A stretch of 64,000 bases of DNA from Rhodohalobacter sp. 614A (GCF_021462415.1 NZ_JAKEDS010000003.1:400743-464742), one strand, 5' to 3'; numbered from the stretch's first letter, positions 1 to 64,000 are shown. Numbers and translations: made by a program. Notes: generated by a model not told the origin, from the letters alone.

Positions 1-268
1 TATATCTGACAAAGGATTTGATCAGAAATTTGGTGCACGTCCTCTGAAAAGAGCTATTCAAAAATATGTTGAAGATCCGCTTGCGGAAGAACTGCTTGGT
101 GTAGATCACCCGGCAGGGTCTGTCATCAAAATTAAGATGAACAAATCACGCGACGGACTTGAGTTCGACTGGACGGAACCTGAAACATCCGAACCGTCAT
201 CATCCGCTAGCAATAGTGATGAAGACAATTCTCCTTCGGAAGAATCTGAACAGGAAGCAAAAGCCTGA
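1..268 (+). CDS. clpC: ClpC/ClpB-type AAA+ ATPase, C-terminal end (5' partial)
   Basis: The open frame enters from the left edge (first full codon at base 2) and stops with TGA at 266-268, giving 88 residues. The start carries the small C-terminal subdomain of Hsp100 ATPases: a GFDQKFGARPLKRAIQ motif, then VEDPLAEELL. In ClpB/ClpC/ClpX-type unfoldases this subdomain closes the second AAA ring. The final 35 or so residues are a Ser/Glu-rich low-complexity acidic tail, which suits ClpC of this phylum better than ClpB. The family unfolds substrates in the cytosol and feeds ClpP or disaggregates proteins. ClpC versus ClpB cannot be settled because the N-domain and the ClpP-binding loop lie outside the window. 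Confidence 0.85.
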   Translation, partial: ISDKGFDQKFGARPLKRAIQKYVEDPLAEELLGVDHPAGSVIKIKMNKSRDGLEFDWTEPETSEPSSSASNSDEDNSPSEESEQEAKA

Positions 269-296
269 CACAGGGAATTAAATAGCTAAGAATAGA

Positions 297-333
297 AAAA
301 AGCACGTGGCCCATCAGTCACGTGCTTTTTTTA
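297..333. terminator. bidirectional rho-independent terminator
   Basis: A-run, then GCACGTG, a 10-base loop, CACGTGC and a T-run. The stem is perfect and flanked by A and T tracts, so it can stop transcription from the clp gene (plus) and from the convergent exported-protein gene (minus). Confidence 0.85.
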
Positions 334-359
334 TTACCCTCCATTAAAGAAGGGTGCAT

Positions 360-1460
360 TCAAAAAGAGACTCCAACAAAAAGCCTGCGATTTAAACCTT
401 CAATTTCATATTTAGCTCCATTTTTTGCTAAATCGAGCCGATTTGCATCTAATGTGGAAATGGAAAAAGGCACCTCCTGTCTCGCTATTTCTCTCGCAGA
501 TATGCTAACCGCAGTGATTTCCGGTTCACTAATCTCTATTCCATTCTGGGTTCCGCCCAAAGCGATAATCGTTTGACTCCCAGGATCATACCCTGCAAAA
601 ATGATTGAACTTCTTGATGAGGCACTACCAACACGGCCACCATCGGGAATTTCGTAAACCTGTACCCTTCCACTTGAGTAGATTGTGAGATGCGATGCGT
701 TTTCATTCAATGTGGCACCGACTAAATTTTCATCTGACTCAATGTCAAAAATCTCATTTCCAAACCTGTCAAATATTGCAATTCTGCTTCCACCTCCTCC
801 ATTCAATAAAATCGTGATAAAAGAGCCGTCATCACTCACGCGTAGATTCTGAATCTCTTCAGTTCTGCTGTTAAAAAAGACCTCGGTATTTCTATCTCCA
901 TAGACCAGCTGGGCTCTGGAACCGGTCTGCGAACCAAAAGAAATAACCGGATTATAAAGCACAATGGTATTCCCAGATGCATCTGCTGCTAATTGAGATT
1001 CTCTTTCACCATCCATACTTCCCGAACTATTGGATACCGAATAAGCCGTTTCAGCCTTTGAATTTAAAAAAGTAAAATTGGCAACATTATCACGGAGCAC
1101 AATTCTGCCTGAATCAAACTGGTAGGTATTCACCGTGTTATCCGTTGGAACAAAAAACTCCATATTTCTTTGAGCAAGCAACTCGCCTTCAGAATTATAA
1201 CTCATCAGGTTTATACCATTTTCCCTTTGGAGGAAAGAAGCTTTTTGGTTGGATGAAGAAAGTGACCAAGCCACCGGATTCGTTACCGTTGTTGATCCCA
1301 AAACAAATTGATCATTAGAAATCGTAATGGTACCTCCATTCGCAGAGAATGTATTCGTGGAATATGAGTTTTGATCTGCTGGTGATTCGATATTAATATT
1401 TTGTGAAAAAAGAAGAGAGGAACTACAAAAAAAGAGGATCGCCGTAAAAAGAAACTTCAT
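360..1460 (-). CDS. exported hypothetical protein, beta-propeller-like
   Basis: I chose the ATG at 1458-1460 because it gives a clean signal peptide (MKFLFTAILFFCSSSLLFSQ), with likely cleavage after the Gln-rich end. An ATG 36 bases upstream would add 12 residues with no export character. The mature part of about 345 residues is beta-rich with many repeated FxxxG and VVTNPVAWS-like strands, consistent with a WD40/YVTN-style propeller, but I cannot name the family. There are no catalytic motifs. It is convergent with the clp gene and divergent from the glycosyltransferase at 1531. Likely periplasmic or secreted; function unknown. Confidence 0.7.
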   Translation of the reverse strand: MKFLFTAILFFCSSSLLFSQNINIESPADQNSYSTNTFSANGGTITISNDQFVLGSTTVTNPVAWSLSSSNQKASFLQRENGINLMSYNSEGELLAQRNMEFFVPTDNTVNTYQFDSGRIVLRDNVANFTFLNSKAETAYSVSNSSGSMDGERESQLAADASGNTIVLYNPVISFGSQTGSRAQLVYGDRNTEVFFNSRTEEIQNLRVSDDGSFITILLNGGGGSRIAIFDRFGNEIFDIESDENLVGATLNENASHLTIYSSGRVQVYEIPDGGRVGSASSRSSIIFAGYDPGSQTIIALGGTQNGIEISEPEITAVSISAREIARQEVPFSISTLDANRLDLAKNGAKYEIEGLNRRLFVGVSF

Positions 1461-1530
1461 CGATTGAAAGCTTAATGTTGTTATATTCAAATTCACTGAA
1501 AGAACGAGAATTTTGTAATGAAATGCACAG

Positions 1531-2502
1531 ATGTTCTACTCTATCATCATTCCGGTTTATAACCGGCCGGATGAAATTTATGAGCTGCTCGAAAGCCTTA
1601 CCAAACAAACGTACACCCACTTTGAAGTTCTAATTGTTGAAGATGGTTCCCAAAAATCTTCAGAAAAAATAGTTGATGAATTCTCGAATTCATTGAACAT
1701 CAGGTATTTTTACAAAGAAAACAGTGGCCAGGGATTCTCAAGGAATTTTGGTTTTAAAAGAGCAAAAGGGGATTATTTCGTTGTTTTTGATTCAGACTGT
1801 ATCATCCCGGAACACTATTTTGAAGTAGTAAATCAGTTTTTGGCAAAAAATCCGGCAGACGCCTGGGGTGGACCAGACAGAGCCCTCTCTTCCTTCACTC
1901 CTCTTCAGAAAGCGATCAATTTCAGCATGACCTCCATTCTCACAACAGGCGGGATTCGTGGAAATAAAAAAAATCTTGGAGGATTCCACCCGCGTAGTTT
2001 TAATATGGGAATCAGTCGCGAGGTTTTTGAAAAAACAGGTGGGTATAAAATTACCCGAATGGGTGAAGACCTGGAATTGAGTATGCGGATCATCAAAAGC
2101 GGATTTAAGTCGGTTTTGATTGAAGACGCGTACGTCTATCATAAACGGCGAACAAACCTCAAGCAATTTTTTTGGCAGCTACACTTTTTTGGCCGTGCAA
2201 GAATTAACATTCGGCGATTTTATCCCGAAGAAGTAAAGCTTGTACACCTGTTCCCTACTTTTTTTCTGGTTGGCCTGATAGCATCCATTCTATTTTTAGT
2301 TTTCGATGTCTACGTTCTGAAACACCTTTACCTTCTATACCTGATTTATGCATTGATTTTTTTTATGGAATCACTCCTGAAAGGGAAAAGTTTAAAGATT
2401 GCTCTTTTATCGGTAGTTGCTGCTTTCACTCAACTTACAGCCTACTCAATCGGATTTCTCTCAGAACTCTGGCGAGATTTCTTTAAATCTTCAAAAAATT
2501 AA
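1531..2502 (+). CDS. family 2 glycosyltransferase with C-terminal membrane segments
   Basis: The protein has 323 residues. The GT-A fold is evident: SIIIPVYNRPDE at the N-terminus, EDGS near residue 38, DSD at 87-89 (metal and nucleotide-sugar binding) and GEDLELSMRI near 177 (the ED catalytic-base motif). A hydrophobic stretch around 240-310 forms two or three membrane helices, as in inner-membrane GT2 enzymes of polysaccharide synthesis. The reaction would be transfer of a sugar from a nucleotide sugar to a lipid- or polysaccharide-linked acceptor on the cytosolic face. No polysaccharide locus surrounds it, so donor and acceptor are unknown. Confidence 0.88.
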   Translation: MFYSIIIPVYNRPDEIYELLESLTKQTYTHFEVLIVEDGSQKSSEKIVDEFSNSLNIRYFYKENSGQGFSRNFGFKRAKGDYFVVFDSDCIIPEHYFEVVNQFLAKNPADAWGGPDRALSSFTPLQKAINFSMTSILTTGGIRGNKKNLGGFHPRSFNMGISREVFEKTGGYKITRMGEDLELSMRIIKSGFKSVLIEDAYVYHKRRTNLKQFFWQLHFFGRARINIRRFYPEEVKLVHLFPTFFLVGLIASILFLVFDVYVLKHLYLLYLIYALIFFMESLLKGKSLKIALLSVVAAFTQLTAYSIGFLSELWRDFFKSSKN

Positions 2503-2601
2503 GCGGATAGAAATTGCAATCAGATTCTAAAACTTTTATCTTGTAATTCTTTTGACATTCTGATTTAAAGATATTCATTCTCACAATTTTTGAATGAATT
2601 T

Positions 2602-2675
2602 CGGGGAGTGGCGCAGGCCGGTAGCGCATTCGCTTTGGGAGCGAAGGGTCGCAGGTTCAAATCCTGTCTCCCCGA
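2602..2675 (+). tRNA. tRNA-Pro (TGG)
   Basis: The acceptor stem CGGGGAG pairs with CTCCCCG and the discriminator is A. The anticodon loop TTTGGGA places TGG at 2636-2638. The T-loop GGTTCAAATCC is canonical. CCA is not encoded. First of six clustered tRNA genes. Confidence 0.95.
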
Positions 2676-2682
2676 CAAAACA

Positions 2683-2765
2683 AATGATGAATTATTGATT
2701 TTGAATTATGACGGGTGCGAAGCAGTTTCCATTCAAAATTCAGTAATTCAGCATTGAGAATTAAA
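2683..2765. repeat. heptad-phased imperfect inverted repeat between tRNA genes
   Basis: The left arm (2683-2710) and right arm (2731-2765) are near-complementary over about 24 bases with a roughly 20-base loop. Each arm has a 7-base period (units resembling TGAATTA on the left and ATTCARN on the right). It lies wholly between tRNA-Pro and tRNA-Arg. Confidence 0.6.
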
Positions 2766-2768
2766 CGA

Positions 2769-2842
2769 GCGCCCGTAGCTCAACTGGATAGAGCAGCTGC
2801 CTTCTAAGCAGCAGGTTACAGGTTCGAGTCCTGTCGGGCGTA
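2769..2842 (+). tRNA. tRNA-Arg (TCT)
   Basis: The acceptor GCGCCCG pairs with CGGGCGT (one G-T pair). The anticodon loop CTTCTAA has anticodon TCT. The D-arm TAGCTCAACTGGATAGAGCA and T-loop GGTTCGAGTCC are canonical. Confidence 0.95.
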
Positions 2843-2918
2843 CGGAAATTTTTATTGATTTGAATGATATACAAGCATTAATTTGTTTTACTGATCATTC
2901 AGAGGCGACATTAACAAA

Positions 2919-2989
2919 GGCGACATGGCCGAGTGGTTAGGCAGAGGTCTGCAAAACCTCGTACGGCGGTTCGAATCCGCCTGTCGCCT
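2919..2989 (+). tRNA. tRNA-Cys (GCA)
   Basis: A 71-base cloverleaf. The acceptor GGCGACA pairs with TGTCGCC, and the anticodon loop CTGCAAA has anticodon GCA. The short variable loop and discriminator T fit tRNA-Cys. Confidence 0.95.
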
Positions 2990-3018
2990 CTTTTTTTTGA
3001 ATTATTGTTTTGATACCT

Positions 3019-3091
3019 GCCGCGTTCGTCTAGGGGTTTAGGACGCCGCCCTTTCACGGCGGTAACACGGGTTCAAATCCCGTACGCGGTA
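3019..3091 (+). tRNA. tRNA-Glu (TTC), copy 1
   Basis: The acceptor GCCGCGT pairs with ACGCGGT. The anticodon loop CTTTCAC has anticodon TTC, and the T-arm is GGGTTCAAATCCC. It is identical over its whole length to the copy at 3255-3327. Confidence 0.95.
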
Positions 3092-3099
3092 CTTTACTC

Positions 3100-3174
3100 G
3101 GAGCTTGTAGCTCAGTTGGTTAGAGCGCCAGGTTGTGGCCCTGGAGGCCGTGGGTTCAAATCCCATCAGGCTCC
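3100..3174 (+). tRNA. tRNA-His (GTG)
   Basis: The anticodon loop TTGTGGC has anticodon GTG. The start includes the extra 5' G (position -1) that can face C73, the tRNA-His identity pair. The acceptor GAGCTTG pairs with CAGGCTC. It lies only 8 bases after tRNA-Glu copy 1. Confidence 0.95.
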
Positions 3175-3190
3175 CATCTATTTAGATTTG

Positions 3191-3250
3191 GGATATGAGA
3201 CTTGAGATGTGAGACTAAATAATTCTCATGACTCACATCTATTATCTCAC
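3191..3250. repeat. heptad-phased imperfect inverted repeat
   Basis: The left arm (3191-3216) is built of 7-base units of the type TGAGAYN and the right arm (3226-3250) is its imperfect complement (CTCACAT, CTATTAT, CTCAC). It lies between tRNA-His and the second tRNA-Glu. It has the same design as the element at 2683-2765 but a different unit sequence. Confidence 0.55.
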
Positions 3251-3254
3251 AATT

Positions 3255-3327
3255 GCCGCGTTCGTCTAGGGGTTTAGGACGCCGCCCTTTCACGGCGGTA
3301 ACACGGGTTCAAATCCCGTACGCGGTA
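3255..3327 (+). tRNA. tRNA-Glu (TTC), copy 2
   Basis: Sequence-identical duplicate of the tRNA-Glu at 3019-3091, including the unusual TAGGGGTTTAGG D-arm. The repeat unit extends a base or two on each side, which suggests a recent local duplication or gene conversion. Confidence 0.95.
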
Positions 3328-3330
3328 CTC

Positions 3331-3369
3331 AAAATCCCGGATTCATTTTTGGATCCGGGATTTTTTTTG
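3331..3369 (+). terminator. rho-independent terminator of the tRNA cluster
   Basis: AATCCCGGAT, a 10-base loop, ATCCGGGATT and a run of T. The stem is perfect over 10 bp and directly follows the last tRNA. Confidence 0.85.
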
Positions 3370-3657
3370 ATTCACATCTCATACTATAACAATTCTTAAA
3401 ACTATTTCCGGATTCTTAAAATCCAGGACTGATTATTACCAAAAAGAATGCTCTTCAATAAAATCCCAACAAGAGAATCATGATAGCTGATCTACCTGTA
3501 TTTTGATCGCTTTTAGATTCACATCATACAGAAAAGCAGCTAAACCCACGATCAGCCATAAGAGGCTCATCGAGAAAAGAATTATAATTAAATGATCGGG
3601 CTTAAAATCTGATCAAGTGTGCTTTGCGGTTATGATTCATCCACATTTTTCAGATTC
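3370..3657. other. intergenic stretch with no convincing gene
   Basis: About 290 bases without a recognisable gene. A 30-codon minus-strand frame (3478-3570, ATG at 3570) would encode one hydrophobic helix (MSLLWLIVGLAAFLYDVN) but has no ribosome binding site. I treat it as possible at best. Confidence 0.3.
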
Positions 3658-3945
3658 CTATTCAAATAACCGCTCAAACCCATAATAAGGTTGAAGGGGT
3701 ATTAGCTCAAAAGTAATCAAACCGTTTTTCACCAGCGGCAGTTTTGACAATTTCTTTGCGGCCTCCTCCACATCCTTTGCTTCGAGAATTAAGACGGCCT
3801 CGGGTTTATCATCCCGGAAATACATTTCACGGATAAACCCCTCTTTGTACAGCTCCCATCCTTCTTTGGCTTCGTCTCTCAAGTGGGGCACAAAATCTCT
3901 TTTACTTAATCCGGGTTTTTCTACTTCGATGGCTATGATTCGCAT
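3658..3945 (-). CDS. small YCII/muconolactone-isomerase-like protein
   Basis: The 95 residues start MRIIAIEVEKPG and contain VLILEAKDVEEAAKKLSKLPLV followed by LITFELIPLQPY. This beta-alpha-beta pattern matches the small dimeric ferredoxin-like folds of the YCII and muconolactone-isomerase families. Proteins of this kind bind small organic ligands or act as minor isomerases, and no catalytic residue can be identified here. It is co-directional with the regulator gene ending at 4013 and separated from its promoter side by 67 bases, so it may be read through from it. Confidence 0.6.
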   Translation of the reverse strand: MRIIAIEVEKPGLSKRDFVPHLRDEAKEGWELYKEGFIREMYFRDDKPEAVLILEAKDVEEAAKKLSKLPLVKNGLITFELIPLQPYYGFERLFE

Positions 3946-4012
3946 GATCTCAGGTTTTCGTCGTTGTGGGTTCTCATCTTGAAACGGAAAATTACGCGAA
4001 GAATCGAAGAAA

Positions 4013-4996
4013 TTAAACAGCTACAGCATCCCGATTATACTTATCGCGGTATTCAATGGGCGTAAGGCCGGTAATTCTTCGGAAAAGATCGCGAAATGAT
4101 TTAGTGTCGGAATAGCCCACATCGTACATCACTTCGTTTACATTTTTTCGTGTTCTCTCAAGGTCTTTTTTCGCAGCTTCCACTTTCACGCGTTGAATGT
4201 ATTCCGTAACCGTATTGGATGTCGCTTTCTTGAATCGTCGTTCCAGTGTTCTTCGGCTGATAGCAAACAGATCCGCCAAATCATCCACCCGGATGGTTTC
4301 CTGGTAGTGATCTTCTATGTATTTCTGAGCCCTGATCACTTTATCATCACCATGATCTTTTTGTCCTTCAAAAATGATAAAGGCAGACTGACTGTCCCTA
4401 TCAATGTCAATGGAAAATGCTTTGGATGCCACAACGGCGGTTTCTCGTCCCGCATATTTCTCGATCAGGTGCAGAACAAGATTCAGGAAAGCATACGCCC
4501 CGCCGCTTGTATAAATTCCGTCTTCTTCGGTCATGATTTTTTCATCAACCACATCCACTTTCGGGAATCGGTCTCTGAAATTATTTGCATGCATCCAGTG
4601 TGTTGCGCACTGTTTTCCGTCTAAAAGGCCCGTTGCAGCCAGGAAAAAAGCACCCACACAAAAGCTTGCCACCTCTGCCCCTTCTTTATAGTGCTGAACA
4701 ATCCACGGTATAAATTCTTTGTTTCTTTCCAGAGCTTTTTCAAGATCGTCATGGATAGCGGGGATAATAATAAGATCTGTTGAATTTACTTCGTCAATCA
4801 GGCAATCAGGTGCGACAGAAAATAGTCCGTGACTCTGCCTGGTTTCTCTTTCAAGCCCAACCAGGTGAACGTCAAAAACAGGCGGACTCTGCATCCCTGC
4901 CAAAATTTGGTTCACCATGTTTAAAATCTGATGCGTTCCGCCAATGTTAACAACACTGGTATGGCCACGAGGTATAAGAATGGAAACGTGTTTCAT
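4013..4996 (-). CDS. GlxA-type transcriptional regulator (DJ-1/PfpI domain + AraC HTH)
   Basis: The protein has 327 residues. Residues 1-190 form a DJ-1/PfpI-like domain, including the elbow ASFCVGAFFLAATG with Cys113. Residues 215-320 hold the double helix-turn-helix of AraC proteins (IRVDDLADLFAISRRTLERRF and a C-terminal GYSDTKSFRDLFRRITGLTP segment). In this family the N-terminal domain senses a small molecule and usually lacks amidase activity. The size matches the family. A 9-bp inverted repeat lies just upstream (5013-5092) and may be an autoregulatory site. Targets are unknown; the neighbouring small-enzyme genes are candidates. Confidence 0.9.
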   Translation of the reverse strand: MKHVSILIPRGHTSVVNIGGTHQILNMVNQILAGMQSPPVFDVHLVGLERETRQSHGLFSVAPDCLIDEVNSTDLIIIPAIHDDLEKALERNKEFIPWIVQHYKEGAEVASFCVGAFFLAATGLLDGKQCATHWMHANNFRDRFPKVDVVDEKIMTEEDGIYTSGGAYAFLNLVLHLIEKYAGRETAVVASKAFSIDIDRDSQSAFIIFEGQKDHGDDKVIRAQKYIEDHYQETIRVDDLADLFAISRRTLERRFKKATSNTVTEYIQRVKVEAAKKDLERTRKNVNEVMYDVGYSDTKSFRDLFRRITGLTPIEYRDKYNRDAVAV

Positions 4997-5012
4997 GACT
5001 TGAAAGAATTAA

Positions 5013-5092
5013 GGTTGATTGGATATGAGTTGTGGAAAATCCCTCACTGCTGATGATTTGTAATTAATCAAATACAATTGTCGCAATCAACC
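5013..5092. promoter_or_regulatory. inverted repeat upstream of the GlxA-type regulator
   Basis: GGTTGATTG at 5013-5021 and its exact complement CAATCAACC at 5084-5092 frame the divergent promoter region between the regulator (minus) and the DinB gene (plus). The spacing of 62 bases suggests two operator half-sites rather than one hairpin. Confidence 0.35.
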
Positions 5093-5183
5093 AGTGATAT
5101 TGGCGGATTCACACCCCACATATTTGCTTTTCTGCCATTATAATATTTGCAGACCATTAGTCAGGAACTGGAGTAAGCAAATC

Positions 5184-5672
5184 ATGAAAGAATTTCTATT
5201 GATACAATTTGACCTGCATCATCGCCTCTACAATAATGTGTTGCAGGAATTTACTGATGAGGAAAGTAACCAGAGATTGTATAATGATACAAATATCAAT
5301 CATGTAAAATACCTGGCAGGTCACCTTTTGAACTCACAGTATGGACTGGCCAGGGCAGCCGGAGTTGATGTAGTTGTAAAGTGGAATGACTTGTTTGCTG
5401 TGATGATGCAGTCAAAAGCGAAAGACAACTTCCCGTATCCATCAATCGGGGAGATTAAAAAAGAATGGAATGATCTTTATCAACCTACAAAGAATGCCTT
5501 AAAGCGATTAACAGACTCGCAGCTCAGTGAAACTCCTCCTTCTCCATTCCACCAGGTGGCAAATTCTAAAGGCGAACTTTGGGCATTTATCAATCATCAT
5601 ACGGCGTACCACATCGGTCAGATCGGGATTTTGAGAAGAGGATTTGGGAAACCGCCAATGAGTTATGAGTGA
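5184..5672 (+). CDS. DinB-family protein
   Basis: I chose the ATG at 5184 (162 residues), which has GGAGTAAG just upstream; the in-frame ATG at 5094 would add 30 unrelated residues. The four-helix bundle of the DinB/YfiT superfamily is indicated by an early His pair (DLHHRLYNN), NHVKYLAGHLLNSQYG, and the terminal HHTAYHIGQIGILRR. His residues at these places form the metal site in the family. Members include thiol-dependent S-transferases, but the reaction of this one is unknown. It opens the plus-strand run of small genes to 10823. Confidence 0.85.
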   Translation: MKEFLLIQFDLHHRLYNNVLQEFTDEESNQRLYNDTNINHVKYLAGHLLNSQYGLARAAGVDVVVKWNDLFAVMMQSKAKDNFPYPSIGEIKKEWNDLYQPTKNALKRLTDSQLSETPPSPFHQVANSKGELWAFINHHTAYHIGQIGILRRGFGKPPMSYE

Positions 5673-5741
5673 CGGTAGTCAGTAGAATTTGATGAAAAGG
5701 ATTTCAATCACAAATACTTTAACAATCTAAACCTATACAAT

Positions 5742-6167
5742 ATGAAATCAGTAAATCCATATCTCAGTTTTAACGGTAATACCGAAGAGGTTTTCACCTT
5801 TTATCAGTCAGTTTTTGGGGGTGAGCTTCGAATTGACAGATATAAGGATCTGGAAGATAACATGGGTGCCTCCGGTGATGATCTGAATAAGGTAGCCAAT
5901 GTGGCACTGGCAATAGGTGCCGAGACAACATTATATGCATCAGACATCATCGAAGCGTCAGGACAAACCATTACGGCTGGAACTAATTTTTCTATCCAGC
6001 TTGAAACAGACAGCAGAGATGAAGCTAAAACGCTGTTCACCAGATTATCCGCCGGTGGAGAAATCGATATGCCGTTGATGAAAACAGAATGGGCTAATAT
6101 GTTTGGAATGATTACAGACAAATTCGGAATAAAATGGATGGTTTATTATCCGGGCCAAAACTTATAG
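5742..6167 (+). CDS. VOC-fold protein, PhnB-like
   Basis: The 141 residues start MKSVNPYLSFNGNTEEVFTF, followed by YQSVFGG and a C-terminal FGMITDKFGIKWMVYY. These are hallmarks of the PhnB/3-demethylubiquinone-methyltransferase-like branch of the vicinal oxygen chelate (glyoxalase/bleomycin resistance) superfamily. The family forms dimers with a ligand or metal cavity, and PhnB-like members usually have no proven reaction. First of five VOC proteins in this gene run. Confidence 0.88.
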   Translation: MKSVNPYLSFNGNTEEVFTFYQSVFGGELRIDRYKDLEDNMGASGDDLNKVANVALAIGAETTLYASDIIEASGQTITAGTNFSIQLETDSRDEAKTLFTRLSAGGEIDMPLMKTEWANMFGMITDKFGIKWMVYYPGQNL

Positions 6168-6187
6168 ATATCAAGTTTAGAGGACAC

Positions 6188-6913
6188 ATGAAAACAAAAG
6201 AAATCGCACTCCCAAAAATTGTCAGCCGCAAAGAATGGCTTGTAAAACGAAAAGAGCTTCTTTTAGAAGAGAAAGAAATCACGAGAAAGCGGGACGAACT
6301 TAACGCTAAGAGGCGGCAGCTGCCGATGGTTAAAATCGAAAAAGAGTACCTTTTTGAAGGCCCAAAGGGGACGGTACGCCTGCTGGATCTGTTTGAAGGG
6401 CGGCGCCAATTACTGGTTCATCACTTTATGTATTTTGATGGACCCGATAGGTTTTGCCCGGGATGCTCGATGGAGGCTGATCAAAACTATAAAAAGAAGC
6501 TGTTAAAAAACCTGCACGATCATGACCTGACTCTTGCCGCTGTTGCCCTTGCACCTTTATCAAGAATTGAAAAAGAGAAAAGGGTAAAGGGCTGGGATTT
6601 CCCCTTTTACTCAGCCATTGGAACTGAATTTAATTATGATTTCCAGGCAACGATTAAAAAAGGAGCAAATTCATCGTACAATTACCAGGATGCAAAAAAT
6701 GCTGAATGGCTAAATAATTATGAAGGTGATATGCCCGCTAAAAGTGTTTTCCTCCGCCACGGAACAGATGTTTTTCACACTTACTCGACGTATACCCGGG
6801 GTACTGAGTTAGTTGCCATGCATTACAACTATTTGGATCTGACACCCTACGGCCGGCAAGAAGATTGGGAAGATTCGCCTACTGGATGGCCTCAAAAACC
6901 AACGTATGGATAA
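6188..6913 (+). CDS. DUF899 (thioredoxin-fold) protein
   Basis: I chose the ATG at 6188 (241 residues) because it gives the standard DUF899 N-terminus (KIVSRKEWLVKRKELL) and is preceded by GAGGACAC; the frame open from 6134 overlaps the preceding gene. Family marks are LLDLFEGRRQLLVHHFMY, the FCPGCS cysteine pair, and the C-terminal GTDVFHTYSTYTRGTE and PYGRQEDWEDSP segments. DUF899 proteins resemble thioredoxin-fold peroxiredoxins, but their activity is not established. It sits 20 bases after the PhnB-like gene, so both probably share a transcript. Confidence 0.88.
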   Translation: MKTKEIALPKIVSRKEWLVKRKELLLEEKEITRKRDELNAKRRQLPMVKIEKEYLFEGPKGTVRLLDLFEGRRQLLVHHFMYFDGPDRFCPGCSMEADQNYKKKLLKNLHDHDLTLAAVALAPLSRIEKEKRVKGWDFPFYSAIGTEFNYDFQATIKKGANSSYNYQDAKNAEWLNNYEGDMPAKSVFLRHGTDVFHTYSTYTRGTELVAMHYNYLDLTPYGRQEDWEDSPTGWPQKPTYG

Positions 6914-6954
6914 CTGATATTCTGTTTATAACTCCAAATAAAACTAAAACCACT

Positions 6955-7077
6955 ATGTGTCCCGCATGTTTGGCATTCGCAGCAATGATAACCGCAGGAG
7001 TAACTTCGGCAGGTGGATTGACTGCTTATACGTTAAAAAAACGAAAGCAAAAGAAATCGGATCACACTGATAATTGA
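6955..7077 (+). CDS. small membrane protein with CPAC motif
   Basis: The ATG at 6955 gives 40 residues: MCPACLAFAAMITAGVTSAG, a hydrophobic continuation, then a lysine-rich tail (KKRKQKK). This is one transmembrane helix with a cysteine pair at the N-terminal edge and a positive cytosolic end. Similar mini-proteins accompany DUF899 or metal-related genes in Bacteroidota (recollection, not searched). The spacing of 41 bases to the DUF899 gene supports co-transcription. Function unknown. Confidence 0.55.
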   Translation: MCPACLAFAAMITAGVTSAGGLTAYTLKKRKQKKSDHTDN

Positions 7078-7137
7078 TAATTAATGCCAACCATTTATAT
7101 TATAAATCACTCCCTCACAATACATTAAAGAGAAACC

Positions 7138-7629
7138 ATGAATGCGCCAGACCATATTACTACTTGCCTGTGGTTTGATCATCAAGCCGAAGAGGCAGCA
7201 AATTTTTACACCTCGGTCTTTAAGAATTCCAAAATTCTGAATACAAGTTATTATGGAGACGCCGGCCATGAGATTCACGGGCAGAAAGCCGGAACAGTTC
7301 TGACAGTGGATTTTGAGTTGAATGGGCATAAATTTCAGGCGCTGAACGGCGGACCACACTTTAAGTTTAATGAAGCCATTTCACTGGTTGTAAATTGCGA
7401 AACCCAAGAAGAGATCGATTACTACTGGGAGAAACTTTCTTCAGATCCAAATGCAGAACAGTGTGGCTGGCTCAAAGATAAATTTGGTCTTTCCTGGCAA
7501 ATTGTCCCCTCCATGATTGAAGAGTATATGAATGGGTCTGTCACAGAAAAGCGGGATCGAATGATGGATGCTCTTCTCAGGATGAAAAAGCTCGATATTG
7601 CTACACTCAAAAAAGTGTATGAAGGATAA
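7138..7629 (+). CDS. VOC-fold protein, PhnB-like (long form)
   Basis: The 163 residues start MNAPDHITTCLWFDHQAEEAANFY; TSVFKNSKILNTSYYGDAG, FELNGHKFQALNGGP and CGWLKDKFGLSWQIVP follow. This is the standard PhnB-like pattern with a C-terminal extension (RMMDALLRMKKLDIATLKKVYEG) seen in the 160-residue subfamily. Such proteins bind small ligands in a VOC cavity; no enzymatic activity can be assigned. A near-perfect heptad repeat at 7064-7077 overlaps the stop of the preceding mini-gene. Confidence 0.9.
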   Translation: MNAPDHITTCLWFDHQAEEAANFYTSVFKNSKILNTSYYGDAGHEIHGQKAGTVLTVDFELNGHKFQALNGGPHFKFNEAISLVVNCETQEEIDYYWEKLSSDPNAEQCGWLKDKFGLSWQIVPSMIEEYMNGSVTEKRDRMMDALLRMKKLDIATLKKVYEG

Positions 7630-7647
7630 TTCTTTACGTAAAAACTT

Positions 7648-8022
7648 ATGGCTAAAAAGAAACCCACAACCATTGACGAGTACATCAATACCTTTCCTAA
7701 AGAAATTCAGGGAGAATTACAGGAAATACGTCAAACAATCCGCAAGGCTATTCCCGAAGCCAAAGAGGAAATGAAATGGGGCCGGCCGGCTTTTGTAGAT
7801 GAACGAATATTAGTGGTATTTGGAGGGTTCAAAAAGCACATCGGTTTTTACTCTACACCCAGTTCACTCGAAGAATTTGCAGAAGAACTGAAAGATTTTA
7901 AAACAGGATCCGGCTCTGTTCAATTTCCTTATGAGAAACCACTGCCTACGGAGCTTGTTGTGAATATTACAAAATATCGGGCTTGGGAAAGCCGCGAAAA
8001 AAATGTGAACTGGAAATCCTGA
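7648..8022 (+). CDS. DUF1801 protein, YdhG-like
   Basis: The 124 residues start KPTTIDEYINTFPKEIQGELQEIRQTIRKAIPEA, then MKWGRPAF and HIGFYSTPSSLEEF, with SGSVQFPYEKPLPTELV near the end. This order is diagnostic of DUF1801, the fold of B. subtilis YdhG/frataxin-like proteins, for which an iron-chaperone role has been proposed. It is 18 bases after the VOC gene, so it is part of the same transcript. It is paired with a second DUF1801 gene 5 bases downstream, an apparent tandem duplication. Confidence 0.88.
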   Translation: MAKKKPTTIDEYINTFPKEIQGELQEIRQTIRKAIPEAKEEMKWGRPAFVDERILVVFGGFKKHIGFYSTPSSLEEFAEELKDFKTGSGSVQFPYEKPLPTELVVNITKYRAWESREKNVNWKS

Positions 8023-8027
8023 TTCTC

Positions 8028-8390
8028 ATGGAAAAAACAAACTTTAAAACCATAGACGATTACATCCATTCATTCCCGGATGACGATCAGAAAATATTGC
8101 AAGAAATCAGACAAACCATCCTTAAGGCCGCTCCCGGTGCCGAGGAAGTGATCAGCTACCAAATGCCAACTTTTCGTCTGAACGGAATTTTAGTTCACTT
8201 TGCAGCTTTTAAAAATCACTTCAGCCTGTTTCCAACCCCTTCGGCCATCGTAGCTTTTCGTGACCGGCTAACCGGGTATAAAACCTCAAAAGGAACAATC
8301 ATTTTCACTAAGAACGCCCCCATCCCATACGATCTCATAGATGAAATTGTCTTGTTCAGAGTGCAAGAAAATCAAAAGAAGAAAGCATAA
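8028..8390 (+). CDS. DUF1801 protein, second copy
   Basis: I chose the ATG at 8028 (120 residues; MEKTNFKTIDDYIHSFPDDD) rather than the frame opening inside the previous gene. It has the same domain as its neighbour: KAAPGAEEVISYQMPTFRLNG, NHFSLFPTPSAI, KGTIIFTKNAPIPYDLIDEIV. The two copies have diverged strongly outside the motif positions, so the duplication is old. The proposed family role is frataxin-like iron handling, unproven here. Confidence 0.88.
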   Translation: MEKTNFKTIDDYIHSFPDDDQKILQEIRQTILKAAPGAEEVISYQMPTFRLNGILVHFAAFKNHFSLFPTPSAIVAFRDRLTGYKTSKGTIIFTKNAPIPYDLIDEIVLFRVQENQKKKA

Positions 8391-8414
8391 TCATTAATCT
8401 TAAATCATTGAATT

Positions 8415-8825
8415 ATGACGAAAGAACTTTGGCTCAACCTTCCGGTGAAAAACCTGAAAAAATCTAAAGAGTTCTTCACCAAAATCGGATTCTCATTTAA
8501 AAATCGTGAAATGGAAAACATGATCGCAATGGAAGTGGGTGAGAAAAAAGTGGCAGTGATGCTTCTTGATGAAAGTACTTTTAAAAATGCTGCACAGAAT
8601 GAAATTACGGATACCAATCAATCATCCGAAATCCTGATTTCCTTTGATGCAGAAAGCCGTGAAGAAGTGGATGAACTTGCCCAAAAAGCGGAAGCGGCCG
8701 GCGGAACGGTTTTCGGAAAACCGTCAGAAATCCAGGGATGGATGTATGGCTGTGGTTTTACAGATTTAGACGGACACCGATGGAATGCTTTGTACATGGA
8801 GATGAGTAAAATGCCGCAAGGATAA
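8415..8825 (+). CDS. VOC-fold glyoxalase/bleomycin-resistance-like protein
   Basis: The 136 residues start MTKELWLNLPVKNLKKSKEFFTKIGF, a typical VOC opening in the lactoylglutathione-lyase-like branch. The C-terminal half has GWMYGCGFTDLDGHRWNALYME; the DxDGH segment carries the usual distal ligand. It may be an antibiotic-binding or small-ligand lyase-type protein, but the substrate cannot be read. It is within the same plus-strand run, with 24 bases to the preceding gene. Confidence 0.88.
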   Translation: MTKELWLNLPVKNLKKSKEFFTKIGFSFKNREMENMIAMEVGEKKVAVMLLDESTFKNAAQNEITDTNQSSEILISFDAESREEVDELAQKAEAAGGTVFGKPSEIQGWMYGCGFTDLDGHRWNALYMEMSKMPQG

Positions 8826-8845
8826 ATCAGTAATTAGTAATCAGT
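8825..8845. repeat. three heptads AATCAGT/AATTAGT/AATCAGT
   Basis: Three exactly phased 7-base units starting at the stop codon of the VOC gene and ending 7 bases before the next ATG. It is one of several heptad arrays in intergenic sites of this window. Confidence 0.6.
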
Positions 8846-8851
8846 AAAATA

Positions 8852-9226
8852 ATGGCACACATTTATTTTGAAATTCAAGCTGACGATCTTCAAAGAGCGT
8901 CCGATTTTTATGGCGAAATTTTTGGCTGGAAATTTCAGAAAAATCCTCATGCCCCGGTTGAATACCGGTGGATAGAAACAGGCGGAACGAGAGGCGGCTT
9001 ACTAAAACGCCCGGCTGATACTCCTCCCCCGGAATGCGGGACCAATGCTTACGTATGTTCTATAGAAGTGGATGATTTTGACGCTACAGCGAAAAAAATA
9101 GAAAAACTTGGAGGGCAGGTGGCGATGCCAAAATTTGCTGTGCCGAAAGTTTGCTGGCAGGGATATTTCCTGGATACGGAAGGTAATACGTTCGGCATTT
9201 TTGAGGTAGACGAAAAAGCACAGTAA
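8852..9226 (+). CDS. VOC-fold protein
   Basis: The 124 residues start MAHIYFEIQADDLQRASDFYGEIFGWKF, an almost textbook VOC N-terminus. CSIEVDDFDATAKKIEKLGG and CWQGYFLDTEGNTFGIFEVDE complete the second beta-alpha-beta-beta-beta module. The terminal glutamate of FGIFEVDE is the usual metal ligand of this branch. The stop codon is the first TAA of the heptamer array at 9224-9277. Substrate unknown. Confidence 0.9.
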   Translation: MAHIYFEIQADDLQRASDFYGEIFGWKFQKNPHAPVEYRWIETGGTRGGLLKRPADTPPPECGTNAYVCSIEVDDFDATAKKIEKLGGQVAMPKFAVPKVCWQGYFLDTEGNTFGIFEVDEKAQ

Positions 9227-9277
9227 CCCGTAACCCGTAACCCGTAACCCGTAACCCGTAACCCGTAACCCGTAACC
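9224..9277. repeat. tandem heptamer (TAACCCG), seven copies plus TAACC
   Basis: Seven perfect copies, 9224-9272, then a partial copy to 9277. The first three bases are the stop codon of the upstream VOC gene, and the array ends 3 bases before the ATG of the DHFR-like gene. The array therefore fills the whole 54-base intergenic gap and replaces any ribosome binding site. Confidence 0.95.
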
Positions 9278-9280
9278 AAG

Positions 9281-9838
9281 ATGCGTAAGATTCTCTATGT
9301 CCAAAATGTTTCTCTTGATGGATTCATTGAAGACTCCGATGGAAAAATTGACTGGTCGATCCCTTCAGAAGAACTCCATTGGCATTTTAATGAACTTGAG
9401 AGAAATGTCGACATCAACTTTTATGGCCGGCGTTTGTCTGAGACAATGGATTATTGGCTAACCGCCGATCAAAATCCGGAGGCTGCGGACGTTGAACGAG
9501 ACTTTGCAGAAGCCTGGCGAAAAACGGAGCGAATTGTCTTCTCAAAGACACTGGAAAAAGTTGAGGGAAACGCTTCACTTCGTCGTGAGGTAGATCCTGA
9601 TGAAATTCAGAAATTGAAAAATCAGCCGGGTAACTTATTGATGGTTGGAGGCGCCGGGTTGGCATCTACCTTTATCAAACATGGTTTGGTAGATGAGTTT
9701 CGGGTATATATCTATCCGGTTGTCCTCGGCAGTGGTAAACCGATGTTCCAGATAGAAAAGAAACTCAATTTAAATTTTGTTGAAAGCCAGACATTTTCAG
9801 GCAAAATCATGATGTTGAAATATCAACTCAAACCCTGA
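9281..9838 (+). CDS. dihydrofolate reductase family protein (RibD C-terminal type)
   Basis: The 185 residues start MRKILYVQNVSLDGFIEDSDGKIDWS, and GNLLMVGGAGLASTFIKHGLVDEFRVYIYPVVLGSGKPMF follows. This is the pattern of the DHFR/RibD-C superfamily, whose members reduce pyrimidine or pterin substrates with NADPH; GGAGLA is the cofactor-binding loop. YyaP/YwjB-like members of this size have no established substrate. The ATG is preceded directly by the TAACCCG array and no Shine-Dalgarno motif is visible. A paralogue lies at 19231-19773. Confidence 0.88.
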   Translation: MRKILYVQNVSLDGFIEDSDGKIDWSIPSEELHWHFNELERNVDINFYGRRLSETMDYWLTADQNPEAADVERDFAEAWRKTERIVFSKTLEKVEGNASLRREVDPDEIQKLKNQPGNLLMVGGAGLASTFIKHGLVDEFRVYIYPVVLGSGKPMFQIEKKLNLNFVESQTFSGKIMMLKYQLKP

Positions 9839-9843
9839 TCGCT

Positions 9844-10230
9844 ATGTTACACTACACGAGTACATTCAGCAGTTTCTCAACAGATGATATTGAAAAGGCA
9901 CATGAATTTTATTCTGAAACCCTTGGGCTTAATGTTATCAAAGACGAGATGGGAATACTAACGCTTCACTTAGCTGATGGAGCCCGAGCTATAATCTACC
10001 CGAAGGGAGAAAATCATCAACCCGCAACATTTACTGTACTGAATTTTGAAGTGGATAATATTGAGGCATCAGTAGATCAACTCATAGATGCCGGAATTGT
10101 ATTTGAACAATACACCGGGAAACTACAGACAGATGAAAAAGGAATTTTTCGCGGAGAGGGTCCGCTTATTGCCTGGTGTAAAGATAACGCCGGGAATATT
10201 TTGTCGATTATTGAAGCAGATGACACATGA
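9844..10230 (+). CDS. VOC-fold protein
   Basis: The 128 residues include FSTDDIEKAHEFYSETLGLNVI, LTLHLADGARAIIYPKGENHQPA, FTVLNFEVDNIEASVDQLI and WCKDNAGNILSIIEAD. It is a compact VOC protein of the glyoxalase-like branch. The start is 5 bases after the DHFR-like gene and the stop overlaps the next ATG (ATGA), so translation of the three is probably coupled. Ligand unknown. Confidence 0.88.
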   Translation: MLHYTSTFSSFSTDDIEKAHEFYSETLGLNVIKDEMGILTLHLADGARAIIYPKGENHQPATFTVLNFEVDNIEASVDQLIDAGIVFEQYTGKLQTDEKGIFRGEGPLIAWCKDNAGNILSIIEADDT

Positions 10231-10445
10231 ATACGATTGAGGTATATAAAACCAACGTGAATAAACCCCAAAGCGCTAGATCAATCCTGGAAGAAATTCG
10301 AAGGACGCACCCCAATTGCGACCCGAGTTTTGACCTGGAAGATTGTGATAATGTTTTGAGAATTGAGGATTCGTCAGGAGTTAACCATTCCGTAATCACA
10401 AAAATTTTTCAGAATCACGGGTTTTACCTCGACTCGTTACTTTAA
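10227..10445 (+). CDS. small conserved protein, HMA-like fold
   Basis: The 72 residues contain IEVYKTNVNKPQSARSILEEI and LEDCDNVLRIED. The pattern beta-alpha-beta with a DLEDCDN segment recurs in short Bacteroidota proteins and looks like the heavy-metal-associated (ferredoxin-like) fold, but the CxxC metal motif is missing. The ATGA overlap with the VOC gene suggests coupled translation. Function unknown. Confidence 0.65.
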   Translation: MNTIEVYKTNVNKPQSARSILEEIRRTHPNCDPSFDLEDCDNVLRIEDSSGVNHSVITKIFQNHGFYLDSLL

Positions 10446-10469
10446 TTGAACCTAAACCATCCGACTATC

Positions 10470-10823
10470 ATGACAAAAAAAGAACAATTTCTTCAAAAAG
10501 TTAATGAAGCTTTTGCAAAGAGCGATATCGATTTCATCATGGAACATGTTACCGACGACATTGAATGGACTGTGATCGGGGATTTCAATCTGAAAGGAAA
10601 AGAGAAATTTTTGGAGGCTTTGAAGGAGATGGCAAGTAAAGAGCCATATCAGATTGATATCAAAAATATCATTACGCATGGCGATTCAGCCGCAGTGGAT
10701 GGCGTGATGAAATCACCTGACAACAAAGAATATGCGTTTTGTGATGTGTATAAATTCAGTGGATTCAAGAATCCAAAAATCAAAAATATGACATCGTATG
10801 TTCTGTCGCTGAAAGAGAAATAA
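10470..10823 (+). CDS. SnoaL-like/NTF2-fold protein
   Basis: I chose the ATG at 10470 (117 residues); the upstream frame opens with TTG. It starts TKKEQFLQKVNEAFAKSDIDFIMEHVTDDIEWTVIG, followed by FNLKGKEKFLEAL and CDVYKFSGFKNPKIKNMTSY. This is the cone-like alpha+beta NTF2/SnoaL fold, found in small-molecule isomerases, cyclases and many unassigned proteins. Last gene of the plus-strand run; no terminator is obvious after it. Confidence 0.85.
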   Translation: MTKKEQFLQKVNEAFAKSDIDFIMEHVTDDIEWTVIGDFNLKGKEKFLEALKEMASKEPYQIDIKNIITHGDSAAVDGVMKSPDNKEYAFCDVYKFSGFKNPKIKNMTSYVLSLKEK

Positions 10824-10988
10824 CAGCAAGTCATCTCCTCAGATTCTTATTGATTTACTGGAAGGTTTTAAATAACCTGTAGAGATATGCTACTGCTCAA
10901 AGTCTATATGCGTCATCATTCGGGCCACAATCAATTCTGTTCGAATAGCACGAATATCCACTTTGATTAACCAAAATAGGAGATTGAC

Positions 10989-12392
10989 ATGTCTAAGATT
11001 TCTCGCAAGAATTTCCTGCGAAACAGTGCCTTCGGAATGGCCGGGTTGGCTTTTAATCCATTCAAAGGTGAAGCTGCTTCCAGGTTTGAAGAATTAAAAC
11101 ACCGTGACTGGAAGAAAAAATTTGCCGCGAACGACCGCATCCAGATTGCTACGATCGGGATGGGAATCATCGCCCACTTTGATACCCCAACGGCCCTCCA
11201 GGTACCGGGAATTGAATTTGTAGCAGCCGCCGACTGTTACGATTCGCGTTTGGTCCGCACCAAAGAAGTTTTTGGGGATGATGTATTCACTACCAAAGAT
11301 TACCGTGAAATCCTCGATCGGGATGATGTGGACGCCGTACTTCTTTGCACACCCGATCACTGGCACGCAAAACATTCCATCGATTTTCTAAATGCCGGAA
11401 AACATGTTTACTGCGAAAAACCGATGGTTCAGCAAATTGATGAAGGCCTTCAGGTAGTGAATGCCGAACAAAGCAGCGATGCCGTTTTGCAGGTTGGAAG
11501 TCAATTTACCAGCGATATGATTTTCCAAAAGGCAAAAGAGCTTTACGAATCCGGGGCTATCGGAACCCTAAACCAGGTGGTTGCAGTTTACAACCGTAAC
11601 TCCGCTCTTGGCGCATGGCAATATTCCATGCCGGCAGATGCGACTCCGCAAACCGTTGACTGGGATTTATTCCTTGGAGATGCTCCCGACATAGAATGGG
11701 ATCCGAAAAGATTTTTCCGATGGAGATGTTATGATGATTATGGAACCGGCGTTCCCGGTGACCTTTTTGTACACCTTTTCACCGGTATTCATACGGTATT
11801 AGGAGCTGTCGGACCAACTCATGTTTCCGGTACCGGCGGTATTCGTTCATGGTTTGACGAACGGGAAGCTCCCGATGTAATTAACGGCCAGTATCATTAT
11901 CCTGAAACCGATAGCCATCCAGAGTTTACATTGACGCTTCAAAGTAATCTTGCTGATGGCGGCGGAACAGGAACCCGCTTCCAGTTTATCGGAGATGAAG
12001 GGGCGATGGAAGTTTCACCCGGAAGTTCCGTAAAATTAACCCGGATTCCGCGCAGAGAACCTTCTCTGGAAGAGCTTCAGGGATACAACTCGCTTCTCAC
12101 GTTTTCGGAAGAGGTGCAACAGGAGTTCATCCAAAACTACAAGGAAGAACACGATGATGAAGTAGAGTATCAGCCCGCAATGAATCAGACCGAAGAATAC
12201 CGAACGCCAAATGGATATGATTCACGGCTGGATCACTTCGTGAATTTCTTCGATTCCATCCGAAATGGTACGCCTGTCTTTGAAGATGCAACGTTTGGCT
12301 TCCGTGCTGCTGCGCCGGCACTTTTGACTAATATCAGTCTCAAAGAGCAACGGGTTGTACAGTGGGATCCTGTCAACATGCGGTTGACCTGA
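10989..12392 (+). CDS. Gfo/Idh/MocA-family oxidoreductase with Tat-like leader
   Basis: The protein has 467 residues. The N-terminus SRKNFLRNSAFGMAGLAFNP resembles a Bacteroidota twin-arginine-type export signal, but the RK pair is not a strict twin arginine. The Rossmann domain follows (IATIGMGIIAHFDTP, AADCYDSR, LLCTPDHWHAKHSIDFLNAGKHVYCEKPM, with the EKP motif). The C-terminal half is the substrate-binding sheet. Such periplasmic enzymes oxidise or rearrange sugars with tightly bound NAD(P), often near sulfatases as here. AGGAGATTGAC precedes the ATG. It is convergent with the sulfatase operon and shares its terminator. Confidence 0.9.
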   Translation: MSKISRKNFLRNSAFGMAGLAFNPFKGEAASRFEELKHRDWKKKFAANDRIQIATIGMGIIAHFDTPTALQVPGIEFVAAADCYDSRLVRTKEVFGDDVFTTKDYREILDRDDVDAVLLCTPDHWHAKHSIDFLNAGKHVYCEKPMVQQIDEGLQVVNAEQSSDAVLQVGSQFTSDMIFQKAKELYESGAIGTLNQVVAVYNRNSALGAWQYSMPADATPQTVDWDLFLGDAPDIEWDPKRFFRWRCYDDYGTGVPGDLFVHLFTGIHTVLGAVGPTHVSGTGGIRSWFDEREAPDVINGQYHYPETDSHPEFTLTLQSNLADGGGTGTRFQFIGDEGAMEVSPGSSVKLTRIPRREPSLEELQGYNSLLTFSEEVQQEFIQNYKEEHDDEVEYQPAMNQTEEYRTPNGYDSRLDHFVNFFDSIRNGTPVFEDATFGFRAAAPALLTNISLKEQRVVQWDPVNMRLT

Positions 12393-12419
12393 CCCCCGTT
12401 CATTAAATGAAATGGAAAT

Positions 12420-12450
12420 TAAAGCCCCTTCTTTCGGAGGGGCTTTTTAT
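12420..12450. terminator. bidirectional rho-independent terminator
   Basis: AAGCCCCT, an 8-base loop, AGGGGCTT and a T-run, with an A-run on the other side. It sits between the convergent oxidoreductase gene and the membrane-protein gene. Confidence 0.85.
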
Positions 12451-12461
12451 TTGGTATCCAT

Positions 12462-13445
12462 TCAATCCGGTTTTTGATACAAAAAGAGCACGATCAAACT
12501 GAAGAGAGAAAAGTAGATCGTATCCAGGAAGTGTTCAAAATAGTGTGAGCTCAACAAATAAATGATAGAAAGTTCTCCCTCCTCTGCGAATGCTGGTTTT
12601 TGTGCCAATTCCCCAATTCCTTCCTGTAATGGAATAATCGCCTGGTAGGCAAAGAGTACACAAAATACGACAGCCAGAACGATCATCCATTTTGAGATTT
12701 GCCGGAAACTCCATTCCTTTTGAGAATTATCAGAGTATTTCAATAAAAAATAAAATGGTATGGGATAGTAGATCAAAGGAAACGTTGCCAGCTCCCGAAC
12801 GCTGTGTGCCAAATACCGGGGATTGGTCCAGACATAGCTAATGGCTGAGAAAAAATTGTCATTCACATACCATGTCATAAACACACAAAGCCCAATTGCA
12901 AACCCGATGAATACAACCCCATTCTTTGAAAGGGCAATTTTAGACTGAAATAGAATTTTGCCCACATATATAAAAAGTGGAATGAGTAAAAACTGCATCA
13001 AAGTGCTTGGGAGGTGTAAATTCCAGCTTCCCCCCTGCTCAAAAGTTACTACGCTTTGTTTCTGCTGCAGAATGTAACTATATGTATCTTCGGGGCCGAA
13101 CCATCGCAGGCTGAGCCACCATGATGCAATCAAAAAAAGAATCAACACAAAAAACAAAGTTACTCCTTTTGAGACTGAACGAACTTCAGAAGACATCTCC
13201 GACATCGTCAGGAAAACTCCAATAAAGTATAAACCAATAGTGGTGTGAACCGGGATGTGCCCAAGAAAATGGGAGGCGTAAAACGTGGTTTCAAGAAATG
13301 TGAATATTCCTCCTTCGTGGATGACCGTGAATAGCAGGTTTATTTTTCCATGGTAAAGCGCCAAATAGAAATATGAAAATAGATAAACGGCTAAGGGTAT
13401 AAACAGTAATAAACTGACAAGGAGATTACTTCTTTCTTTAAACAT
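12462..13445 (-). CDS. polytopic membrane protein of unknown function
   Basis: The 327 residues contain about eight hydrophobic segments, beginning LLVSLLLFIPLAVYLFSYFYLA and including TLFFVLILFLIASWWLSL and WMIVLAVVFCVLFAYQAII. Conserved-looking polar residues sit in HFLGHIPVHTT and HYFEHFLDTIYFSL, His-rich spots that could bind metal or haem, which is inference only. I do not recognise the family. It lies 57 bases after the sulfatase gene on the same strand and probably ends that operon. Confidence 0.7.
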   Translation of the reverse strand: MFKERSNLLVSLLLFIPLAVYLFSYFYLALYHGKINLLFTVIHEGGIFTFLETTFYASHFLGHIPVHTTIGLYFIGVFLTMSEMSSEVRSVSKGVTLFFVLILFLIASWWLSLRWFGPEDTYSYILQQKQSVVTFEQGGSWNLHLPSTLMQFLLIPLFIYVGKILFQSKIALSKNGVVFIGFAIGLCVFMTWYVNDNFFSAISYVWTNPRYLAHSVRELATFPLIYYPIPFYFLLKYSDNSQKEWSFRQISKWMIVLAVVFCVLFAYQAIIPLQEGIGELAQKPAFAEEGELSIIYLLSSHYFEHFLDTIYFSLFSLIVLFLYQKPD

Positions 13446-13502
13446 GATTGATCGCTGACAAAAGAGTAGCTAAATATTTGGAATGAATAGATGTTGTTTC
13501 GT

Positions 13503-15341
13503 TTAATCTAACAAGGTACCCGTTGCCCTGTTAATGTAATAATCGGTTTCGAAGGAATCATTAGCTGATGATTCATACAGAGCAGATATTTTTTCAAATA
13601 GTGTCGGGGGAAATTCGCTGATATCTATCGCTTCCAGAAAATTCAAAGCCATTAGTTGAACTGAAAAATTCTCGTGATCCAGTGCTTCATTTATAATGTT
13701 ATATGCTGTTTCTGTCTCCCCGAGTCCATACAAAGCCTCTGCTGCTGAAATTCGAACGCCCGGCGAAGGATCTTCGGCCAGCTCCAGAAGTTTTTCATAA
13801 AAATCCTGTGCAGACTCTTTATCTGCTATCAATCTTCTGGCAGCCCAGTAACGCACAGAAGAGTCATCGTGATTCAAAAATTCCGAGAGATGGTTCCTAT
13901 CGGTTACTCCCTCAAGCGAAGCAATTTCTGCTGAAACAATAATCTCAGCTATCGGAATATTTTGATCTCTCACTGCACTATACAGGGATCTGTTTGCACG
14001 AAGGCTGTCAATACGAGATTCCTGAATGAAGCCAAGATCTCGCTGCAAGATCATCCAGTTTAGGTTTACATTCCGCATGTGCATCAATATTTCCTGGTAT
14101 TCCTCCTGAAACGCAAGATTGTTGATGTTATGAGGATCCTCGGAAATTTTGTAGAGTTCTTCAACGGGTTTTTCTTCAAAGAACCGGCGCTGGACTTCAT
14201 TTAAATTTCCAGTCTGGTAGAGTTCATCCCACTCCTTCATGGTCCGTGATCTCCAAAGATAACTAAGGTGTTGCCCATAAATACGGTTCGGCATGTAGTT
14301 GTGCACATAGAGATACTCTTTATTCCTCACGGCCCGAACCAGATCATATCGTTCATCCATCCTGCCCCGGTAAGCGTGAATATACTCACGTTCTGCAGCA
14401 GCAAATTCACCTAAAAACGCTTCTCCGTCCATCCACTCAGGCGGCTCAATCCCTGCCAGGCTTAATACCGTCGGCGCCAGATCGACAAAAGAAACCAACC
14501 TGTCTGTTCGATCCTGTTCCGGACCCAAATGGGCGTATTTTGGCGGCAGGTAAATAATCATGGGGATATGCAAACCGGATTCGTACATGAACCGTTTGCT
14601 TCTGGGCAGCACACCACCGTGATCGCTGTAATAGAATACAATCGTATTCTCAGCTTCGCCCGAAGCCTCTAATTCATCCAATACTTCTCCAACCTGGCTG
14701 TCGAGTTTGGTGATCAAATCATAATAACGTGCCCAGTCGGCCCGTACACTATCCGTATCCGGGTGGTAAGGCGGCACAAGCATCTGGTCGGGATCATGGA
14801 TCAGCGTATCAATTGGGGTATGTAGCTGGCTTTCGTGTGTTGTTGTAAAATTTCGAATATGGAAAAACGGTTGTCCCTCCTCCCTGTTTCGGTAATGGGC
14901 TGTGTTGCTGGATTCATCCCAAGCTTCGGGTTGATCGACAGTATTGTAGTCTTTCTTTACATTATTGGTAGTATAATATCCCGCTTCGCGTAAATAACGG
15001 GGGAAAAATTTCACGAAATCAGGGACAGGATACGTACTCCGCATTTGTTCTGTTCCCATCGAGTTGCCGTACGTTCCCGTGATAATTGTGAAACGGGATG
15101 GCGCACAAACGGGAGTAGTGGCGAAAGCATTTTCAAACAAAATACCACGGTCTGCCAGGCGATCAATATTTGGAGTTACGGCCAGTGAGTCGCCATAAGC
15201 ACCGATAAACGGGCTGTTATCCTCGCTTGTGATCCAAAGGATATTGGGCCTTTCGTATTCAGGTTCTTTGCTACATCCGGCAATTAAAAGAAGAAGGAAT
15301 ACAAAAGTCAGAGAGGATCTGTATCCATTCCTGATGTGCAT
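13503..15341 (-). CDS. lipoprotein sulfatase with C-terminal HEAT-like repeats
   Basis: The protein has 612 residues. A signal peptide with lipobox LLIAGC (Cys23) predicts a lipoprotein. RPNILWITSEDNSPFIGAYG opens a type I sulfatase domain, and CAPSR at 79-83 is the CxPSR motif whose Cys79 is converted to formylglycine. YYSDHGG and GLHIPMIIYLPP complete the metal site. Residues 465-590 form HEAT-like helical repeats (RYWAARRLIAD, GVRISAAEALYGLG), an uncommon addition to a sulfatase. It hydrolyses sulfate esters in the periplasm or at the surface; the substrate is probably a sulfated polysaccharide (inference). Operon with the Dabb lipoprotein 9 bases upstream. Confidence 0.9.
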   Translation of the reverse strand: MHIRNGYRSSLTFVFLLLLIAGCSKEPEYERPNILWITSEDNSPFIGAYGDSLAVTPNIDRLADRGILFENAFATTPVCAPSRFTIITGTYGNSMGTEQMRSTYPVPDFVKFFPRYLREAGYYTTNNVKKDYNTVDQPEAWDESSNTAHYRNREEGQPFFHIRNFTTTHESQLHTPIDTLIHDPDQMLVPPYHPDTDSVRADWARYYDLITKLDSQVGEVLDELEASGEAENTIVFYYSDHGGVLPRSKRFMYESGLHIPMIIYLPPKYAHLGPEQDRTDRLVSFVDLAPTVLSLAGIEPPEWMDGEAFLGEFAAAEREYIHAYRGRMDERYDLVRAVRNKEYLYVHNYMPNRIYGQHLSYLWRSRTMKEWDELYQTGNLNEVQRRFFEEKPVEELYKISEDPHNINNLAFQEEYQEILMHMRNVNLNWMILQRDLGFIQESRIDSLRANRSLYSAVRDQNIPIAEIIVSAEIASLEGVTDRNHLSEFLNHDDSSVRYWAARRLIADKESAQDFYEKLLELAEDPSPGVRISAAEALYGLGETETAYNIINEALDHENFSVQLMALNFLEAIDISEFPPTLFEKISALYESSANDSFETDYYINRATGTLLD

Positions 15342-15350
15342 TCTGTTGTA

Positions 15351-15788
15351 CTAGTCTAATGTTTGGATAATCTCGGAATCGTACACCTTAACATCCGCCC
15401 AAAGGTGCTCATACTTCTCAATAAAATCCAGATGGATCGGGTGGTCGGCATATACGCTATAATCTTCCATCGTTTCAAACCAAACAAAAATTGAATAACC
15501 AAAAGAGTGATCTGTTACATCTCTTTCGGGTGTAGAAGCCGGCACTCCCATATCAGATTTGAAAATCTCCTCAATAGATAACAACTCTTCCAGCCCTTCC
15601 TCAAATTGTTGCTTCTCTTCATCGGTAACCTCTTCATTCAAATAAAAATAAACAGTGTGCTGTAACATCCCGGTTGTGATATTTGGAGCCTGATCCGTTG
15701 AGATTTCGGGTTCATCGCCGGCTTGCCGGCAAGCGGATGAAAAAAGGATAAGAAAAATAACGAATAGAAGTTGACGCGTTTGTTTCAT
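15351..15788 (-). CDS. Dabb-domain lipoprotein
   Basis: The 145 residues have a signal peptide ending in the lipobox FSSAC (Cys20). LQHTVYFYLNEEVTDEEKQQF, FGYSIFVWFETMEDYSVYADHPIHLDFIEKY and a closing beta strand define the stress-responsive dimeric alpha/beta barrel (Dabb). The HP.H segment is typical of the family. Lipoprotein-anchored Dabb proteins are common in Bacteroidota beside sugar-oxidising and sulfatase genes; their reaction is unknown. It is probably the first gene of the operon running to 12462. Confidence 0.85.
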   Translation of the reverse strand: MKQTRQLLFVIFLILFSSACRQAGDEPEISTDQAPNITTGMLQHTVYFYLNEEVTDEEKQQFEEGLEELLSIEEIFKSDMGVPASTPERDVTDHSFGYSIFVWFETMEDYSVYADHPIHLDFIEKYEHLWADVKVYDSEIIQTLD

Positions 15789-15934
15789 GTCCTATAAATT
15801 TTGTTAAGCCGAATCGTATGTAAAGCAAAATCAATATACATATTGATCCGACATTTCTCTATTGAATTAACAGGCTCCCGAATCCCAAAAAATTTTCCCA
15901 ACAGGTATTGTTTGATTCTGTTCTTTCTTTTATT

Positions 15935-15966
15935 TTACCAATCAGTTAATTAAACAATTGGTTAAA
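15935..15966. promoter_or_regulatory. ArsR operator candidate upstream of the ArsR/SRPBCC unit
   Basis: The segment has ACCAAT and ATTGGT as the ends of an inverted pair, and the 16-base core ACCAATCAGTTAATTA at 15937-15952 matches the core upstream of the second arsR (40994-41009) at 14 of 16 positions. The site lies 41 bases before the ATG, where a repressor would cover the promoter. Confidence 0.6.
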
Positions 15967-15977
15967 TAAAATTATCC

Positions 15978-16325
15978 ATGCCTTCTGATCAATTAAGCAC
16001 AACATTCGCAGCACTCGCAGATCCCACGCGCCGGGCGATTCTTGCCAGCCTCACAACCGGAGAAAAAACCGTTTCGGATTTAGCTGAACCTTTTGATATG
16101 ACGATGCCAGCGATCACCAAACACCTAAAGGTTTTGGAGAAGGCTCATTTGATTGAACGCAGCCAAAAAGCACAATATCGACCATGTAAACTGCATCCTG
16201 AACCTTTGAAAGACATCGACAATTGGATGGAACAATACCGTGCCTTTTTTGAAGGAAGCTTTGACCGGCTTGATGATTATCTAAAACAACTACAACCTAA
16301 AAAGGAGAACTCCGATGACCACTGA
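15978..16325 (+). CDS. ArsR-family transcriptional regulator
   Basis: The 115 residues contain FAALADPTRRAILASLTTGEKTVSDLAEPFDMTMPAITKHLKVLEKAHLIERSQKAQYRPCKL, a winged helix-turn-helix of the SmtB/ArsR family with PAITKHLKVL as recognition helix. No metal-binding cysteine motif is seen, so it belongs to the metal-independent branch usually found fused or next to AHSA1/SRPBCC genes. Here the next gene overlaps it by 11 bases, so the regulator and SRPBCC proteins form one operon, probably autorepressed. Confidence 0.92.
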   Translation: MPSDQLSTTFAALADPTRRAILASLTTGEKTVSDLAEPFDMTMPAITKHLKVLEKAHLIERSQKAQYRPCKLHPEPLKDIDNWMEQYRAFFEGSFDRLDDYLKQLQPKKENSDDH

Positions 16326-16812
16326 TAAAACCAAAGTTGAATCAAAAGGAAAAGTCCTGATTATCGAGCGGATTTTTGAAGCCCCGCCCTCTTTAATGTT
16401 CGATATATGGACTGATTGCAAACACCTGAAACACTGGTGGGGACCCAAAGAGTGGCCCATGCATGAATGTGAAATGGATTTTCGTGAAGGAGGATCGTGG
16501 CTTTACTGTATGCGCGGCCCCAATGAAGGAGACGAAGCCTGGGGAAAATTCATCTATGATGAGATCCGGAAACCCCACAAAATCGTTTACCGGGATTACT
16601 TTACCGATAGTACCGGAACCATCAACGAAGAACTTCCCGGCTCAAAAACAGTTCTGGAATTTTTTGAACACAATGGCTTCACCCGGCAAGTGAGTGCCAC
16701 AGAATATGAATCTCCCGAAAGCCTCAAAACAGTATTGGATATGGGAATGATTGAAGGCATGAACAGCTCCATGGAGCGGTTGGATGAATACTTAGAAACC
16801 ATACAGGAGTGA
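16315..16812 (+). CDS. SRPBCC (AHSA1-type) protein
   Basis: The 165 residues contain VLIIERIFEAPPSLMFDIWTDCKHLKHWWGP, then CEMDFREGGSWLYCMRGP and the C-terminal GMIEGMNSSMERLDEYLE. This is the AHSA1 (Aha1 C-terminal-like) START-fold domain with a hydrophobic ligand cavity. The pattern WWGP plus REGG is typical of members controlled by adjacent ArsR genes. The ATG lies inside the end of arsR, which suggests coupling. Ligand unknown. Confidence 0.9.
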   Translation: MTTDKTKVESKGKVLIIERIFEAPPSLMFDIWTDCKHLKHWWGPKEWPMHECEMDFREGGSWLYCMRGPNEGDEAWGKFIYDEIRKPHKIVYRDYFTDSTGTINEELPGSKTVLEFFEHNGFTRQVSATEYESPESLKTVLDMGMIEGMNSSMERLDEYLETIQE

Positions 16813-16817
16813 CCAAG

Positions 16818-17276
16818 ATGACAACACAAGCAAAAGACCGAACCATACAAGTAAGCCGGCAATTTGATGCGCCTAAAGATTTAGTATATGACGCATTCAC
16901 AGCACCGGAAAAAATTGGACAGTGGTGGGGCCCCAATGGATTCACGACAACCACTAAAAGCATGGAATTCAAAGAAGGCGGAGAATGGATTTTTACCATG
17001 CACGGCCCCGACGGAACCGACTATCCCAACCGAATCACGTACACAAAAATCAATCGACCTGATTTAATTATGTACGATCATGCTGGAAACAGGCCGGATG
17101 AGGAAGTCCATTTTCATCAAACCATTACATTTGAAGAGGTTAATGGCCAAACAAAAGTTACTCTGAATCTACTATTTCCAACCCTTAAAGCTAAGGAAAA
17201 CGCCGCAGAGTTTGGAGCGATTGAGGGAGGTAAACAAACACTCGCACGTCTGGGTGAGTTTGTAAAAAATCAGTAA
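16818..17276 (+). CDS. SRPBCC (AHSA1-type) protein
   Basis: I chose the ATG at 16818, with AGGAG 8 bases before it; a GTG at 16809 would leave no room for the site. Its 152 residues show QVSRQFDAPKDLVYDAFTAPEKIGQWWGPNGF, MEFKEGGEWIFTMHGPDGTDY and GGKQTLARLGEFVKNQ. It is a close paralogue of the preceding gene and third in the arsR operon. The family binds lipophilic ligands in the START-like cavity. Confidence 0.9.
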   Translation: MTTQAKDRTIQVSRQFDAPKDLVYDAFTAPEKIGQWWGPNGFTTTTKSMEFKEGGEWIFTMHGPDGTDYPNRITYTKINRPDLIMYDHAGNRPDEEVHFHQTITFEEVNGQTKVTLNLLFPTLKAKENAAEFGAIEGGKQTLARLGEFVKNQ

Positions 17277-17522
17277 TGATAACCTTCAATTCGTCCCAGG
17301 TACGCTAAGTTATTTGTGAGAATGGTGGATCAGAACAGCTCAAACTGAAAAATTGAATGACCTTAGAAAAAATAAAATTTATTCGGCGGTTTATTCGGAG
17401 CCCGAGGCGTCGGGACCGAATAAAATTTAATCGGCCTGAATATTGGATTTGTTTGCCATAAACGAGTGTTTCAGCTATTATCTACGAATGTTGGTATCAA
17501 GATGTGTATCGCTAAATACAAG
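17277..17522. other. left flank of the integron cassette, no gene
   Basis: 245 bases without a credible coding frame. It holds the long hairpin at 17390-17424 and ends at the G of the cassette boundary (17522). Confidence 0.5.
17390..17424. terminator. strong hairpin, candidate terminator or insertion scar
   Basis: TTTATTCGG (17390-17398) pairs with CCGAATAAA (17416-17424), and inside it CCCGA pairs with TCGGG around a GGCG loop. That is a 14-bp interrupted stem. T-rich sequence follows, so it may terminate the SRPBCC operon. A second partial copy of the arm (AAATTTATTCGG) just upstream suggests a mobile-element remnant. Confidence 0.5.
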
Positions 17523-18546
17523 TTAGTGCTCTTAGAACTGAATAGAATGAGTGATAATGAAAAATACTTACCGAGAGCAAAAAATTTCCTAATTACAGCA
17601 TCGGTATTTGCTGGAATCGTATTCATCTTTTCTTTATTTGTTTTTTAAAAGGTGAGAATTTATCAAGTGAGCTTCTACCTAATACTGGTAAGTTTTCAGA
17701 GTACGGCACTTTTTTAGGTGGTGTTCTCCCAAGCATATTTAGCTTCTTCACATTTATATTGTTGTTATTTACCTACTACTACCAGAAAGGTGATTCAGAA
17801 GTAAACCAGGAGTTAAGCAGAGAGTCTTCGCTGACTATTAGAAAACAAAATTTCGAAGACACTTTTTTTAAAATGCTCAATAATCTAAATGAGCTATTAC
17901 AAACTACCTCAGGATCAATATACTTAACGCCTGAGTATACGATTCCAAATAACTCACCCTCAGGATTAGAATACTTTGGACAGCTTAGAACAGAATTTCT
18001 TAACTGGTATTTTCTCACTACTAACAATAATGATGCTCCTAGCCGCAAGATCTCACTTATTAAAATGGTTGGTCTTGAAAAGGAAGAAGAAGCTATTCTT
18101 AATGAGTTCAATAATTTTTATAGCAAATTTTTTCAGAAGCACCATGACCAACTCGGTCATTTATATAGATACATTCATAACGTATTAAAGTTTTAGAAAA
18201 TGCTCTAGAAGGCACTGAAATTGAACCATCTACTTATGTAAATATTTTACAATCACAACTCTCTGATTCATTTATTGCTTTACTTTATTTTAATGCAATA
18301 TCTGATTATTCACGTAACTCTGAAGATGAATTTGAATTCCGAAATAGATTAGATAAATATGAGTTTTTTTAAAATCTAAGAAATGACTCAATTGTTGATC
18401 CCTTCTACCTTTCTCTCTTTCCAAATACTAATTTTAGATATGCCTGAAGAAAATGCATCGAGCACTAACAAGCGTTTTAAGCGGACTCGAACGCGGTTCG
18501 GGTCTTTAATTTTAATCCCCAGGCTCGCCGCTTATTTGCCAAACCG
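17523..18546 (+). mobile_element. solitary integron-type gene cassette
   Basis: The right end is an attC-like site (18463-18552). The left end begins at G^TTAGTGC (17522/17523). Seven bases from the left end, TTAGTGC, are exactly complementary to GCACTAA in the attC R'' core, as expected when a cassette circle is joined at G^TT. The single gene starts 24 bases after the left boundary and ends 15 bases before the attC, the usual tight packing. No integrase and no second attC is present, so it looks like one cassette at a secondary G^TT site. Confidence 0.7.
17547..18447 (+). pseudogene. decayed putative phage abortive infection gene (AbiC-like)
   Basis: Joined across three lesions the frame gives about 300 residues. 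It has an N-terminal membrane helix, a second helix (YGTFLGGVLPSIFSFFTFILLL), the QNFEDTFFKMLNNLNELLQ segment, the diagnostic LGHLYRYIHNVLKF and QLSDSFIALLYFN. This is the order of the putAbiC family, thought to act in phage-induced abortive infection. Lesions: one base lost in the T-run at 17641-17646 (stop TAA at 17646), one lost at the T-run 18191-18194 (stop TAG at 18194), and an in-frame TAA near 18371 where the family context favours Lys. Intact pieces are 17547-17648 and 17648-18196. Non-functional unless frameshifted. Confidence 0.72.
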
Positions 18547-18552
18547 TTATAC
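18463..18552 (+). other. attC: attC-like recombination site
   Basis: R'' is CACTAAC at 18463-18469 and R' is GTTATAC at 18546-18552. The L boxes AAGCGG (18479-18484) and CCGCTT (18528-18533) are complementary, and TAAC is 9 bases from AAGCGG, as in classical attC sites such as those of aadA cassettes. The lower arm spacer is 12 bases, slightly longer than usual. The centre carries a smaller stem. The site is about 90 bp, within the normal attC range. Confidence 0.72.
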
Positions 18553-18715
18553 AAAGAAGAAACACTCCAGAATCTTCATCATTTTTCTTTCTAAAATTTC
18601 TGATTTTAGATGTAGCGATTAAGCTATTTCTCACCTTTTCCTCAGAGCGTTTCAAAATTTCCAGATCGTCCATTCGTTACCTATCTTAGTTTATCACTAA
18701 CAATTCTGCATAGTC
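18553..18715. other. right flank of cassette, no gene
   Basis: 163 bases between the attC-like site and the DUF433 gene, without a credible gene. It presumably holds the antitoxin promoter; no clear -35/-10 pair can be named. Confidence 0.35.
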
Positions 18716-18931
18716 ATGGCTAATTCAGATAAAACCATAGAACGACGAAAAGACATCCTCGGGGGAACCCCGGTATTCAAGGGAACACGAGTTCCGGTGA
18801 GTACTTTTTTCGAATACCTGGAAGCCGGCCATTCTATTCCTGAATTCCTGGGAGATTTCCCAACTGTTTCTAAAGAACAAGCCATTCAGGTTCTTGAATC
18901 ATTCAAAGATCAACTCCTTCAGCCACAATGA
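18716..18931 (+). CDS. DUF433 antitoxin-like protein
   Basis: The 71 residues start KTIERRKDILGGTPVFKGTRVPVSTFFEYLEAGHSIPEFLGDFPTVSKEQAIQVL. This is the DUF433 winged-helix domain (GGxPVFxGTRVPV signature), found as antitoxin partner of PIN-like DUF5615 toxins. The stop overlaps the next ATG (ATGA at 18928), the classic toxin-antitoxin arrangement. The partner is deleted (18928-19126), so the antitoxin is now orphaned, though intact. Confidence 0.88.
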   Translation: MANSDKTIERRKDILGGTPVFKGTRVPVSTFFEYLEAGHSIPEFLGDFPTVSKEQAIQVLESFKDQLLQPQ

Positions 18932-19126
18932 TTATCAGGATTTTGCCTGATGAGTGCCTTCCCAAAAAATTAAAATATCGTATTGAAGAACTCGATCCAG
19001 AGTTTGTCGTCAAAACCACTACTAAAAGCTGTGACAAATACCTATGAAGATTTGCTTCCCTTGATACAGAAATTGCCTGCAATTGTAAATAACCATAAGC
19101 CAGGTAAATTTGTCGAGATTGATTAA
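18928..19126 (+). pseudogene. DUF5615 (PIN-like) toxin with internal deletion
   Basis: The ATG at 18928 begins IIRILPDECLPKKLKYRIEELD, the usual N-terminal strand and helix of DUF5615, with the Asp of the DExLP motif. The frame stops at 19047 after 39 codons. In the +1 frame from about 19040, TYEDLLPLIQKLPAIVNNHKPGKFVEID then stops at 19126, which is the family C-terminus. About 40-50 central codons holding the remaining catalytic acidic residues are missing. The toxin is inactivated by deletion plus frameshift. Confidence 0.72.
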
Positions 19127-19230
19127 ATAAATGCAGACCCGTCCTGAACTCTTTTGATATACTATTTCCAATCTGTAATACTCCGATTATATTACTCTCT
19201 CAAATGGCTCCTCAACCCAATTCAAAAAAA

Positions 19231-19773
19231 ATGTCTAAACGATCTGTATTTATAGCCACCAGCCTCGATGGATTTATCGCGCGTGAAGATGGCGGAATTG
19301 ACTGGCTTCCCATTCCTGATACCGAATCTGAAGAAGGAGAAGATTACGGTTACAACGACTTCATCAAAAGTATTGACGCCCTGGTTATGGGACGGAACTC
19401 CTTCGAACTCGTTCTCAGTTTTGACGAATGGTACTATGGAGATATGCCGGTTTTTGTATTGACGAACCGTGGTGTAGAAATACCGGAGAAACTCAGCAAA
19501 ACAGTTTCTCAACTATCCGGAGAACCCAAAGAGATTGTGGAAAAGCTTGCAGAAAAAGGGTATCACAATTTGTACATAGACGGCGGCAAAACGATCCAGG
19601 GATTTCTGAATGCCGGGTTAATTGAAGAAATAACCATCACAACCATTCCGGTCTTGATCGGAACCGGCATCCCGCTCTTTGGCCCAACCAACCGGGATAT
19701 TCCCCTGAAACTGGTTGAATCTCATTCTTTTGCAGACCAACTCATTCAAACCCGCTACATTGTCCAGGAGTAA
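19231..19773 (+). CDS. dihydrofolate reductase family protein
   Basis: I chose the ATG at 19231 (180 residues) because it yields the family start SVFIATSLDGFIAREDGGIDWL; an earlier ATG at 19204 adds nine residues. NLYIDGGKTIQGFLNAGLIEEITITTIPVLIGTGIPLFG is the NADPH-binding and dimer region. It is more similar to YwjB/YyaP-like members than the copy at 9281. Reaction unknown. Confidence 0.88.
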   Translation: MSKRSVFIATSLDGFIAREDGGIDWLPIPDTESEEGEDYGYNDFIKSIDALVMGRNSFELVLSFDEWYYGDMPVFVLTNRGVEIPEKLSKTVSQLSGEPKEIVEKLAEKGYHNLYIDGGKTIQGFLNAGLIEEITITTIPVLIGTGIPLFGPTNRDIPLKLVESHSFADQLIQTRYIVQE

Positions 19774-19853
19774 AAGATATTTTGCAGGATTTGTGAAGAG
19801 TTCAGGATAGAAATCCTGATGTAAATTTTAAAATGTGCCCTTAATTATCTGAT

Positions 19854-20339
19854 ATGCTGAAAATCCATAAAATTAATCGTCGCACCTACCCGAATTTCGT
19901 ACATCATTTATACTCTGTTCTTTTTGAAGCCGGTATAACACCTCACTCTTTTTCAGATTCTTCGGATGATGAAAACAGAAAAGAATGGCGGTTGCCTTCC
20001 GATGTTATTCTCAAAGATAAAGTCGGAAAGGTGATTATCTACATCGAGCAGCACCTGACAGAAGATTTGAGTTTGAATAAACTGGCTGATGAAATTGAAC
20101 TCAGTAAATATCAGCTTATTCGTGGATTTCAAAAAGAAGAAGGGACGACCCCGTGGAAATTCCTGGTTCATAAACGAATTGAAAACGTTAAAAAATTACT
20201 GGAAGATGGAATGTCACCCGGACAGGCAGCTGTGGAATCCGGGTTCTACGACCAAAGCCATATGAATAAAGCTTTTCGCGAGGCGACCGGGCAAACGCCG
20301 AAGGAATATCAGGAGAAGAATTTTAAAAATAAAAACTGA
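19854..20339 (+). CDS. short AraC-family regulator
   Basis: The 161 residues have an N-terminal part of 60 residues without a recognisable sensor, then the AraC double HTH: VIIYIEQHLTEDLSLNKLADEIELSKYQLIRGFQKEEGTTPWKFLVHKRI and VESGFYDQSHMNKAFREATGQTPKEYQ. The short N-terminal stub (IHKINRRTYPNFVHHLYSV) may be a residual effector domain. Lone DNA-binding AraC proteins of this size (MarA/SoxS-like) are active by abundance rather than by ligand. Heptamer repeats directly follow the stop. Confidence 0.85.
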   Translation: MLKIHKINRRTYPNFVHHLYSVLFEAGITPHSFSDSSDDENRKEWRLPSDVILKDKVGKVIIYIEQHLTEDLSLNKLADEIELSKYQLIRGFQKEEGTTPWKFLVHKRIENVKKLLEDGMSPGQAAVESGFYDQSHMNKAFREATGQTPKEYQEKNFKNKN

Positions 20340-20340
20340 T

Positions 20341-20378
20341 CAGGTAGCAGGTAGCAGGTAGCAGGTAGCAGGTAGCAG
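20341..20378. repeat. tandem heptamer (CAGGTAG), five copies
   Basis: Five perfect copies from 20341 to 20375 plus CAG, starting 2 bases after the AraC stop codon. A looser heptad set (ACTGATC, ACTGTTA, ACTGCAA, TTCTGCA) follows at 20430-20457 before the ClpP gene. Confidence 0.93.
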
Positions 20379-20527
20379 AGGTTTTAAAAGACAATGTTAG
20401 CTATCAACTTTTTTGATTGTTTATTTGTAACTGATCACTGTTAACTGCAATTCTGCAATATTTTACAATCATCTGCTTTTCATAGATTCTACATTCAGTT
20501 TTTCTTCAATCTAAAAGAAGCTGAATT

Positions 20528-21097
20528 ATGGAAAACAATAAACGTCTCTCCTTTCAATTTACAGTTGCCGATCGTCTTTTCCGGTCGAGGATTTTGATGA
20601 TCAATGGAGAAATTACACAGGAGCTGGTTGGCAACATTAGTTCACAATTGCTGGCACTCGCTTCAATATCAAATGATCCGATCACCCTTTTTATTCATTC
20701 CCAGGGTGGACATGTGGAGTCCGGTGATTCCATTCACGACATCATCCGTTTTATCGACGCAAAGGTTCGAATTGTTGGCAATGGCTGGGTGGCCAGCGCC
20801 GGAGCCTTGATTTACGTATCCGTTCCTCAAAAAGATCGTTACTGCCTGCCAAATACCCGATTCTTATTGCATCAACCGGCAGGCGGTGTTCGGGGAAGTG
20901 GAAGTGATATCGCCATTGAAGCCGAAGAGATTGTGAAAATGAGACGACGGCTCAACGAAATATTTGCAAATGGAACCGGCCAACCACTCGATAAAATTGA
21001 ACGGGATACCCAACGAAATTTCTGGCTGACTGCAACCGAAGCGAAGGATTACGGACTTGTCGGAACGATCATCGAAAAAATATCAGACATAAAATAA
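20528..21097 (+). CDS. ClpP-family serine protease, non-canonical
   Basis: The 189 residues follow the ClpP order: DPITLFIHSQGG (oxyanion strand), GNGWVASAGALIY with Ser90, LPNTRFLLHQPAGG with His115, then IERDTQRNFWLTATEAKDYGLVG. The S-to-H spacing (25) equals that of E. coli ClpP. By my alignment the residue at the catalytic Asp position (E. coli Asp171) is Asn164. The gene is not next to clpX or tig, so this is a secondary ClpP-like protein. It may form tetradecamers with a canonical ClpP or act on membrane or other substrates; activity is uncertain. Confidence 0.85.
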   Translation: MENNKRLSFQFTVADRLFRSRILMINGEITQELVGNISSQLLALASISNDPITLFIHSQGGHVESGDSIHDIIRFIDAKVRIVGNGWVASAGALIYVSVPQKDRYCLPNTRFLLHQPAGGVRGSGSDIAIEAEEIVKMRRRLNEIFANGTGQPLDKIERDTQRNFWLTATEAKDYGLVGTIIEKISDIK

Positions 21098-21313
21098 TAG
21101 GATTACATAATTGTATAAACCACTGTTTTTATTACGGTATACAAAAATAAGATAAGATTGTAAGAAACATGATTTTCATTTCAGAGTTAACGGATTATCA
21201 ACAGTTGTTTTCATAAACCTGAAGATTGATGTGCTTATCAGTACACTTTTCATCAACTGAAAACAGACGTTTACAATCATCTATACCTAATCATCAACTA
21301 ATTTGGTGTTGTT
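21098..21313. other. intergenic 216 bases, promoter region of DUF3224 gene
   Basis: AT-rich, without coding frames. No clear promoter boxes are recognised. Confidence 0.3.
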
Positions 21314-21715
21314 ATGAGTTCTCAAATTGAATGTACTTTTAAAATTGAAAGCTGGGATGAAACTGAATTCTCAAAATCTAAAGAGGGCCCGCAACTCCAC
21401 CGAGCCAGCGTTACACAATCGTACTCAGGCGCACTTGAGGCTTCGAGTACCATTGAATATTTGATGACAACATTCCGAAATGATTTCAGTAAGTTTGTTG
21501 GCTTTGAAGAAATTATTGGAGAACTTGAAGGCAAATCAGGTAGCTTTATTTTGAATCATACCGGAACGCATGAAGATGGCGAAGCCAAATCCACATTTGA
21601 AATCATTCCGCACTCCGGAACCGGCGAGCTGGAAGGCATTTCCGGAAAGGGACATTACGAAGCTACTGATGATCAAACAATCTTTAAATTGCTCTATGAA
21701 TTTACTGAGAGCTAA
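21314..21715 (+). CDS. DUF3224 protein
   Basis: The 133 residues contain FKIESWDETEFSKSKEGPQLHRASVTQSYSGALEASSTIEYLM and GSGELEGISGKGHYEA-like strands (here GTGELEGISGKGHYEA). This is the allene-oxide-cyclase-like barrel of DUF3224, a small lipocalin-type fold common in soil and marine bacteria. No function is established. It is 14 bases upstream of the YdeI-like gene, so co-transcription is likely. Confidence 0.85.
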   Translation: MSSQIECTFKIESWDETEFSKSKEGPQLHRASVTQSYSGALEASSTIEYLMTTFRNDFSKFVGFEEIIGELEGKSGSFILNHTGTHEDGEAKSTFEIIPHSGTGELEGISGKGHYEATDDQTIFKLLYEFTES

Positions 21716-21729
21716 TTCCTCTCCAAAAT

Positions 21730-22305
21730 ATGCCTGATGATATCCTCTTTTTTGAATCTCCGGACCTCTTTCGGAACTGGCTGGAGGATAACCACGATAA
21801 AGCAGATGCACAATGGATTGGCTACTATAAAGTAGCAACCGGAAAACCCAGCATTCAATGGGAAGAGTCTGTACGTGAAGCACTCTGTTTTGGCTGGATT
21901 GACGGCCTTCGAAAATCAATTGATGAAGAAAGCTACAAAATCCGTTTTACTCCCCGAAGACCGAAGAGTCTCTGGAGTGCTAAAAACATTCAGATGATGA
22001 AAGAACTGGTCGAACAGGGAAAAATGATGAAGCCCGGCTTGAAAGTCTATGAAAAACGAGACAAAAAAAGTTCGAGGCAAGCCTCTTATGAAAGTGAGGA
22101 TTTCGAACTAAAGAAAGAGTATGAGGATAAAATCCGGCAAAACAAAGAAGCATGGACATTCTTCGAAGAACTTGCTCCCAGCTATACACGAATATCCATC
22201 CATTGGGTGATGAGTGCCAAACGTGAAGATACCCGCCAAAGACGACTCAGGATCCTGATTGAGTCTTGTGAAAATCAACAGAAAATTCCGCTCTTTCAGA
22301 GTTAG
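21730..22305 (+). CDS. YdeI/OmpD-associated-family protein
   Basis: The 191 residues contain LEDNHDKADAQWIGYYKVATGKPSIQWEESVREALCFGWIDGLRKSIDEESYKIRFTPRRPKSLWSAKN. That block is diagnostic of YdeI, a bacterial stress-protection protein family (E. coli and Salmonella YdeI are linked to peptide and oxidative resistance). The C-terminal part is basic (RQRRLRILIESC). Probably co-transcribed with DUF3224. Confidence 0.88.
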   Translation: MPDDILFFESPDLFRNWLEDNHDKADAQWIGYYKVATGKPSIQWEESVREALCFGWIDGLRKSIDEESYKIRFTPRRPKSLWSAKNIQMMKELVEQGKMMKPGLKVYEKRDKKSSRQASYESEDFELKKEYEDKIRQNKEAWTFFEELAPSYTRISIHWVMSAKREDTRQRRLRILIESCENQQKIPLFQS

Positions 22306-22359
22306 ATCATATTCTGAACTTATTTTTTAAAGAACTCAGAATTCGGTTTATTCTTCATT

Positions 22360-22974
22360 ATGAATAAACCCGAGAAAGAAATTCACCATTTTTTTATTGA
22401 AACGGCAAAAGAGTTGCACCCGAACCTGGCCAATGCCATAACAACCGTTGGTGTTCAGGAATTACCGGTTGAAAATTCGGAACCTCTAGCCCATCGCTTA
22501 TGCAGATCGGTTGCGCAACAACAACTTTCCGTTAAAGCTGCGCGAACTATTTGGGGCCGCGTACTTGAAGCAGCCAACGAAACTCCACTGACCGATTTTT
22601 TCCACGACCAAAATGTGGAATTGCTGCATACCTGCGGATTATCCAAAGCGAAAACCCGGGCCATCTGTGGCATCGCTGAAGTCTCTCGAAACGGGGGGCT
22701 TGAGGCCTGCGAATTGAAATTTATGGATTATAAAAGCAGGACAGATCGTCTTACATCTCTCTGGGGCGTAGGCCGTTGGACGGCAGATATGATTTCCATT
22801 TTCTATTTCGGCGATGAAGATATCTGGCCTGATGGCGATCTCGCCGCAAGAAAAACACTGGAAAAGCTTACCAGCCGTCGACGAAAAACGATTCGAACGG
22901 CTGAACGTTTTGCACCATACCGATCATATCTTGCACTCTACATGTGGAAATATCAAGACACCATTCCCGATTAA
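22360..22974 (+). CDS. AlkA-type DNA-3-methyladenine glycosylase
   Basis: The 204 residues show the helix-hairpin-helix-GPD fold: RSVAQQQLSVKAARTIWGR, a hairpin region (TCGLSKAKTRAICGIAE), LWGVGRWTADMISIFYFGDEDIWPDGDLAARK. The Asp at 160 in DGD is the family's catalytic acid. It excises alkylated bases (3-methyladenine, 3- and 7-methylguanine) in the cytosol. Unlike E. coli AlkA it lacks the N-terminal domain. A separate Ada gene lies at 28869. Confidence 0.9.
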   Translation: MNKPEKEIHHFFIETAKELHPNLANAITTVGVQELPVENSEPLAHRLCRSVAQQQLSVKAARTIWGRVLEAANETPLTDFFHDQNVELLHTCGLSKAKTRAICGIAEVSRNGGLEACELKFMDYKSRTDRLTSLWGVGRWTADMISIFYFGDEDIWPDGDLAARKTLEKLTSRRRKTIRTAERFAPYRSYLALYMWKYQDTIPD

Positions 22975-23003
22975 AAAAATCAGATTAATCACGTTAAAAG
23001 CAC

Positions 23004-23546
23004 ATGACTACATATATCGCACTGTTACGGGCCATTAACGTTGGCGGCTATCGAAAAATCAAGATGCAGGATCTTCGCGAGATGTTGAAAAAGATGGGAT
23101 TCACGAGTATTCAAACCTACATCCAAAGCGGAAATGTAATTTTTGATTCTGAAGAAACGGATGCCCGCAACTTAAGCAAATCCATCGAGGAGCAGATTTT
23201 GTCGGATTTCGGCCATGACGTGCCCGTTATGATTCGAACCAGAGAGCAACTGAAAAACCTGATTGAGAAGAATCCGTTTGATGGTCAGGATGAAGATCCG
23301 TTTATGCTTTACGTTACTTTTTTTCTTGAACCGCCATCGGAGAATAAGCAACAAGAACTGGCAGCATTGACCAGCGATATCGAAAGATTTGAGTTTTTAA
23401 ATGGCGAACTTTTCAGCCTGATTGATAAAAAAACGGATCAAAAGGTAAATTTTTCAAACGCATTTGTTGAAAAAATAATTGGCATTCCGGGCACCGGCCG
23501 AAACTGGAGAAGCGTGAACCGGATTTATGAAATGGCTGCGGATTAG
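23004..23546 (+). CDS. DUF1697 protein
   Basis: The 180 residues start MTTYIALLRAINVGGYRKIKMQDLREMLKKMGFTSIQTYIQSGNVIFDS, the complete DUF1697 signature. Then PVMIRTREQLKNLIEKNPF and the C-terminal GTGRNWRSVNRIYEM. The family has a ferredoxin-like module and unknown function. It starts 29 bases after the AlkA gene and converges with the TonB receptor gene, with 27 bases and no obvious terminator between. Confidence 0.88.
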   Translation: MTTYIALLRAINVGGYRKIKMQDLREMLKKMGFTSIQTYIQSGNVIFDSEETDARNLSKSIEEQILSDFGHDVPVMIRTREQLKNLIEKNPFDGQDEDPFMLYVTFFLEPPSENKQQELAALTSDIERFEFLNGELFSLIDKKTDQKVNFSNAFVEKIIGIPGTGRNWRSVNRIYEMAAD

Positions 23547-23573
23547 CTTCTCTGAACGAGAAAGAGATAAATT

Positions 23574-25898
23574 CTAAAACTCAATTCTATAACTGATATT
23601 CGGGATCAAAATCAGTTCTTTTTCTTCATCAATAGAATTCTCCTGAAGATTGTAACGATATCCATAAAACTCTTTTTGAGCCGTTACATTAATCATTTGG
23701 AGTGACCAGACAGAACTGGTTTGTTGCCTATTGATTCGATACTCAACCGTTACATCGGCATAGAAAACATCCGGTTCCTGTTCAGAGAATGCTCTCGTTT
23801 CATCATAAAACACCTCTCTTTTTATTTGAGATTTTTCCGCATCCACAGGAGAATATCGTTTTCCTCCGGACAAATTAATCCGGCCGTTTACACTCAAAAA
23901 CCGAACTCGGTTTCTACGCCTCAATTCCCACTCTTTTCCGCCGAGGAGTACAAATGAATAACCCCGGTCAAATCTTGTATTCCGCCAAATGCCATCTCCT
24001 CCCCTGTATTCTGATTTAAAAACCGAACCTGTCAGAAGTCCATACCAACCGTTTGAAAGATACCGCTCAAGAGTAATTTCAACACCATAATTCCGGCCTT
24101 TTCCATCGTTTTCAAGTCTGTCATCAAAAAACCAGTCGTTGTCGAGATTCAGAACGGAGTAACTGGAATCCGGGACTACCGGCACGTCAAACAGGTTTTG
24201 ATAATATACCTCAAGATTCATTCTGAAATTCTGGTTGAACAAATGAGTGAATCCCGCTACAAAATGATCGGCTTTGGCAAGATCGAGGTTGCGGTTTTCG
24301 GGATCAGAAAAATAAAACGACAAAGGCTCAATTTGTGAATGCCTGCCATATGATAAACTCCATGAGTTTGAACCCACCTGATATTGCACGCCGATTCTTG
24401 GCTCAACAGAGTTGGAATTCGTCAATTCAAAATGATGAAAATGCAAACCTCCCGTAATATCAAATCTGCCAAAACTGATTTTCGATTGCGAAAAAATCTG
24501 AGCCTGGTAACTGTGGCCCGTTTCATCGATATAGGTTTGCAGTGGTTCATCCGGTCCTGTCGTTTCCTGGATCACCTGGTTATATCCCAACCGGTTTACG
24601 ATTACTCCAATTCTCTGCGAGTGATGCGGACCAAACTTATTACTCAGAATCGATTTGGCCGTCAGTTTTCCGGATTCATTTTTGATGAAATCATGCTGAT
24701 AGTATTGAGTGGCATCATCGGTGTATCGTTCTGTTTTACGTTTAAAACCGTTACCTGTGGCAGCCACATCTGTTGTCAGAAAAGCATTCTCTCCAATTAA
24801 CAATTTGTGGCTGAGGGCAATCGCTCCAAACCTGGTGGGACTTTCGCTATCCTCACGATCCTGATTATATATCCACTCCTCCGGCGATTCTTCAGGCGAT
24901 GTTCCGGAGCGGTCATTGGCTCCAAGTCCCCAAAGTGTAAATGTCCCGGCTTTTGTTGTCGGCACGTTTACTTTATACGAAAAATTTTGATACATAATCT
25001 CCCCGGCGTCTTCCGGAAGCAGAGGTGAAATCAACGAAAATGATGAAATCCTGTAATTAAATAAGTACGAAGCTCCGCCATTTCCTATCGGCCCTTCAGA
25101 GGCGGCATCCACACCAATCGTCCCGACTTCAAAGGCATGTTCAAATTGCTGATTATTCCCGTTACGGATGTTCAGATCAAATACGCCCGAGAGTGCATTT
25201 CCATATTCTGCGGGAAAGGCTCCGGTATAAAAGTCGGAATTTCCCAGCATGTAACTACTGAGAGCAGTGATTCCTCCACCGCCGATGGTTACAACATTGG
25301 CAAAGTGGCTTGGAGTTGGAATCGATATTCCTTCCATCTGCCACAGCATTCCCTTCGGGGCATTTCCGCGAATGACAATGGCATTATCACCCAGATTTCC
25401 CGTAACCCCGGCAAACGAAGACGCCAGCCGCGCAGGATCATCAAATCCACCGGCATAACGGGAAGCTTCCTCCATGCCGAGTTGCCGTGCGCTGTTGAAT
25501 GCCATCGGGTTGATCGGCTCAATTTTTACCTGGTCGGGCTGAACAATCAATGCATCCATTTCAGTTACTGATTCTCGAAGAGCAATATTCAAAACAACTT
25601 CTCTTGCCGATGAAACCATAATATCCCGAACCAACTGAGTTTCATATCCCACAAAAGAAAATCGAATGGACTGCCGCCCAACCGGTACGTTTGTCAATCG
25701 AAATTCTCCGTTCGCATCCGTCGTTGTGCCTTTGAATGGATCGGAATCGATGAGAATGATACTTACTCCGGGAATGGAAGCCCCGGATGCTTCATCGGTT
25801 ACCTGTCCTCGAATGGTTTGAGTCGGAACCTGTGCTGAAGTAATCACCGGAAATACTAAAATGATAAGGCTGAAAATTGAATAAAAAATTCGTTTCAT
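23574..25898 (-). CDS. TonB-dependent outer membrane receptor
   Basis: The protein has 774 residues. A signal peptide (about residues 1-22) precedes a carboxypeptidase-regulatory-like domain (TIRGQVTDEASGASIPGVSI ... GEFRLTNVPVGRQSIRFSFVGYE) at 28-105. The plug spans about 140-250 (DNAIVIRGNAPKGMLWQMEG) and a beta barrel follows to the C-terminal ISYRIEF with terminal Phe. The plug-barrel transporter uses TonB energy to import siderophores or oligomers. There is no SusD partner. The absence of other transport genes leaves the substrate open. Divergent from the LuxR-type gene with an 85-base gap. Confidence 0.92.
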   Translation of the reverse strand: MKRIFYSIFSLIILVFPVITSAQVPTQTIRGQVTDEASGASIPGVSIILIDSDPFKGTTTDANGEFRLTNVPVGRQSIRFSFVGYETQLVRDIMVSSAREVVLNIALRESVTEMDALIVQPDQVKIEPINPMAFNSARQLGMEEASRYAGGFDDPARLASSFAGVTGNLGDNAIVIRGNAPKGMLWQMEGISIPTPSHFANVVTIGGGGITALSSYMLGNSDFYTGAFPAEYGNALSGVFDLNIRNGNNQQFEHAFEVGTIGVDAASEGPIGNGGASYLFNYRISSFSLISPLLPEDAGEIMYQNFSYKVNVPTTKAGTFTLWGLGANDRSGTSPEESPEEWIYNQDREDSESPTRFGAIALSHKLLIGENAFLTTDVAATGNGFKRKTERYTDDATQYYQHDFIKNESGKLTAKSILSNKFGPHHSQRIGVIVNRLGYNQVIQETTGPDEPLQTYIDETGHSYQAQIFSQSKISFGRFDITGGLHFHHFELTNSNSVEPRIGVQYQVGSNSWSLSYGRHSQIEPLSFYFSDPENRNLDLAKADHFVAGFTHLFNQNFRMNLEVYYQNLFDVPVVPDSSYSVLNLDNDWFFDDRLENDGKGRNYGVEITLERYLSNGWYGLLTGSVFKSEYRGGDGIWRNTRFDRGYSFVLLGGKEWELRRRNRVRFLSVNGRINLSGGKRYSPVDAEKSQIKREVFYDETRAFSEQEPDVFYADVTVEYRINRQQTSSVWSLQMINVTAQKEFYGYRYNLQENSIDEEKELILIPNISYRIEF

Positions 25899-25983
25899 TC
25901 AGGTAGATGTTTTTCTTAACTCTTCGTGATTTTAAATTTCGGTAGAAAGTAGACTGAGCTTCAATCCTGATTAATCAGTATTT

Positions 25984-26748
25984 ATGTCATCCAAACTCCA
26001 GCAAGTCCAACAAAAATATCTCAACCTGCTGAACAGTATTTCTTTTGATGAGAATGAGCTGGATTACAGCGTTCTGGACAAAATCCGTCCAACCCTCGAA
26101 AATCTGGATAGAATTGGGAAATCGGCGATTTCTGTGTTTGATATGAATCGAAAAACACATGTCTACATTTCTCCTTCGTACCGTGAGAGGCTGGGCTTAC
26201 CCGATCATAAACACGAAGGAGTGGAAGGATTTGACCGGCTGATGCATCCTGATGATTTGCTTATTGCAATGGAGGCCGGATATTATTTCCTGAAATTGGC
26301 CATGAATACAAAAGATGCCCAGTTGAAAGATTTTAAATTGGTAAACGACTACCGAATTGAAACCCCTGAAAATGAATGGATGAGAATGACGGAAGAGCAT
26401 CAAATTCTGGAAACGGATCCACAGGGAAATATCTGGCTTGCGCTTTCGATCGTGGATGTTTCATCCAATCAAAATGTAAATGAACCGATGAGCAGCCGGC
26501 TGGTGAATCACAAAACCGGTGAGATTATTTCATTTGCCGAAGTAACTTCATTGTTTGAACTGACCAATCGCGAAAAAGAGGTTCTTCACCTGATAGCCAC
26601 AGGAAACGTCAGTAAACAAATTGCGGATAAGCTGCATATCAGCGTGCACACAGTGAATACACATCGCCAGAATATTATCGAAAAGATGGATGTCACCAAT
26701 ACGGCAGAAGCCATTCAGCTGGCTTCGAGAATGGGAATTTTGAGGTAA
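25984..26748 (+). CDS. LuxR-type regulator with PAS-like sensor
   Basis: The 254 residues split into a coiled N-terminal segment (LQQVQQKYLNLLNSIS), a PAS-like domain (VFDMNRKTHVYISPSYRERLGLPDH; IETPENEWMRMTEEHQIL) and a GerE-type HTH at 190-250: LTNREKEVLHLIATGNVSKQIADKLHISVHTVNTHRQNI. It belongs to the PAS-LuxR group of Bacteroidota. It is the divergent neighbour of the TonB receptor, which it may control (inference). Confidence 0.9.
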   Translation: MSSKLQQVQQKYLNLLNSISFDENELDYSVLDKIRPTLENLDRIGKSAISVFDMNRKTHVYISPSYRERLGLPDHKHEGVEGFDRLMHPDDLLIAMEAGYYFLKLAMNTKDAQLKDFKLVNDYRIETPENEWMRMTEEHQILETDPQGNIWLALSIVDVSSNQNVNEPMSSRLVNHKTGEIISFAEVTSLFELTNREKEVLHLIATGNVSKQIADKLHISVHTVNTHRQNIIEKMDVTNTAEAIQLASRMGILR

Positions 26749-26782
26749 TCCGAATTTACCGGCCTTTCTGCCGGAGCATTCT

Positions 26783-27337
26783 CTATTGTTGTTGAGACAA
26801 TTTCTGATCCTCTTCTTTCATCAACTGAACCATCAGATTAATTTTATTCTGATAGTCGGCCGGCAGATGATTCGGATCTCTCATCCTGGCTTCCAGCTTA
26901 TTGATGGGAATAGAATACGGAAGTACCCAGGCCCGCAGTGTATGAGCGATTGAAATCATCGTGTTGATTCCCTGAATACCAAACGTGCCATCAGAAATAC
27001 AGATCAATCCAATTTTTTTATCGGTGAGATAAGATGGGGTGTCTTTGCTTGTCAGTTGCAGCCAGTCCAACGCATTTTTCATCACACCGGGAATACTTCC
27101 ATGATATAACGGAGACATCCAAATCTGCAGATCTTCGGCTGTAAACGCTTCAAGAATTTGGTTCACTTCGTCAGTAGCTGTTTGATCATACGGATCAAAG
27201 ATGGGAAGTTTTTTACCTGAAAGATCAACGTGTTTTACTGAAAGTCCATTTTCTTCACATTGTTCTTGAACATGTTTATGAACCATGGAATAGAATGAAT
27301 CTTCATGATTATGAAGAGAACCGTTAAAGAGAAGCAT
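26783..27337 (-). CDS. NADPH-dependent FMN reductase family protein
   Basis: The 184 residues start LLFNGSLHNHEDSFYSMVHK, with KHVDLSGKKLPIFDPYDQ, LQIWMSPLYHGSIPGVMKNALDWL and KKIGLICISDGTFGIQGIN. This is the flavodoxin-like fold of NAD(P)H-dependent FMN reductases and azoreductase-like proteins, where the GSIPGVMKNALDWL loop binds FMN phosphate. It reduces FMN or quinones. It lies 3' of the superoxide dismutase gene and could be part of the same oxidative-stress regulon. Confidence 0.9.
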   Translation of the reverse strand: MLLFNGSLHNHEDSFYSMVHKHVQEQCEENGLSVKHVDLSGKKLPIFDPYDQTATDEVNQILEAFTAEDLQIWMSPLYHGSIPGVMKNALDWLQLTSKDTPSYLTDKKIGLICISDGTFGIQGINTMISIAHTLRAWVLPYSIPINKLEARMRDPNHLPADYQNKINLMVQLMKEEDQKLSQQQ

Positions 27338-27379
27338 TACAATAACTTATTTTGACAAATTTATTTAGAATATTATATG

Positions 27380-27412
27380 GCAGGGCTGCCAAAACCTCAA
27401 TGGCAACCCTGC
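27380..27412. terminator. hairpin after the superoxide dismutase gene
   Basis: GCAGGGCTGCCA and TGGCAACCCTGC form an 11-bp stem with one mismatch and a 9-base loop. It lies 16 bases past the sod stop on the minus strand. There is no long T-run, so termination is only probable. Confidence 0.45.
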
Positions 27413-27427
27413 TCGCGTGGGACTGCT

Positions 27428-28036
27428 TTATTTAGCAGCACTATAATTTTCTGAAACCTGATCCCAGTTTACAACATCCCAAAACGATGAAATGTAATCC
27501 GGGCGTCTGTTTTGGTAGTTCAGGTAATATGCATGCTCCCAAACATCCAGGCCAAGAATAGGTGTTCCTTGTACATCGGCTACGTCCATAAGTGGATTAT
27601 CCTGGTTGGGTGTAGAGGTAATCTCCAGGTCGCCGCCGGCATTTACGATCAGCCATGCCCATCCTGAACCAAACCGGCTTCCGGCAGCTGCAGCAAATTC
27701 TTCTTTAAAAGCATCAAAAGAACCGAAGGCATTATCGATAGCTTCGGCCAGATCCCCTGTTGGAGTTCCACCGGCATTTGGCGCCAAAATACTCCAGAAA
27801 AGAGAGTGATTGTAGAATCCGCCACCGTTGTTTCTTACAGCTGTGGAATGGCTTGAAACAGAACTAAAAATATCTTCGATCGCCTGATCTTCGAGATCTG
27901 TTCCTTCTATAGCGTTATTGAATTTGGTTGTGTAACCCTGGTGGTGCTTGGTGTGATGAATTTCCATCGTTTTTGCATCAATGGAAGGTTCCAGGGCATT
28001 ATAGTCATACGGAAGTTTGGGTAATTCGTAACTCAT
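27428..28036 (-). CDS. sodB: superoxide dismutase (Fe/Mn type)
   Basis: The 202 residues start [32 protein letters not shown] with metal ligand His27. [17 protein letters not shown] and [28 protein letters not shown] provide the other ligands and the fold core. It dismutates superoxide in the cytosol. Iron and manganese forms cannot be separated safely by eye. Divergent from the SufR-like regulator with two palindromes between, so it is probably controlled by it. Confidence 0.93.
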
Positions 28037-28087
28037 AATTGTTTGTTCTTTAGTTTCGATTCAGTTATTAAGGTAGCAAGTTTTGCT

Positions 28088-28136
28088 AATAAACAAAATA
28101 AATACTTTGTTTATTATGATAAATATTTCTTATCAT
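28088..28136. promoter_or_regulatory. two palindromes between sod and SufR-like gene
   Basis: AATAAACAAA (28088-28097) with TTTGTTTATT (28106-28115), and ATGATAA (28116-28122) with TTATCAT (28130-28136). Both are perfect inverted repeats and lie back to back between divergent genes, 50 to 120 bases from the two starts. Confidence 0.65.
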
Positions 28137-28236
28137 TATTATAGATTATTTCTCCACTCTAAATACGCTTATTGATTTATTTCACATTCGCAATTAAGTA
28201 TTTTATAGTGAAGTTAATGTTAAACTGCTTCTGAAT

Positions 28237-28866
28237 ATGGAAACCTATCTCCCGGAAAATGAAAAGGCGCTTGAGATTTTAAAGTATCAGGGACCTACTT
28301 CTATCTCTGGCATTGCAAGTGCTATGGGAGTTACGACCGAAGGCGCCCGGTTCCATTTATTAAAATTGGAGAAAGAAGGGCTCCTCAAATCCAGATCAGT
28401 TGCTAAAGGCAGAGGCCGCCCCAAACAAATATGGTCACTCACCCAAAAAGGCCATAACCGGTTTCCCAATACCCATGCAGAACTCACGGCCAACCTCATA
28501 AATATGATGCGTGAAACGTTGGGAGAACAAGCCGTGGACCAGGTCATAGAACGGCATCAGCAAGCCATGCGCTCCCGATACTCTCAGGAGATTGATAATA
28601 CTGACAATCTTGAAAATCGCATTGCGAAATTAGCTGAAATACGTACCCGTGAAGGATATATGGCCGAGTATGAAAAAGAAGATGGCTATTTCCTATTCGT
28701 GGAAAACCACTGTCCCATTTGTTCTGCTGCCAAAGCGTGCCAGGGTTTCTGCAAGGCTGAGCTTCTCTCTTTTAATTTCGTGTTAGGGCAAGACGTTAAA
28801 GTAGAACGAACTGAACATATTGTATCGGGTGAACGGAGATGTACCTATAAAATCACCCCAAAATAA
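28237..28866 (+). CDS. SufR-like Fe-S regulator
   Basis: The 209 residues start with a winged helix (ALEILKYQGPTSISGIASAMGVTTEGARFHLLKLEKEGLLKSRSVAKGRGRPKQIW) of the DeoR/ArsR-like type. The C-terminal half has ENHCPICSAAKACQGFCKAEL, four cysteines in a pattern used by SufR-type repressors to hold a [2Fe-2S] or [4Fe-4S] cluster. SufR proteins repress Fe-S assembly genes when clusters are intact. No suf operon is here, and the divergent sod gene is the likely target (inference). Confidence 0.85.
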   Translation: METYLPENEKALEILKYQGPTSISGIASAMGVTTEGARFHLLKLEKEGLLKSRSVAKGRGRPKQIWSLTQKGHNRFPNTHAELTANLINMMRETLGEQAVDQVIERHQQAMRSRYSQEIDNTDNLENRIAKLAEIRTREGYMAEYEKEDGYFLFVENHCPICSAAKACQGFCKAELLSFNFVLGQDVKVERTEHIVSGERRCTYKITPK

Positions 28867-28868
28867 CA

Positions 28869-29957
28869 TTACCACATAGACGTCTGTCCGCTTGATTCTG
28901 TAATTTCTTCCAGGTTTGACCTCTCTAAATTGAGTAGAAATTTTTTCCTCCAAAGCCCGCCTCCGTAACCGGTCAGGGATCCGTCGCTTCCAATCACCCG
29001 GTGGCAGGGAATAATAATGGCAATGCGGTTATCGCCATTGGCAGTGGCTACAGCTCGAATAGCTTTCAGATTTCCAATAGCAATGGCCTGTTCTTTGTAC
29101 GATCTGGTTTTTCCATACGGAATGGTCATCAACTGATTCCACACTTTTTGTTGAAAATCACTGCCGGGCACATCCAACGGAACTGTAAACTCTTTGCGCT
29201 TCCCATCAAAATATTCTTCTACCTCCTGTGAAGTCTGTTCCGTTATTTCGTTTGAACCGGGAACAAAAGTGGCATTGTAGTATTTTTGCAATCTTTGCAA
29301 TTGGGTTTCAAGCATTCTTCGGTCAATAAATTCAAGCAGACAAAGAGCTTTTTCAGTAGTACCAATCAGCATTGGGCCAAGTGGTGTTGTGATCCGGTTT
29401 ACATGGATGACGGTCGTATCCTTACCTTTTTGAACGGGTTTTCCGGTGAGCTCTTTCATTGCTTCTCTAAATCCGCTCAAAGATTCATACCCATGCTCAT
29501 ACGCTACCTGTGTAGTATTTTCGCCATGTTTGATTTGGCCGAGCGCATTTCCCAATCGCCTCAATCTCACATATCCATGAAAAGTAGTTCCGTGATGTTT
29601 TTTAAACCATCGGCGCAATCGGTTCGGATTAATGTCCAGTTCTTCAATATCTTCGTCCGTCCATTTTTTTGTAACATCCTCATCCACTTCACGAAGAATG
29701 GTATCAATCCAATCCGGTGTTTCTCCTTTGGCTTCCAATGGTTTGCAGCGTTTACACGGCCGATAACCAGAATCCAGTGCTTCTTTGGCGGATGAAAAAA
29801 AATCTACATTCTCCAATTTCGGTTTCCGGGCCGGGCAAGTTGGGCGGCAAAAAATCCCGGTGGTCTTTACACCCACCACAAAAATCCCTTCAAACGAGGG
29901 GTCCTTCTTCACCAATGCGTGATACATTATTTGACGTGATGGCAATTCTTCTAACAT
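28869..29957 (-). CDS. ada: Ada bifunctional DNA repair methyltransferase and regulator
   Basis: I set the start at the ATG at 29957 (362 residues); an ATG at 30008 would add 17 residues and one at 29927 would drop ten. Order: N-terminal Zn/phosphotriester domain (TGIFCRPTCPARKP and RPCKRCKP, four cysteines), AraC-type HTH (NPNRLRRWFKKHHGTTFHGYVRLRRLG), and methylated-DNA--cysteine methyltransferase (IIPCHRVIGSDGSLTGYGGG, acceptor Cys in PCHR). It repairs alkylated DNA by self-methylation and activates the adaptive response. The AlkA-type gene at 22360 is a plausible target. Confidence 0.93.
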   Translation of the reverse strand: MLEELPSRQIMYHALVKKDPSFEGIFVVGVKTTGIFCRPTCPARKPKLENVDFFSSAKEALDSGYRPCKRCKPLEAKGETPDWIDTILREVDEDVTKKWTDEDIEELDINPNRLRRWFKKHHGTTFHGYVRLRRLGNALGQIKHGENTTQVAYEHGYESLSGFREAMKELTGKPVQKGKDTTVIHVNRITTPLGPMLIGTTEKALCLLEFIDRRMLETQLQRLQKYYNATFVPGSNEITEQTSQEVEEYFDGKRKEFTVPLDVPGSDFQQKVWNQLMTIPYGKTRSYKEQAIAIGNLKAIRAVATANGDNRIAIIIPCHRVIGSDGSLTGYGGGLWRKKFLLNLERSNLEEITESSGQTSMW

Positions 29958-30152
29958 AAACTCATATATTTTTGATCTAGTTATGACCTCTGTTAAAAGG
30001 TATAACACTCAAAGAAAACATTTCCACCGATAAATTGTCATTGATTTTTTTGTTTGACGTGCATGATAAAACTTCTTTGGAATAGGTATTCTATAAACTT
30101 CGAGTGTAATCGAAGAAACAACTCCAAATGTAAGCTATACCCGAAAAACGTT

Positions 30153-30545
30153 ATGAATCCTATCAAATCTCACACCCTGTTTATAATCGGTTTTAGTTTT
30201 TTGGCGATAGTGATATCGTCATGCAACCTCATTAATAGTGACAATAAAATTGAGGGTAATAAAGAAGGGGTTTATGAAGGTATTTATCTTCAGGGAATCG
30301 AGGATTCGTGGTTTCATCCATGTATTGATGAAGAGGAATCCTGGCGGCCACTCCTTACTGAAGAGACGTTTGCCCCCATTCGGGAGGCTCTGAGTGATGC
30401 GGAATCATATAGAGTGTTTGTGAAGGCAAAAGGCATACCCAGTAAAAAAGGCAAATACGAAGGCTGGCTTACTGAATACGACAGAGAATTTGATATTACA
30501 GAAATCATAGAAACCCGCCCAACCGATTCTGGCAAATGTCCCTAA
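30153..30545 (+). CDS. hypothetical lipoprotein
   Basis: I chose the ATG at 30153 (130 residues), where the hydrophobic segment LFIIGFSFLAIVISSC ends in a lipobox. The mature part is acidic (EGVYEGIYLQGIEDSWFHPCIDEEESWRPLL) and ends EIIETRPTDSGKCP. The WxHPCID and YVKAKGxxSxxGKYxGxL pattern is seen in small periplasmic lipoproteins of unknown function. Two cysteines (HPCID and GKCP) could form a disulfide. Convergent with no neighbour; 41 bases upstream of the WYL regulator. Confidence 0.65.
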   Translation: MNPIKSHTLFIIGFSFLAIVISSCNLINSDNKIEGNKEGVYEGIYLQGIEDSWFHPCIDEEESWRPLLTEETFAPIREALSDAESYRVFVKAKGIPSKKGKYEGWLTEYDREFDITEIIETRPTDSGKCP

Positions 30546-30586
30546 TTTAGCCGACTTTCATTAGAGGATGAAAGCTGCTTATTAGC

Positions 30587-31540
30587 ATGAACCGAATCGA
30601 CCGACTTACCGCCATTATTATTTTCCTCCAGGGACGCCAGCGAGTTTCTATTGCTGAATTGTCTGACCGATACAAAATCAGCGAGCGGACCGTCTATCGC
30701 GATTTAGTTGCTCTTCAGGAAGCAGGAGTTCCTATTGGTTCTGAACCGGGCGAGGGTTATTACATCGTAAAAGGGTATCACCTTCCTCCCGTGATGTTTA
30801 ATAGACAAGAAGCTGCTTCCCTCCTGGCCGGTGAACGGCTCATGCGAAAATGGAATCAAACAGAACTGGGAAAATCGTATCTCTCCGCCCTCGATAAAAT
30901 CCGGTCTATTCTTCCGCCTGATGAAAAAGAATATTTTGAAGTACTGGATGAACGGATTCAAACATTCAAATATCAGAATGTGAATTTTCCGAAACCTGAT
31001 GAACGAATTTTTGGATTCTTGCAGAACGCAATTTTCAAAAAAGAAATCATCGAAATTGAATACCGCTCCCCGCATATGCAAAAAAGAACTACTCGAAAAG
31101 TTGAACCTTTGGGGCTTCTTTTGATGGGAAGCCATTGGTACCTGGCCGCCTGGTGCAGATTACGGGAAGATTACAGAATGTTTCGGCTCGACAGGTTTGA
31201 TAAATTTAAAACCACCGGCATTCAAATCAGACAACCAACCGGACACTCTCTGAAGAACTTTTATGATCGGAATCTTCACCAAGAAAGAGAGCTGACAGAA
31301 GTCGTTGTCTGGTTTGAAGCAGAATATGCCAGCTATGTTGGTGATCAGAAATATTGGCATGGATGGGCATGGGAACGTTCCGTAGATGGTGGAATTGAAA
31401 TGACTTTCTTAACATCATCCGTTTCGTATTTGTGCCGCTGGCTACTGATGTGGGGAAATAAAATGACCATCCAAAAATGTGATGAAGCAAAGAAAAAGAT
31501 GAGAGAATTTGTGGATCAGCTTCATCAGCATCATACCTGA
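30587..31540 (+). CDS. YafY/WYL-family transcriptional regulator
   Basis: The 317 residues have an N-terminal HTH_11 domain (MNRIDRLTAIIIFLQGRQRVSIAELSDRYKISERTVYRDLVALQEAGVPI) followed by a WYL domain (IEIEYRSPHMQKRTTRKVEPLGLLLMGSHWYLAAWCRLREDYRMFRLDRF) and a C-terminal WCX extension. WYL domains bind nucleic acid or nucleotide ligands. Many YafY-like regulators control nearby metabolic genes; here the nearest are a lipoprotein upstream and an AbrB gene downstream on the other strand. Confidence 0.9.
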   Translation: MNRIDRLTAIIIFLQGRQRVSIAELSDRYKISERTVYRDLVALQEAGVPIGSEPGEGYYIVKGYHLPPVMFNRQEAASLLAGERLMRKWNQTELGKSYLSALDKIRSILPPDEKEYFEVLDERIQTFKYQNVNFPKPDERIFGFLQNAIFKKEIIEIEYRSPHMQKRTTRKVEPLGLLLMGSHWYLAAWCRLREDYRMFRLDRFDKFKTTGIQIRQPTGHSLKNFYDRNLHQERELTEVVVWFEAEYASYVGDQKYWHGWAWERSVDGGIEMTFLTSSVSYLCRWLLMWGNKMTIQKCDEAKKKMREFVDQLHQHHT

Positions 31541-31612
31541 AAAAATATTTTCAGTACTGAGTCTCTTCATCTTTTACCAAAAATCGTACGATTAAATTAG
31601 TATCAGCTCCTA

Positions 31613-31867
31613 TCATTCTGCTTTATATTTCTTTTTGAAATATTCAGCAACCCCGCTATCCATCTCTTCTATCGTAAGTGTCTCCTGGTTGTCTCTTTGA
31701 AGAATTCCAAAGGCAGTATCAGTATCTTTCTTTTCCGGCTGTATTGCAATTTTTCCTTCCGAATCTATATCGAAATTTAAATGATCACCCGCCTGCAAAC
31801 CCAATTTATCCCTGATTTTTTTAGGTATGGTAACCTGTCCCTTTGAGGTGATTGTTGCTGTAGCCAT
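31613..31867 (-). CDS. AbrB/MazE-type DNA-binding protein
   Basis: The 84 residues start MATATITSKGQVTIPKKIRDKLGLQAGDHLNFDIDSEGKIAIQP, the swapped-hairpin AbrB fold. The C-terminal 35 residues (EEMDSGVAEYFKKKYKAE) resemble the toxin-binding tail of VapB antitoxins, which would neutralise a PIN toxin. No PIN gene follows within the 70 bases downstream, so it is an orphan antitoxin or a stand-alone regulator. Confidence 0.85.
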   Translation of the reverse strand: MATATITSKGQVTIPKKIRDKLGLQAGDHLNFDIDSEGKIAIQPEKKDTDTAFGILQRDNQETLTIEEMDSGVAEYFKKKYKAE

Positions 31868-32051
31868 AATTCTTACATTTCTTACTAAGAGTAAGGATAT
31901 AAAACTTCAAAAAATAAAAAAGATTTACCGGAAATCAGTCTACTTTTATGTATTCATTCAAAAAATAAAATTTCTCGGACCTGTTTGACATAGGGTTGTC
32001 AGTAGCTGTTTTTACCTTGTCTTTCAACCAGTTAACACAATTTAAAAAACA
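31868..32051. other. intergenic 184 bases, divergent promoters
   Basis: Between the AbrB gene and the DinB gene. AT-rich; no clear boxes can be named. Confidence 0.3.
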
Positions 32052-32549
32052 ATGGAAAACAACATCAAACCAAGTATCACAATTACAAAAGAGCAACTTT
32101 TACAGCATTGGCAGGGGCACAGAAGTCTCACCCGGCGAACTATTGAAGCGTTCCCTGAAGATAAACTATTTAACCATTCTATCGGCGGTATGAGACCTTT
32201 TTCTGAAATGGTTATGGAAATGATTCATATGGCTGCGCCAGGCGCTCAAGGAATCGCAACCGGTACATGGGAAAAGTTTGGAGAAGTTGCTGGTTCTGAT
32301 TCCAAAAAACCTGAAACCAAACAGGAACTCCTTGAACTGTGGGACTGGAGCACCGTACAGATCAACCAATACTGGGAGCAAATTCCGGAAGGCAGGCTCC
32401 AGGAAAAAGACGTAGCTTTCGGTGCATGGGAAGGCCAAACCTGGTGGCACCTGCTTTACTTCATTGACAATGAAATTCACCATCGCGGACAAGGATATGT
32501 GTACCTTCGGTCGCTCGGAATTGAACCTCCTCATTTCTGGGAGCGGTAA
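32052..32549 (+). CDS. DinB-family protein
   Basis: The 165 residues contain TKEQLLQHWQGHRSLTRRTIEAFPEDKLFNHSIGGMRPFSEMVMEMIHMAAPG and LYFIDNEIHHRGQGYVYLRSLGIEPPHFW. The four-helix DinB fold is clear, with His ligands in EMIHM and NEIHHRGQ. Similar in size to known DinB metal-binding proteins; the reaction is unknown. It shares no operon with the next DinB gene because a REP-like element lies between. Confidence 0.88.
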   Translation: MENNIKPSITITKEQLLQHWQGHRSLTRRTIEAFPEDKLFNHSIGGMRPFSEMVMEMIHMAAPGAQGIATGTWEKFGEVAGSDSKKPETKQELLELWDWSTVQINQYWEQIPEGRLQEKDVAFGAWEGQTWWHLLYFIDNEIHHRGQGYVYLRSLGIEPPHFWER

Positions 32550-32578
32550 TTTTCCATCAATGCGGAAATGTTTTCCCG

Positions 32579-32660
32579 ACGAAGCAATCCCCTTTTTTAT
32601 CAGAAGGAGATTGCCCCGTAGGGATCCCTTCGGGGCTTCACTCCGTTCACAATGACAATT
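32579..32660. repeat. REP-like element, GTCATTGTGAAC type (minus orientation)
   Basis: Read on the minus strand it begins with GTCATTGTGAACGGAGTGAAG, followed by CCCCG and CGGGG arms and GCAATC. The plus-strand copy of the family appears at 35208 and 35820. Inner inverted pairs CCCCG/CGGGG and GCAATC/GATTGC make a branched hairpin. Confidence 0.65.
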
Positions 32661-32674
32661 AAACATCACTCATT

Positions 32675-33181
32675 ATGAAAAATCAAACCACAAGGAAATA
32701 CGAGTATCACAATTGGGCAAACGATAGAATCTTCAATCACCTGAAAGAACTGCCGGATGCCGTATTTGACCAGGAAATCAAAAGTGTCTTTTCTTCCATA
32801 AAAGAAGTACTAATACATATCTATCAAGTAGATGCCATGTGGCTTTCGGTGATGTCTGGTGCGCCGTTTTCGCAAACCATGGAAGTGATCAAAGAGATTA
32901 AAGTAAAAAGCCAGGATCCTGACCTTGATCAAATCGTGAAGCTTTATTCTGAAAATACAGATCGCTACAAATCATTTTTTGAGGAGCAGGATGATCTGGA
33001 TGCAGACATTGAAATTGAACATCCCCGATACGGAAAACTTAAAACGACTATTGCAGATTTGGTTCTGCATGTTGTAAATCACGGAACGTATCATCGGGGA
33101 AATATTACGGCGATGATTCGTCAGCAGGGACACGCCGGTGTCCCGACTGACTATATTCTGTACGTGTATGAAATGGTTTGA
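32675..33181 (+). CDS. DinB-family protein
   Basis: The 168 residues start KNQTTRKYEYHNWANDRIFNHLKELPDAVFDQEIKSVFSSIKEVLIHIYQVDAMWL and end VVNHGTYHRGNITAMIRQQGH. The His triad (HxY/N at the start, HIYQVD, HGTYHR) is the canonical DinB metal site. It could be a bacillithiol-type or other S-transferase, but this is not shown. 43 bases before the next gene. Confidence 0.9.
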   Translation: MKNQTTRKYEYHNWANDRIFNHLKELPDAVFDQEIKSVFSSIKEVLIHIYQVDAMWLSVMSGAPFSQTMEVIKEIKVKSQDPDLDQIVKLYSENTDRYKSFFEEQDDLDADIEIEHPRYGKLKTTIADLVLHVVNHGTYHRGNITAMIRQQGHAGVPTDYILYVYEMV

Positions 33182-33224
33182 TTAAGTGCTATCATTTGCG
33201 TTTCTGAAAACCATTTAGGATACA

Positions 33225-33530
33225 ATGATTTACATAACACAACTGATTTTTATAAAAAAGGGAAAAGAAGAAGTTTTTCACGAATTTGAGAAGCATGCCA
33301 TTCCGATCATTTCCAAATATAATGGGCGACTTTTATTAAGAATCAGGCCCAATCCTGATGAAATTATTGAGAAAGAAATGGATGCACCTTATGAAGTCCA
33401 CCTGGTAGAATTCGATGCCGAATCGGATTTTGAAAACTTCAAAAAAGATGAAGAGCGAAAGAAATTTATGCATCTGAAAGAATCATCTATCCAGTCTGCT
33501 TTCATGTATAAGGGAGAAAAAATTCAATAA
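33225..33530 (+). CDS. DUF1330-like small protein
   Basis: The 101 residues start MIYITQLIFIKKGKEEVFHEFEKHAIPIISKYNGRLLLRIRP and continue YEVHLVEFDAESDFENFKKDEERKKFM. This ferredoxin-like beta-alpha-beta arrangement is close to DUF1330/Dabb-type monooxygenase-fold proteins. Function unknown. It may be co-transcribed with the DinB gene. Confidence 0.75.
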   Translation: MIYITQLIFIKKGKEEVFHEFEKHAIPIISKYNGRLLLRIRPNPDEIIEKEMDAPYEVHLVEFDAESDFENFKKDEERKKFMHLKESSIQSAFMYKGEKIQ

Positions 33531-33828
33531 ATTGAGCGTTCTGCTTGAATTTTAAAAGTCACATCATATTCACAATCGTCTTCAGATCAAACTCGCATTC
33601 GCAAATGTTGAGTTATCTTCCTTAACATTCAAATCCAAAACATTTTCACTTCAGGAAGGAACAAAAATCCCTGGAATCCTACTAAATAAGTGTGGTGGAT
33701 AAACGATCATTCATTTCTTCCTGTTTTTGAAATGAACTGAAAAGTGTTTAGAACAGAATAGGTTAGCCTATTTGTTGTACTTTTACAAAATACGAATTAC
33801 CTGATAAACTCATTTTGAGGAATCAATC
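33531..33828. other. intergenic 298 bases, promoter region of the dehydrogenase gene
   Basis: No gene. AATAGG (33757-33762) and CCTATT (33767-33772) form a perfect 6-4-6 inverted repeat about 57 bases before the ATG, a possible operator. Confidence 0.35.
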
Positions 33829-35196
33829 ATGGCTTACGAAACAATAAATCCAGCAACCGGTGAAAAAATTAAAACATTCGATGAACTTTCGGATGCTGAT
33901 ATAAATAAGGCAATTGAAAAAGCCGACAGCGCCTTTCAATCCTGGAAGAAAACCTCATTCTCTGAACGAGCGGAGCTGCTCAAAAAAGTAGGTGAACTTC
34001 TCAGAGATCGGAAAGAAGAACTTGGCAAACTGATGACACTGGAGATGGGGAAACCGATCAAAGAAGGAATTTCCGAAGCTGAAAAATGCGCCTGGGTTTG
34101 TGATTTTTATGCGGAGAATGCAGAGAATTTTCTATCCGAAGAACCTGTTGAATCGGATGCTTCCGAAAGTTTTCTCGCTTACAATCCGCTGGGAGTTGTC
34201 CTCGCCGTGATGCCGTGGAATTTTCCATTCTGGCAGGTCTTCCGGTTTGCCGCGCCGGCTACCATGGCTGGAAATACGGGTGTACTCAAACACGCTTCCA
34301 ATGTACCGCAATGTGCAGAGGCTATCGAGAAACTCTTTACAGATGCCGGCTATCCTGAAGGCGTTTTCCAAAATCTGTTGATGAATAGCGATCAAATTCC
34401 CACCCTTTTGGAACATCCCGCGATAAAAGCAGCCACTCTTACGGGAAGTGAATATGCAGGAAGTGCCGTGGCAAAGAAAGCCGGTGAGATGATCAAGAAA
34501 ACCGTTCTCGAATTAGGAGGCAGCGATCCGTATGTGGTTCTGGCGGATGCAGATCTCGAAGAAACTGCCAAAACCTGTGCGACCAGCCGAATGATTAACA
34601 GCGGACAAAGTTGCATCGCCGCAAAACGTTTTATAGTTGAAAAAAGTGTTATTGACGAGTTTACCAATCTTTTCACGAAGCAGATGAAAACATTTGAAAT
34701 GGGTAATCCGTCAGATGAAAATACCAAGCTCGGGCCGATGGCTCGTGAAGATCTTCGGGATGACATCCATGAACAAGTTCAAAAAAGTATTGAAGCAGGA
34801 GCCACATGTACACTGGGTGGTGAAATTCCGGACAAAGATGGAGCTTGGTATCCGGCCACAATTTTAACGGGTGTTAAAAAAGGAATGCCCGCTTTTGATG
34901 AGGAAATTTTTGGGCCGGTTGCCGCGATTATTGAAGCAGAAGATGAAGAGCATGCCATCGAACTGGCGAACGATTCTAAATATGGTTTAGGAGCCGCGGT
35001 CTTCACTCAAGACGTAGAAAAAGGACGAAAAATTGCTGCCGAGAAATTAGAGGCCGGTTGCTGTTTTGTAAATGAGTTTGTCCGGTCTGATCCGCGATTA
35101 CCTTTTGGAGGAATCAAAATGAGTGGCTACGGACGTGAACTTTCAAAACAGGGAATTCGCGAATTTGTGAATTTGAAGACGGTTTATGTAGCTTAA
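33829..35196 (+). CDS. gabD: NAD(P)-dependent succinate-semialdehyde-type aldehyde dehydrogenase
   Basis: The 455 residues have the ALDH signature: ELGGSDPYVVLADADLEE (general-base Glu), then SGQSCIAAKRF with nucleophile Cys262. PWNFPFWQVFRFAAPATMAGNTGVLKHAS is the cofactor-binding region and GRELSKQGIREFVNLKTV the C-terminus. Length and the FGGIKMSGYGRE motif fit the GabD/Sad group, which oxidises succinate semialdehyde to succinate. Other short aldehydes are possible substrates. A REP-like cluster follows the stop. Confidence 0.88.
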   Translation: MAYETINPATGEKIKTFDELSDADINKAIEKADSAFQSWKKTSFSERAELLKKVGELLRDRKEELGKLMTLEMGKPIKEGISEAEKCAWVCDFYAENAENFLSEEPVESDASESFLAYNPLGVVLAVMPWNFPFWQVFRFAAPATMAGNTGVLKHASNVPQCAEAIEKLFTDAGYPEGVFQNLLMNSDQIPTLLEHPAIKAATLTGSEYAGSAVAKKAGEMIKKTVLELGGSDPYVVLADADLEETAKTCATSRMINSGQSCIAAKRFIVEKSVIDEFTNLFTKQMKTFEMGNPSDENTKLGPMAREDLRDDIHEQVQKSIEAGATCTLGGEIPDKDGAWYPATILTGVKKGMPAFDEEIFGPVAAIIEAEDEEHAIELANDSKYGLGAAVFTQDVEKGRKIAAEKLEAGCCFVNEFVRSDPRLPFGGIKMSGYGRELSKQGIREFVNLKTVYVA

Positions 35197-35207
35197 GTTT
35201 TGATAAC

Positions 35208-35400
35208 ACGTCAGTTTGAGCGCAGTCCCGATTGCTTTTGATCGGGACGAAGTCGAAAACTCTTTCGCTGCCATTGCAGACTTCTCGACTTCATTCCACT
35301 CTGTTCCATTGCGATTGATGTGACGGAGAGGTTCAAAGCGTCAGGTCGAGCGCAGTGAGAGAACAATGTGACCGAACGAAGGCGAGACCGAGTAGTTTTC
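35208..35400. repeat. REP-like inverted repeats, two adjacent units
   Basis: Unit 1, 35208-35325: the ends CGTCAGTTTGAGCGCAGT and (reverse) CGTCACATCAATCGCA form imperfect arms with GAAGTCGA on both inner sides and GATCGGGAC/GTCCCGAT near the tip. Unit 2, 35338-35400: CGTCAGGTCGAGCGCAGTGA followed by GAACAATGTGACCGAAC, closely matching the left arm of the element at 35820. Together they fill the 3' gap after the dehydrogenase gene. Confidence 0.75.
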
Positions 35401-35480
35401 CTCAATTCACCTCGTTGTGCTTGTCTGTGATGAAGCTTCGTAAAAAAGACACCCTACTTTGAAAAATGCCAATCCTTTTA

Positions 35481-35693
35481 TCACATACTCATTGCTGCTT
35501 CCCTGCCTTTTTGAAAGGCTTCAGAAATAGCCGAAGTATCTAAGAAGATGATTCCAATTGTTACAAGAATTAGCCCCACCGTGAGTAATTTGAATCGGTG
35601 TTGTTTATATCGATTGAAGAAACTCATCACAGACAGAATAATTCCGCCAAAAAAACTTAAATCTATTAAAAGCCCAGTAATGAAATTTAACAT
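35481..35693 (-). CDS. small membrane protein with two helices
   Basis: The 70 residues have hydrophobic stretches at about 3-25 (ITGLLIDLSFFGGIILSVMSFF) and 35-53 (LLTVGLILVTIGIIFL), separated by a basic loop (NRYKQHRFK), and a C-terminal amphipathic tail (EAFQKGREAAMSM). This is a hairpin of two helices with positive-inside loop. No family is recognised. It lies between two REP-like elements. Confidence 0.55.
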   Translation of the reverse strand: MLNFITGLLIDLSFFGGIILSVMSFFNRYKQHRFKLLTVGLILVTIGIIFLDTSAISEAFQKGREAAMSM

Positions 35694-35819
35694 GATGAAA
35701 TAGTTGTTTTGAAACTTAAAATGAGATAGAATCGGTTTGTACTAATAGATAGACAATACATTTCTACAATCTTAAATACAACCTATTCCCAGACAAAGTG
35801 TTGTTTTGATTAAAAAATT

Positions 35820-35940
35820 AACGTCATTTTGAGCAAAGTGAGGAGAACACTGTGATCGAACAAAGACGAGACCTCGTGGTTTAGTAGCGAGGACATCTCG
35901 TCTTCGCTTCACTTCGTTACGCTGTGCTCGATGTGACGTT
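35820..35940. repeat. 121-bp REP-like inverted-repeat element
   Basis: The left arm starts AACGTCATTTTGAGCAAAGT and the right end, read in reverse, AACGTCACATCGAGCACAG; both continue with GAA and AAGACGAGA-like stretches over about 58 bases, with a loop near CTCGTGGTTTAGTAGCGAGG. Its left arm and unit 2 at 35338 share GAACAMTGTGAYCGAACRAAGRCGAGACC-type blocks. Non-coding; shape of a REPIN or MITE. Confidence 0.75.
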
Positions 35941-35965
35941 TGCGATTTCTTATCATACCTATACC

Positions 35966-38900
35966 TCAAAAAAGTCCCAACTGTTTATTCTTTGAATCTG
36001 ATGGTTTACCTGAATTTGAGGATTGTTTAGATTCAATTTTTGTGATGATTGAATCTCCAATTTCAGAAATGAATCGTGACGGTTGCCTACCAACTTTCTC
36101 ACCGTAAATCACTCTCTCTTTTGATGATGTGATTTGTAGTTCATCTTCGGCACGGGTCATCGCTACATAGAATAGTCGCCGTTCTTCTTCAATGTCAATT
36201 CCGTCACGATCCAATGGAGTGATTCCCTCTTCCGCTCCGACAATAAATACTACCGGAAATTCGAGTCCTTTGGCGGCGTGAAATGTCAGCAGATGAATGC
36301 CATCTGATTGGAGTCGGCCAGCATCGGTATACGGATTCAACTGCATCTGTTCGAAAAAATCTTCAACGTCTCCATCGGACTCTTCTGCCAGTTCGATCAG
36401 GGTTTCTTTCTTCAGAGAATCTGGATCGGAGAGTTTCTCATCAGGTAAATAATGATCACAAATTTTCACTATAGCTTCTGCGATTTTCTCACTCCCAAGA
36501 CTTTCAGAAATTGATTTGAAAACCGTTTTTAAATCTTCCAGATCAGCCTTCAAATCTTCATCCAGAAGCTCCTCGAAATCACTTCCAAAAAGAGTCGCTT
36601 CATCCGTATTTAATGACTTGATCAACGACTGAATTTGAGACTGATTCCAATTGTAATTTTCCTCTAAAAGTTCACTCAATATGATGGAGTCATCTGGGTT
36701 CAAACATAGCTTCAAAAGATGACTCACAATGGTAAATGGAGGCTCAGAAAGAAAGGAACTTCCATCACCATAATGAACCGGAATTCCTGATTTCAAAACA
36801 GACTTAAAAATAGCTTCGCCGACCGAGTGTGTTCGGAATAAAATGGCTATATCATTGAAGCCATAACTGTATTCGGAATCGGTATGTTTGCCCGACGTCA
36901 GACTCTCGGTTCCGCCTACATATTTGTTGATTTGATCCAGTATAAAATCAGCCTCTTTAAATGGATTTCCAGCTTCATGTACAGATATCAAGCCTTCAGA
37001 TTTTTTATCTGGAATTATTTTAAGTCCACTCTTTAATTTATTGTTGATGATTAGGTTATAAGATCCATTTATAATTTTTTTAGACGATCTGTAATTCCTG
37101 ATCAGTGAAATTTCATTCGCCTGAAAATCATCCAAAAATTCAAAAAAGAGATTTACATCTGAGCCACGAAATCCATAAATCGACTGGTCGGCATCGCCGA
37201 TTGCGAGAACGGTTTGATTCTTTCCCAACAAGCTAATCAGTTCGTACTGAATGGGATTAATATCCTGGAATTCATCAACTGCCAAAACCCGATATTTGCG
37301 CCTTATTGTATTCAGAAATACCGGCTCTTCACGTAGCTTTTCGACAAGCATTCGTATTAATCCTGAAAGGTCAACTGCCCCTCTTTTCTCGCAGTATTTT
37401 TTGTACTGATTAATCATCGACAAGCTCTCTTTTGATACCGGTTTTCCAAGTTCCAGATAAGCCACTAAATCATCGTTCAAGCTACTTAAATCAGCCCGTT
37501 TCAAATCGGGAAATAGCATCCGCAAAATCATTCGTCGATTGGAAGAATCGTAGAGTGTATCAAGTCTGGAATTGAACTCTCGAAGCCATCTCCAGGCAAG
37601 TGCATGAAACGTTCCCGCGGCAATCTTTTTTGCTTGATCTCCGATCCGTTTGACTAATCGATTTCGTAATTCATCTGCCGATTTATTCGTAAACGTGACC
37701 GCCACAATTTCACCTGGTTTCGCATTGCCAGATTCTATTTGATGAACCAGCCATTCGATCAACGTATGCGTTTTTCCTGTTCCCGGTCCGGCCTTCACAA
37801 GTGTTGCGCCGGTCAGTGCCTTTCGAACTTTTTCCTGTTCTTTATTCAGACCGGATGACTCCACTCTCTCCTCTTCTGTCTCCTCCCATTCAATCTTTGA
37901 CTCGGCCACTTTCGATTCTTTTTCCACCCGATATTCATCCAGACCAAAAAATCCCATCTGCCCCCGGATGCGATCGATCTCTCCTTCTTTGAACACTTTG
38001 ATCTCACCAAAAACACCATCAAACCCAGGGTTCCGGGTCACTTCATTTGTTCGGATTCTTCGCACCGCCTCGGCCAGAACAGGCCCTCCTCCTTTTTGAA
38101 TATCCTCGACAGGTATTTCTCGCATCAGATCAAACTCATTCCCAAAGGTAGAAATCACCTTTTGAAATTCTCTGGTAACCGTCTTGGTCTTTGGGCCGAC
38201 TCCCTCAATTTCGCCTAACACTTCCGGCAAAGGAATGATGTATTCAAAACCTGAGCTCTTTATCGTCTCATCCCGATCCGCCAGCTCTTCCACTCTGTGA
38301 AGAACACCAACGGTCAATGGCTTTCCACAAACCGGACAGATATCGTTGTACTTTTCAGTCTCTTTCGGATCAAACGAAATCCCACATTTCCGGTGCCCAT
38401 CATGATGATATTTTCCTTCCTCGGGATAAAATTCGTATGTCGCGGACAATCCAATACCTGATTTGAAAGCCTCGAACATGGCATCGTAGCTGAGTTCAGT
38501 ATTCAGCAAATTCGCTTCCCGCCCGAGTTTGGATGGAGAGTGTGCATCGGAGTTGGAAATGAGTGTAAACCGATCCAGGCCGCTGACTTTTCCATTCATT
38601 GCAGGATCAGAAGAAAGTCCGGTTTCAATTGCAAAAATGTGATCCGTTAAATCCCGAAAGCAAGCGTCTATGCTATCATAGCCGGCTTTTGAACCAAGAG
38701 TAGAAAACCACGGTGTCCAGACATGAGCCGGAATCAAGTAAGCCCGATCCGAAGTCTCCAAGACAATCTCCAGAAGATCTCTTGACGGCAATCCTAAAAT
38801 CGGTCGACCATCAGCTTCCAGATTTCCAATTGTAGACAGTTTATGATTAATTCGAGCCACAGTCTCCAAATTCGGCGCATAAACCAGATTGTGATTCTTC

Positions 38901-39211
38901 CGAACCCGATCGCCATGTTTATAGATTGAACTGATTTCTGTGGTCAGGCAAAATCGCACATCAATATCATGCGTTTTGATGCCCGGAATCGCAGGATCTT
39001 TGGGCGGATCCTTCAGAATAAAAAAACCATTCCCATCCGGTTGAAGTTTTTCCTTCAGCTCGGCAAACCACTCCGGATGGGTAAAATCGCCGGTACCAAC
39101 CACGTTAATTCCTTTAATCTTCGCCCACTGATAAAGGGATTCGAGATTCAGGTCTTTACTGGTAGCCCGGGAGTAATGAGAATGTACGTGCAGATCGGCA
39201 ATATACCGCAT
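35966..39211 (-). CDS. endonuclease-Q-like PHP nuclease fused to UvrD-type helicase
   Basis: The protein has 1081 residues. Residues 1-430 match the TIGR00375/EndoQ family: PHP motif DLHVHSHYS (His8, His10), GTGDFTHPEW, LISNSDAHSP (Asp222, His224), a Cys/His cluster (HHDGHRKCGISF and ICPVCGKP, Cys276, 292, 295) and a hairpin region (IEGVGPKTK). Residues 455-1081 are a superfamily 1A helicase: Walker A AGPGTGKT at 474-481, DEFQDIN Walker B, DADQSIYGFRG, and TFHAAKGLEFPVVFIVG. EndoQ nicks DNA 5' of deaminated or abasic sites; a fused helicase could unwind from the nick, which is inference. Both halves look complete. Confidence 0.88.
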   Translation of the reverse strand: MRYIADLHVHSHYSRATSKDLNLESLYQWAKIKGINVVGTGDFTHPEWFAELKEKLQPDGNGFFILKDPPKDPAIPGIKTHDIDVRFCLTTEISSIYKHGDRVRKNHNLVYAPNLETVARINHKLSTIGNLEADGRPILGLPSRDLLEIVLETSDRAYLIPAHVWTPWFSTLGSKAGYDSIDACFRDLTDHIFAIETGLSSDPAMNGKVSGLDRFTLISNSDAHSPSKLGREANLLNTELSYDAMFEAFKSGIGLSATYEFYPEEGKYHHDGHRKCGISFDPKETEKYNDICPVCGKPLTVGVLHRVEELADRDETIKSSGFEYIIPLPEVLGEIEGVGPKTKTVTREFQKVISTFGNEFDLMREIPVEDIQKGGGPVLAEAVRRIRTNEVTRNPGFDGVFGEIKVFKEGEIDRIRGQMGFFGLDEYRVEKESKVAESKIEWEETEEERVESSGLNKEQEKVRKALTGATLVKAGPGTGKTHTLIEWLVHQIESGNAKPGEIVAVTFTNKSADELRNRLVKRIGDQAKKIAAGTFHALAWRWLREFNSRLDTLYDSSNRRMILRMLFPDLKRADLSSLNDDLVAYLELGKPVSKESLSMINQYKKYCEKRGAVDLSGLIRMLVEKLREEPVFLNTIRRKYRVLAVDEFQDINPIQYELISLLGKNQTVLAIGDADQSIYGFRGSDVNLFFEFLDDFQANEISLIRNYRSSKKIINGSYNLIINNKLKSGLKIIPDKKSEGLISVHEAGNPFKEADFILDQINKYVGGTESLTSGKHTDSEYSYGFNDIAILFRTHSVGEAIFKSVLKSGIPVHYGDGSSFLSEPPFTIVSHLLKLCLNPDDSIILSELLEENYNWNQSQIQSLIKSLNTDEATLFGSDFEELLDEDLKADLEDLKTVFKSISESLGSEKIAEAIVKICDHYLPDEKLSDPDSLKKETLIELAEESDGDVEDFFEQMQLNPYTDAGRLQSDGIHLLTFHAAKGLEFPVVFIVGAEEGITPLDRDGIDIEEERRLFYVAMTRAEDELQITSSKERVIYGEKVGRQPSRFISEIGDSIITKIESKQSSNSGKPSDSKNKQLGLF

Positions 39212-39277
39212 AATTTCGCGTGATTTTATCTACACGAAAATGGGTATTGGATCATAAAGTTACAAATCTCTTTGGGC

Positions 39278-40369
39278 TTAATTTTCTGAAAATGAATAGT
39301 CCGTATATCCCTTTTCGTCTGCTGAATAAAATGTACTTTTATCGGGTTGATTAAGTGGAATCTCCTCTTTGAACCTTCTCGGCAGATCCGGATTTGAGAT
39401 AAACGGAACCCCAAATGAAACAAGATCTGCGCGTCCACTTTCCAAAACCTCTTCGGCAGATTCGCGATTGTAACCACCGTTGGCAATCACCAGGTTATTA
39501 AATTGCTCACGAATACGGCTTAACAATTCCGGACCTTTCTCCTGATTTCTGGACGCAGCTTCAACCAAATGAATGTATGCGATATCGAGTTTATTCAATT
39601 CTTCTGTTAGCCTCACGTATGTATCAAATGTCTCATCATACGCCGGCATGTCGTTAAATGTATTATATGGCGAAAGCCTGATTCCTGTTTTATTTGTCCC
39701 AATGGCGTTTGCAACAGATTCTGCCACTTCAACAACAAACCGGATTCTGTTCTCGATACTGCCTCCATATTGATCCGTTCTGACATTCACTTCCGGATTC
39801 AAAAACTGTTCAAGCAGGTATCCATTTGCCCCGTGCAGTTCCACTCCGTCAAATCCGGCCCTAATGGCATTTTTTGCCGCTACGGCAAACTCATCGATGG
39901 TTTTCCTGATTTCGTCTTCGGACATTGCTTCAGGTTCAGGTAATGGCTGCATTCCTGATTCATCCGTCCACATATCAGCATTCGCACGAACCGCTGATGC
40001 CCCTACCACTTTTGCACTATCCGGCAGATTTGCAGGATGAGTAATTCTCCCGGTATGCATAAGCTGCATAAAAATCTTACCACCTTTAGTGTGAACTGCA
40101 TCGGCAATCCTTGTCCAGCCATTTACCTGCTCATTATTATAAACTCCCGGGATTCTGGCATATCCCAACCCATTAGGTGAGGGCGCCACGCCTTCAGAAA
40201 TAATCAACCCTGCCGATGCACGCTGACCATAATAAGTAGCCATTAAATCATTCGGAATGGCTCCTATCGCTCTGGATCGTGTCATTGGCGCCATTGCAAT
40301 TCGGTTACTTAATTCAAGATTTTCAGTTTTTAACGGTTCAAAAAGTGAGACTTGAGTTTTAATTTCCAT
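39278..40369 (-). CDS. nemA: alkene reductase, old yellow enzyme family
   Basis: The 363 residues start with LSNRIAMAPMTRSRA (FMN contact) and carry GFDGVELHGANGYLLEQFLNP (His/Asn pair binding the substrate carbonyl), followed by RTDQYGGSIENRIRF. This NemA/XenA-type enzyme reduces activated C=C bonds or nitro compounds with NAD(P)H. It forms a divergent-looking but same-strand pair with the MarR gene 48 bases upstream; identical palindromes precede both, so MarR probably represses it and responds to reactive electrophiles. Confidence 0.92.
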   Translation of the reverse strand: MEIKTQVSLFEPLKTENLELSNRIAMAPMTRSRAIGAIPNDLMATYYGQRASAGLIISEGVAPSPNGLGYARIPGVYNNEQVNGWTRIADAVHTKGGKIFMQLMHTGRITHPANLPDSAKVVGASAVRANADMWTDESGMQPLPEPEAMSEDEIRKTIDEFAVAAKNAIRAGFDGVELHGANGYLLEQFLNPEVNVRTDQYGGSIENRIRFVVEVAESVANAIGTNKTGIRLSPYNTFNDMPAYDETFDTYVRLTEELNKLDIAYIHLVEAASRNQEKGPELLSRIREQFNNLVIANGGYNRESAEEVLESGRADLVSFGVPFISNPDLPRRFKEEIPLNQPDKSTFYSADEKGYTDYSFSEN

Positions 40370-40387
40370 AATAAGTGTTATGACTTA

Positions 40388-40403
40388 ATTTGTTCAAACA
40401 AAT
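40388..40403. promoter_or_regulatory. MarR-type operator (ATTTGTT-N2-AACAAAT) before the alkene reductase gene
   Basis: Perfect 7-2-7 palindrome, identical in both half-sites to the one at 40903-40918. It ends 18 bases before the ATG of the alkene reductase gene on the minus strand, in the position to block RNA polymerase. Confidence 0.8.
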
Positions 40404-40417
40404 GTTAATAAAAAAAA

Positions 40418-40867
40418 TTACTGCCTTAGCTTCTCCAGCAAACTTGAAAGTTGATCGGCTTCCGCATCAGACAGATTTTTCAAAAATTGATTATGCCTTT
40501 TCAGTATCGGCTCCATTGAATCTAAAAGATCCAAACCCTGTTGAGTGATCGTTAATTGTACTTCCCGTCTGTTCAGTTCATTGACAGATCGTTCGATTAA
40601 TCCTTTTTTAATGAGCCGGTCACTCAGCCGGGTGAGGTCAGGATTTTTGTCCAACATCACCTCTTTTACTTCGCCACAACAAGCAGGCTTACCTTTTCTT
40701 CCCCGCAGGATTCTCAAAACATTATACTGCTGAGATGTAATTTCAAACTGCTTAAATGCCTGATTTACCTGATCTGTCAATTGATTATAGGTATAAATCA
40801 TATTCATCCACGCTTTTGCCTGCGGACTATCAAAATTTCGCTGTTGTATGGCATCCTCAATTTTCAT
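40418..40867 (-). CDS. MarR-family regulator
   Basis: The 149 residues are a winged helix with QQYNVLRILRGRKGKPACCGEVKEVMLDKNPDLTRLSDRLIKKGLIERSVNELNRREVQLTITQQG. The adjacent cysteines in PACCG are unusual for MarR and could act as an electrophile or redox switch, as in OhrR or NemR-type regulators (inference). Upstream of the alkene reductase gene on the same strand and autoregulated through the same palindrome. Confidence 0.88.
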   Translation of the reverse strand: MKIEDAIQQRNFDSPQAKAWMNMIYTYNQLTDQVNQAFKQFEITSQQYNVLRILRGRKGKPACCGEVKEVMLDKNPDLTRLSDRLIKKGLIERSVNELNRREVQLTITQQGLDLLDSMEPILKRHNQFLKNLSDAEADQLSSLLEKLRQ

Positions 40868-40902
40868 GAATCAATAGTACATTATTTCATAGTTAAAACA
40901 AA

Positions 40903-40918
40903 ATTTGTTGTAACAAAT
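40903..40918. promoter_or_regulatory. MarR-type operator before marR
   Basis: ATTTGTT-GT-AACAAAT, a perfect 7-2-7 palindrome 36 bases upstream of the marR ATG, with half-sites identical to the one before the alkene reductase gene. Confidence 0.8.
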
Positions 40919-40964
40919 AAATGATTTGTACCCAACATACTATCTAAGAAAAATTTTTATTTGC

Positions 40965-41006
40965 GTAACTATACGGTTACATATATATTCGTAACCAACC
41001 AGTTAC
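40965..41006. promoter_or_regulatory. tandem ArsR operator, two GTAAC-N6-GTTAC sites
   Basis: GTAAC-TATACG-GTTAC (40965-40980) and GTAAC-CAACCA-GTTAC (40991-41006). Both are perfect 5-6-5 inverted repeats with identical half-sites, centres 26 bases apart, just before the second arsR gene. Confidence 0.8.
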
Positions 41007-41025
41007 TTATTTAACTTTGCAATCT

Positions 41026-41340
41026 ATGCAGCGAGATGTATTCCAGGCCATAGCGGATCCCACACGACGAGAAATTATTGATTTGATTGCCAATCAATCT
41101 CTCCCGGTGAATGAAGTAGCCGACCATTTTGAAATCAGCCGACCGGCCATCTCCAAACACATCAAAATTTTGGATGAGTGTGGGCTTGTAGTTATTCAAA
41201 AAAAAGGACGAAAACGATACTGCAGAGCCGATGTGAGGAAACTCAAAAGAGTATCGGACTGGGCGAGTAAATACCAGAAGTTTTGGACCCAAAAACTGGA
41301 TGCCCTTGAAGCATTATTGGATGAAGAAAACAACACATAA
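41026..41340 (+). CDS. ArsR-family regulator
   Basis: I chose the ATG at 41026 (104 residues); an in-frame TTG lies at 41017. The winged helix QAIADPTRREIIDLIANQSLPVNEVADHFEISRPAISKHIKILDECGLVVIQKKGRKRYCRADVRKLKRVSDW is clear. No metal-binding cysteines occur. It is the head of an operon with two SRPBCC genes, the same design as at 15978. Likely self-repressed through the palindromes just before it. Confidence 0.92.
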   Translation: MQRDVFQAIADPTRREIIDLIANQSLPVNEVADHFEISRPAISKHIKILDECGLVVIQKKGRKRYCRADVRKLKRVSDWASKYQKFWTQKLDALEALLDEENNT

Positions 41341-41349
41341 TTTTGATCC

Positions 41350-41820
41350 GTGACCCAAAAAGATAAACTTATCGCTACATCTGAAATGCTTATCCGAAAA
41401 CCGGTTCATGAGGTTTTTGAAGCCCTGGCAAATCCCGAAATTACATCAAAGTTTTGGTTTACTGAGGGAAGCTCAAAACTTGAAGCCGGCAAAACTGTGG
41501 AATGGACATGGGGACAGTTTGGATTTGCCGCCACCATCCACGTTACTGAGATGAAAGAACATCAACTCATTCAATTCCAGTGGCCGAGCGGTGAAAACGA
41601 ATCGGATGTAAGAACCGTCGATATTTACTTTGAACCCAAACCTGACAAGACGACTTTTGTTCGAGTCGTAGAAAGAGGATTTGATTCCAAAAATGCACAT
41701 TTAATCGAAGAGATTGCTGGACAAACTGAAGGCTGGGCGTTGGTACTATCAAATATGAAAGCTTTCCTGGAGTTTGGAATTAACCTGAACCTGATCAATG
41801 ATCACAAACCTAATGAATAA
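41350..41820 (+). CDS. SRPBCC (AHSA1-type) protein
   Basis: The 156 residues start at GTG (41350), 9 bases after arsR. MLIRKPVHEVFEALANPEITSKFWFTEGSSKLEAGKTVEWTWGQFGFAATIHVTEM and the C-terminal GWALVLSNMKAFLEFG follow the AHSA1 pattern. The family binds lipophilic ligands in a START-like cavity. A coupled gene follows with an 8-base overlap. Confidence 0.88.
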   Translation: MTQKDKLIATSEMLIRKPVHEVFEALANPEITSKFWFTEGSSKLEAGKTVEWTWGQFGFAATIHVTEMKEHQLIQFQWPSGENESDVRTVDIYFEPKPDKTTFVRVVERGFDSKNAHLIEEIAGQTEGWALVLSNMKAFLEFGINLNLINDHKPNE

Positions 41821-42250
41821 TCCTCCGCGTGTAGAAATTATCAAGCCGTTCAATACCGAACCGGGAAAGGTTTTCGATGCCTGGCTGGATACAAATATGC
41901 TTAGCAAGTGGATGTTCGGCCCGGATATCCGCGAGGAAGAGATCATCAAACTGGAAAACAATCCACAAAAAGGCGGGAAATTTTCCTACGTAGTAAAACG
42001 GGATGGTGAGGAAATAAATCATGTGGGAACCTACCGAAAAGTTCAGCGGCCAGACCTGCTGATTTTTACCTGGGGTGTGAATGTTGAAGCTGGCGATGAA
42101 AGTATTGTAACCATCAAAATTGAGCCAACCCAAACCGGATGCCGATTAACACTTGTACATGAAATGGATCCAAAATGGAAGGAATATACGGAGCGTACAA
42201 AAGCCGGCTGGACATATATGCTTGAAATACTGCAACGATATTTTTTCTAA
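41813..42250 (+). CDS. SRPBCC (AHSA1-type) protein
   Basis: I chose the ATG at 41813 (145 residues), which overlaps the previous stop in [46 protein letters not shown] and [14 protein letters not shown] give the fold. It is the third gene of this arsR unit and parallels 16818. The upstream frame from 41798 would add only five residues. Confidence 0.88.
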
Positions 42251-42278
42251 ACCTTCAAGATCAAAAAATGCTGATATC

Positions 42279-42641
42279 ATGAATTCAGAAAAGACAAAAC
42301 ATCGAATTTATACCATGAGCTTTGCAAGTGTCTATCCCCATTATGTGGCCAAGGCAGAGAAAAAAGATCGCACGAAAGAGGAAGTGGATGAAATAATTCG
42401 ATGGCTAACGGGATACAGCCAAAAAGAATTGGAAACCCTGCTGGAAAATCAGACGGATTTCGAGACATTTTTCGAAGAAGCTCCCAAAATGAATCCTTCA
42501 CGATCGTTAATCAAAGGTGTGGTTTGTGGTGTTCGGGTTGAAGACATCAAAGAACCGACGATGCGGGAAATTCGCTATCTGGATAAGATGATTGACGAAT
42601 TAGCAAGAGGAAAAACGATGGACAAAATTTTACGGGATTAG
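42279..42641 (+). CDS. DUF2200 protein
   Basis: I chose the ATG at 42279 (120 residues), giving the family start [45 protein letters not shown]. Then [41 protein letters not shown] completes DUF2200. The family has an alpha-helical fold of unknown function. 28 bases after the SRPBCC gene; possibly the end of the arsR operon. Confidence 0.92.
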
Positions 42642-42768
42642 AAACTTTGAAGCTCTGTTCTACCTTCGGCATGGAAACAGAAACTCGAGAAATAAGCAAA
42701 GGAACTATCCAAAAAAATCCTGAGAATTCCTGGGAATACGATTAAACAACTCCAAATAATTACACGTG

Positions 42769-43164
42769 ATGAGTGATAAAATTACCACTTTTTTGATGTT
42801 TGAAGGAAATGCAGAAGAAGCCATTACCTTCTATATATCACTGTTCGACGATTCTGAAATTCTGAATATTCACCGCTACGGAGCCAATGAAGCCGGACCC
42901 GAAGGCACGATTGCACAAGCTGAATTCACTCTTGCCGGGCGGAAGTACAAAACCATCGACAGCCCCATTAATCACGCATTTAGTTTTACTCCCGCTGTTT
43001 CTCTTTTTGTGGAGTGTGATACAGAAGACGAACTGGACCGTTTGTTCAAAGAGCTTAGCAAAGATGGCGAGGTATTAATGCCGCTGGACAATTATGGATT
43101 CAGCACTAAATACGGCTGGGTGAATGACAGATTTGGTGTATCCTGGCAATTAAATCTAAACTAA
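42769..43164 (+). CDS. VOC-fold protein, PhnB-like
   Basis: The ATG at 42769 is chosen over a GTG three bases earlier. Its 131 residues contain FLMFEGNAEEAITFYISLFDDSEILNIHRYGANEAGPEGTI, KYKTIDSPINHAFSFTPAVSLFVEC and YGWVNDRFGVSWQLNLN, a typical PhnB-like VOC protein. No substrate can be assigned. It is 12 bases before the SRPBCC gene at 43177, which suggests a shared transcript. Confidence 0.88.
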   Translation: MSDKITTFLMFEGNAEEAITFYISLFDDSEILNIHRYGANEAGPEGTIAQAEFTLAGRKYKTIDSPINHAFSFTPAVSLFVECDTEDELDRLFKELSKDGEVLMPLDNYGFSTKYGWVNDRFGVSWQLNLN

Positions 43165-43176
43165 ACAGCTAAACAT

Positions 43177-43716
43177 ATGGACAGACCCTTTGGCACATTT
43201 CCACAACCGGAAACCCTTCGTTTTGAACGGCTTGTATCCGGACCTATTGAACGAGTCTGGGATTATTTGACGAAATCTGAATTAAAAGCCAAATGGCTTT
43301 CAGCGGGTGATGTAGAACCGAAAGTAGGCGGAAAAGTTTTGCAAAAATTTCATCATAAAGACTTATGCGAAAAAGACAATCCGATTCCAGACAAGTACAA
43401 AACAATGGAAGATGGCACCTATTTTGAGGGGCGTGTACTGAAGTGGAATCCTCCAACTCTTTTAAGCTACACCTGGGGTGAGGAAACCGGAGACGAATCC
43501 CTGGTTACGTTTGAACTTATCCCGAAAGAGAATGACAAAGTATTGCTGATTTTAACCCATCAAAAATTGGGCGGAGACAGAAATATACTCATTGGCGTTG
43601 CCGCCGGTTGGCATACACATCTTGGAATTCTTGTTGATCGTTTAGCCGCCAAAGAACCAAAGGGTTTTTGGGAAGTTCATATGAAAATGGAAGCAGAATA
43701 TTCGAAGAGGATTTGA
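43177..43716 (+). CDS. SRPBCC (AHSA1-type) protein
   Basis: The 179 residues start with the extension MDRPFGTFPQPETLRFERLVSGPIERVWDYLTKSELKAKWLSAGDVEPKVGGKVLQKFHH and end GVAAGWHTHLGILVDRLAAKEP. The 9-strand START-like fold of AHSA1 is evident, with DVEPKVGG in place of the REGG element. It follows a PhnB-like gene; such pairs are often in arsR-controlled operons. Ligand unknown. Confidence 0.88.
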   Translation: MDRPFGTFPQPETLRFERLVSGPIERVWDYLTKSELKAKWLSAGDVEPKVGGKVLQKFHHKDLCEKDNPIPDKYKTMEDGTYFEGRVLKWNPPTLLSYTWGEETGDESLVTFELIPKENDKVLLILTHQKLGGDRNILIGVAAGWHTHLGILVDRLAAKEPKGFWEVHMKMEAEYSKRI

Positions 43717-43726
43717 TGTAGAATGT

Positions 43727-43810
43727 GAAGCAGAGCTTCGAGGCGTGTGTTCCGCAGCAAAGCTGCGGAACAAGTTTTATGGATGGGTATTCTGCAGCAG
43801 AGCTGCGGAA
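43727..43810. repeat. three tri-loop hairpins in a convergent gap
   Basis: GAAGC-AGA-GCTTC at 43727-43739, GTTCCGCAGC-AAA-GCTGCGGAAC at 43749-43771 (10-bp perfect stem) and TTCTGCAGC-AGA-GCTGCGGAA at 43790-43810. The last two are copies of one unit with the same 3' tail ACAAG. May act as bidirectional terminators. Confidence 0.75.
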
Positions 43811-43821
43811 CAAGATTAACA

Positions 43822-44937
43822 TCATCTTTCGAGGTGAATGCCGTTGAAGTCATCAAAACGGGCTACAATTCCCCAGCCGTAGAAAAAGTTAGACACGCCT
43901 ATCATTAGCTCATTTTTTCCTTTATTCAGTGGAATGGTAATCGTGCTGTTATCTAATGATAATCGTCCATTTGGATTTTTTGAAATTGGAGTTGCAAACA
44001 GGTTTTTATCCAGATAAAGAGGTGCTCCGTTGATAGTTACCCACACTTCATCGCTGAAACCGAGGCGAAGTGTCTTCTGCTGGGTTTCTTCGGAATCGAT
44101 AGTCGTTTTCAGCCAAACCATTCTTCTGGCATCCGTTTTTATTCCATATTTTCTGGTTAGATTTACAAGCCCTTTCCGCTCAGCCGTAATCACCTCCCAT
44201 GAAGTCATGTCGCCAGGGGCATATTCATTTTTAAAATCTACATTTTCTTCCATGGCAATCGGCCTGGTCACATGCCATTTTCGAATGTATCGCGAATCGT
44301 TTTCTTCCACATCCATTCCGGGGCGTGAGGACAATCCCTCAACCTGATCATGCCGAACCTTCAAATTGGATACCATCATCGTTCCCTGAAACGCCAATGT
44401 CCCGTGACTGGAATCCCCTTCCAGGTATGGAACTTGCAAAGCCGGATGTTCCATATCGTTTACATACGCGAGCATTTGTTTTCCTGAAACAATCAATTTC
44501 ACGTGATTCCACTGATCAATCTCATAATTTGCATTGGATTGATAATGGTACATCAGATCCCAAAGATTCACACTTTTAACGGTGGGTGCATATTGAATGG
44601 CATTTCCCGCATCCGGATTCCCGGCCCCTGGCGTTCGAAAATAGAAGCATTCATTTTCTGAACTATCCTCAAACCTGAAATAGAAGGAAGCAAAACCGGC
44701 ATCCGAAAACTGAATATCAAACTCAATCGTCCCATCTTCAAAATCGAAATCCTTTACTGTAACAAGTTCACCGCCTGTGACTTTTAATACGGGCCTTGAA
44801 TCGTATTCGATAAATTCTGCGGCTCCGGAAGCAAAATCCCATACATCAGCGTTCAAGTCTATATTAACAGTCTGCTGGGCAAAGGATGGCGTTTGAATCA
44901 GTACAATGAACAGGAAAAATAGATATACTTTTTTCAT
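43822..44937 (-). CDS. exported concanavalin-like (LamG/DUF1080-type) protein
   Basis: The 371 residues have a signal peptide (MKKVYLFFLFIVLIQTPSFA). FDFEDGTIEFDIQFSDAGFASFYFRFEDSSENECFYFR, WNHVKLIVSGKQMLAYVNDMEHPAL and HGTLAFQGTMMVSNLKVRH form a laminin-G/3-keto-glycoside-hydrolase-like jelly roll at about 40-200. The C-terminal half (WEVITAERKGLVNLTRKYGIK; ITIPLNKGKNELMIGVSNFFYGWGIVARF) is a second beta-sandwich. Such secreted domains bind or cut polysaccharides, but no active site is evident. Function unknown. Confidence 0.75.
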   Translation of the reverse strand: MKKVYLFFLFIVLIQTPSFAQQTVNIDLNADVWDFASGAAEFIEYDSRPVLKVTGGELVTVKDFDFEDGTIEFDIQFSDAGFASFYFRFEDSSENECFYFRTPGAGNPDAGNAIQYAPTVKSVNLWDLMYHYQSNANYEIDQWNHVKLIVSGKQMLAYVNDMEHPALQVPYLEGDSSHGTLAFQGTMMVSNLKVRHDQVEGLSSRPGMDVEENDSRYIRKWHVTRPIAMEENVDFKNEYAPGDMTSWEVITAERKGLVNLTRKYGIKTDARRMVWLKTTIDSEETQQKTLRLGFSDEVWVTINGAPLYLDKNLFATPISKNPNGRLSLDNSTITIPLNKGKNELMIGVSNFFYGWGIVARFDDFNGIHLER

Positions 44938-45119
44938 GGCAACTTTCTCAATACGGTTGGGTTTTAATGTCTACAGAAAGTTGGTGTACTTCAGTACGGA
45001 TAAAAAATTGTTTGCCGTTTATTAAGCGTTCAAATACCGTTCATTTAGAAAAATGAGACGGAAAAATGCTTCAGACTGGCGGGATAGAATCTGAAAATCA
45101 CACCCGGTCTTTAAATTTT
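44938..45119. other. intergenic 182 bases
   Basis: No gene. It contains the start region of the exported protein (minus) and the 3' region of the thioesterase gene (minus). Confidence 0.3.
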
Positions 45120-46160
45120 TCACTCTTTGCTTTCAGCTTTCCACTGCTTGTATTCTTGCCTGCGGCGATGTGCTTTCAGATAGCGTTCATCCTCGGCATA
45201 CGTGGTGGGATACACTTTGGGCACCGGGCTGGGATTCATCTTTTCATCCACATTTACGAAGGTAAAAATACATTTATTTGAAAGAGCCCGTACGACCCTG
45301 TCGCTGCTGATTCGCTCAATACTGATTTCGATAGTCATGGATGTATTTCCCGTATAGGTTATCCGGCTGGTAAAATCCAGCTTATCCCCAATTCGTACAG
45401 GTTGATGAAAATTGATGCGATTTACACGCACAAAAACAGGACGATTTGGAGTGATTTCTTCGGCATGCATCAATGCGAGTTCAAAAGCCCGGCGGATCAC
45501 ATATCCACCAAAAATTTTCTCCGGTACATTTTCCTGTTCCGGGAACATTCGCTCCCAATTTCCCCGAATCAAATTGCCTGCCAATAGACCATCAAAATCG
45601 GATTGTTCCTGTGCCTGATGCAATTCCCGAAGCAATTCATATTCGTCTTTGCTCGGAGGTTTTTGCAGGGCGTCCATCTGATCCCGATAATTCTTCCGCC
45701 GCTCAATAGCCGATTGATACCGGCTTTTTTCCAAGTCATTCACATACTCAAGCGGTTCAACCGGAAGGCTTTTTGTTTCGCCATTTTCATCGATTCTGGC
45801 CACCATCGTGAAATAGCACGAAGCCAGCGATCCTCCTCCCTGTCCAACCCGGATTCCCACTTCCATGGAAGTGCGGCCCACATAATTTATTCTGGCGTCT
45901 AAATTTAAATCCTTTTCAATATCCACTGGGGTTCGCAGCATGATATCATCAATAGCAGCGGTTACTACTTTTGCATTTTCATTGGTTCTGCGTACGTATT
46001 CCAGGGCCACATCTTCAGCGAGTTTGTCGAGCACTTCGAGCAAGCGACCCCATCTCATATTTGCGGGGATATCTTCATCCGTAATCAGAAAGCGACGGCG
46101 GAGCTTTTCATCACTTCCAAACTTTAGAACTCTGGTTTTTGACGTATCAATCGGTCTCAT
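45120..46160 (-). CDS. acyl-CoA thioesterase, double hotdog
   Basis: The 346 residues contain two hotdog domains. The first has NYVGRTSMEVGIRVGQGGGSLASCYFTMVA (around 95-125); the second has FVRVNRINFHQPVRIGDKLDFTSRITYTGNTSMTIEISIERI (around 245-290). It resembles the BFIT/ACOT8-like acyl-CoA thioesterases that hydrolyse acyl-CoA to CoA and acid. The first domain carries the HAEE-like region ALMHAEEITPNRP. Cytosolic; substrate chain length unknown. Confidence 0.85.
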   Translation of the reverse strand: MRPIDTSKTRVLKFGSDEKLRRRFLITDEDIPANMRWGRLLEVLDKLAEDVALEYVRRTNENAKVVTAAIDDIMLRTPVDIEKDLNLDARINYVGRTSMEVGIRVGQGGGSLASCYFTMVARIDENGETKSLPVEPLEYVNDLEKSRYQSAIERRKNYRDQMDALQKPPSKDEYELLRELHQAQEQSDFDGLLAGNLIRGNWERMFPEQENVPEKIFGGYVIRRAFELALMHAEEITPNRPVFVRVNRINFHQPVRIGDKLDFTSRITYTGNTSMTIEISIERISSDRVVRALSNKCIFTFVNVDEKMNPSPVPKVYPTTYAEDERYLKAHRRRQEYKQWKAESKE

Positions 46161-46296
46161 ATCTGTATGAATTTTTGAAAAATAACCAGTTTGTAAGATA
46201 CGAAATGCCTGGGCAAAGTATCAGGAGGCTTTAGAAAGCACTTCTCCCCGAAACTGTGAGTAAGAATGAGTCAGGCATTTAAGAATTTGAATATTC
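46161..46296. other. intergenic 136 bases
   Basis: No gene. AT-rich upstream region of the thioesterase gene. Confidence 0.3.
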
Positions 46297-47187
46297 TTAG
46301 AAAAGTTTCTGCTGATTTCCATCCGGCAGCTCGGGAATTTTCAAGTCACTTCCGAGTTTTTCATTCAGCCCTTTGATAAAATGTGCGGCAAGTCTCGGGG
46401 AAGCTTTCTCTTCATTTTGATGAACAAAGAAATCAATCTTCTGAATGCCCTGATCCTGCCACTCTTTTAAACGATCCACCCATTCATCGAGACGATCATA
46501 ATCGGAGGCATCGTTCGCGCCCACATACCGGATAAAGGCTTCATCATTTGTCAATCTCATATGAAGCAGTTCCCGATAGGCAGCCGTATCCACAAGTACG
46601 CTGGTAATATTATTCTCTGTTAAAAGCTGGTAAAGATCATCGGCTACTTTCTTATCGTTGTACCAGTCCGGGTGACGAAACTCCATTGCCAGCGGAATAT
46701 CTTTTGGCCAGAGTTCTACAAAACTTTCCACTCGATCAAAAAATTTGGGGGCGAAATTATCGCGAACCTGAAGAAAAATGGTCCCGAGTTTATCTCTGAA
46801 ATGAACCACACTGTCCAGGTACTCCTGAACCGGTTCTTCAATTTCATTCAGCCATTTCAGGTGACTGATGAGCCGGTACACTTTCGGAAAAAACCTAAAA
46901 TCATCCGGCGTTTTTTCATACCAATCGTTGATGGTATCTTCCGGAAAATTTCGATAATGCGTAGCGTTCAACTCGATGGAATTGAATTGAGTTGAATAAT
47001 ATGTCAGTTCGTCTTTTGTTCCGCGCGGGTAAAATCCTTTCAGTTCACTTTTATTCCATTTTGCACATCCCACATAAATATCCGGCTTTCCATTTTGGGA
47101 TTGGGATAAAACCTTTTTTGTATCGGGGTGATCTTCGGGAAGAGTCAGATCGTGTTTTTCAGGATTATCAACGCTGCCAAACTTCAT
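46297..47187 (-). CDS. DUF72 protein
   Basis: I chose the ATG at 47187 (296 residues); the longer frame adds 41 hydrophobic-poor residues. DIYVGCAKWNKSELKGFYPRGTKDELTYYSTQFNSIELNATHYR is the DUF72 opening; FRFFPKVYRLISHLKWL, FLQVRDNFAPKFFDR, PLAMEFRHPDWYND and FFVHQNEEKASPRLA follow. The DUF72 TIM-barrel family has no assigned reaction. It is next to no characteristic partner. Confidence 0.9.
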   Translation of the reverse strand: MKFGSVDNPEKHDLTLPEDHPDTKKVLSQSQNGKPDIYVGCAKWNKSELKGFYPRGTKDELTYYSTQFNSIELNATHYRNFPEDTINDWYEKTPDDFRFFPKVYRLISHLKWLNEIEEPVQEYLDSVVHFRDKLGTIFLQVRDNFAPKFFDRVESFVELWPKDIPLAMEFRHPDWYNDKKVADDLYQLLTENNITSVLVDTAAYRELLHMRLTNDEAFIRYVGANDASDYDRLDEWVDRLKEWQDQGIQKIDFFVHQNEEKASPRLAAHFIKGLNEKLGSDLKIPELPDGNQQKLF

Positions 47188-47330
47188 TTTTAAATACTTT
47201 TTTTGGTTTGAAATTACTTGATTTCGACTATCCAATGTATTGATAATTCTACTCAAATGAATAGCATTCGATAGACTGAAAAGAAAATAAAGCCGAATGA
47301 TTTCAATCAATAAAGTGCTTTAGAAAAACA

Positions 47331-47936
47331 ATGAATAAACGAATGGATGTTGGAATAATGTGGAAAACATTTGAAATTGAATCATCGGACAGGAACCTGA
47401 AATTTGGTATTGAGAAAGATAGTTCTCCAATCACAAACAGAAAGTTTCTGCAATTGTTGAGCGATTCCAATGAGTTCAGAATCTTTTACAATCAATTTTT
47501 GGCTGATTCCGGGTTTGACGCTTTTTTCTGGGAAAACAAACCCATGACGGATCAAACATTGGACGAGAATTATGAATGCAATATCATCAATACCGATTAT
47601 TTGGCCGGAAAGGCTACGGATGCACAGACATTCAATCAATATTTCGATCCGAATAAATCCGTGGTAACATTTTCAAACCTTGGCAATGACGCCGAATTGA
47701 TCGTTCCCTGTCCCCAAAAAGAAAATTCTGCCTATACACATATTGGCAGTTTTGTAAGAAATGCCGGGAAAAATCAGATTGATGAATTGTGGAAAATAAC
47801 CGGAATTGAAACTCTCAAGTCAATCGGCAGTAAACCAAAATGGCTAAGTACTTCAGGGCTTGGAGTGTTTTGGCTTCACATTCGGATTGATACGGTTCCG
47901 AAGTATTATCAAACGGATGAGTACAAGAAACTTTAA
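47331..47936 (+). CDS. DUF6940-like protein
   Basis: The 201 residues start at the first ATG at 47331; a second ATG at 47358 gives MWKTFEIESSDRNLKFGIEKD, which may be the true start. The core FAFFWENKP-like (here FDAFFWENKPMTDQTLDENYECNII), LIVPCPQKENSAYTHIGSFVRNAGKNQIDELWKITG and WLSTSGLGVFWLHIRIDTVPKYY match a small family often listed as DUF6940. Function unknown. No operon partner. Confidence 0.7.
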   Translation: MNKRMDVGIMWKTFEIESSDRNLKFGIEKDSSPITNRKFLQLLSDSNEFRIFYNQFLADSGFDAFFWENKPMTDQTLDENYECNIINTDYLAGKATDAQTFNQYFDPNKSVVTFSNLGNDAELIVPCPQKENSAYTHIGSFVRNAGKNQIDELWKITGIETLKSIGSKPKWLSTSGLGVFWLHIRIDTVPKYYQTDEYKKL

Positions 47937-47940
47937 GCTA

Positions 47941-47982
47941 TCAGATTTCAGCAGTCAGCTTTCAGAAACTGATGGCTGATGA
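47941..47982. repeat. six phased heptads, TCAGNNN x4 then CTGANNN x2
   Basis: TCAGATT, TCAGCAG, TCAGCTT, TCAGAAA, CTGATGG, CTGATGA in exact 7-base register. The two last units are complementary in their cores to the first four, so the array can fold. It starts 4 bases after the DUF6940-like stop. Confidence 0.85.
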
Positions 47983-48017
47983 CAATACTACTAACGATAA
48001 AAAATAAATAACCTATT

Positions 48018-48179
48018 ATGAGCATCATCAGAATTATTTGCGCGATCATCCTCCCTCCTTTGGGAGTCTTTTTAACCGTTGGCATTAAACCGGCTTTTTG
48101 GCTGAATATTCTGCTTACAATTTTAGGCTTTCTTCCGGGTGTGATTCATGCGGTTTGGATTATCGCAAAACATGATTGA
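48018..48179 (+). CDS. YqaE/Pmp3-family small membrane protein
   Basis: ATG at 48018 to TGA at 48179, 53 residues: MSIIRIICAIILPPLGVFLT, hydrophobic loop, then NILLTILGFLPGVIHAVWII. The PPLGVFL and GFLPGVIHA motifs are the Pmp3/YqaE signature, a two-helix plasma membrane proteolipid linked to salt and membrane-potential stress. It fills the gap between the DUF6940-like and SDR genes. Confidence 0.92.
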   Translation: MSIIRIICAIILPPLGVFLTVGIKPAFWLNILLTILGFLPGVIHAVWIIAKHD

Positions 48180-48248
48180 CGTTTTGAGCTAAAGAGAAAC
48201 ATCATTTTGTCATCTTACAATCAAATAAAACTTACAAAGTAACGATTT

Positions 48249-48920
48249 ATGGATATCAGGAATAAAACAGCTATTGTAACCGGCGCCAGTAAAGGAATCG
48301 GATTATCAACGGCAAAAGCATTAATTGATGAGGGCGTAATTGTAGCGTGTTGGAGCCGGACTCCACCGGAAGACTATCAACACAAAAACTTTCATCATTT
48401 TAAAACGGATCTCACAAAAGAAGATTCCGTTCAAAATTCCTTTGATGAAACGATTAAAAAATTAGGAGCCGATATCCCGATTCTTGTAAATAATGCCGGG
48501 GTTGGTCACCGGGATAGAATGGAGGATATGCCGTCAGAACAGTGGAAATACCTTTTTGACCTGAATGTTCACGGGCTTTTTTATGTGACCAAACGTGTCA
48601 TACCCGGGATGAAAGAGAACAATGAAGGCCACATTATCAATATTGGATCGGGAGCCGGAACGAACGGGATTCCACAAATGAGTGCTTATTGCGGAACCAA
48701 ATACGCCGTCAATGGAATTACTGAATCCCTTCACAAAGAATTGCGTGATTTTGGAGTGAAAGTAAGTGCCCTTTCCCCCGGATCGGTGGATACAGGTTTC
48801 TCTTCATCCAACAAAAATAAATTGCAACCGGATGACCTGGCGGCGGCAATTGTGCACATGCTGAAATGTCCCAAGAATTTCCACTACACGGACGTTCAAG
48901 TTCGGCCGCTTCAGCCTTAA
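48249..48920 (+). CDS. short-chain dehydrogenase/reductase (classical SDR)
   Basis: The 223 residues start AIVTGASKGIGLSTAKALIDEG (TGxxxGIG cofactor motif), with ILVNNAGVGHRD, INIGSGAGTNGIPQMSAYCGTKYAVNG (Ser/Tyr/Lys triad) and LSPGSVDTGF. Classical NAD(P)H SDR. The shortened C-terminus and PLQP end resemble 3-oxoacyl reductase-like members. Substrate unknown. Confidence 0.9.
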   Translation: MDIRNKTAIVTGASKGIGLSTAKALIDEGVIVACWSRTPPEDYQHKNFHHFKTDLTKEDSVQNSFDETIKKLGADIPILVNNAGVGHRDRMEDMPSEQWKYLFDLNVHGLFYVTKRVIPGMKENNEGHIINIGSGAGTNGIPQMSAYCGTKYAVNGITESLHKELRDFGVKVSALSPGSVDTGFSSSNKNKLQPDDLAAAIVHMLKCPKNFHYTDVQVRPLQP

Positions 48921-48929
48921 TCAGGAAAA

Positions 48930-49024
48930 GACATGGTATTTTTAGAAACTTTTAAACACGTCGAACTGGTAATTTATTCAACTGTGATACTTTACTCAGA
49001 GGCATTTCAAGAAAATACCATGTC
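48930..49024. repeat. 13-bp perfect inverted repeat framing 69 bases
   Basis: GACATGGTATTTT at 48930-48942 and its exact complement AAAATACCATGTC at 49012-49024. It lies between the SDR gene and the convergent caspase gene. Possible terminator, MITE or cruciform. Confidence 0.7.
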
Positions 49025-49045
49025 TACCGTATAAACGCCAAAGTT

Positions 49046-49978
49046 TTACACCTCAACAGGAGTATGAATCCATCCCTCAAGGAAATTCTCTCCCATTCGG
49101 TTTCTCTGGCCAAACAATTGCGGCGTTTGAGTTACGCCCGGCCGGGTTGGATGAATGATCGTATTGATTTTATCAGCCACGCTGTCACTCAAATCCTGCA
49201 TAAAATCATGGTAAGTAATTTGTGTGTTGCCCTGATTCACAGAATCAAGAATGGCCTGTGTGAATAATCCGTGCGAAATCGCGCTGCTTTCCCATGATAA
49301 TTCATTGAAATGACAGGCCGAAAGCAGTGTCGATTTTGTGGCCGCTACCAGCGTTTTATTGGGATCGGGATCGAGATCAATCGTGCCGTGTTCCTCGTGT
49401 ACATTTGCAACATTATCAGCATACTGGCTGACCGCCTCCACACAAACTCCACAGGGAATTAGTGTATTCAAAAAACTGACGATCGCTTCTAAAAGATCCG
49501 CTGCAAAAATGGGCGTGCGGCATTTCAAAGCGGAATCGGCCGTGTGAAGTCCGCCGGAGTGGCATGCATCGGTAATGATTGTGAAGTTTATTGCATCGGG
49601 ATAAAGATCTTCGGTAATTCTTAACAAATCCCTGTCTGTAATCCACGCACCGGATGCCGGTACCAGCGCTTCATAATAGCTGTCGCAATCGGCCTGAGAA
49701 AGGTCGGTCCGCACACGTGATCCATGGCCGGAAAAGTAAAAACAGATGGTATCCCCGGTTTCGGAAATTCTCACCAAATGGCGGAGGGTTGACAGAATAT
49801 TATTTCTGCTGGCATTGAGATCTTCCAGATGATAAATCTGTGTAAACCCGAAAGCATCTTCCAGCAAATAGTAAATGCTTCGCGCATCATTCACACAGGC
49901 GTTTAGATTTGTTCTCCCGGTGGGATCCAAAATGGAATAGTTGTTTACTCCGACAGTTAAAGCTCGTTTTGTTGCCAT
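49046..49978 (-). CDS. caspase-family (C14) protease, second of a pair
   Basis: I chose the ATG at 49978 (310 residues); the longer frame overlaps the end of the previous gene. Caspase-fold marks: KRALTVGVNNYSI, CVNDARSIYYLLEDAFGF, DTICFYFSGHGSRV with His85, and TIITDACHSGGLHT with Cys139. The catalytic dyad is intact. Bacterial C14 proteases typically cut after Arg/Lys or other set residues and act in cell-death or proteolytic cascades. It shares the operon with six large beta-repeat proteins and another caspase 13 bases upstream. No signal peptide. Confidence 0.9.
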   Translation of the reverse strand: MATKRALTVGVNNYSILDPTGRTNLNACVNDARSIYYLLEDAFGFTQIYHLEDLNASRNNILSTLRHLVRISETGDTICFYFSGHGSRVRTDLSQADCDSYYEALVPASGAWITDRDLLRITEDLYPDAINFTIITDACHSGGLHTADSALKCRTPIFAADLLEAIVSFLNTLIPCGVCVEAVSQYADNVANVHEEHGTIDLDPDPNKTLVAATKSTLLSACHFNELSWESSAISHGLFTQAILDSVNQGNTQITYHDFMQDLSDSVADKINTIIHPTRPGVTQTPQLFGQRNRMGENFLEGWIHTPVEV

Positions 49979-49991
49979 GATTTTTTTCTTT

Positions 49992-50921
49992 TTAAGCAAT
50001 TGAGGTTGTCCATTCTTCGAGGAAGATGTGATCCATTCGCGCCTGTTGACCGCGAAGGGTTGGATTTTGTGCACCGCCCGAAAAATTAACGACGCGTGTC
50101 ACCAGTTCATTAATCAGTTCGTTATAGCTAATACGAAAATTACCACTGTTTACAAGGTCAATAAATGCCTTTGTCAGGTATCCGTGGCCTTTTACGGAAT
50201 CCTCCAGGGCAACTTCATAATACTTGCAAGCGGCGATGAGGGTTGCCTGTGCCGAATCCACAAAAACTTTATTGGGATCTTCATCCAAATCTACCAGAAC
50301 CCTATTCTCGATCTGAGGGTTACTAACATTCGGAAAAAGTTCATTGGTACCTTCCGGCAAACAAATTCCGAATGGCCACATTTCCTGAAGATGATGGATA
50401 ATATCTATCACGCCATCACTAAAGGGAACGGTTCGTGGGATCGCATTGTCAATAGAATCTGTGGGATGCATTCCGCCTGAATGACAGGAATCAATGAAGC
50501 AGGTAAAATTTACTTCATTGGGATCAAACCCGGCATTTTGGGCTGTTTGATGGAGCCGGAAATCGTAAATCCAGTCTCCCTGATAAGGAATAATGGCTTG
50601 GTAAAACCGGGTATTATCTTCGGCCGTGGTTGCGGGTAGTAATCCGCCATGCCCGGAAAAAGTAAAACAAACCGTATCTCCAGCTTCTGTTTGAGAAAAT
50701 AAGTACGTGAGTGCACTTAAAATATTCCGGCGTGTTGCATTACTGTTTTTCAGAAGAATCACGTGATCTGCCGGGAAACCAAATGCCTGGGTTAACAGGT
50801 GGTACATACTATCCGCATCTGCCGCACAAAAGCTTAAATTCGGCCAAACCAAACCAGCGGGTTGATGTTGACTTTGGATGGAATAATCATTTACTCCAAC
50901 TACGAGTGCATATTTTGCCAT
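49992..50921 (-). CDS. caspase-family (C14) protease, first of a pair
   Basis: The 309 residues start KYALVVGVNDYSI; CAADADSMYHLLTQAFGF, DTVCFTFSGHGGLL with His91, and TCFIDSCHSGGMHP with Cys146 follow. Both dyad residues are present. The C-terminal third (DPNKVFVDSAQATLIAACKYYEVALEDS) is shared with its neighbour, so the pair arose by duplication and has diverged. It starts 11 bases after the 742-residue beta-repeat gene. Confidence 0.9.
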   Translation of the reverse strand: MAKYALVVGVNDYSIQSQHQPAGLVWPNLSFCAADADSMYHLLTQAFGFPADHVILLKNSNATRRNILSALTYLFSQTEAGDTVCFTFSGHGGLLPATTAEDNTRFYQAIIPYQGDWIYDFRLHQTAQNAGFDPNEVNFTCFIDSCHSGGMHPTDSIDNAIPRTVPFSDGVIDIIHHLQEMWPFGICLPEGTNELFPNVSNPQIENRVLVDLDEDPNKVFVDSAQATLIAACKYYEVALEDSVKGHGYLTKAFIDLVNSGNFRISYNELINELVTRVVNFSGGAQNPTLRGQQARMDHIFLEEWTTSIA

Positions 50922-50932
50922 AATCTTATTTT

Positions 50933-53161
50933 TTAGTTTAGTGCAATTCCGATGAGAGTTTCTTTCGTTTCTACAGGTTCTTGCCTGTTTAAACTGTTAT
51001 CCATACCGACCGTGGTTAACCGGTAGCTGTATTCGCCTTTGGTGTCATCAACAATGTTTAAACCGAATGAGACTGAATCGGTAACTGATCCATTCAGCTT
51101 CAATCTCTCTTTCACTTCATAATCATTGTCGGCGTCTTCATACTCGATATCGATAAAAACCATTTTCACCAGTTCCGGCTGGAACAGAGGAATGAACTCG
51201 ATATTGATCGTTTTTAACGGATTCGGGACAGAAATACGAGTGGTTTTGGTTGTGACCGGTTCGGTCTCTCGAACATTTCCATCTTTCATCTGGTATTTGA
51301 TGGAGTAGGAGAATGATTTATTTTCAATATCTGAGGACCGAATTTTCCAGTGCTGATCTTCAACCGCACCTTCGGAGAAAAAGAGCGTATCCGATTGTGA
51401 CCAGCCGTCTTTTGATTCATAATCCAGATGGATCTCCACATCAGAAACCTGGGTCCAGTCTATATTGGAAGCCGACACCACCACATCCAGGAATACCAAC
51501 GAATCGAACGGATGTAAAAGCAGCGTCCGGTCCTCGGTCATTTTCTCATCAAATTCGTAGCTCATCTGATCACCTTTCCAATCCGAATCGGGATCGAAAT
51601 GGTATTGCACCGAATAGCTGTATTTGTTGATGCCCGGAATGGTCTTCACGAGCCAGTCCGTCTTCTCAGGACTATCTTTGTCGATCACAAAATCTTTGTG
51701 CTTTTTATCAGGATCACCATCCTCGCCATATCTTAACTCCACATGTGCCGAAGACAACCCTATCGCTTCTTTCTCGAATGGAGTTTCTACAGAAACCCTG
51801 AATTCCCTGAAGAACGGATCATCACCATCCACTTCAAAAAAGTGACCTTCTTTAGCCAAATCTTCAGCCAGCAAGCCAAAGAAACCTTGTGGCGCATAGG
51901 TCCGCTGGACAGCTTCAGATCTGGTAAATTTGAAAGTGAGTGTTTTCTCTTCAATTTGTTTGATGAGTTTCAGTTTGAAAGAGACAAGAGCCGTATCCAC
52001 CTGTACATTCGCGGGATTCGGCATGGTTTGAGGGCGAACGCCGGTACTTTCAGGTGTTGTTGTCTGTTGAGTTTGTGGCGGCATGGCTGTTGCTGTTTCG
52101 GCGGCGTTTCCGGCATCGCCTTCAGTTACGGGCGGATTTTGAATGGCAGCTCTCGATTCGGGAGCACCCGTATTTTCATCCGGACGAGGTCGTTCAGGTC
52201 GTGTTTCTTCTGTCGAAGGAGAACCTCCTCCTGAAGCTGATGGGCGTTCAGGACGTGGCGGCGGAGTTGGCGCCGGCGGACGCATGGCCTGTGCGCGCCG
52301 TTGAACAGCATCTAAACCTTCTGCCTGAGCCATTCCCCCTGCCATTTGCCCCGGTGTTAATGTTGGCCTGAACCACTCACCCAAAAGATTCTCTTTAAAG
52401 AAATTCAAAGCCCAGTTTTCTTTGTCCATTCGGTCATCTTCTGTGGAATAATTGATTACGTTGATTTCGATCACTTTATCTTCCACGAGCTTCTCGAAAC
52501 CGGCATCAATTCCTGCGCGGACAAAATAAACCTGTCCCTCAAGGCCAGCGCTAAAATGATCGTACACGCGTTTGAGATTTGCCTTGATTTCCACTTCCAG
52601 CGCCGGACGAAGCCCGGAATATTTCAGGTTGTAAACAGCGCCGATGGGAGTTCCTTTCTCTTTGAAAACACTCTCCAGAATGGTGGCACCCTCCTGGCTG
52701 AGCGAAAGACTAAATGCCGCATTGTTATTTCCGTGAAGGGATGGAACCGTAGCACCGAGAATTTTTTCCACGGCTTGAAATGTCCCTTCTGCAGAAACCT
52801 GGGCCGTTGTGCCTCCTCCACCTTGTAAATCAAGAGCGATACATTCTACGGTTCCTTCATCAAACGGAACGGCCGCCAGTTTGGGCTGACCTTTTGCCAT
52901 TGATGAAATTCGAGACATGATTTTTCTTTCTACATCGGGATCGAGCTTGAGATCTACCTCAAACATGAGAAAACCCCGTCCCTCAATACTGTCTCCGGAG
53001 ACATTCCCATATTTGATAAAAGTGAATGATGCGCGATTATCTCTCGCCCTTCTGCCCAGTTGAACTGGGCCCGGCAGATACCAAAACTGGCTCGGATCCG
53101 CGTGATCCGAAAAGACGGTCACGCCATCTACTGTGATTGTTTTGCTTCCTATTTCTAACAT
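50933..53161 (-). CDS. large beta-repeat protein (742 aa) with Pro/Arg linker
   Basis: Domain order: 1-285 N-terminal domain (ITVDGVTVFSDHADPSQFWYLP, GRGFLMFEVDL, PSLHGNN at 140-146, GTPIGAVYNLKYSGL), 290-388 low-complexity linker rich in Pro, Arg, Thr, then a middle domain with TYAPQG near 422-426, and three C-terminal FnIII/Ig-like repeats of about 95 residues (VELRYGEDGDPD; IHLDYESKDG; IDIEYEDADNDY). No signal peptide or membrane helix. No known family. The linker is a candidate cut site for the neighbouring caspases. It is the last of six related genes before the caspases. Confidence 0.85.
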   Translation of the reverse strand: MLEIGSKTITVDGVTVFSDHADPSQFWYLPGPVQLGRRARDNRASFTFIKYGNVSGDSIEGRGFLMFEVDLKLDPDVERKIMSRISSMAKGQPKLAAVPFDEGTVECIALDLQGGGGTTAQVSAEGTFQAVEKILGATVPSLHGNNNAAFSLSLSQEGATILESVFKEKGTPIGAVYNLKYSGLRPALEVEIKANLKRVYDHFSAGLEGQVYFVRAGIDAGFEKLVEDKVIEINVINYSTEDDRMDKENWALNFFKENLLGEWFRPTLTPGQMAGGMAQAEGLDAVQRRAQAMRPPAPTPPPRPERPSASGGGSPSTEETRPERPRPDENTGAPESRAAIQNPPVTEGDAGNAAETATAMPPQTQQTTTPESTGVRPQTMPNPANVQVDTALVSFKLKLIKQIEEKTLTFKFTRSEAVQRTYAPQGFFGLLAEDLAKEGHFFEVDGDDPFFREFRVSVETPFEKEAIGLSSAHVELRYGEDGDPDKKHKDFVIDKDSPEKTDWLVKTIPGINKYSYSVQYHFDPDSDWKGDQMSYEFDEKMTEDRTLLLHPFDSLVFLDVVVSASNIDWTQVSDVEIHLDYESKDGWSQSDTLFFSEGAVEDQHWKIRSSDIENKSFSYSIKYQMKDGNVRETEPVTTKTTRISVPNPLKTINIEFIPLFQPELVKMVFIDIEYEDADNDYEVKERLKLNGSVTDSVSFGLNIVDDTKGEYSYRLTTVGMDNSLNRQEPVETKETLIGIALN

Positions 53162-53184
53162 GATTTTTTTATTTAGGTGATGAA

Positions 53185-55470
53185 CTAATTGACCGAAAGT
53201 TTTAGCTCGCTTTCGTTGGATCGTATCCAGTCGGTTGTCCTTTTCAGGCCGTTTTCATGATGCATCGTCAGTTGATGCTCAAATCCGCCGTTTTGATCAT
53301 CTGCAAAATCGTACTCGAAATACCGGATGCGATCTTCGGGTGATGCAAAACTGTACGCATCGCTGAAGGAGAGTCCTGCTTCGGTTTCCTCATATTTCAG
53401 AAGAAGTTTTGCCTCCCTGATTTTCTTTGCATCAAAAGGAATTCCGGACGGATCAATCGTCACAACTTTGTGTCCGCGCATTTGCGGAGTCAGGAATATT
53501 CGATCGGCAAGCGTCTGACAAGTTGGAATTTCCAGGATCCGGCCATCCGCAAAAATCATGGTCACTTTGTATTGCATGATTCTTTTTTCCGGATCTTTGA
53601 ACTGTTTCAGAACAATTTCTTTCGGTTCACTGCTTGTCTGGCTGAACATTGCCGAATGCTCTTCCCGAACATCGTTTTCAGGATCTTCATAGGATACATC
53701 CACAAAGATATTTTTCACCTCTTCCCAGTTCACCGCCGGTACCAGCGTCAGTTTTCGCTTCCTTGGGTATGGGTCACGAATGGTAATTTTCTCCTCATTC
53801 GTATCCGCCCACGGCATTTCAATATCCCGGTGATCAGCCGCACGATAAATCAGCTTATAACTGAAAGTGGTTTTTCCCGGATCAAGGGTGAACATCTTCC
53901 AGATCGCTTCAGTATTTTCTGCATTCAACAGAAAATGATCGTCTGAATGAATGCCGTTTTCAGCATCTTCATATTTGAGAGAGACTTCCACATTCGGATA
54001 CATCTCCCACGGAAAATCCAACGCCACAATCGCTACCGGAACCGATCCATAAAGATCTCTCGGGCGAATTTCCACATTCTCCACTTCCACGATTTCCGCT
54101 TCTGAGGTCAGTTTCGTTGGCCTCTCCATACTGTCCGCTTCCTTGAAATGGACATCGTACTTTACCGAAACAGGACGAATCATCTCGCCATTTTCGAGTT
54201 TACTCAGCCATTGAATCTGATCTTCAGTTTTGGTCTTGTCGAGTACTGTGTTTTTGCTCTCCCCGCCGTAATCCAATGTCACATTTACCGACTCTACATT
54301 GTCGGTATCAAAGTCGGTTCGGGCAATCACGTTGACCAATCGTTTCTGGAACCATGGATGATCCAGCTCTACCGGAATCACAAATCGTGAAAGGTCAACA
54401 TCATCACTGCGAAGTACGCTGAACAGGCCTTCAAGATGTCCCTGCGGATAGATGCTACGAACCACAGCCGTCCTCTCCGACATGCTCACATCCAGCTTTT
54501 TCTTGTCGATACGTGTGATATCCACTTTTTTGTAGCTGAACAGCCTCTGTTCTGAAGCGCCACCACTGAGAATCATAGTCGCCACACGACCGGCATCGCT
54601 GATGGTATCACTTCCCGATGGCGGAATTGGCTGAAGAGATGGCTCAAAGAAGTTATCCAGAACCATATCCTTTACTTGATTCACGGCTTGATCCATCCGG
54701 GCCTCCATAGCGGCTGTGCTGTCATCAGAAACAAACAGTTTATCCACCTGCATATCAATGACCTGGGTTTCGATCAGTTCATCCACAATTTCATCCACAG
54801 ACGAACTGAAGATCGGTGTATTGATATTGAACGATTCCTCAAGATGATGCTGAACACGCTCCCAGTCAGCTTTCACTTTTACCTTGTAGCCGTTTCTCAA
54901 CGCAAGATAATCTAAAGAATAGACCACACCGATGGGCGACATTTCCCCCTGAATGGCCTGCTCAACGACTACAACGCCGGCTTCATCCAGCTTCACTGAA
55001 AAGGATGCCTGGTTCGTACCATACAAAGCCGGTTTTGCGTAGTGAGACATCTTTACGACAAACTCTGGGCCCGAAGTCGGGATAACGGAATCATCCGAAT
55101 CGGATTCCTCATCCCCGGCCTGGGTTTCTTTTCCAAGCATCATCAGTTTTACGTACCCATCCAGCAGGGGGACCGGTGCGAGTCGCGGTTCATCATCCAG
55201 GTCATTTGCAGACCGGATTTGTGCCCGGATTTCAGCAAGTTTGTCATCATCAATTCCAAGATTTACATCGAAATTGAGAAAACCTCCGCTGCCGGCTTCT
55301 CCCCGATATTTAATCAGCTGAATCTGCGGGATCTCCAACCCGGTCTCCTCATCCGTCTTTACAGTCAGATGAGGATACAGCGGCATGTAATAGTATTGAA
55401 GCGGATCTTCATGATCGCCAAACACCGAAATGCCATCGAAAATATTAAAAGGTGGTTCTAAGTATAACAT
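53185..55470 (-). CDS. large beta-repeat protein (761 aa)
   Basis: The N-terminal domain starts FNIFDGISVFGDHEDPLQYYYMPLYP and continues SGGFLNFDVNLGIDDD, PALYGTN at 147-153 and SPIGVVYSLDYLAL. A middle helical stretch (MDQAVNQVKDMVLDNFFEP) leads to the PQG motif at 342-344. Four repeats follow, each with a DxxYE/LDYGG-like strand, a W near the centre and a Y.Y..Y strand (VSLKYEDAENG, VDVSYEDPENDV, LLLKYEETEAG). No signal, membrane helix or catalytic motif. 6 bases after the 737-residue gene. Confidence 0.85.
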   Translation of the reverse strand: MLYLEPPFNIFDGISVFGDHEDPLQYYYMPLYPHLTVKTDEETGLEIPQIQLIKYRGEAGSGGFLNFDVNLGIDDDKLAEIRAQIRSANDLDDEPRLAPVPLLDGYVKLMMLGKETQAGDEESDSDDSVIPTSGPEFVVKMSHYAKPALYGTNQASFSVKLDEAGVVVVEQAIQGEMSPIGVVYSLDYLALRNGYKVKVKADWERVQHHLEESFNINTPIFSSSVDEIVDELIETQVIDMQVDKLFVSDDSTAAMEARMDQAVNQVKDMVLDNFFEPSLQPIPPSGSDTISDAGRVATMILSGGASEQRLFSYKKVDITRIDKKKLDVSMSERTAVVRSIYPQGHLEGLFSVLRSDDVDLSRFVIPVELDHPWFQKRLVNVIARTDFDTDNVESVNVTLDYGGESKNTVLDKTKTEDQIQWLSKLENGEMIRPVSVKYDVHFKEADSMERPTKLTSEAEIVEVENVEIRPRDLYGSVPVAIVALDFPWEMYPNVEVSLKYEDAENGIHSDDHFLLNAENTEAIWKMFTLDPGKTTFSYKLIYRAADHRDIEMPWADTNEEKITIRDPYPRKRKLTLVPAVNWEEVKNIFVDVSYEDPENDVREEHSAMFSQTSSEPKEIVLKQFKDPEKRIMQYKVTMIFADGRILEIPTCQTLADRIFLTPQMRGHKVVTIDPSGIPFDAKKIREAKLLLKYEETEAGLSFSDAYSFASPEDRIRYFEYDFADDQNGGFEHQLTMHHENGLKRTTDWIRSNESELKLSVN

Positions 55471-55476
55471 GGCGAT

Positions 55477-57690
55477 TTAGTTTGAAGGTGCTTCGAGGAA
55501 AAGAGTCAGGTCATCCGTTGAAACGGGATCGGTATTCACACGGGTGCCATCCGCCATGAAATAGGTAGCTTTCCAGCTATATTCCGTTTTGGTTTTGTCT
55601 TTCAGTTTCAGCATCCATTTACCGGGCTCAAGGGCACCCGCTTTGAACGTGAAATCTTCTCTCTCGTGCACGTCATTATCCTGATCGACATATTCGAGTT
55701 CTACATGTGCCAGTTTTATGGTATTTGTGAAATCAAGCAGGTCAGCCATAATGGTGATATCCAGAAGATTCTCAACATTCTCGCCGACAATTACCGTGGT
55801 TGCATCTGTGATTTTTTCCTTGATCTCTTCTTCCGTTCCATCTTTTCGGACAATGATTCCTTTATAGGTGATGGAATTCACCGCCTTGTCGATCATCGGG
55901 ATAAACCAATCGAAGAATGGATTGTCTTTTGAAAGTGCGATGGATTTGGTAACCACGTAATCGTTGGCCGTATCTTCATATTTTGCATCGATAAAGATGT
56001 TTGCAATCTCGGTTTCAAGATCGCCGGAGGCACGGAATCCAACGGTTTTGCTTTGCGTAAACGGATCGTTAATAAACAACCGGTTTGCATTGCCTTCCAT
56101 CCAGTCCGTTTCGTACTCCTTGCCGTCTTCCATTTTGTAATTCACTTTGTAACGATACGGCTTGGAGCGCTTGCTGAAGATGATATGCTCAAACTTGTGC
56201 TCAGTCGCTTCAGCACTCATAATGAATTGATCCGTGATCTTGTCCACACCATTGGAACCGTCTTCATATTCCATCGTGATTTGAGCCTGTTTCACCTGCT
56301 CAAAATCAATATCACCGGGTGTGATGGAGACATACAGAATTCCAACGTCGTCCACATTCACAGTTAACACAGATTCATTCGTTTCAATCTCTTCGGATTG
56401 AAAGATCTTGCTTGCTCCTTTGTAATTCACCTGGTAGCTGTAGTGGTAGTTGAAATCATCATCTTCAATAAACGTGGCAAACCGGGCTACATCATCCGCA
56501 CTGCTAAATTGGTATTCTCCGTTTACTTCGCTTCCGATCACATCCATCGGCTCACCTTTGTAAAACAGTTTTACTTCCACACTGTGAATCGGAAGTTCCT
56601 CGAATGGCGCATTCACTTTAACTGTGGCATTAATCTGTTTGAAGAACGGATCATCCAGATCCACTTCCTGGGCATAATCTTCCCATTTGATCTGATTTCC
56701 CTCTTTGTCTTTCAACGTGGTAATATTCGGAATCACACCCTGCGGATTGATATTCACTTCCACGTAGGCATGTTCAGTATATCTCAGAGTAAAAGTGGAA
56801 ATACTGGATCGGACAACTTCTTTGCGAACATCTTCAATGTCATGTTCCTGGTACCATTTGCGCGCATCCTCGGGGTTTTCAACGGGCAGTGCTTCGATCA
56901 TTAAACGTTCGGCGGCATCGTCAAGAGCGCCCTGGGCCCATGTCCGAATCTGATCAACCACTTTGGGTTCAATCTGGGCACTGCCCGGATCAATAACAAG
57001 ATTTCTTGACTCGGATCTTCGCATCATTTCGGAAAGAGTTTCCTTGTAATCATCTTCCGCACAGGCTCTCTCTTCAACATCAATTTCCTGGATGAAACTG
57101 TAAAATGCACTGGCACGGAATGTTGCCCAAACTTTCAGAGGCGGGAGTTTGGCATCGTGATAGAGTTCATACATCACACTCACAAATCCCCCTTTACCTT
57201 GGAGTGCCTGTTCAAAAAATGTAGCGCCTTCCGGACTCAGCTCAATGCTGTATGTTGCAATATTCTTTCCATAAAGTGATGGCTTCCCGGCATCCAAAAT
57301 ACGTTCGACTAATACGCTGTCTTCATCGCTGATCATCAGCCGGGACGTTCCTTTTGTATAACGGACAGAAGCCATCTCAACTTCAGGCGCCGGAGAAATA
57401 TTTCTTCTCTGGGCAATTCGGTTTACCTCTTCCTGAAGTTGTTCTTTGATCCGCGCCATCTTATCATCGGGCACGGTAAATTCCACATCGAATACCACAT
57501 AACCCCCGCCTTTTTTTCCATCGGGACGATCAATGGGTAATCGATACTTTAAAAATTTAAAAATGGGTTTTCCTTCATCATCCACCCGAAACCTGGGCTG
57601 TTCTGGTATCGGATAAAAGCGATAAAACTTCTTATCATCTCCGTAAATAACTACGTTTTCTATTTCTCTTTGATTATTGATGTATAACAT
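55477..57690 (-). CDS. large beta-repeat protein (737 aa)
   Basis: The N-terminal domain starts IENVVIYGDDKKFYRFYPIPEQPRF, with GGGYVVFDVEFTVPDDK, PSLYGKN at 137-143 and GFVSVMYELYHD. INPQG is at 314-318. Four FnIII/Ig-like repeats end the protein (VKLFYKGEPM, ITMEYEDGSNG, DAKYEDTANDY, VELEYVDQDNDV). No transmembrane segment. The three large proteins align across their full length apart from a linker and one repeat. The start codon is ATG at 57690, 28 bases after the 278-residue gene. Confidence 0.85.
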   Translation of the reverse strand: MLYINNQREIENVVIYGDDKKFYRFYPIPEQPRFRVDDEGKPIFKFLKYRLPIDRPDGKKGGGYVVFDVEFTVPDDKMARIKEQLQEEVNRIAQRRNISPAPEVEMASVRYTKGTSRLMISDEDSVLVERILDAGKPSLYGKNIATYSIELSPEGATFFEQALQGKGGFVSVMYELYHDAKLPPLKVWATFRASAFYSFIQEIDVEERACAEDDYKETLSEMMRRSESRNLVIDPGSAQIEPKVVDQIRTWAQGALDDAAERLMIEALPVENPEDARKWYQEHDIEDVRKEVVRSSISTFTLRYTEHAYVEVNINPQGVIPNITTLKDKEGNQIKWEDYAQEVDLDDPFFKQINATVKVNAPFEELPIHSVEVKLFYKGEPMDVIGSEVNGEYQFSSADDVARFATFIEDDDFNYHYSYQVNYKGASKIFQSEEIETNESVLTVNVDDVGILYVSITPGDIDFEQVKQAQITMEYEDGSNGVDKITDQFIMSAEATEHKFEHIIFSKRSKPYRYKVNYKMEDGKEYETDWMEGNANRLFINDPFTQSKTVGFRASGDLETEIANIFIDAKYEDTANDYVVTKSIALSKDNPFFDWFIPMIDKAVNSITYKGIIVRKDGTEEEIKEKITDATTVIVGENVENLLDITIMADLLDFTNTIKLAHVELEYVDQDNDVHEREDFTFKAGALEPGKWMLKLKDKTKTEYSWKATYFMADGTRVNTDPVSTDDLTLFLEAPSN

Positions 57691-57728
57691 GGCGTTAGGG
57701 GTTAGTGTGTTGTGATTGTTAGTTGATA
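57691..57728. repeat. heptad array at the gene junction
   Basis: GTTAGGG, GTTAGTG, TGTTGTG, ATTGTTA, GTTGATA in 7-base register from 57694, overlapping the end of the 278-residue gene and reaching within 3 bases of the next gene's ATG on the minus strand. Confidence 0.55.
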
Positions 57729-58555
57729 ATTTTTATGTATTCACTTGAATTATTTTTAAACCAGGTGCTGATATCGGTTGAAGCGACAAACTTTTCCGTG
57801 ATTTGAAAAGTCTCTTTCATCTCAACTTCAAAGTTTGAACTGTCTGCAGAGATATTCTCTTGTTTTAGATATCTCTCAATTTCTTCCGATGTTTTCTCTA
57901 TCAATTTTTGATGCACTTCGCGAATCATCTCTTCATCGACGTTCTCATCAAAATTCATTGTAATCTCAAATACTCCCTCGTCGATCTGACGCTCTATCCA
58001 TTCACCAATTTCGGTTTGGGAACTCTCACCTGAGAGCAGATCCCGAACGTGGTGTATCGTCCCAGTCAATTTCATTTCAACCGGAATATCTTTGCCTAAA
58101 AGTGCATGATATCTTACCAAGAGAGTCTCATTCCTTCCGTTGAATGCCGCAACCGCATCTTTCTGAAGCTCTTCGGACAACATTGTGTTAAAAGCTGCAG
58201 TGTAGGGATAGAGTCCTGACGATCCGGAGGTGGCAAGAATCCGTTCTTCAGTCGGCGTTTTAAGAACCAATTCCACCTTTTCGATCTGCATAGGAGCCGG
58301 TTTCAAATCCATTGAGGATGAAATGAGCTCTTTTTCGATTAAAAATTTTGACAGCTTTTCAACTTTCTCAGAGGGCGCACTCCACTTGGCGCTTGCCTGA
58401 AAAAACCATTGCGGCCCCGCCCCAATCAGGGAAATCACCGGATCGCCATTTGAATCCGTTTGAGGCATCGCCGTTGCAGGGATGTAATAGTAACTTTTCG
58501 GGTTTGTGGAATTGGGATAATAAATCAGATCCTCAAAGTTCAGTTGCTCTCTCAT
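57719..58555 (-). CDS. short beta-repeat-family protein (278 aa), N-terminal domain only
   Basis: It starts NFEDLIYYPNSTNPKSYYYIPATAMPQTDSNGDPVISLIGAG and contains GLYPYTAAFNTMLSEELQKDAV and LLVRYHALLGKDIPVEMK, matching the N-terminal domain of the three large neighbours (the GLY-x-YTAAF strand corresponds to PSLYGKNIATYSI). The C-terminal tandem repeats are absent; an acidic, helix-rich tail (ENVDEEMIREVHQKLIEKTSEEIERYL) takes their place. It overlaps the upstream gene by 4 bases (ATGA). Confidence 0.8.
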   Translation of the reverse strand: MREQLNFEDLIYYPNSTNPKSYYYIPATAMPQTDSNGDPVISLIGAGPQWFFQASAKWSAPSEKVEKLSKFLIEKELISSSMDLKPAPMQIEKVELVLKTPTEERILATSGSSGLYPYTAAFNTMLSEELQKDAVAAFNGRNETLLVRYHALLGKDIPVEMKLTGTIHHVRDLLSGESSQTEIGEWIERQIDEGVFEITMNFDENVDEEMIREVHQKLIEKTSEEIERYLKQENISADSSNFEVEMKETFQITEKFVASTDISTWFKNNSSEYIKIIN

Positions 58556-60363
58556 ATTGGCTCCTGTTGATATTCTATGTTGAGTTCGTTTATAAATGGG
58601 GATTGTATTTCCGACCAGACAGCATCAGCCTCTCCATGAAATCTGTACCGAAAACCGGCTTTAAAAACAGAAGGCGAAAACCAACTCCAATTTGCCTCTG
58701 GTTTGGTATGGTTAAACGCGATTGTGGTGATGTTGGAGGGAGACGGTTCAAGATGTGCCGGTAAGAAATCTACTCCTACAGTTCTGCCTTCCGGCGTCTC
58801 AAAATGAATGGTAACCTGATGAGAGCCATATTCCCTGAAGGAGGATAAATCAATCTTATAATCTGACAGTACAGGGATGGAGGTTGTAACGACTTCTTCT
58901 GTTAAATGATCTTTTGCTGCAATTTTACACATGAATTCAGACACATCGCCCTCCGGCAATGCGATCATGGTTGACGGACGATTCCTGTTCAAAACAACCG
59001 GTTCAAAAAGAGCTTGCTCCGGCGAACCTTTACATACCACAAGTGTAAGTGAAGCCTGGGAAAGTATATTCGCTGAACAGGTAAATGAAATAAACCTGAA
59101 TGGGAATTCCTGTTGTTCGATAACAAGCTCACCAGTGCGTACGTCCCTTTGTTCTCCCAATATTTCTTTTGTGCCTTCCTGATCTCCATAAATTGCAAAT
59201 GGAGTTACCTGATACCATGGTTCTTCACTTGATGAAAATTGTAGCATCGCCGATTTTTTCCCTTGTCCGCTGTCGAAGACAACTGTTTTATGAATGGCCT
59301 GGGACCGTAACGGTGGATTCGGAGGAGCAGACAATTTGATCCCCACCTGCCGGATTCCTACAGGTATCTGGAAGAATGGATGAAAAACTTCGATACGTAG
59401 AAATCCGGTGGGGACGGGTTCAACAACAGTGGTGGTAAACAGTTCATCAACACTCTTTTCTTTGAGTAATCGGCGGGCGGCCTCTAAAGCATCAAAAGTA
59501 AAATGAACAAATCGTTCCGCAACAAGCGGCTCAGACAAATTCCACGTAAAACTCCCTCCCGTTTTGGCATCGTCATTTAATGCGAGCATCACCTCATCGT
59601 CATTGACAAGAGGCGGTTTGATGATACAGAAACGATTGGTGTACCAATCCGTCAAAACGATGGGTATAAGATTTTGGTCTGATTCGTCTTGGAACTCAAC
59701 CTCAAAAGGAAGCTCATCAAATGGTTTCTCAAAAAACTCCTGAATTGACGAATACGGAATCCCATCCTCAGCCGAATCTACATCAGCGAGCAACGCTTTT
59801 GTAAGTTCTTCCGGATTGAAGGAGATTTGCACCGGAATTCCCGGAGAGTATCCTTTTACTGAAAACAGGCCGTACGCTTTCAAAAGTATGAGTTCTTTAT
59901 GCAACGCTTCTTTCACCAACTTCAGGTAATCCATACTCACACGGCGAACAAATCTCAGCCTCGATAATGGTAAATTTGTAAGCTGAACCGGTTCTTCAAG
60001 CTCATCAGATATGTTTTCGCCGTCATTGGCAATCAGGCTTAATCCAAGAAATCCGGAACTAAAATCAGGAGTAAAGACGGCAGCTTCCGGCCATCTACTG
60101 CGAATTGAATCCATCATCTCTTGTCCGAGGTCCGCCGGTGATAGCTGAATTTCGAACAATCCATACGGCTTTGGTTTGCTGAAAGGAGTAATTCCGCGGA
60201 TGGCTTCAAATCGAAACGCCGGATTGTTATTCAATTCAACAGACGAATGAATATCAAGATGTTCCGGCACTACACATATCTCATCCTCCTTACCCATCAC
60301 CGGGCAGGCAAAATATTCGGGTTCCGCTAAAAGATTAGAAAAATCTAATAGACGATTACGCAT
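58552..60363 (-). CDS. beta-repeat-family protein (603 aa)
   Basis: It starts MRNRLLDFSNLLAEPEYFACP with PYGLFEIQLSPADLGQEMMDSIRSRWPE, the counterpart of the GGxLxFDVxL strand in the other members. Middle strands (GFLRIEVFHPFFQIPVGIRQVGIKLS) and a closing domain (FHFETPEGRTVGVDFLPAH-like) are beta-rich. The repeats are degenerate. The 4-base overlap with the 278-residue gene suggests translational coupling. No known fold or motif. Confidence 0.72.
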   Translation of the reverse strand: MRNRLLDFSNLLAEPEYFACPVMGKEDEICVVPEHLDIHSSVELNNNPAFRFEAIRGITPFSKPKPYGLFEIQLSPADLGQEMMDSIRSRWPEAAVFTPDFSSGFLGLSLIANDGENISDELEEPVQLTNLPLSRLRFVRRVSMDYLKLVKEALHKELILLKAYGLFSVKGYSPGIPVQISFNPEELTKALLADVDSAEDGIPYSSIQEFFEKPFDELPFEVEFQDESDQNLIPIVLTDWYTNRFCIIKPPLVNDDEVMLALNDDAKTGGSFTWNLSEPLVAERFVHFTFDALEAARRLLKEKSVDELFTTTVVEPVPTGFLRIEVFHPFFQIPVGIRQVGIKLSAPPNPPLRSQAIHKTVVFDSGQGKKSAMLQFSSSEEPWYQVTPFAIYGDQEGTKEILGEQRDVRTGELVIEQQEFPFRFISFTCSANILSQASLTLVVCKGSPEQALFEPVVLNRNRPSTMIALPEGDVSEFMCKIAAKDHLTEEVVTTSIPVLSDYKIDLSSFREYGSHQVTIHFETPEGRTVGVDFLPAHLEPSPSNITTIAFNHTKPEANWSWFSPSVFKAGFRYRFHGEADAVWSEIQSPFINELNIEYQQEPI

Positions 60364-60393
60364 TCGTATCCTGACTTTTTCTCTATCGTTTTT

Positions 60394-63057
60394 TTAAATA
60401 GGCAGTAAAGAACTTGTTATCTCGAGGCTTCCCGCCTTGTTTTGCCAAGCTCCAATGACCGGGGCAGACCCGGCACTATCTCCTGAACCATCCGTTTTCT
60501 TGATCAAAATAATCCGGAACCAGTATTGACCGCTGCTTTCTGATCCGAGAATAAAGTCTTTAATCGGAAGTGGAAGGTTGACCTGTTTCTCTACTATTTC
60601 TGTTTCTGTGTCCTGAAAATCAGTACCTGTAAAAATCAATTCTTCTATCAAGGGGCCATTTTCAGCATTCTTGAATTCAATCTTCAGCAACCGGATTTCC
60701 GAGTCGTTTGAGATTGGAGCAATAAAAAGGCTCACCTTCACCGTTGACTCATAAGTTGCCTGAACGGTAGTGTCCACAATTGCATCAAACAGTTGTCCCT
60801 TATCCGGTTCCGTTTTCAATCCCCGCCAATTAAATGAGAGGTCGGATAACTCATATGGCCCGACATCCTCAGAAGCAATCGCATCAAATGAGAAAGATTC
60901 ACCTGGCGGAACTATAATCGGAATCGACAAATTTTTGATAATCAGAGGCACTTCTCTCTCTCCTGATTCAACAAATCCATTCACTCCATCCAGTTTAATT
61001 GTACTTTCCAGAAGGTTGGTCACAACAATGGTATCGCCTTCTCCCATTTGCTGATTGACGATTGAAAACGATCCTGCCGTATTCGACACACTTCCGTCAT
61101 CATTGTGCTGTTGCATGCCCTCCCAGGTTAAGGCAACAATGGCCTCTTCCGGTTTCTCAATCTCCACATCCGGAATCACGCTGAATGTTATGGATTCACC
61201 TGAAGCAAGTTTTAGTGGAAGTTGAATACCGGCTTTTGAACCGGTAAATGTGTTTTCTCCGTCCTGGATGGTGACAACCACCCCCTGTGCCGAGAGTGTC
61301 CGCGATGTAACATTTTTAACTTCAAGCTGAAAATTGGAATTCTTGGCATTATCAACAGCCAGCATTTCTACATCTGGCTGGCCAAGACGAATGGAAACGG
61401 GAATAGATGGAATGGAAATTCCCGGCAAGGTGACTTCAACATGTCCTGTTAAAATATTGGAGACAGACGAATCCTTAATCACCGTATCAAAGACCGATTC
61501 AAATGCTTCGAGAGAAATTGGAGGAAGTGTATCCTGGATATTCTCAAGAGTTACAAGGCTTTCCTCCCGCGATTTGAAACCTGACGCCTCCGGCAGAAAA
61601 AGTTTATACTCAAGCTGTTCACCAGACAATACCAACGGGCTGAATGTAATCTCTTTCTCCTCTACATCTTCGTGATTTTTTAACTGAGCAAGAGCCGTTT
61701 CTAAACGTTCTGAATCGGTAAAAGCCTCCAGTTGATAGCTGATTTCTGCCGTCAAATCATCTAGCGTTCGTCCGGCCATTTTCACATGAAATTTTGGAGA
61801 AAAAGGCGGAGACTCTTCCTTGGCAAGCCGAAAGCTGTCCGGCAGGTAAAGAAATTTCTTTGGATTTACTTCCTCCTGCAAATAGATATGTTCGCTCTCA
61901 TCATTGTCCCATTGAATGCGAAAGGGTTTATATCCGCCCGCAACAAGATCCCGGTCTCCCGTATTGCGATAGATGTATGGATGTTGTGATTCTTTGAAAT
62001 GAAAAGGCTGATTCTGTTTCAACGTTTGAGTGGACACAGAATAAATTTTTTCACCCGGTTTCAGTGGAGATGAATTCGGATTTCCCTGAAGGTTAACCTT
62101 ATTGGAAACAAACTTTTTGTTGGTTTTCCTGTCCCACAAAACTACATAACAAGTTGCGGGAAGCGGTTGACCGGCCCGTCTTGCAAATGAAAAGTTTTGA
62201 AGGTTCTCGTTCTTTCCAAATCCGCAATATCCGTACAGTTTCTGCCCCTCATCATCAAAAATATCCACCCAGGTACGCGATGCCCTGGTATTTCGGCCAC
62301 AAGGTGGCAATTCCGGAGAAGCACTAAAAAGGCCGTCCGAAAAGGCATCCCAGTTTCTGATCGACAAGTGTATCCTTGTAAAATTTGTACCCCGAATATT
62401 TGTGTTCTCTTTCTTTGTAAAATGAAGAACCGGTTTGGGATCTGCCGTATTTTTGCCGGCCCCGGAATACATGGGTGTGGCTACAGAAACCGTTCTTGCA
62501 ATTTCCATCCTGCACCCATATTCGCTGTCGGATATTGCTGCACAAACCTGGCTGAATTCATTGAATGTTGAGACTCTCAGTGTTGCATCAAATCCATGTT
62601 CCGTATTTAAAACTTCTGTAAAAGGTAATTTCTTTTCGATGCTTGTTCCGGGCACTGTAAACAGCAAACTGATCGCGGTTTTGTGGTCCATCGGAAGAGC
62701 ACCATTCAGACGGTTCTTGAGTTCTTCAGGCGGAATCGTTTTTAATAAAACATTCAGAGAACCGCCTTCGCCATCCGTTGCTTCTTCTAGTTCAATTCGA
62801 AGCTGTTGATTACCGGAAATTCGATGGACTTCAAAATCATACTGGGGTATATAAAGTTTTTTTGACGGGTTGGTATGATCGTTAAAAAGAATGGAATCAC
62901 TGACTTTAGCAACATCTGCATATGGAACCTTAAGATCGGATTGTGCAGTCCCTTGCATGGTTAAAACCTTCGCGCGAAGAAGATTCGTATTTAACTTCAA
63001 AAACTTTTTTGTAGCTGAAGTATTAAGAGTCTTTCCCGCAAATCTGGTTGTTAACAT
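60394..63057 (-). CDS. large beta-repeat-family protein (887 aa), first gene of operon
   Basis: A basic N-terminal extension (TKKFLKLNTNLLRAKVL) precedes the family domain (VAKVSDSILFNDHTNPSKKLYIPQYDFEV; GEGGSLNVLLKTIP). The central part (HLSIRNWDAFSDGLFSASPELPPCGRN) and a long C-terminal beta-sandwich series (SFSVIPDVEIEKPEEAIVALTWEGM; FNWRGLKTEPDKGQLFDAIVDTTVQATYEST) follow. No signal peptide despite the basic start. The family-typical PSL-GN strand is replaced. First gene after the promoter at 63104-63130. Confidence 0.75.
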   Translation of the reverse strand: MLTTRFAGKTLNTSATKKFLKLNTNLLRAKVLTMQGTAQSDLKVPYADVAKVSDSILFNDHTNPSKKLYIPQYDFEVHRISGNQQLRIELEEATDGEGGSLNVLLKTIPPEELKNRLNGALPMDHKTAISLLFTVPGTSIEKKLPFTEVLNTEHGFDATLRVSTFNEFSQVCAAISDSEYGCRMEIARTVSVATPMYSGAGKNTADPKPVLHFTKKENTNIRGTNFTRIHLSIRNWDAFSDGLFSASPELPPCGRNTRASRTWVDIFDDEGQKLYGYCGFGKNENLQNFSFARRAGQPLPATCYVVLWDRKTNKKFVSNKVNLQGNPNSSPLKPGEKIYSVSTQTLKQNQPFHFKESQHPYIYRNTGDRDLVAGGYKPFRIQWDNDESEHIYLQEEVNPKKFLYLPDSFRLAKEESPPFSPKFHVKMAGRTLDDLTAEISYQLEAFTDSERLETALAQLKNHEDVEEKEITFSPLVLSGEQLEYKLFLPEASGFKSREESLVTLENIQDTLPPISLEAFESVFDTVIKDSSVSNILTGHVEVTLPGISIPSIPVSIRLGQPDVEMLAVDNAKNSNFQLEVKNVTSRTLSAQGVVVTIQDGENTFTGSKAGIQLPLKLASGESITFSVIPDVEIEKPEEAIVALTWEGMQQHNDDGSVSNTAGSFSIVNQQMGEGDTIVVTNLLESTIKLDGVNGFVESGEREVPLIIKNLSIPIIVPPGESFSFDAIASEDVGPYELSDLSFNWRGLKTEPDKGQLFDAIVDTTVQATYESTVKVSLFIAPISNDSEIRLLKIEFKNAENGPLIEELIFTGTDFQDTETEIVEKQVNLPLPIKDFILGSESSGQYWFRIILIKKTDGSGDSAGSAPVIGAWQNKAGSLEITSSLLPI

Positions 63058-63103
63058 AGAGACACCAATCCCTTAGTGGTTTTTTGATATTCCAATTCCA
63101 AGC

Positions 63104-63130
63104 TTTATATGGCGATTTTTAAGAAGTCAA
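63104..63130 (-). promoter_or_regulatory. candidate promoter of the beta-repeat/caspase operon
   Basis: On the minus strand TTGACT (63130-63125) and TATAAA (63109-63104) are separated by 15 bases, 47 bases before the ATG. The spacing is shorter than the ideal 17, so this is only a proposal. Confidence 0.35.
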
Positions 63131-63764
63131 TGAATGGGATGCCAACTTCACCGAAGTGCTGAAAGCTAAATATTGCCCAACTCCGGAATAAGAGTTTTGG
63201 GCCTGCTATACCTGTATTAACCTACCTCAAGCTAAATCAATACTTTCTTTATTTTTTAATCGCCTTTATTCTCTTAATCTCTTAAGAAGGCTGGCTGCAA
63301 TCCTTGATTTTTTATTCAAAAATCTCTCAAAATTCGCCGGCAACTTCTTCACATTTAGCGGATTTTACCACTACTCCCATCAAGATTATTATTCTGAAGT
63401 TGTTGTGTGAAAAAGATGACGCCTTGAGTCGAATATATATATTCAGAGTTGCTTTGTCTACTTCTTTGTTAATTTTTTTTAATTTCCTTTTTGATGAGTA
63501 TTTCTCTTCTAACAGGCTCCCTGATACCTTGAAGAAAACTCTTCATATTTAATCTTAAAGAGATATTTCTCCATCCATTAAAATCAGTAACCTATTCGTA
63601 AACAAAGAGTTAAAGAAACAGTTTGATTTTGAAAAAATTGATCCAGACTAAAATTCTATCCATCAAACTTCTTCAAAAGAATCTATAGAATAGCATCAAC
63701 CGGAACGATTGAAAAAAGTTTTTTTATAAATGGAAAAAGATTCTGTGCTTGGAAATGCACGTTT
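63131..63764. other. 634-base intergenic stretch without a convincing gene
   Basis: AT-rich, no frame with family resemblance or a ribosome binding site. An 82-codon plus-strand frame (63304-63552) has no recognisable features and I leave it uncalled. It is long enough to hold an unrecognised regulatory region or small RNA, none of which can be shown. Confidence 0.35.
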
Positions 63765-64000
63765 TTACACTGCAATTTCACCGGATTGAACTTTCCAAAG
63801 CTGACGGTAAATTCCTTCTTTTGCGACCAAATCATCGTGAGTTCCCCACTCGGCAAGCTCTCCGTTTTCGAGTACAAAAATATGGTCGGCATGCCGAACT
63901 GTAGAAAGCCGATGAGCGATAATAATGGTCGTTCGATCCTTCGAAATTTTGTACAGTGATCGTTGGATAGCTGCTTCTGTTTCATTGTCTACAGCGGAAG
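63765..64000 (-). CDS. ABC exporter ATPase/permease, C-terminal end (5' partial)
   Basis: Reading enters from the right edge on the minus strand and stops at 63765-63767. It encodes [12 protein letters not shown] (D-loop), [37 protein letters not shown] (switch His in AHRLST) and a C-terminal KVQSGEIAV. This is the nucleotide-binding domain end of an MsbA/LmrA-type exporter. The substrate cannot be read from this fragment. Confidence 0.92.

What the first reader, a model, noticed from the sequence alone, without database searches (positions are those of the whole stretch)
49046..63057. Eight-gene operon of beta-repeat proteins ending in two caspases
Seen: eight minus-strand genes with gaps of 6-30 bases and one 4-base overlap, covering 14 kb. 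Six encode large, leaderless beta-rich proteins, and two encode C14 proteases with intact His/Cys. Known: bacterial caspase-like proteases in defence (gasdermin loci, Craspase) cut a partner protein. Inference: the six proteins form a structural or sensor assembly that the caspases process. I know of no described system with this composition.
Basis: partly seen in the sequence, partly recalled or inferred. Interest (0 to 1): 0.87.

Follow-up and report, generated by a model that had tools for sequence, protein, structure and literature searches.

The report
Mobile six-paralog operon with paired caspases
A 14-kb block of eight genes, found in very different bacteria and apparently moved between them as a unit, encodes six related proteins of a family I could not match to anything known plus two caspase proteases, and may be an undescribed molecular machine that proteases switch on.

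Summary
Eight same-strand genes (window 49046-63057) have gaps of 6-30 bases and one 4-base overlap; the last two are intact C14 caspases. The other six (B1-B6) match nothing in Pfam, NCBIfam or PDB sequences, and nothing above cut-off in PADLOC or PHROGs. They are not six unrelated proteins: all share one N-terminal domain with no recognisable PDB fold, followed in B4-B6 by FnIII/Ig-like repeats. The operon is conserved: relatives occur at 57 further genome loci across many phyla, in the order B1-B2-B3-B4-B5-B6. In this genome it is a 14.8-kb insertion; sister strains have the empty site. A caspase follows B6 in ten other genomes of five named phyla, and these caspases form one clade. Caspase-adjacent B6 proteins lack an OmpA-like insert and carry an L/M-R-P-P/A motif at the start of a disordered linker (10/10 versus 0/41 others). 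Caspases are optional. Other versions carry other proteases, phospholipase D, HBL-type pore formers or a lysozyme; most carry a DMATS-type prenyltransferase gene. My best mechanism: the six paralogs form one assembly, and the caspases cut B6 in its linker to switch it on. Operon and partnership are shown; cleavage, trigger and effect are inferred.

The parts
60394..63057 (-). B1, 887 aa; most divergent paralog
   Evidence: ORF; no family hit over cut-off; profile match to B2 E 2e-6 and to B3/B4 about 2-4e-4; orthologues first in the operon across phyla
58552..60363 (-). B2, 603 aa
   Evidence: ORF; full-length profile match to B6, probability 98.6, E 6e-16
57719..58555 (-). B3, 278 aa; the shared N-terminal domain without C-terminal repeats
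   Evidence: 4-base overlap with B2; profile match to the B4 N-domain, probability 98.5, E 4e-15; Tail_P2_I hit is below its cut-off
55477..57690 (-). B4, 737 aa
   Evidence: ORF; paralog of B5/B6 at about 25% identity; orthologues up to 55% identical elsewhere
53185..55470 (-). B5, 761 aa
   Evidence: ORF; paralog of B4/B6
50933..53161 (-). B6, 742 aa; short-linker form, directly upstream of the caspases
   Evidence: ORF; structure model mean pLDDT 77
52349..53161 (-). B6 N-terminal domain, residues 1-271
   Evidence: Model of residues 1-280, pLDDT 89.2; best Foldseek E 0.04, best VIA-align Z 4.4
51947..52348 (-). B6 disordered Pro-rich linker, residues 272-405
   Evidence: pLDDT under 50 for residues 297-399; OmpA-like insert sits here in long-form relatives
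52274..52315 (-). Candidate caspase recognition or cleavage segment LDAVQRRAQAMRPP, B6 residues 283-296
   Evidence: [LM]RP[PA] at this position in all caspase-adjacent B6 and in none of 41 other B6
50936..51946 (-). B6 C-terminal beta-sandwich repeats, FnIII/Ig-like, residues 406-742
   Evidence: pLDDT mostly over 90; Foldseek and VIA hits are FnIII/Ig domains, Z at most 7.4
49992..50921 (-). C2, C14 caspase, 309 aa, H91/C146
   Evidence: Pfam PF00656 E 3.4e-19; catalytic codons
49046..49978 (-). C1, C14 caspase, 310 aa from ATG 49978, H85/C139
   Evidence: Pfam PF00656 E 8.8e-24; start codon and catalytic codons
48946..63764 (.). Inserted segment (outer limits), about 14.8 kb
   Evidence: Flanking genes adjacent in sister genomes G323 (82 bp between aligned blocks) and G199 (about 1 kb)

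Best explanation
The operon is a horizontally transferred system whose core is one paralogous family of six leaderless proteins (B1-B6), most simply read as the distinct subunits of one cytosolic assembly. The two caspases are the protease version of an exchangeable effector or processing slot. Most likely mechanism: an unknown trigger assembles or rearranges B1-B6 and activates the caspases; they cut B6 in its disordered linker near residues 283-296 (LDAVQRRAQAMRPP), separating the N-terminal domain from the FnIII/Ig-like repeats and so switching or releasing the assembly, probably for cell killing or envelope damage. Shown: the operon, the shared domain, conservation and transfer, the caspase partnership, and the linker motif that goes with it. 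Inferred: heteromeric assembly, cleavage site, trigger and biological outcome.
For: Fixed order B1-B6 in 17 loci and B1-B2-B4-B5-B6 in 10 more, median intergenic gap 14 bases. One shared N-domain. Caspase directly 3' of a B6 in ten other genomes. Twelve operon caspases form one clade (100/99) apart from ten caspases of the host family, including the host's own third one, and the subgroups largely mirror those of B6. Best plasmid-borne caspase outside the operon is only 28% identical. Caspase-adjacent B6 has no OmpA-like insert (0 of 22 long-linker B6 are followed by a caspase). [LM]RP[PA] in the linker: 8/8 against 0/41, plus 2/2 added afterwards (L082, L043). Where both B6 forms occur together (L038, L046, L048) the caspase follows the motif-bearing short one. 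Other proteases occur in other versions: trypsin-like, subtilase. Precedent: bacterial caspase CanA activates the nuclease CanC, which carries disordered gating insertions (PMC12799240).
Against: Most loci have no adjacent caspase, so it is not essential to the core. An Arg-Pro bond is a poor protease site, so the motif may be a docking site or cleavage may fall at the upstream Arg. The helix LDAVxxR also occurs in some caspase-free B6 and one caspase-free B6 (L026) has LRPG. Caspase and motif are clustered on the B6 tree, giving 1-3 independent contrasts, too few for significance. No nuclease, gasdermin or other clear killer is encoded in this operon. Complex formation was not tested.
Confidence: 0.4

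Rival explanations
1. Sensor-effector defence: B1-B6 sense infection or damage through their repeats and activate the caspases, which kill or arrest the cell by cutting cellular targets. B6 is only the docking partner.
For: Precedents: bacterial gasdermin, Craspase and Canu systems (PMC12799240). A Paracoccus version sits with trypsin-like, EAD1 and ATP-binding genes of the conflict-system type (EAD families in PMC7159879). Patchy, horizontally moved distribution.
Against: No PADLOC family except the caspase domain. Window neighbours are housekeeping-type genes and no defence gene was recognised beside it. A caspase is absent from most loci.
Confidence: 0.25
2. Lysis-released toxin particle: B1-B6 build a leaderless particle that is freed by cell lysis and delivers or anchors cargo (pore formers, phospholipase, lysozyme, proteases), comparable in logic to Tc toxins or extracellular injection systems. 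The caspases are cargo or maturation proteases.
For: HBL-type protein in a run of three helical ORFs before B4-G7-G8 in Azospirillum; PLD in Paracoccus; PG_binding_1 plus GH19-like gene in L083; OmpA-like insert in long B6; no signal peptides seen.
Against: No sheath, tube, baseplate or RHS genes; no fold match for the N-domain; no particle known; no relative in IMG/VR or phage records.
Confidence: 0.2
3. Prenylation system: B proteins are scaffold or substrate for the DMATS-type prenyltransferase (G7) and terpene-cyclase-like protein (G8) encoded in most versions; the caspase is the maturation protease.
For: G7 matches bacterial DMATS prenyltransferases over its length, E 3.5e-8, with the PVE glutamate and KxY retained. 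G8 has DADDT and a weak match to drimenol synthase, E 0.003. G7 lies directly after B6 in many loci, with G8 next in some.
Against: Absent next to the window operon, Larkinella, L082 and both Nocardioidaceae; no G7 relative found in the host genome. In G7 a basic residue of the diphosphate site reads Glu. The G8 match is weak.
Confidence: 0.15

Closest known systems
Canu (caspase-nuclease) antiphage systems, Klebsiella CanABC (PMC12799240)
   Same: Caspase in an operon with a partner that has disordered insertions proposed as its targets; Ig-like folds occur; horizontally moved.
   Different: No MBL-type nuclease here; six paralogs of another family; the caspases are lone C14 domains of about 310 aa without an Ig-like extension.
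Bacterial gasdermin-protease loci and type III-E Craspase
   Same: A caspase-like protease encoded next to a partner whose cleavage is the output (recalled; Craspase abstract).
   Different: No gasdermin or Cas protein recognised.
EACC1-caspase two-gene system (PMC7159879, NCBIfam NF047832)
   Same: C14 caspase domain; the nearest NCBIfam model for both caspases.
   Different: Scores 39.8 and 31.3 against a cut-off of 140; no EACC1 membrane protein in the operon.
DMATS-type aromatic prenyltransferases (6zrx, CymD) as relatives of G7
   Same: G7 of other versions aligns over most of its length.
   Different: G7 is not in the window; a Lys of the diphosphate site reads Glu; product unknown.
FnIII/Ig repeat proteins
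   Same: C-terminal repeats of B6 have this kind of fold.
   Different: No sequence relative in PDB; the N-terminal domain has no counterpart.

Membership tests
Peptidase family C14 (caspases) | C14 domain above curated cut-off | tested here: met
   84.9 and 69.9 bits against 21.4
Peptidase family C14 (caspases) | Catalytic His and Cys | tested here: met
   H85/C139 and H91/C146, invariant in 12 operon caspases
Peptidase family C14 (caspases) | Proteolytic activity and substrate specificity | not testable with these tools
   Needs biochemistry
Canu system | MBL-type pro-nuclease (CanC) beside the caspase | tested here: not met
   None of the eight proteins matches a nuclease family
Canu system | C-terminal Ig-like extension on the caspase | tested here: not met
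   Caspases of 309-310 aa; the C14 match covers residues 3-288 and 3-291
Bacterial gasdermin locus | Gasdermin gene next to the protease | tested here: not met
   No gasdermin match in Pfam or PADLOC
Craspase (type III-E) | gRAMP (Cas7-11) and TPR-CHAT | tested here: not met
   No Cas or TPR/CHAT family except one sub-threshold CARF hit (E 0.014) in B5
EACC1-caspase system | NF047832 above cut-off and an EACC1 partner | tested here: not met
   39.8 and 31.3 bits against 140; no EACC1 hit
Phage tail protein I (Tail_P2_I), for B3 | Match above Pfam cut-off | tested here: not met
   17.8 bits against 20.6; NCBIfam 15.9 against 30.05
FnIII/Ig-like repeats, for the B6 C-terminus | Seven-stranded beta-sandwich repeats matching FnIII/Ig folds | tested here: inconclusive
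   Foldseek E down to 2e-6, VIA Z at most 7.4, rmsd 2.4 over 77 residues; below the Z 8 caution line
OmpA/MotB-like domain, for the long-B6 insert (not in window) | Sequence match to solved OmpA-like domains | tested here: inconclusive
   YiaD E 0.05, PA0833 E 0.14, YfiB E 0.2-0.3, same region; no Pfam hit
DMATS-type prenyltransferase, for G7 (not in window) | Full-length homology with catalytic residues | tested here: met
   E 3.5e-8 over residues 15-313, Glu and KxY kept, one Lys to Glu change; activity not tested

The most novel reading that the evidence does not exclude
B1-B6 define an undescribed class of heteromeric bacterial machine, spread horizontally across many phyla, with a new N-terminal fold and a plug-in slot for proteases, pore formers, phospholipase, lysozyme and prenylation enzymes. 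In the caspase version, cleavage of one subunit's linker triggers it.
Probability: 0.35. Interest if true: 0.9.

Novelty: categorically new. Interest (0 to 1): 0.74.

Why it matters
It gives a protein family without annotation a defined operon, a wide horizontal distribution and a discrete protease-substrate hypothesis (caspases, B6 residues 283-296). If true, it adds a caspase-controlled bacterial machine unlike gasdermin, Craspase or Canu, and the exchange of effectors around a fixed six-paralog core would make it a modular platform. The DMATS-type prenyltransferase and terpene-cyclase-like partners raise a separate question: what do they modify?

Tried and rejected
Phage origin: rejected for lack of support; no relative in phage records or IMG/VR by five usable pattern scans; the scans are limited by pattern choice. 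Known defence system: only the caspase domain rings in PADLOC. Six unrelated structural proteins: rejected by profile comparison. Vertical inheritance in the host lineage: rejected; 1 of 28 congeners and 1 of 296 sampled genomes of the phylum carry it, and the empty site is found. B6 linker motif in all B6: rejected. A looser motif search by raw residue window gave one false extra hit (L035) caused by envelope offset. No recognisable PDB fold for the N-domain was listed by Foldseek or VIA-align, which does not prove a new fold. Alignments A3 and A8 were too divergent for pattern scans. Papers: six searches ran; in the lists I read I saw no description of this operon, but subscription journals are not covered.

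Full report
Observation. The eight minus-strand genes at 49046-63057 are real. Gaps are 6-30 bases with one 4-base overlap (B2/B3). The last gene starts at ATG 49978, not at the mechanical GTG 50074. C1 and C2 are C14 proteases well above the Pfam cut-off with intact His and Cys. B1-B6 have no Pfam, NCBIfam or PADLOC family above cut-off and only sub-threshold PHROGs hits. Profiles of B4 and B6 find no PDB sequence relative beyond one chance-level hit.

One family. B4, B5 and B6 are paralogs at about 25-30% identity. Profile-profile comparison joins B3 to the B4 N-domain (E 4e-15), B2 to B6 along its length (E 6e-16) and, more weakly, B1 to B2 (E 2e-6) and to B3 and B4 (E 2e-4 and 4e-4). An AlphaFold2 model of B6 shows an N-terminal alpha/beta domain, a disordered Pro-rich linker and C-terminal beta-sandwich repeats. 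The N-domain alone is modelled at pLDDT 89 but has no convincing PDB match (Foldseek E 0.04, VIA Z 4.4). The repeats resemble FnIII/Ig domains. A hydropathy scan shows no leader or membrane segment in any of the eight.

Conservation and transfer. A scan of GTDB species genomes with a B4-based alignment gave 57 loci in Bacillota, Actinomycetota, Pseudomonadota, Nitrospirota, Acidobacteriota, Cyanobacteriota, Bacteroidota and one archaeal bin. The order B1-B2-B3-B4-B5-B6 is complete in 17 and lacks only a called B3 in 10 more, with a median gap of 14 bases. In this genome the operon is an import: 1 of 28 genomes of the genus (caspase profile) and 1 of 296 of the phylum sample (B profile) have it, and in sister genomes the two flanking genes are neighbours, so that window 48946-63764 replaces 82 bp. 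No integrase or transposase gene lies inside. G+C is 44.8% against 41.7% to the left.

The caspase partnership. A caspase lies directly 3' of B6 in L016, L017, L038, L040 (two copies), L042, L043, L046, L048, L061 and L082 (two copies). Operon caspases form one clade with 100/99 support, apart from ten caspases of the host family including the host's own third one; the window pair matches the Larkinella pair one to one, so the tandem duplication is older than the transfer. The comparison set is limited to that host family; the best plasmid caspase outside the operon is 28% identical. B6 occurs in two forms: linker of at most 207 aa, or at least 345 aa with an OmpA-like insert (weak PDB match to YiaD/PA0833/YfiB). 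Caspases follow only the short form (8 of 27 against 0 of 22), and where both forms are present the caspase follows the short one. At the start of the linker, [LM]RP[PA] occurs in 8 of 8 caspase-adjacent B6 and 0 of 41 others, and in two more caspase-adjacent ones checked later. Because the trait needs only about three changes on the tree, this is not statistically independent evidence.

Other versions. Most loci carry G7, a DMATS-type aromatic prenyltransferase relative, and some G8, with a DADDT motif and a weak class II terpene cyclase match. A Paracoccus plasmid carries trypsin-like, EAD1 and ATP-binding genes and a phospholipase D. Rhizobial versions have a 588-618 aa protein with papain-like motifs (my reading; no Pfam match). 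Azospirillum has an HBL-family protein in a run of three helical ORFs. L018 has a subtilase upstream. L083 has a PG_binding_1 plus GH19-like protein. These are single lineages each, so the exchangeable slot is a pattern, not a tested rule.

Mechanism. The simplest reading is a heteromeric assembly of six paralogs whose B6 subunit is a caspase substrate in the caspase version. The Canu system shows that a bacterial caspase can activate an operon partner that carries disordered gating insertions (PMC12799240). Which step follows cleavage is unknown; recurring envelope-directed partners (OmpA-like insert, lysozyme, phospholipase, pore former) favour envelope damage or killing. Defence, a lysis-released toxin particle and a prenylation system remain open.

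Verdict. The family is new to the libraries searched; function is not shown. I rate it categorically new as a system, with the caveat that open-access papers only were searched.

Noticed in passing
G000:C2:689635-690291 (L001): Third C14 gene of the same genome; it groups with a caspase of the host family, not with the operon caspases.
   Followed up: partly
L083 and L085 (Cytophagales-type relatives): Variant operons with two B4-like and two B5-like genes, a 360-aa protein with GHGW...WGC reminiscent of clan CD peptidases (no Pfam match), and in L083 a PG_binding_1 plus GH19-like gene.
   Followed up: partly
L007:10442-18246 (Azospirillum lipoferum plasmid AZO_p5): Three helical ORFs, the middle one Pfam Bacillus_HBL E 2e-12, directly before a B4-like gene, G7 and G8.
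   Followed up: partly
L053 (Cohnella faecalis contig): Contig looks like an inverted repeat of broken pieces of the same operon, perhaps an assembly artefact.
   Followed up: no
window 63058-63764: About 700 non-coding bases between B1 and the right edge of the insertion, with no recognised mobile element; origin unknown.
   Followed up: no
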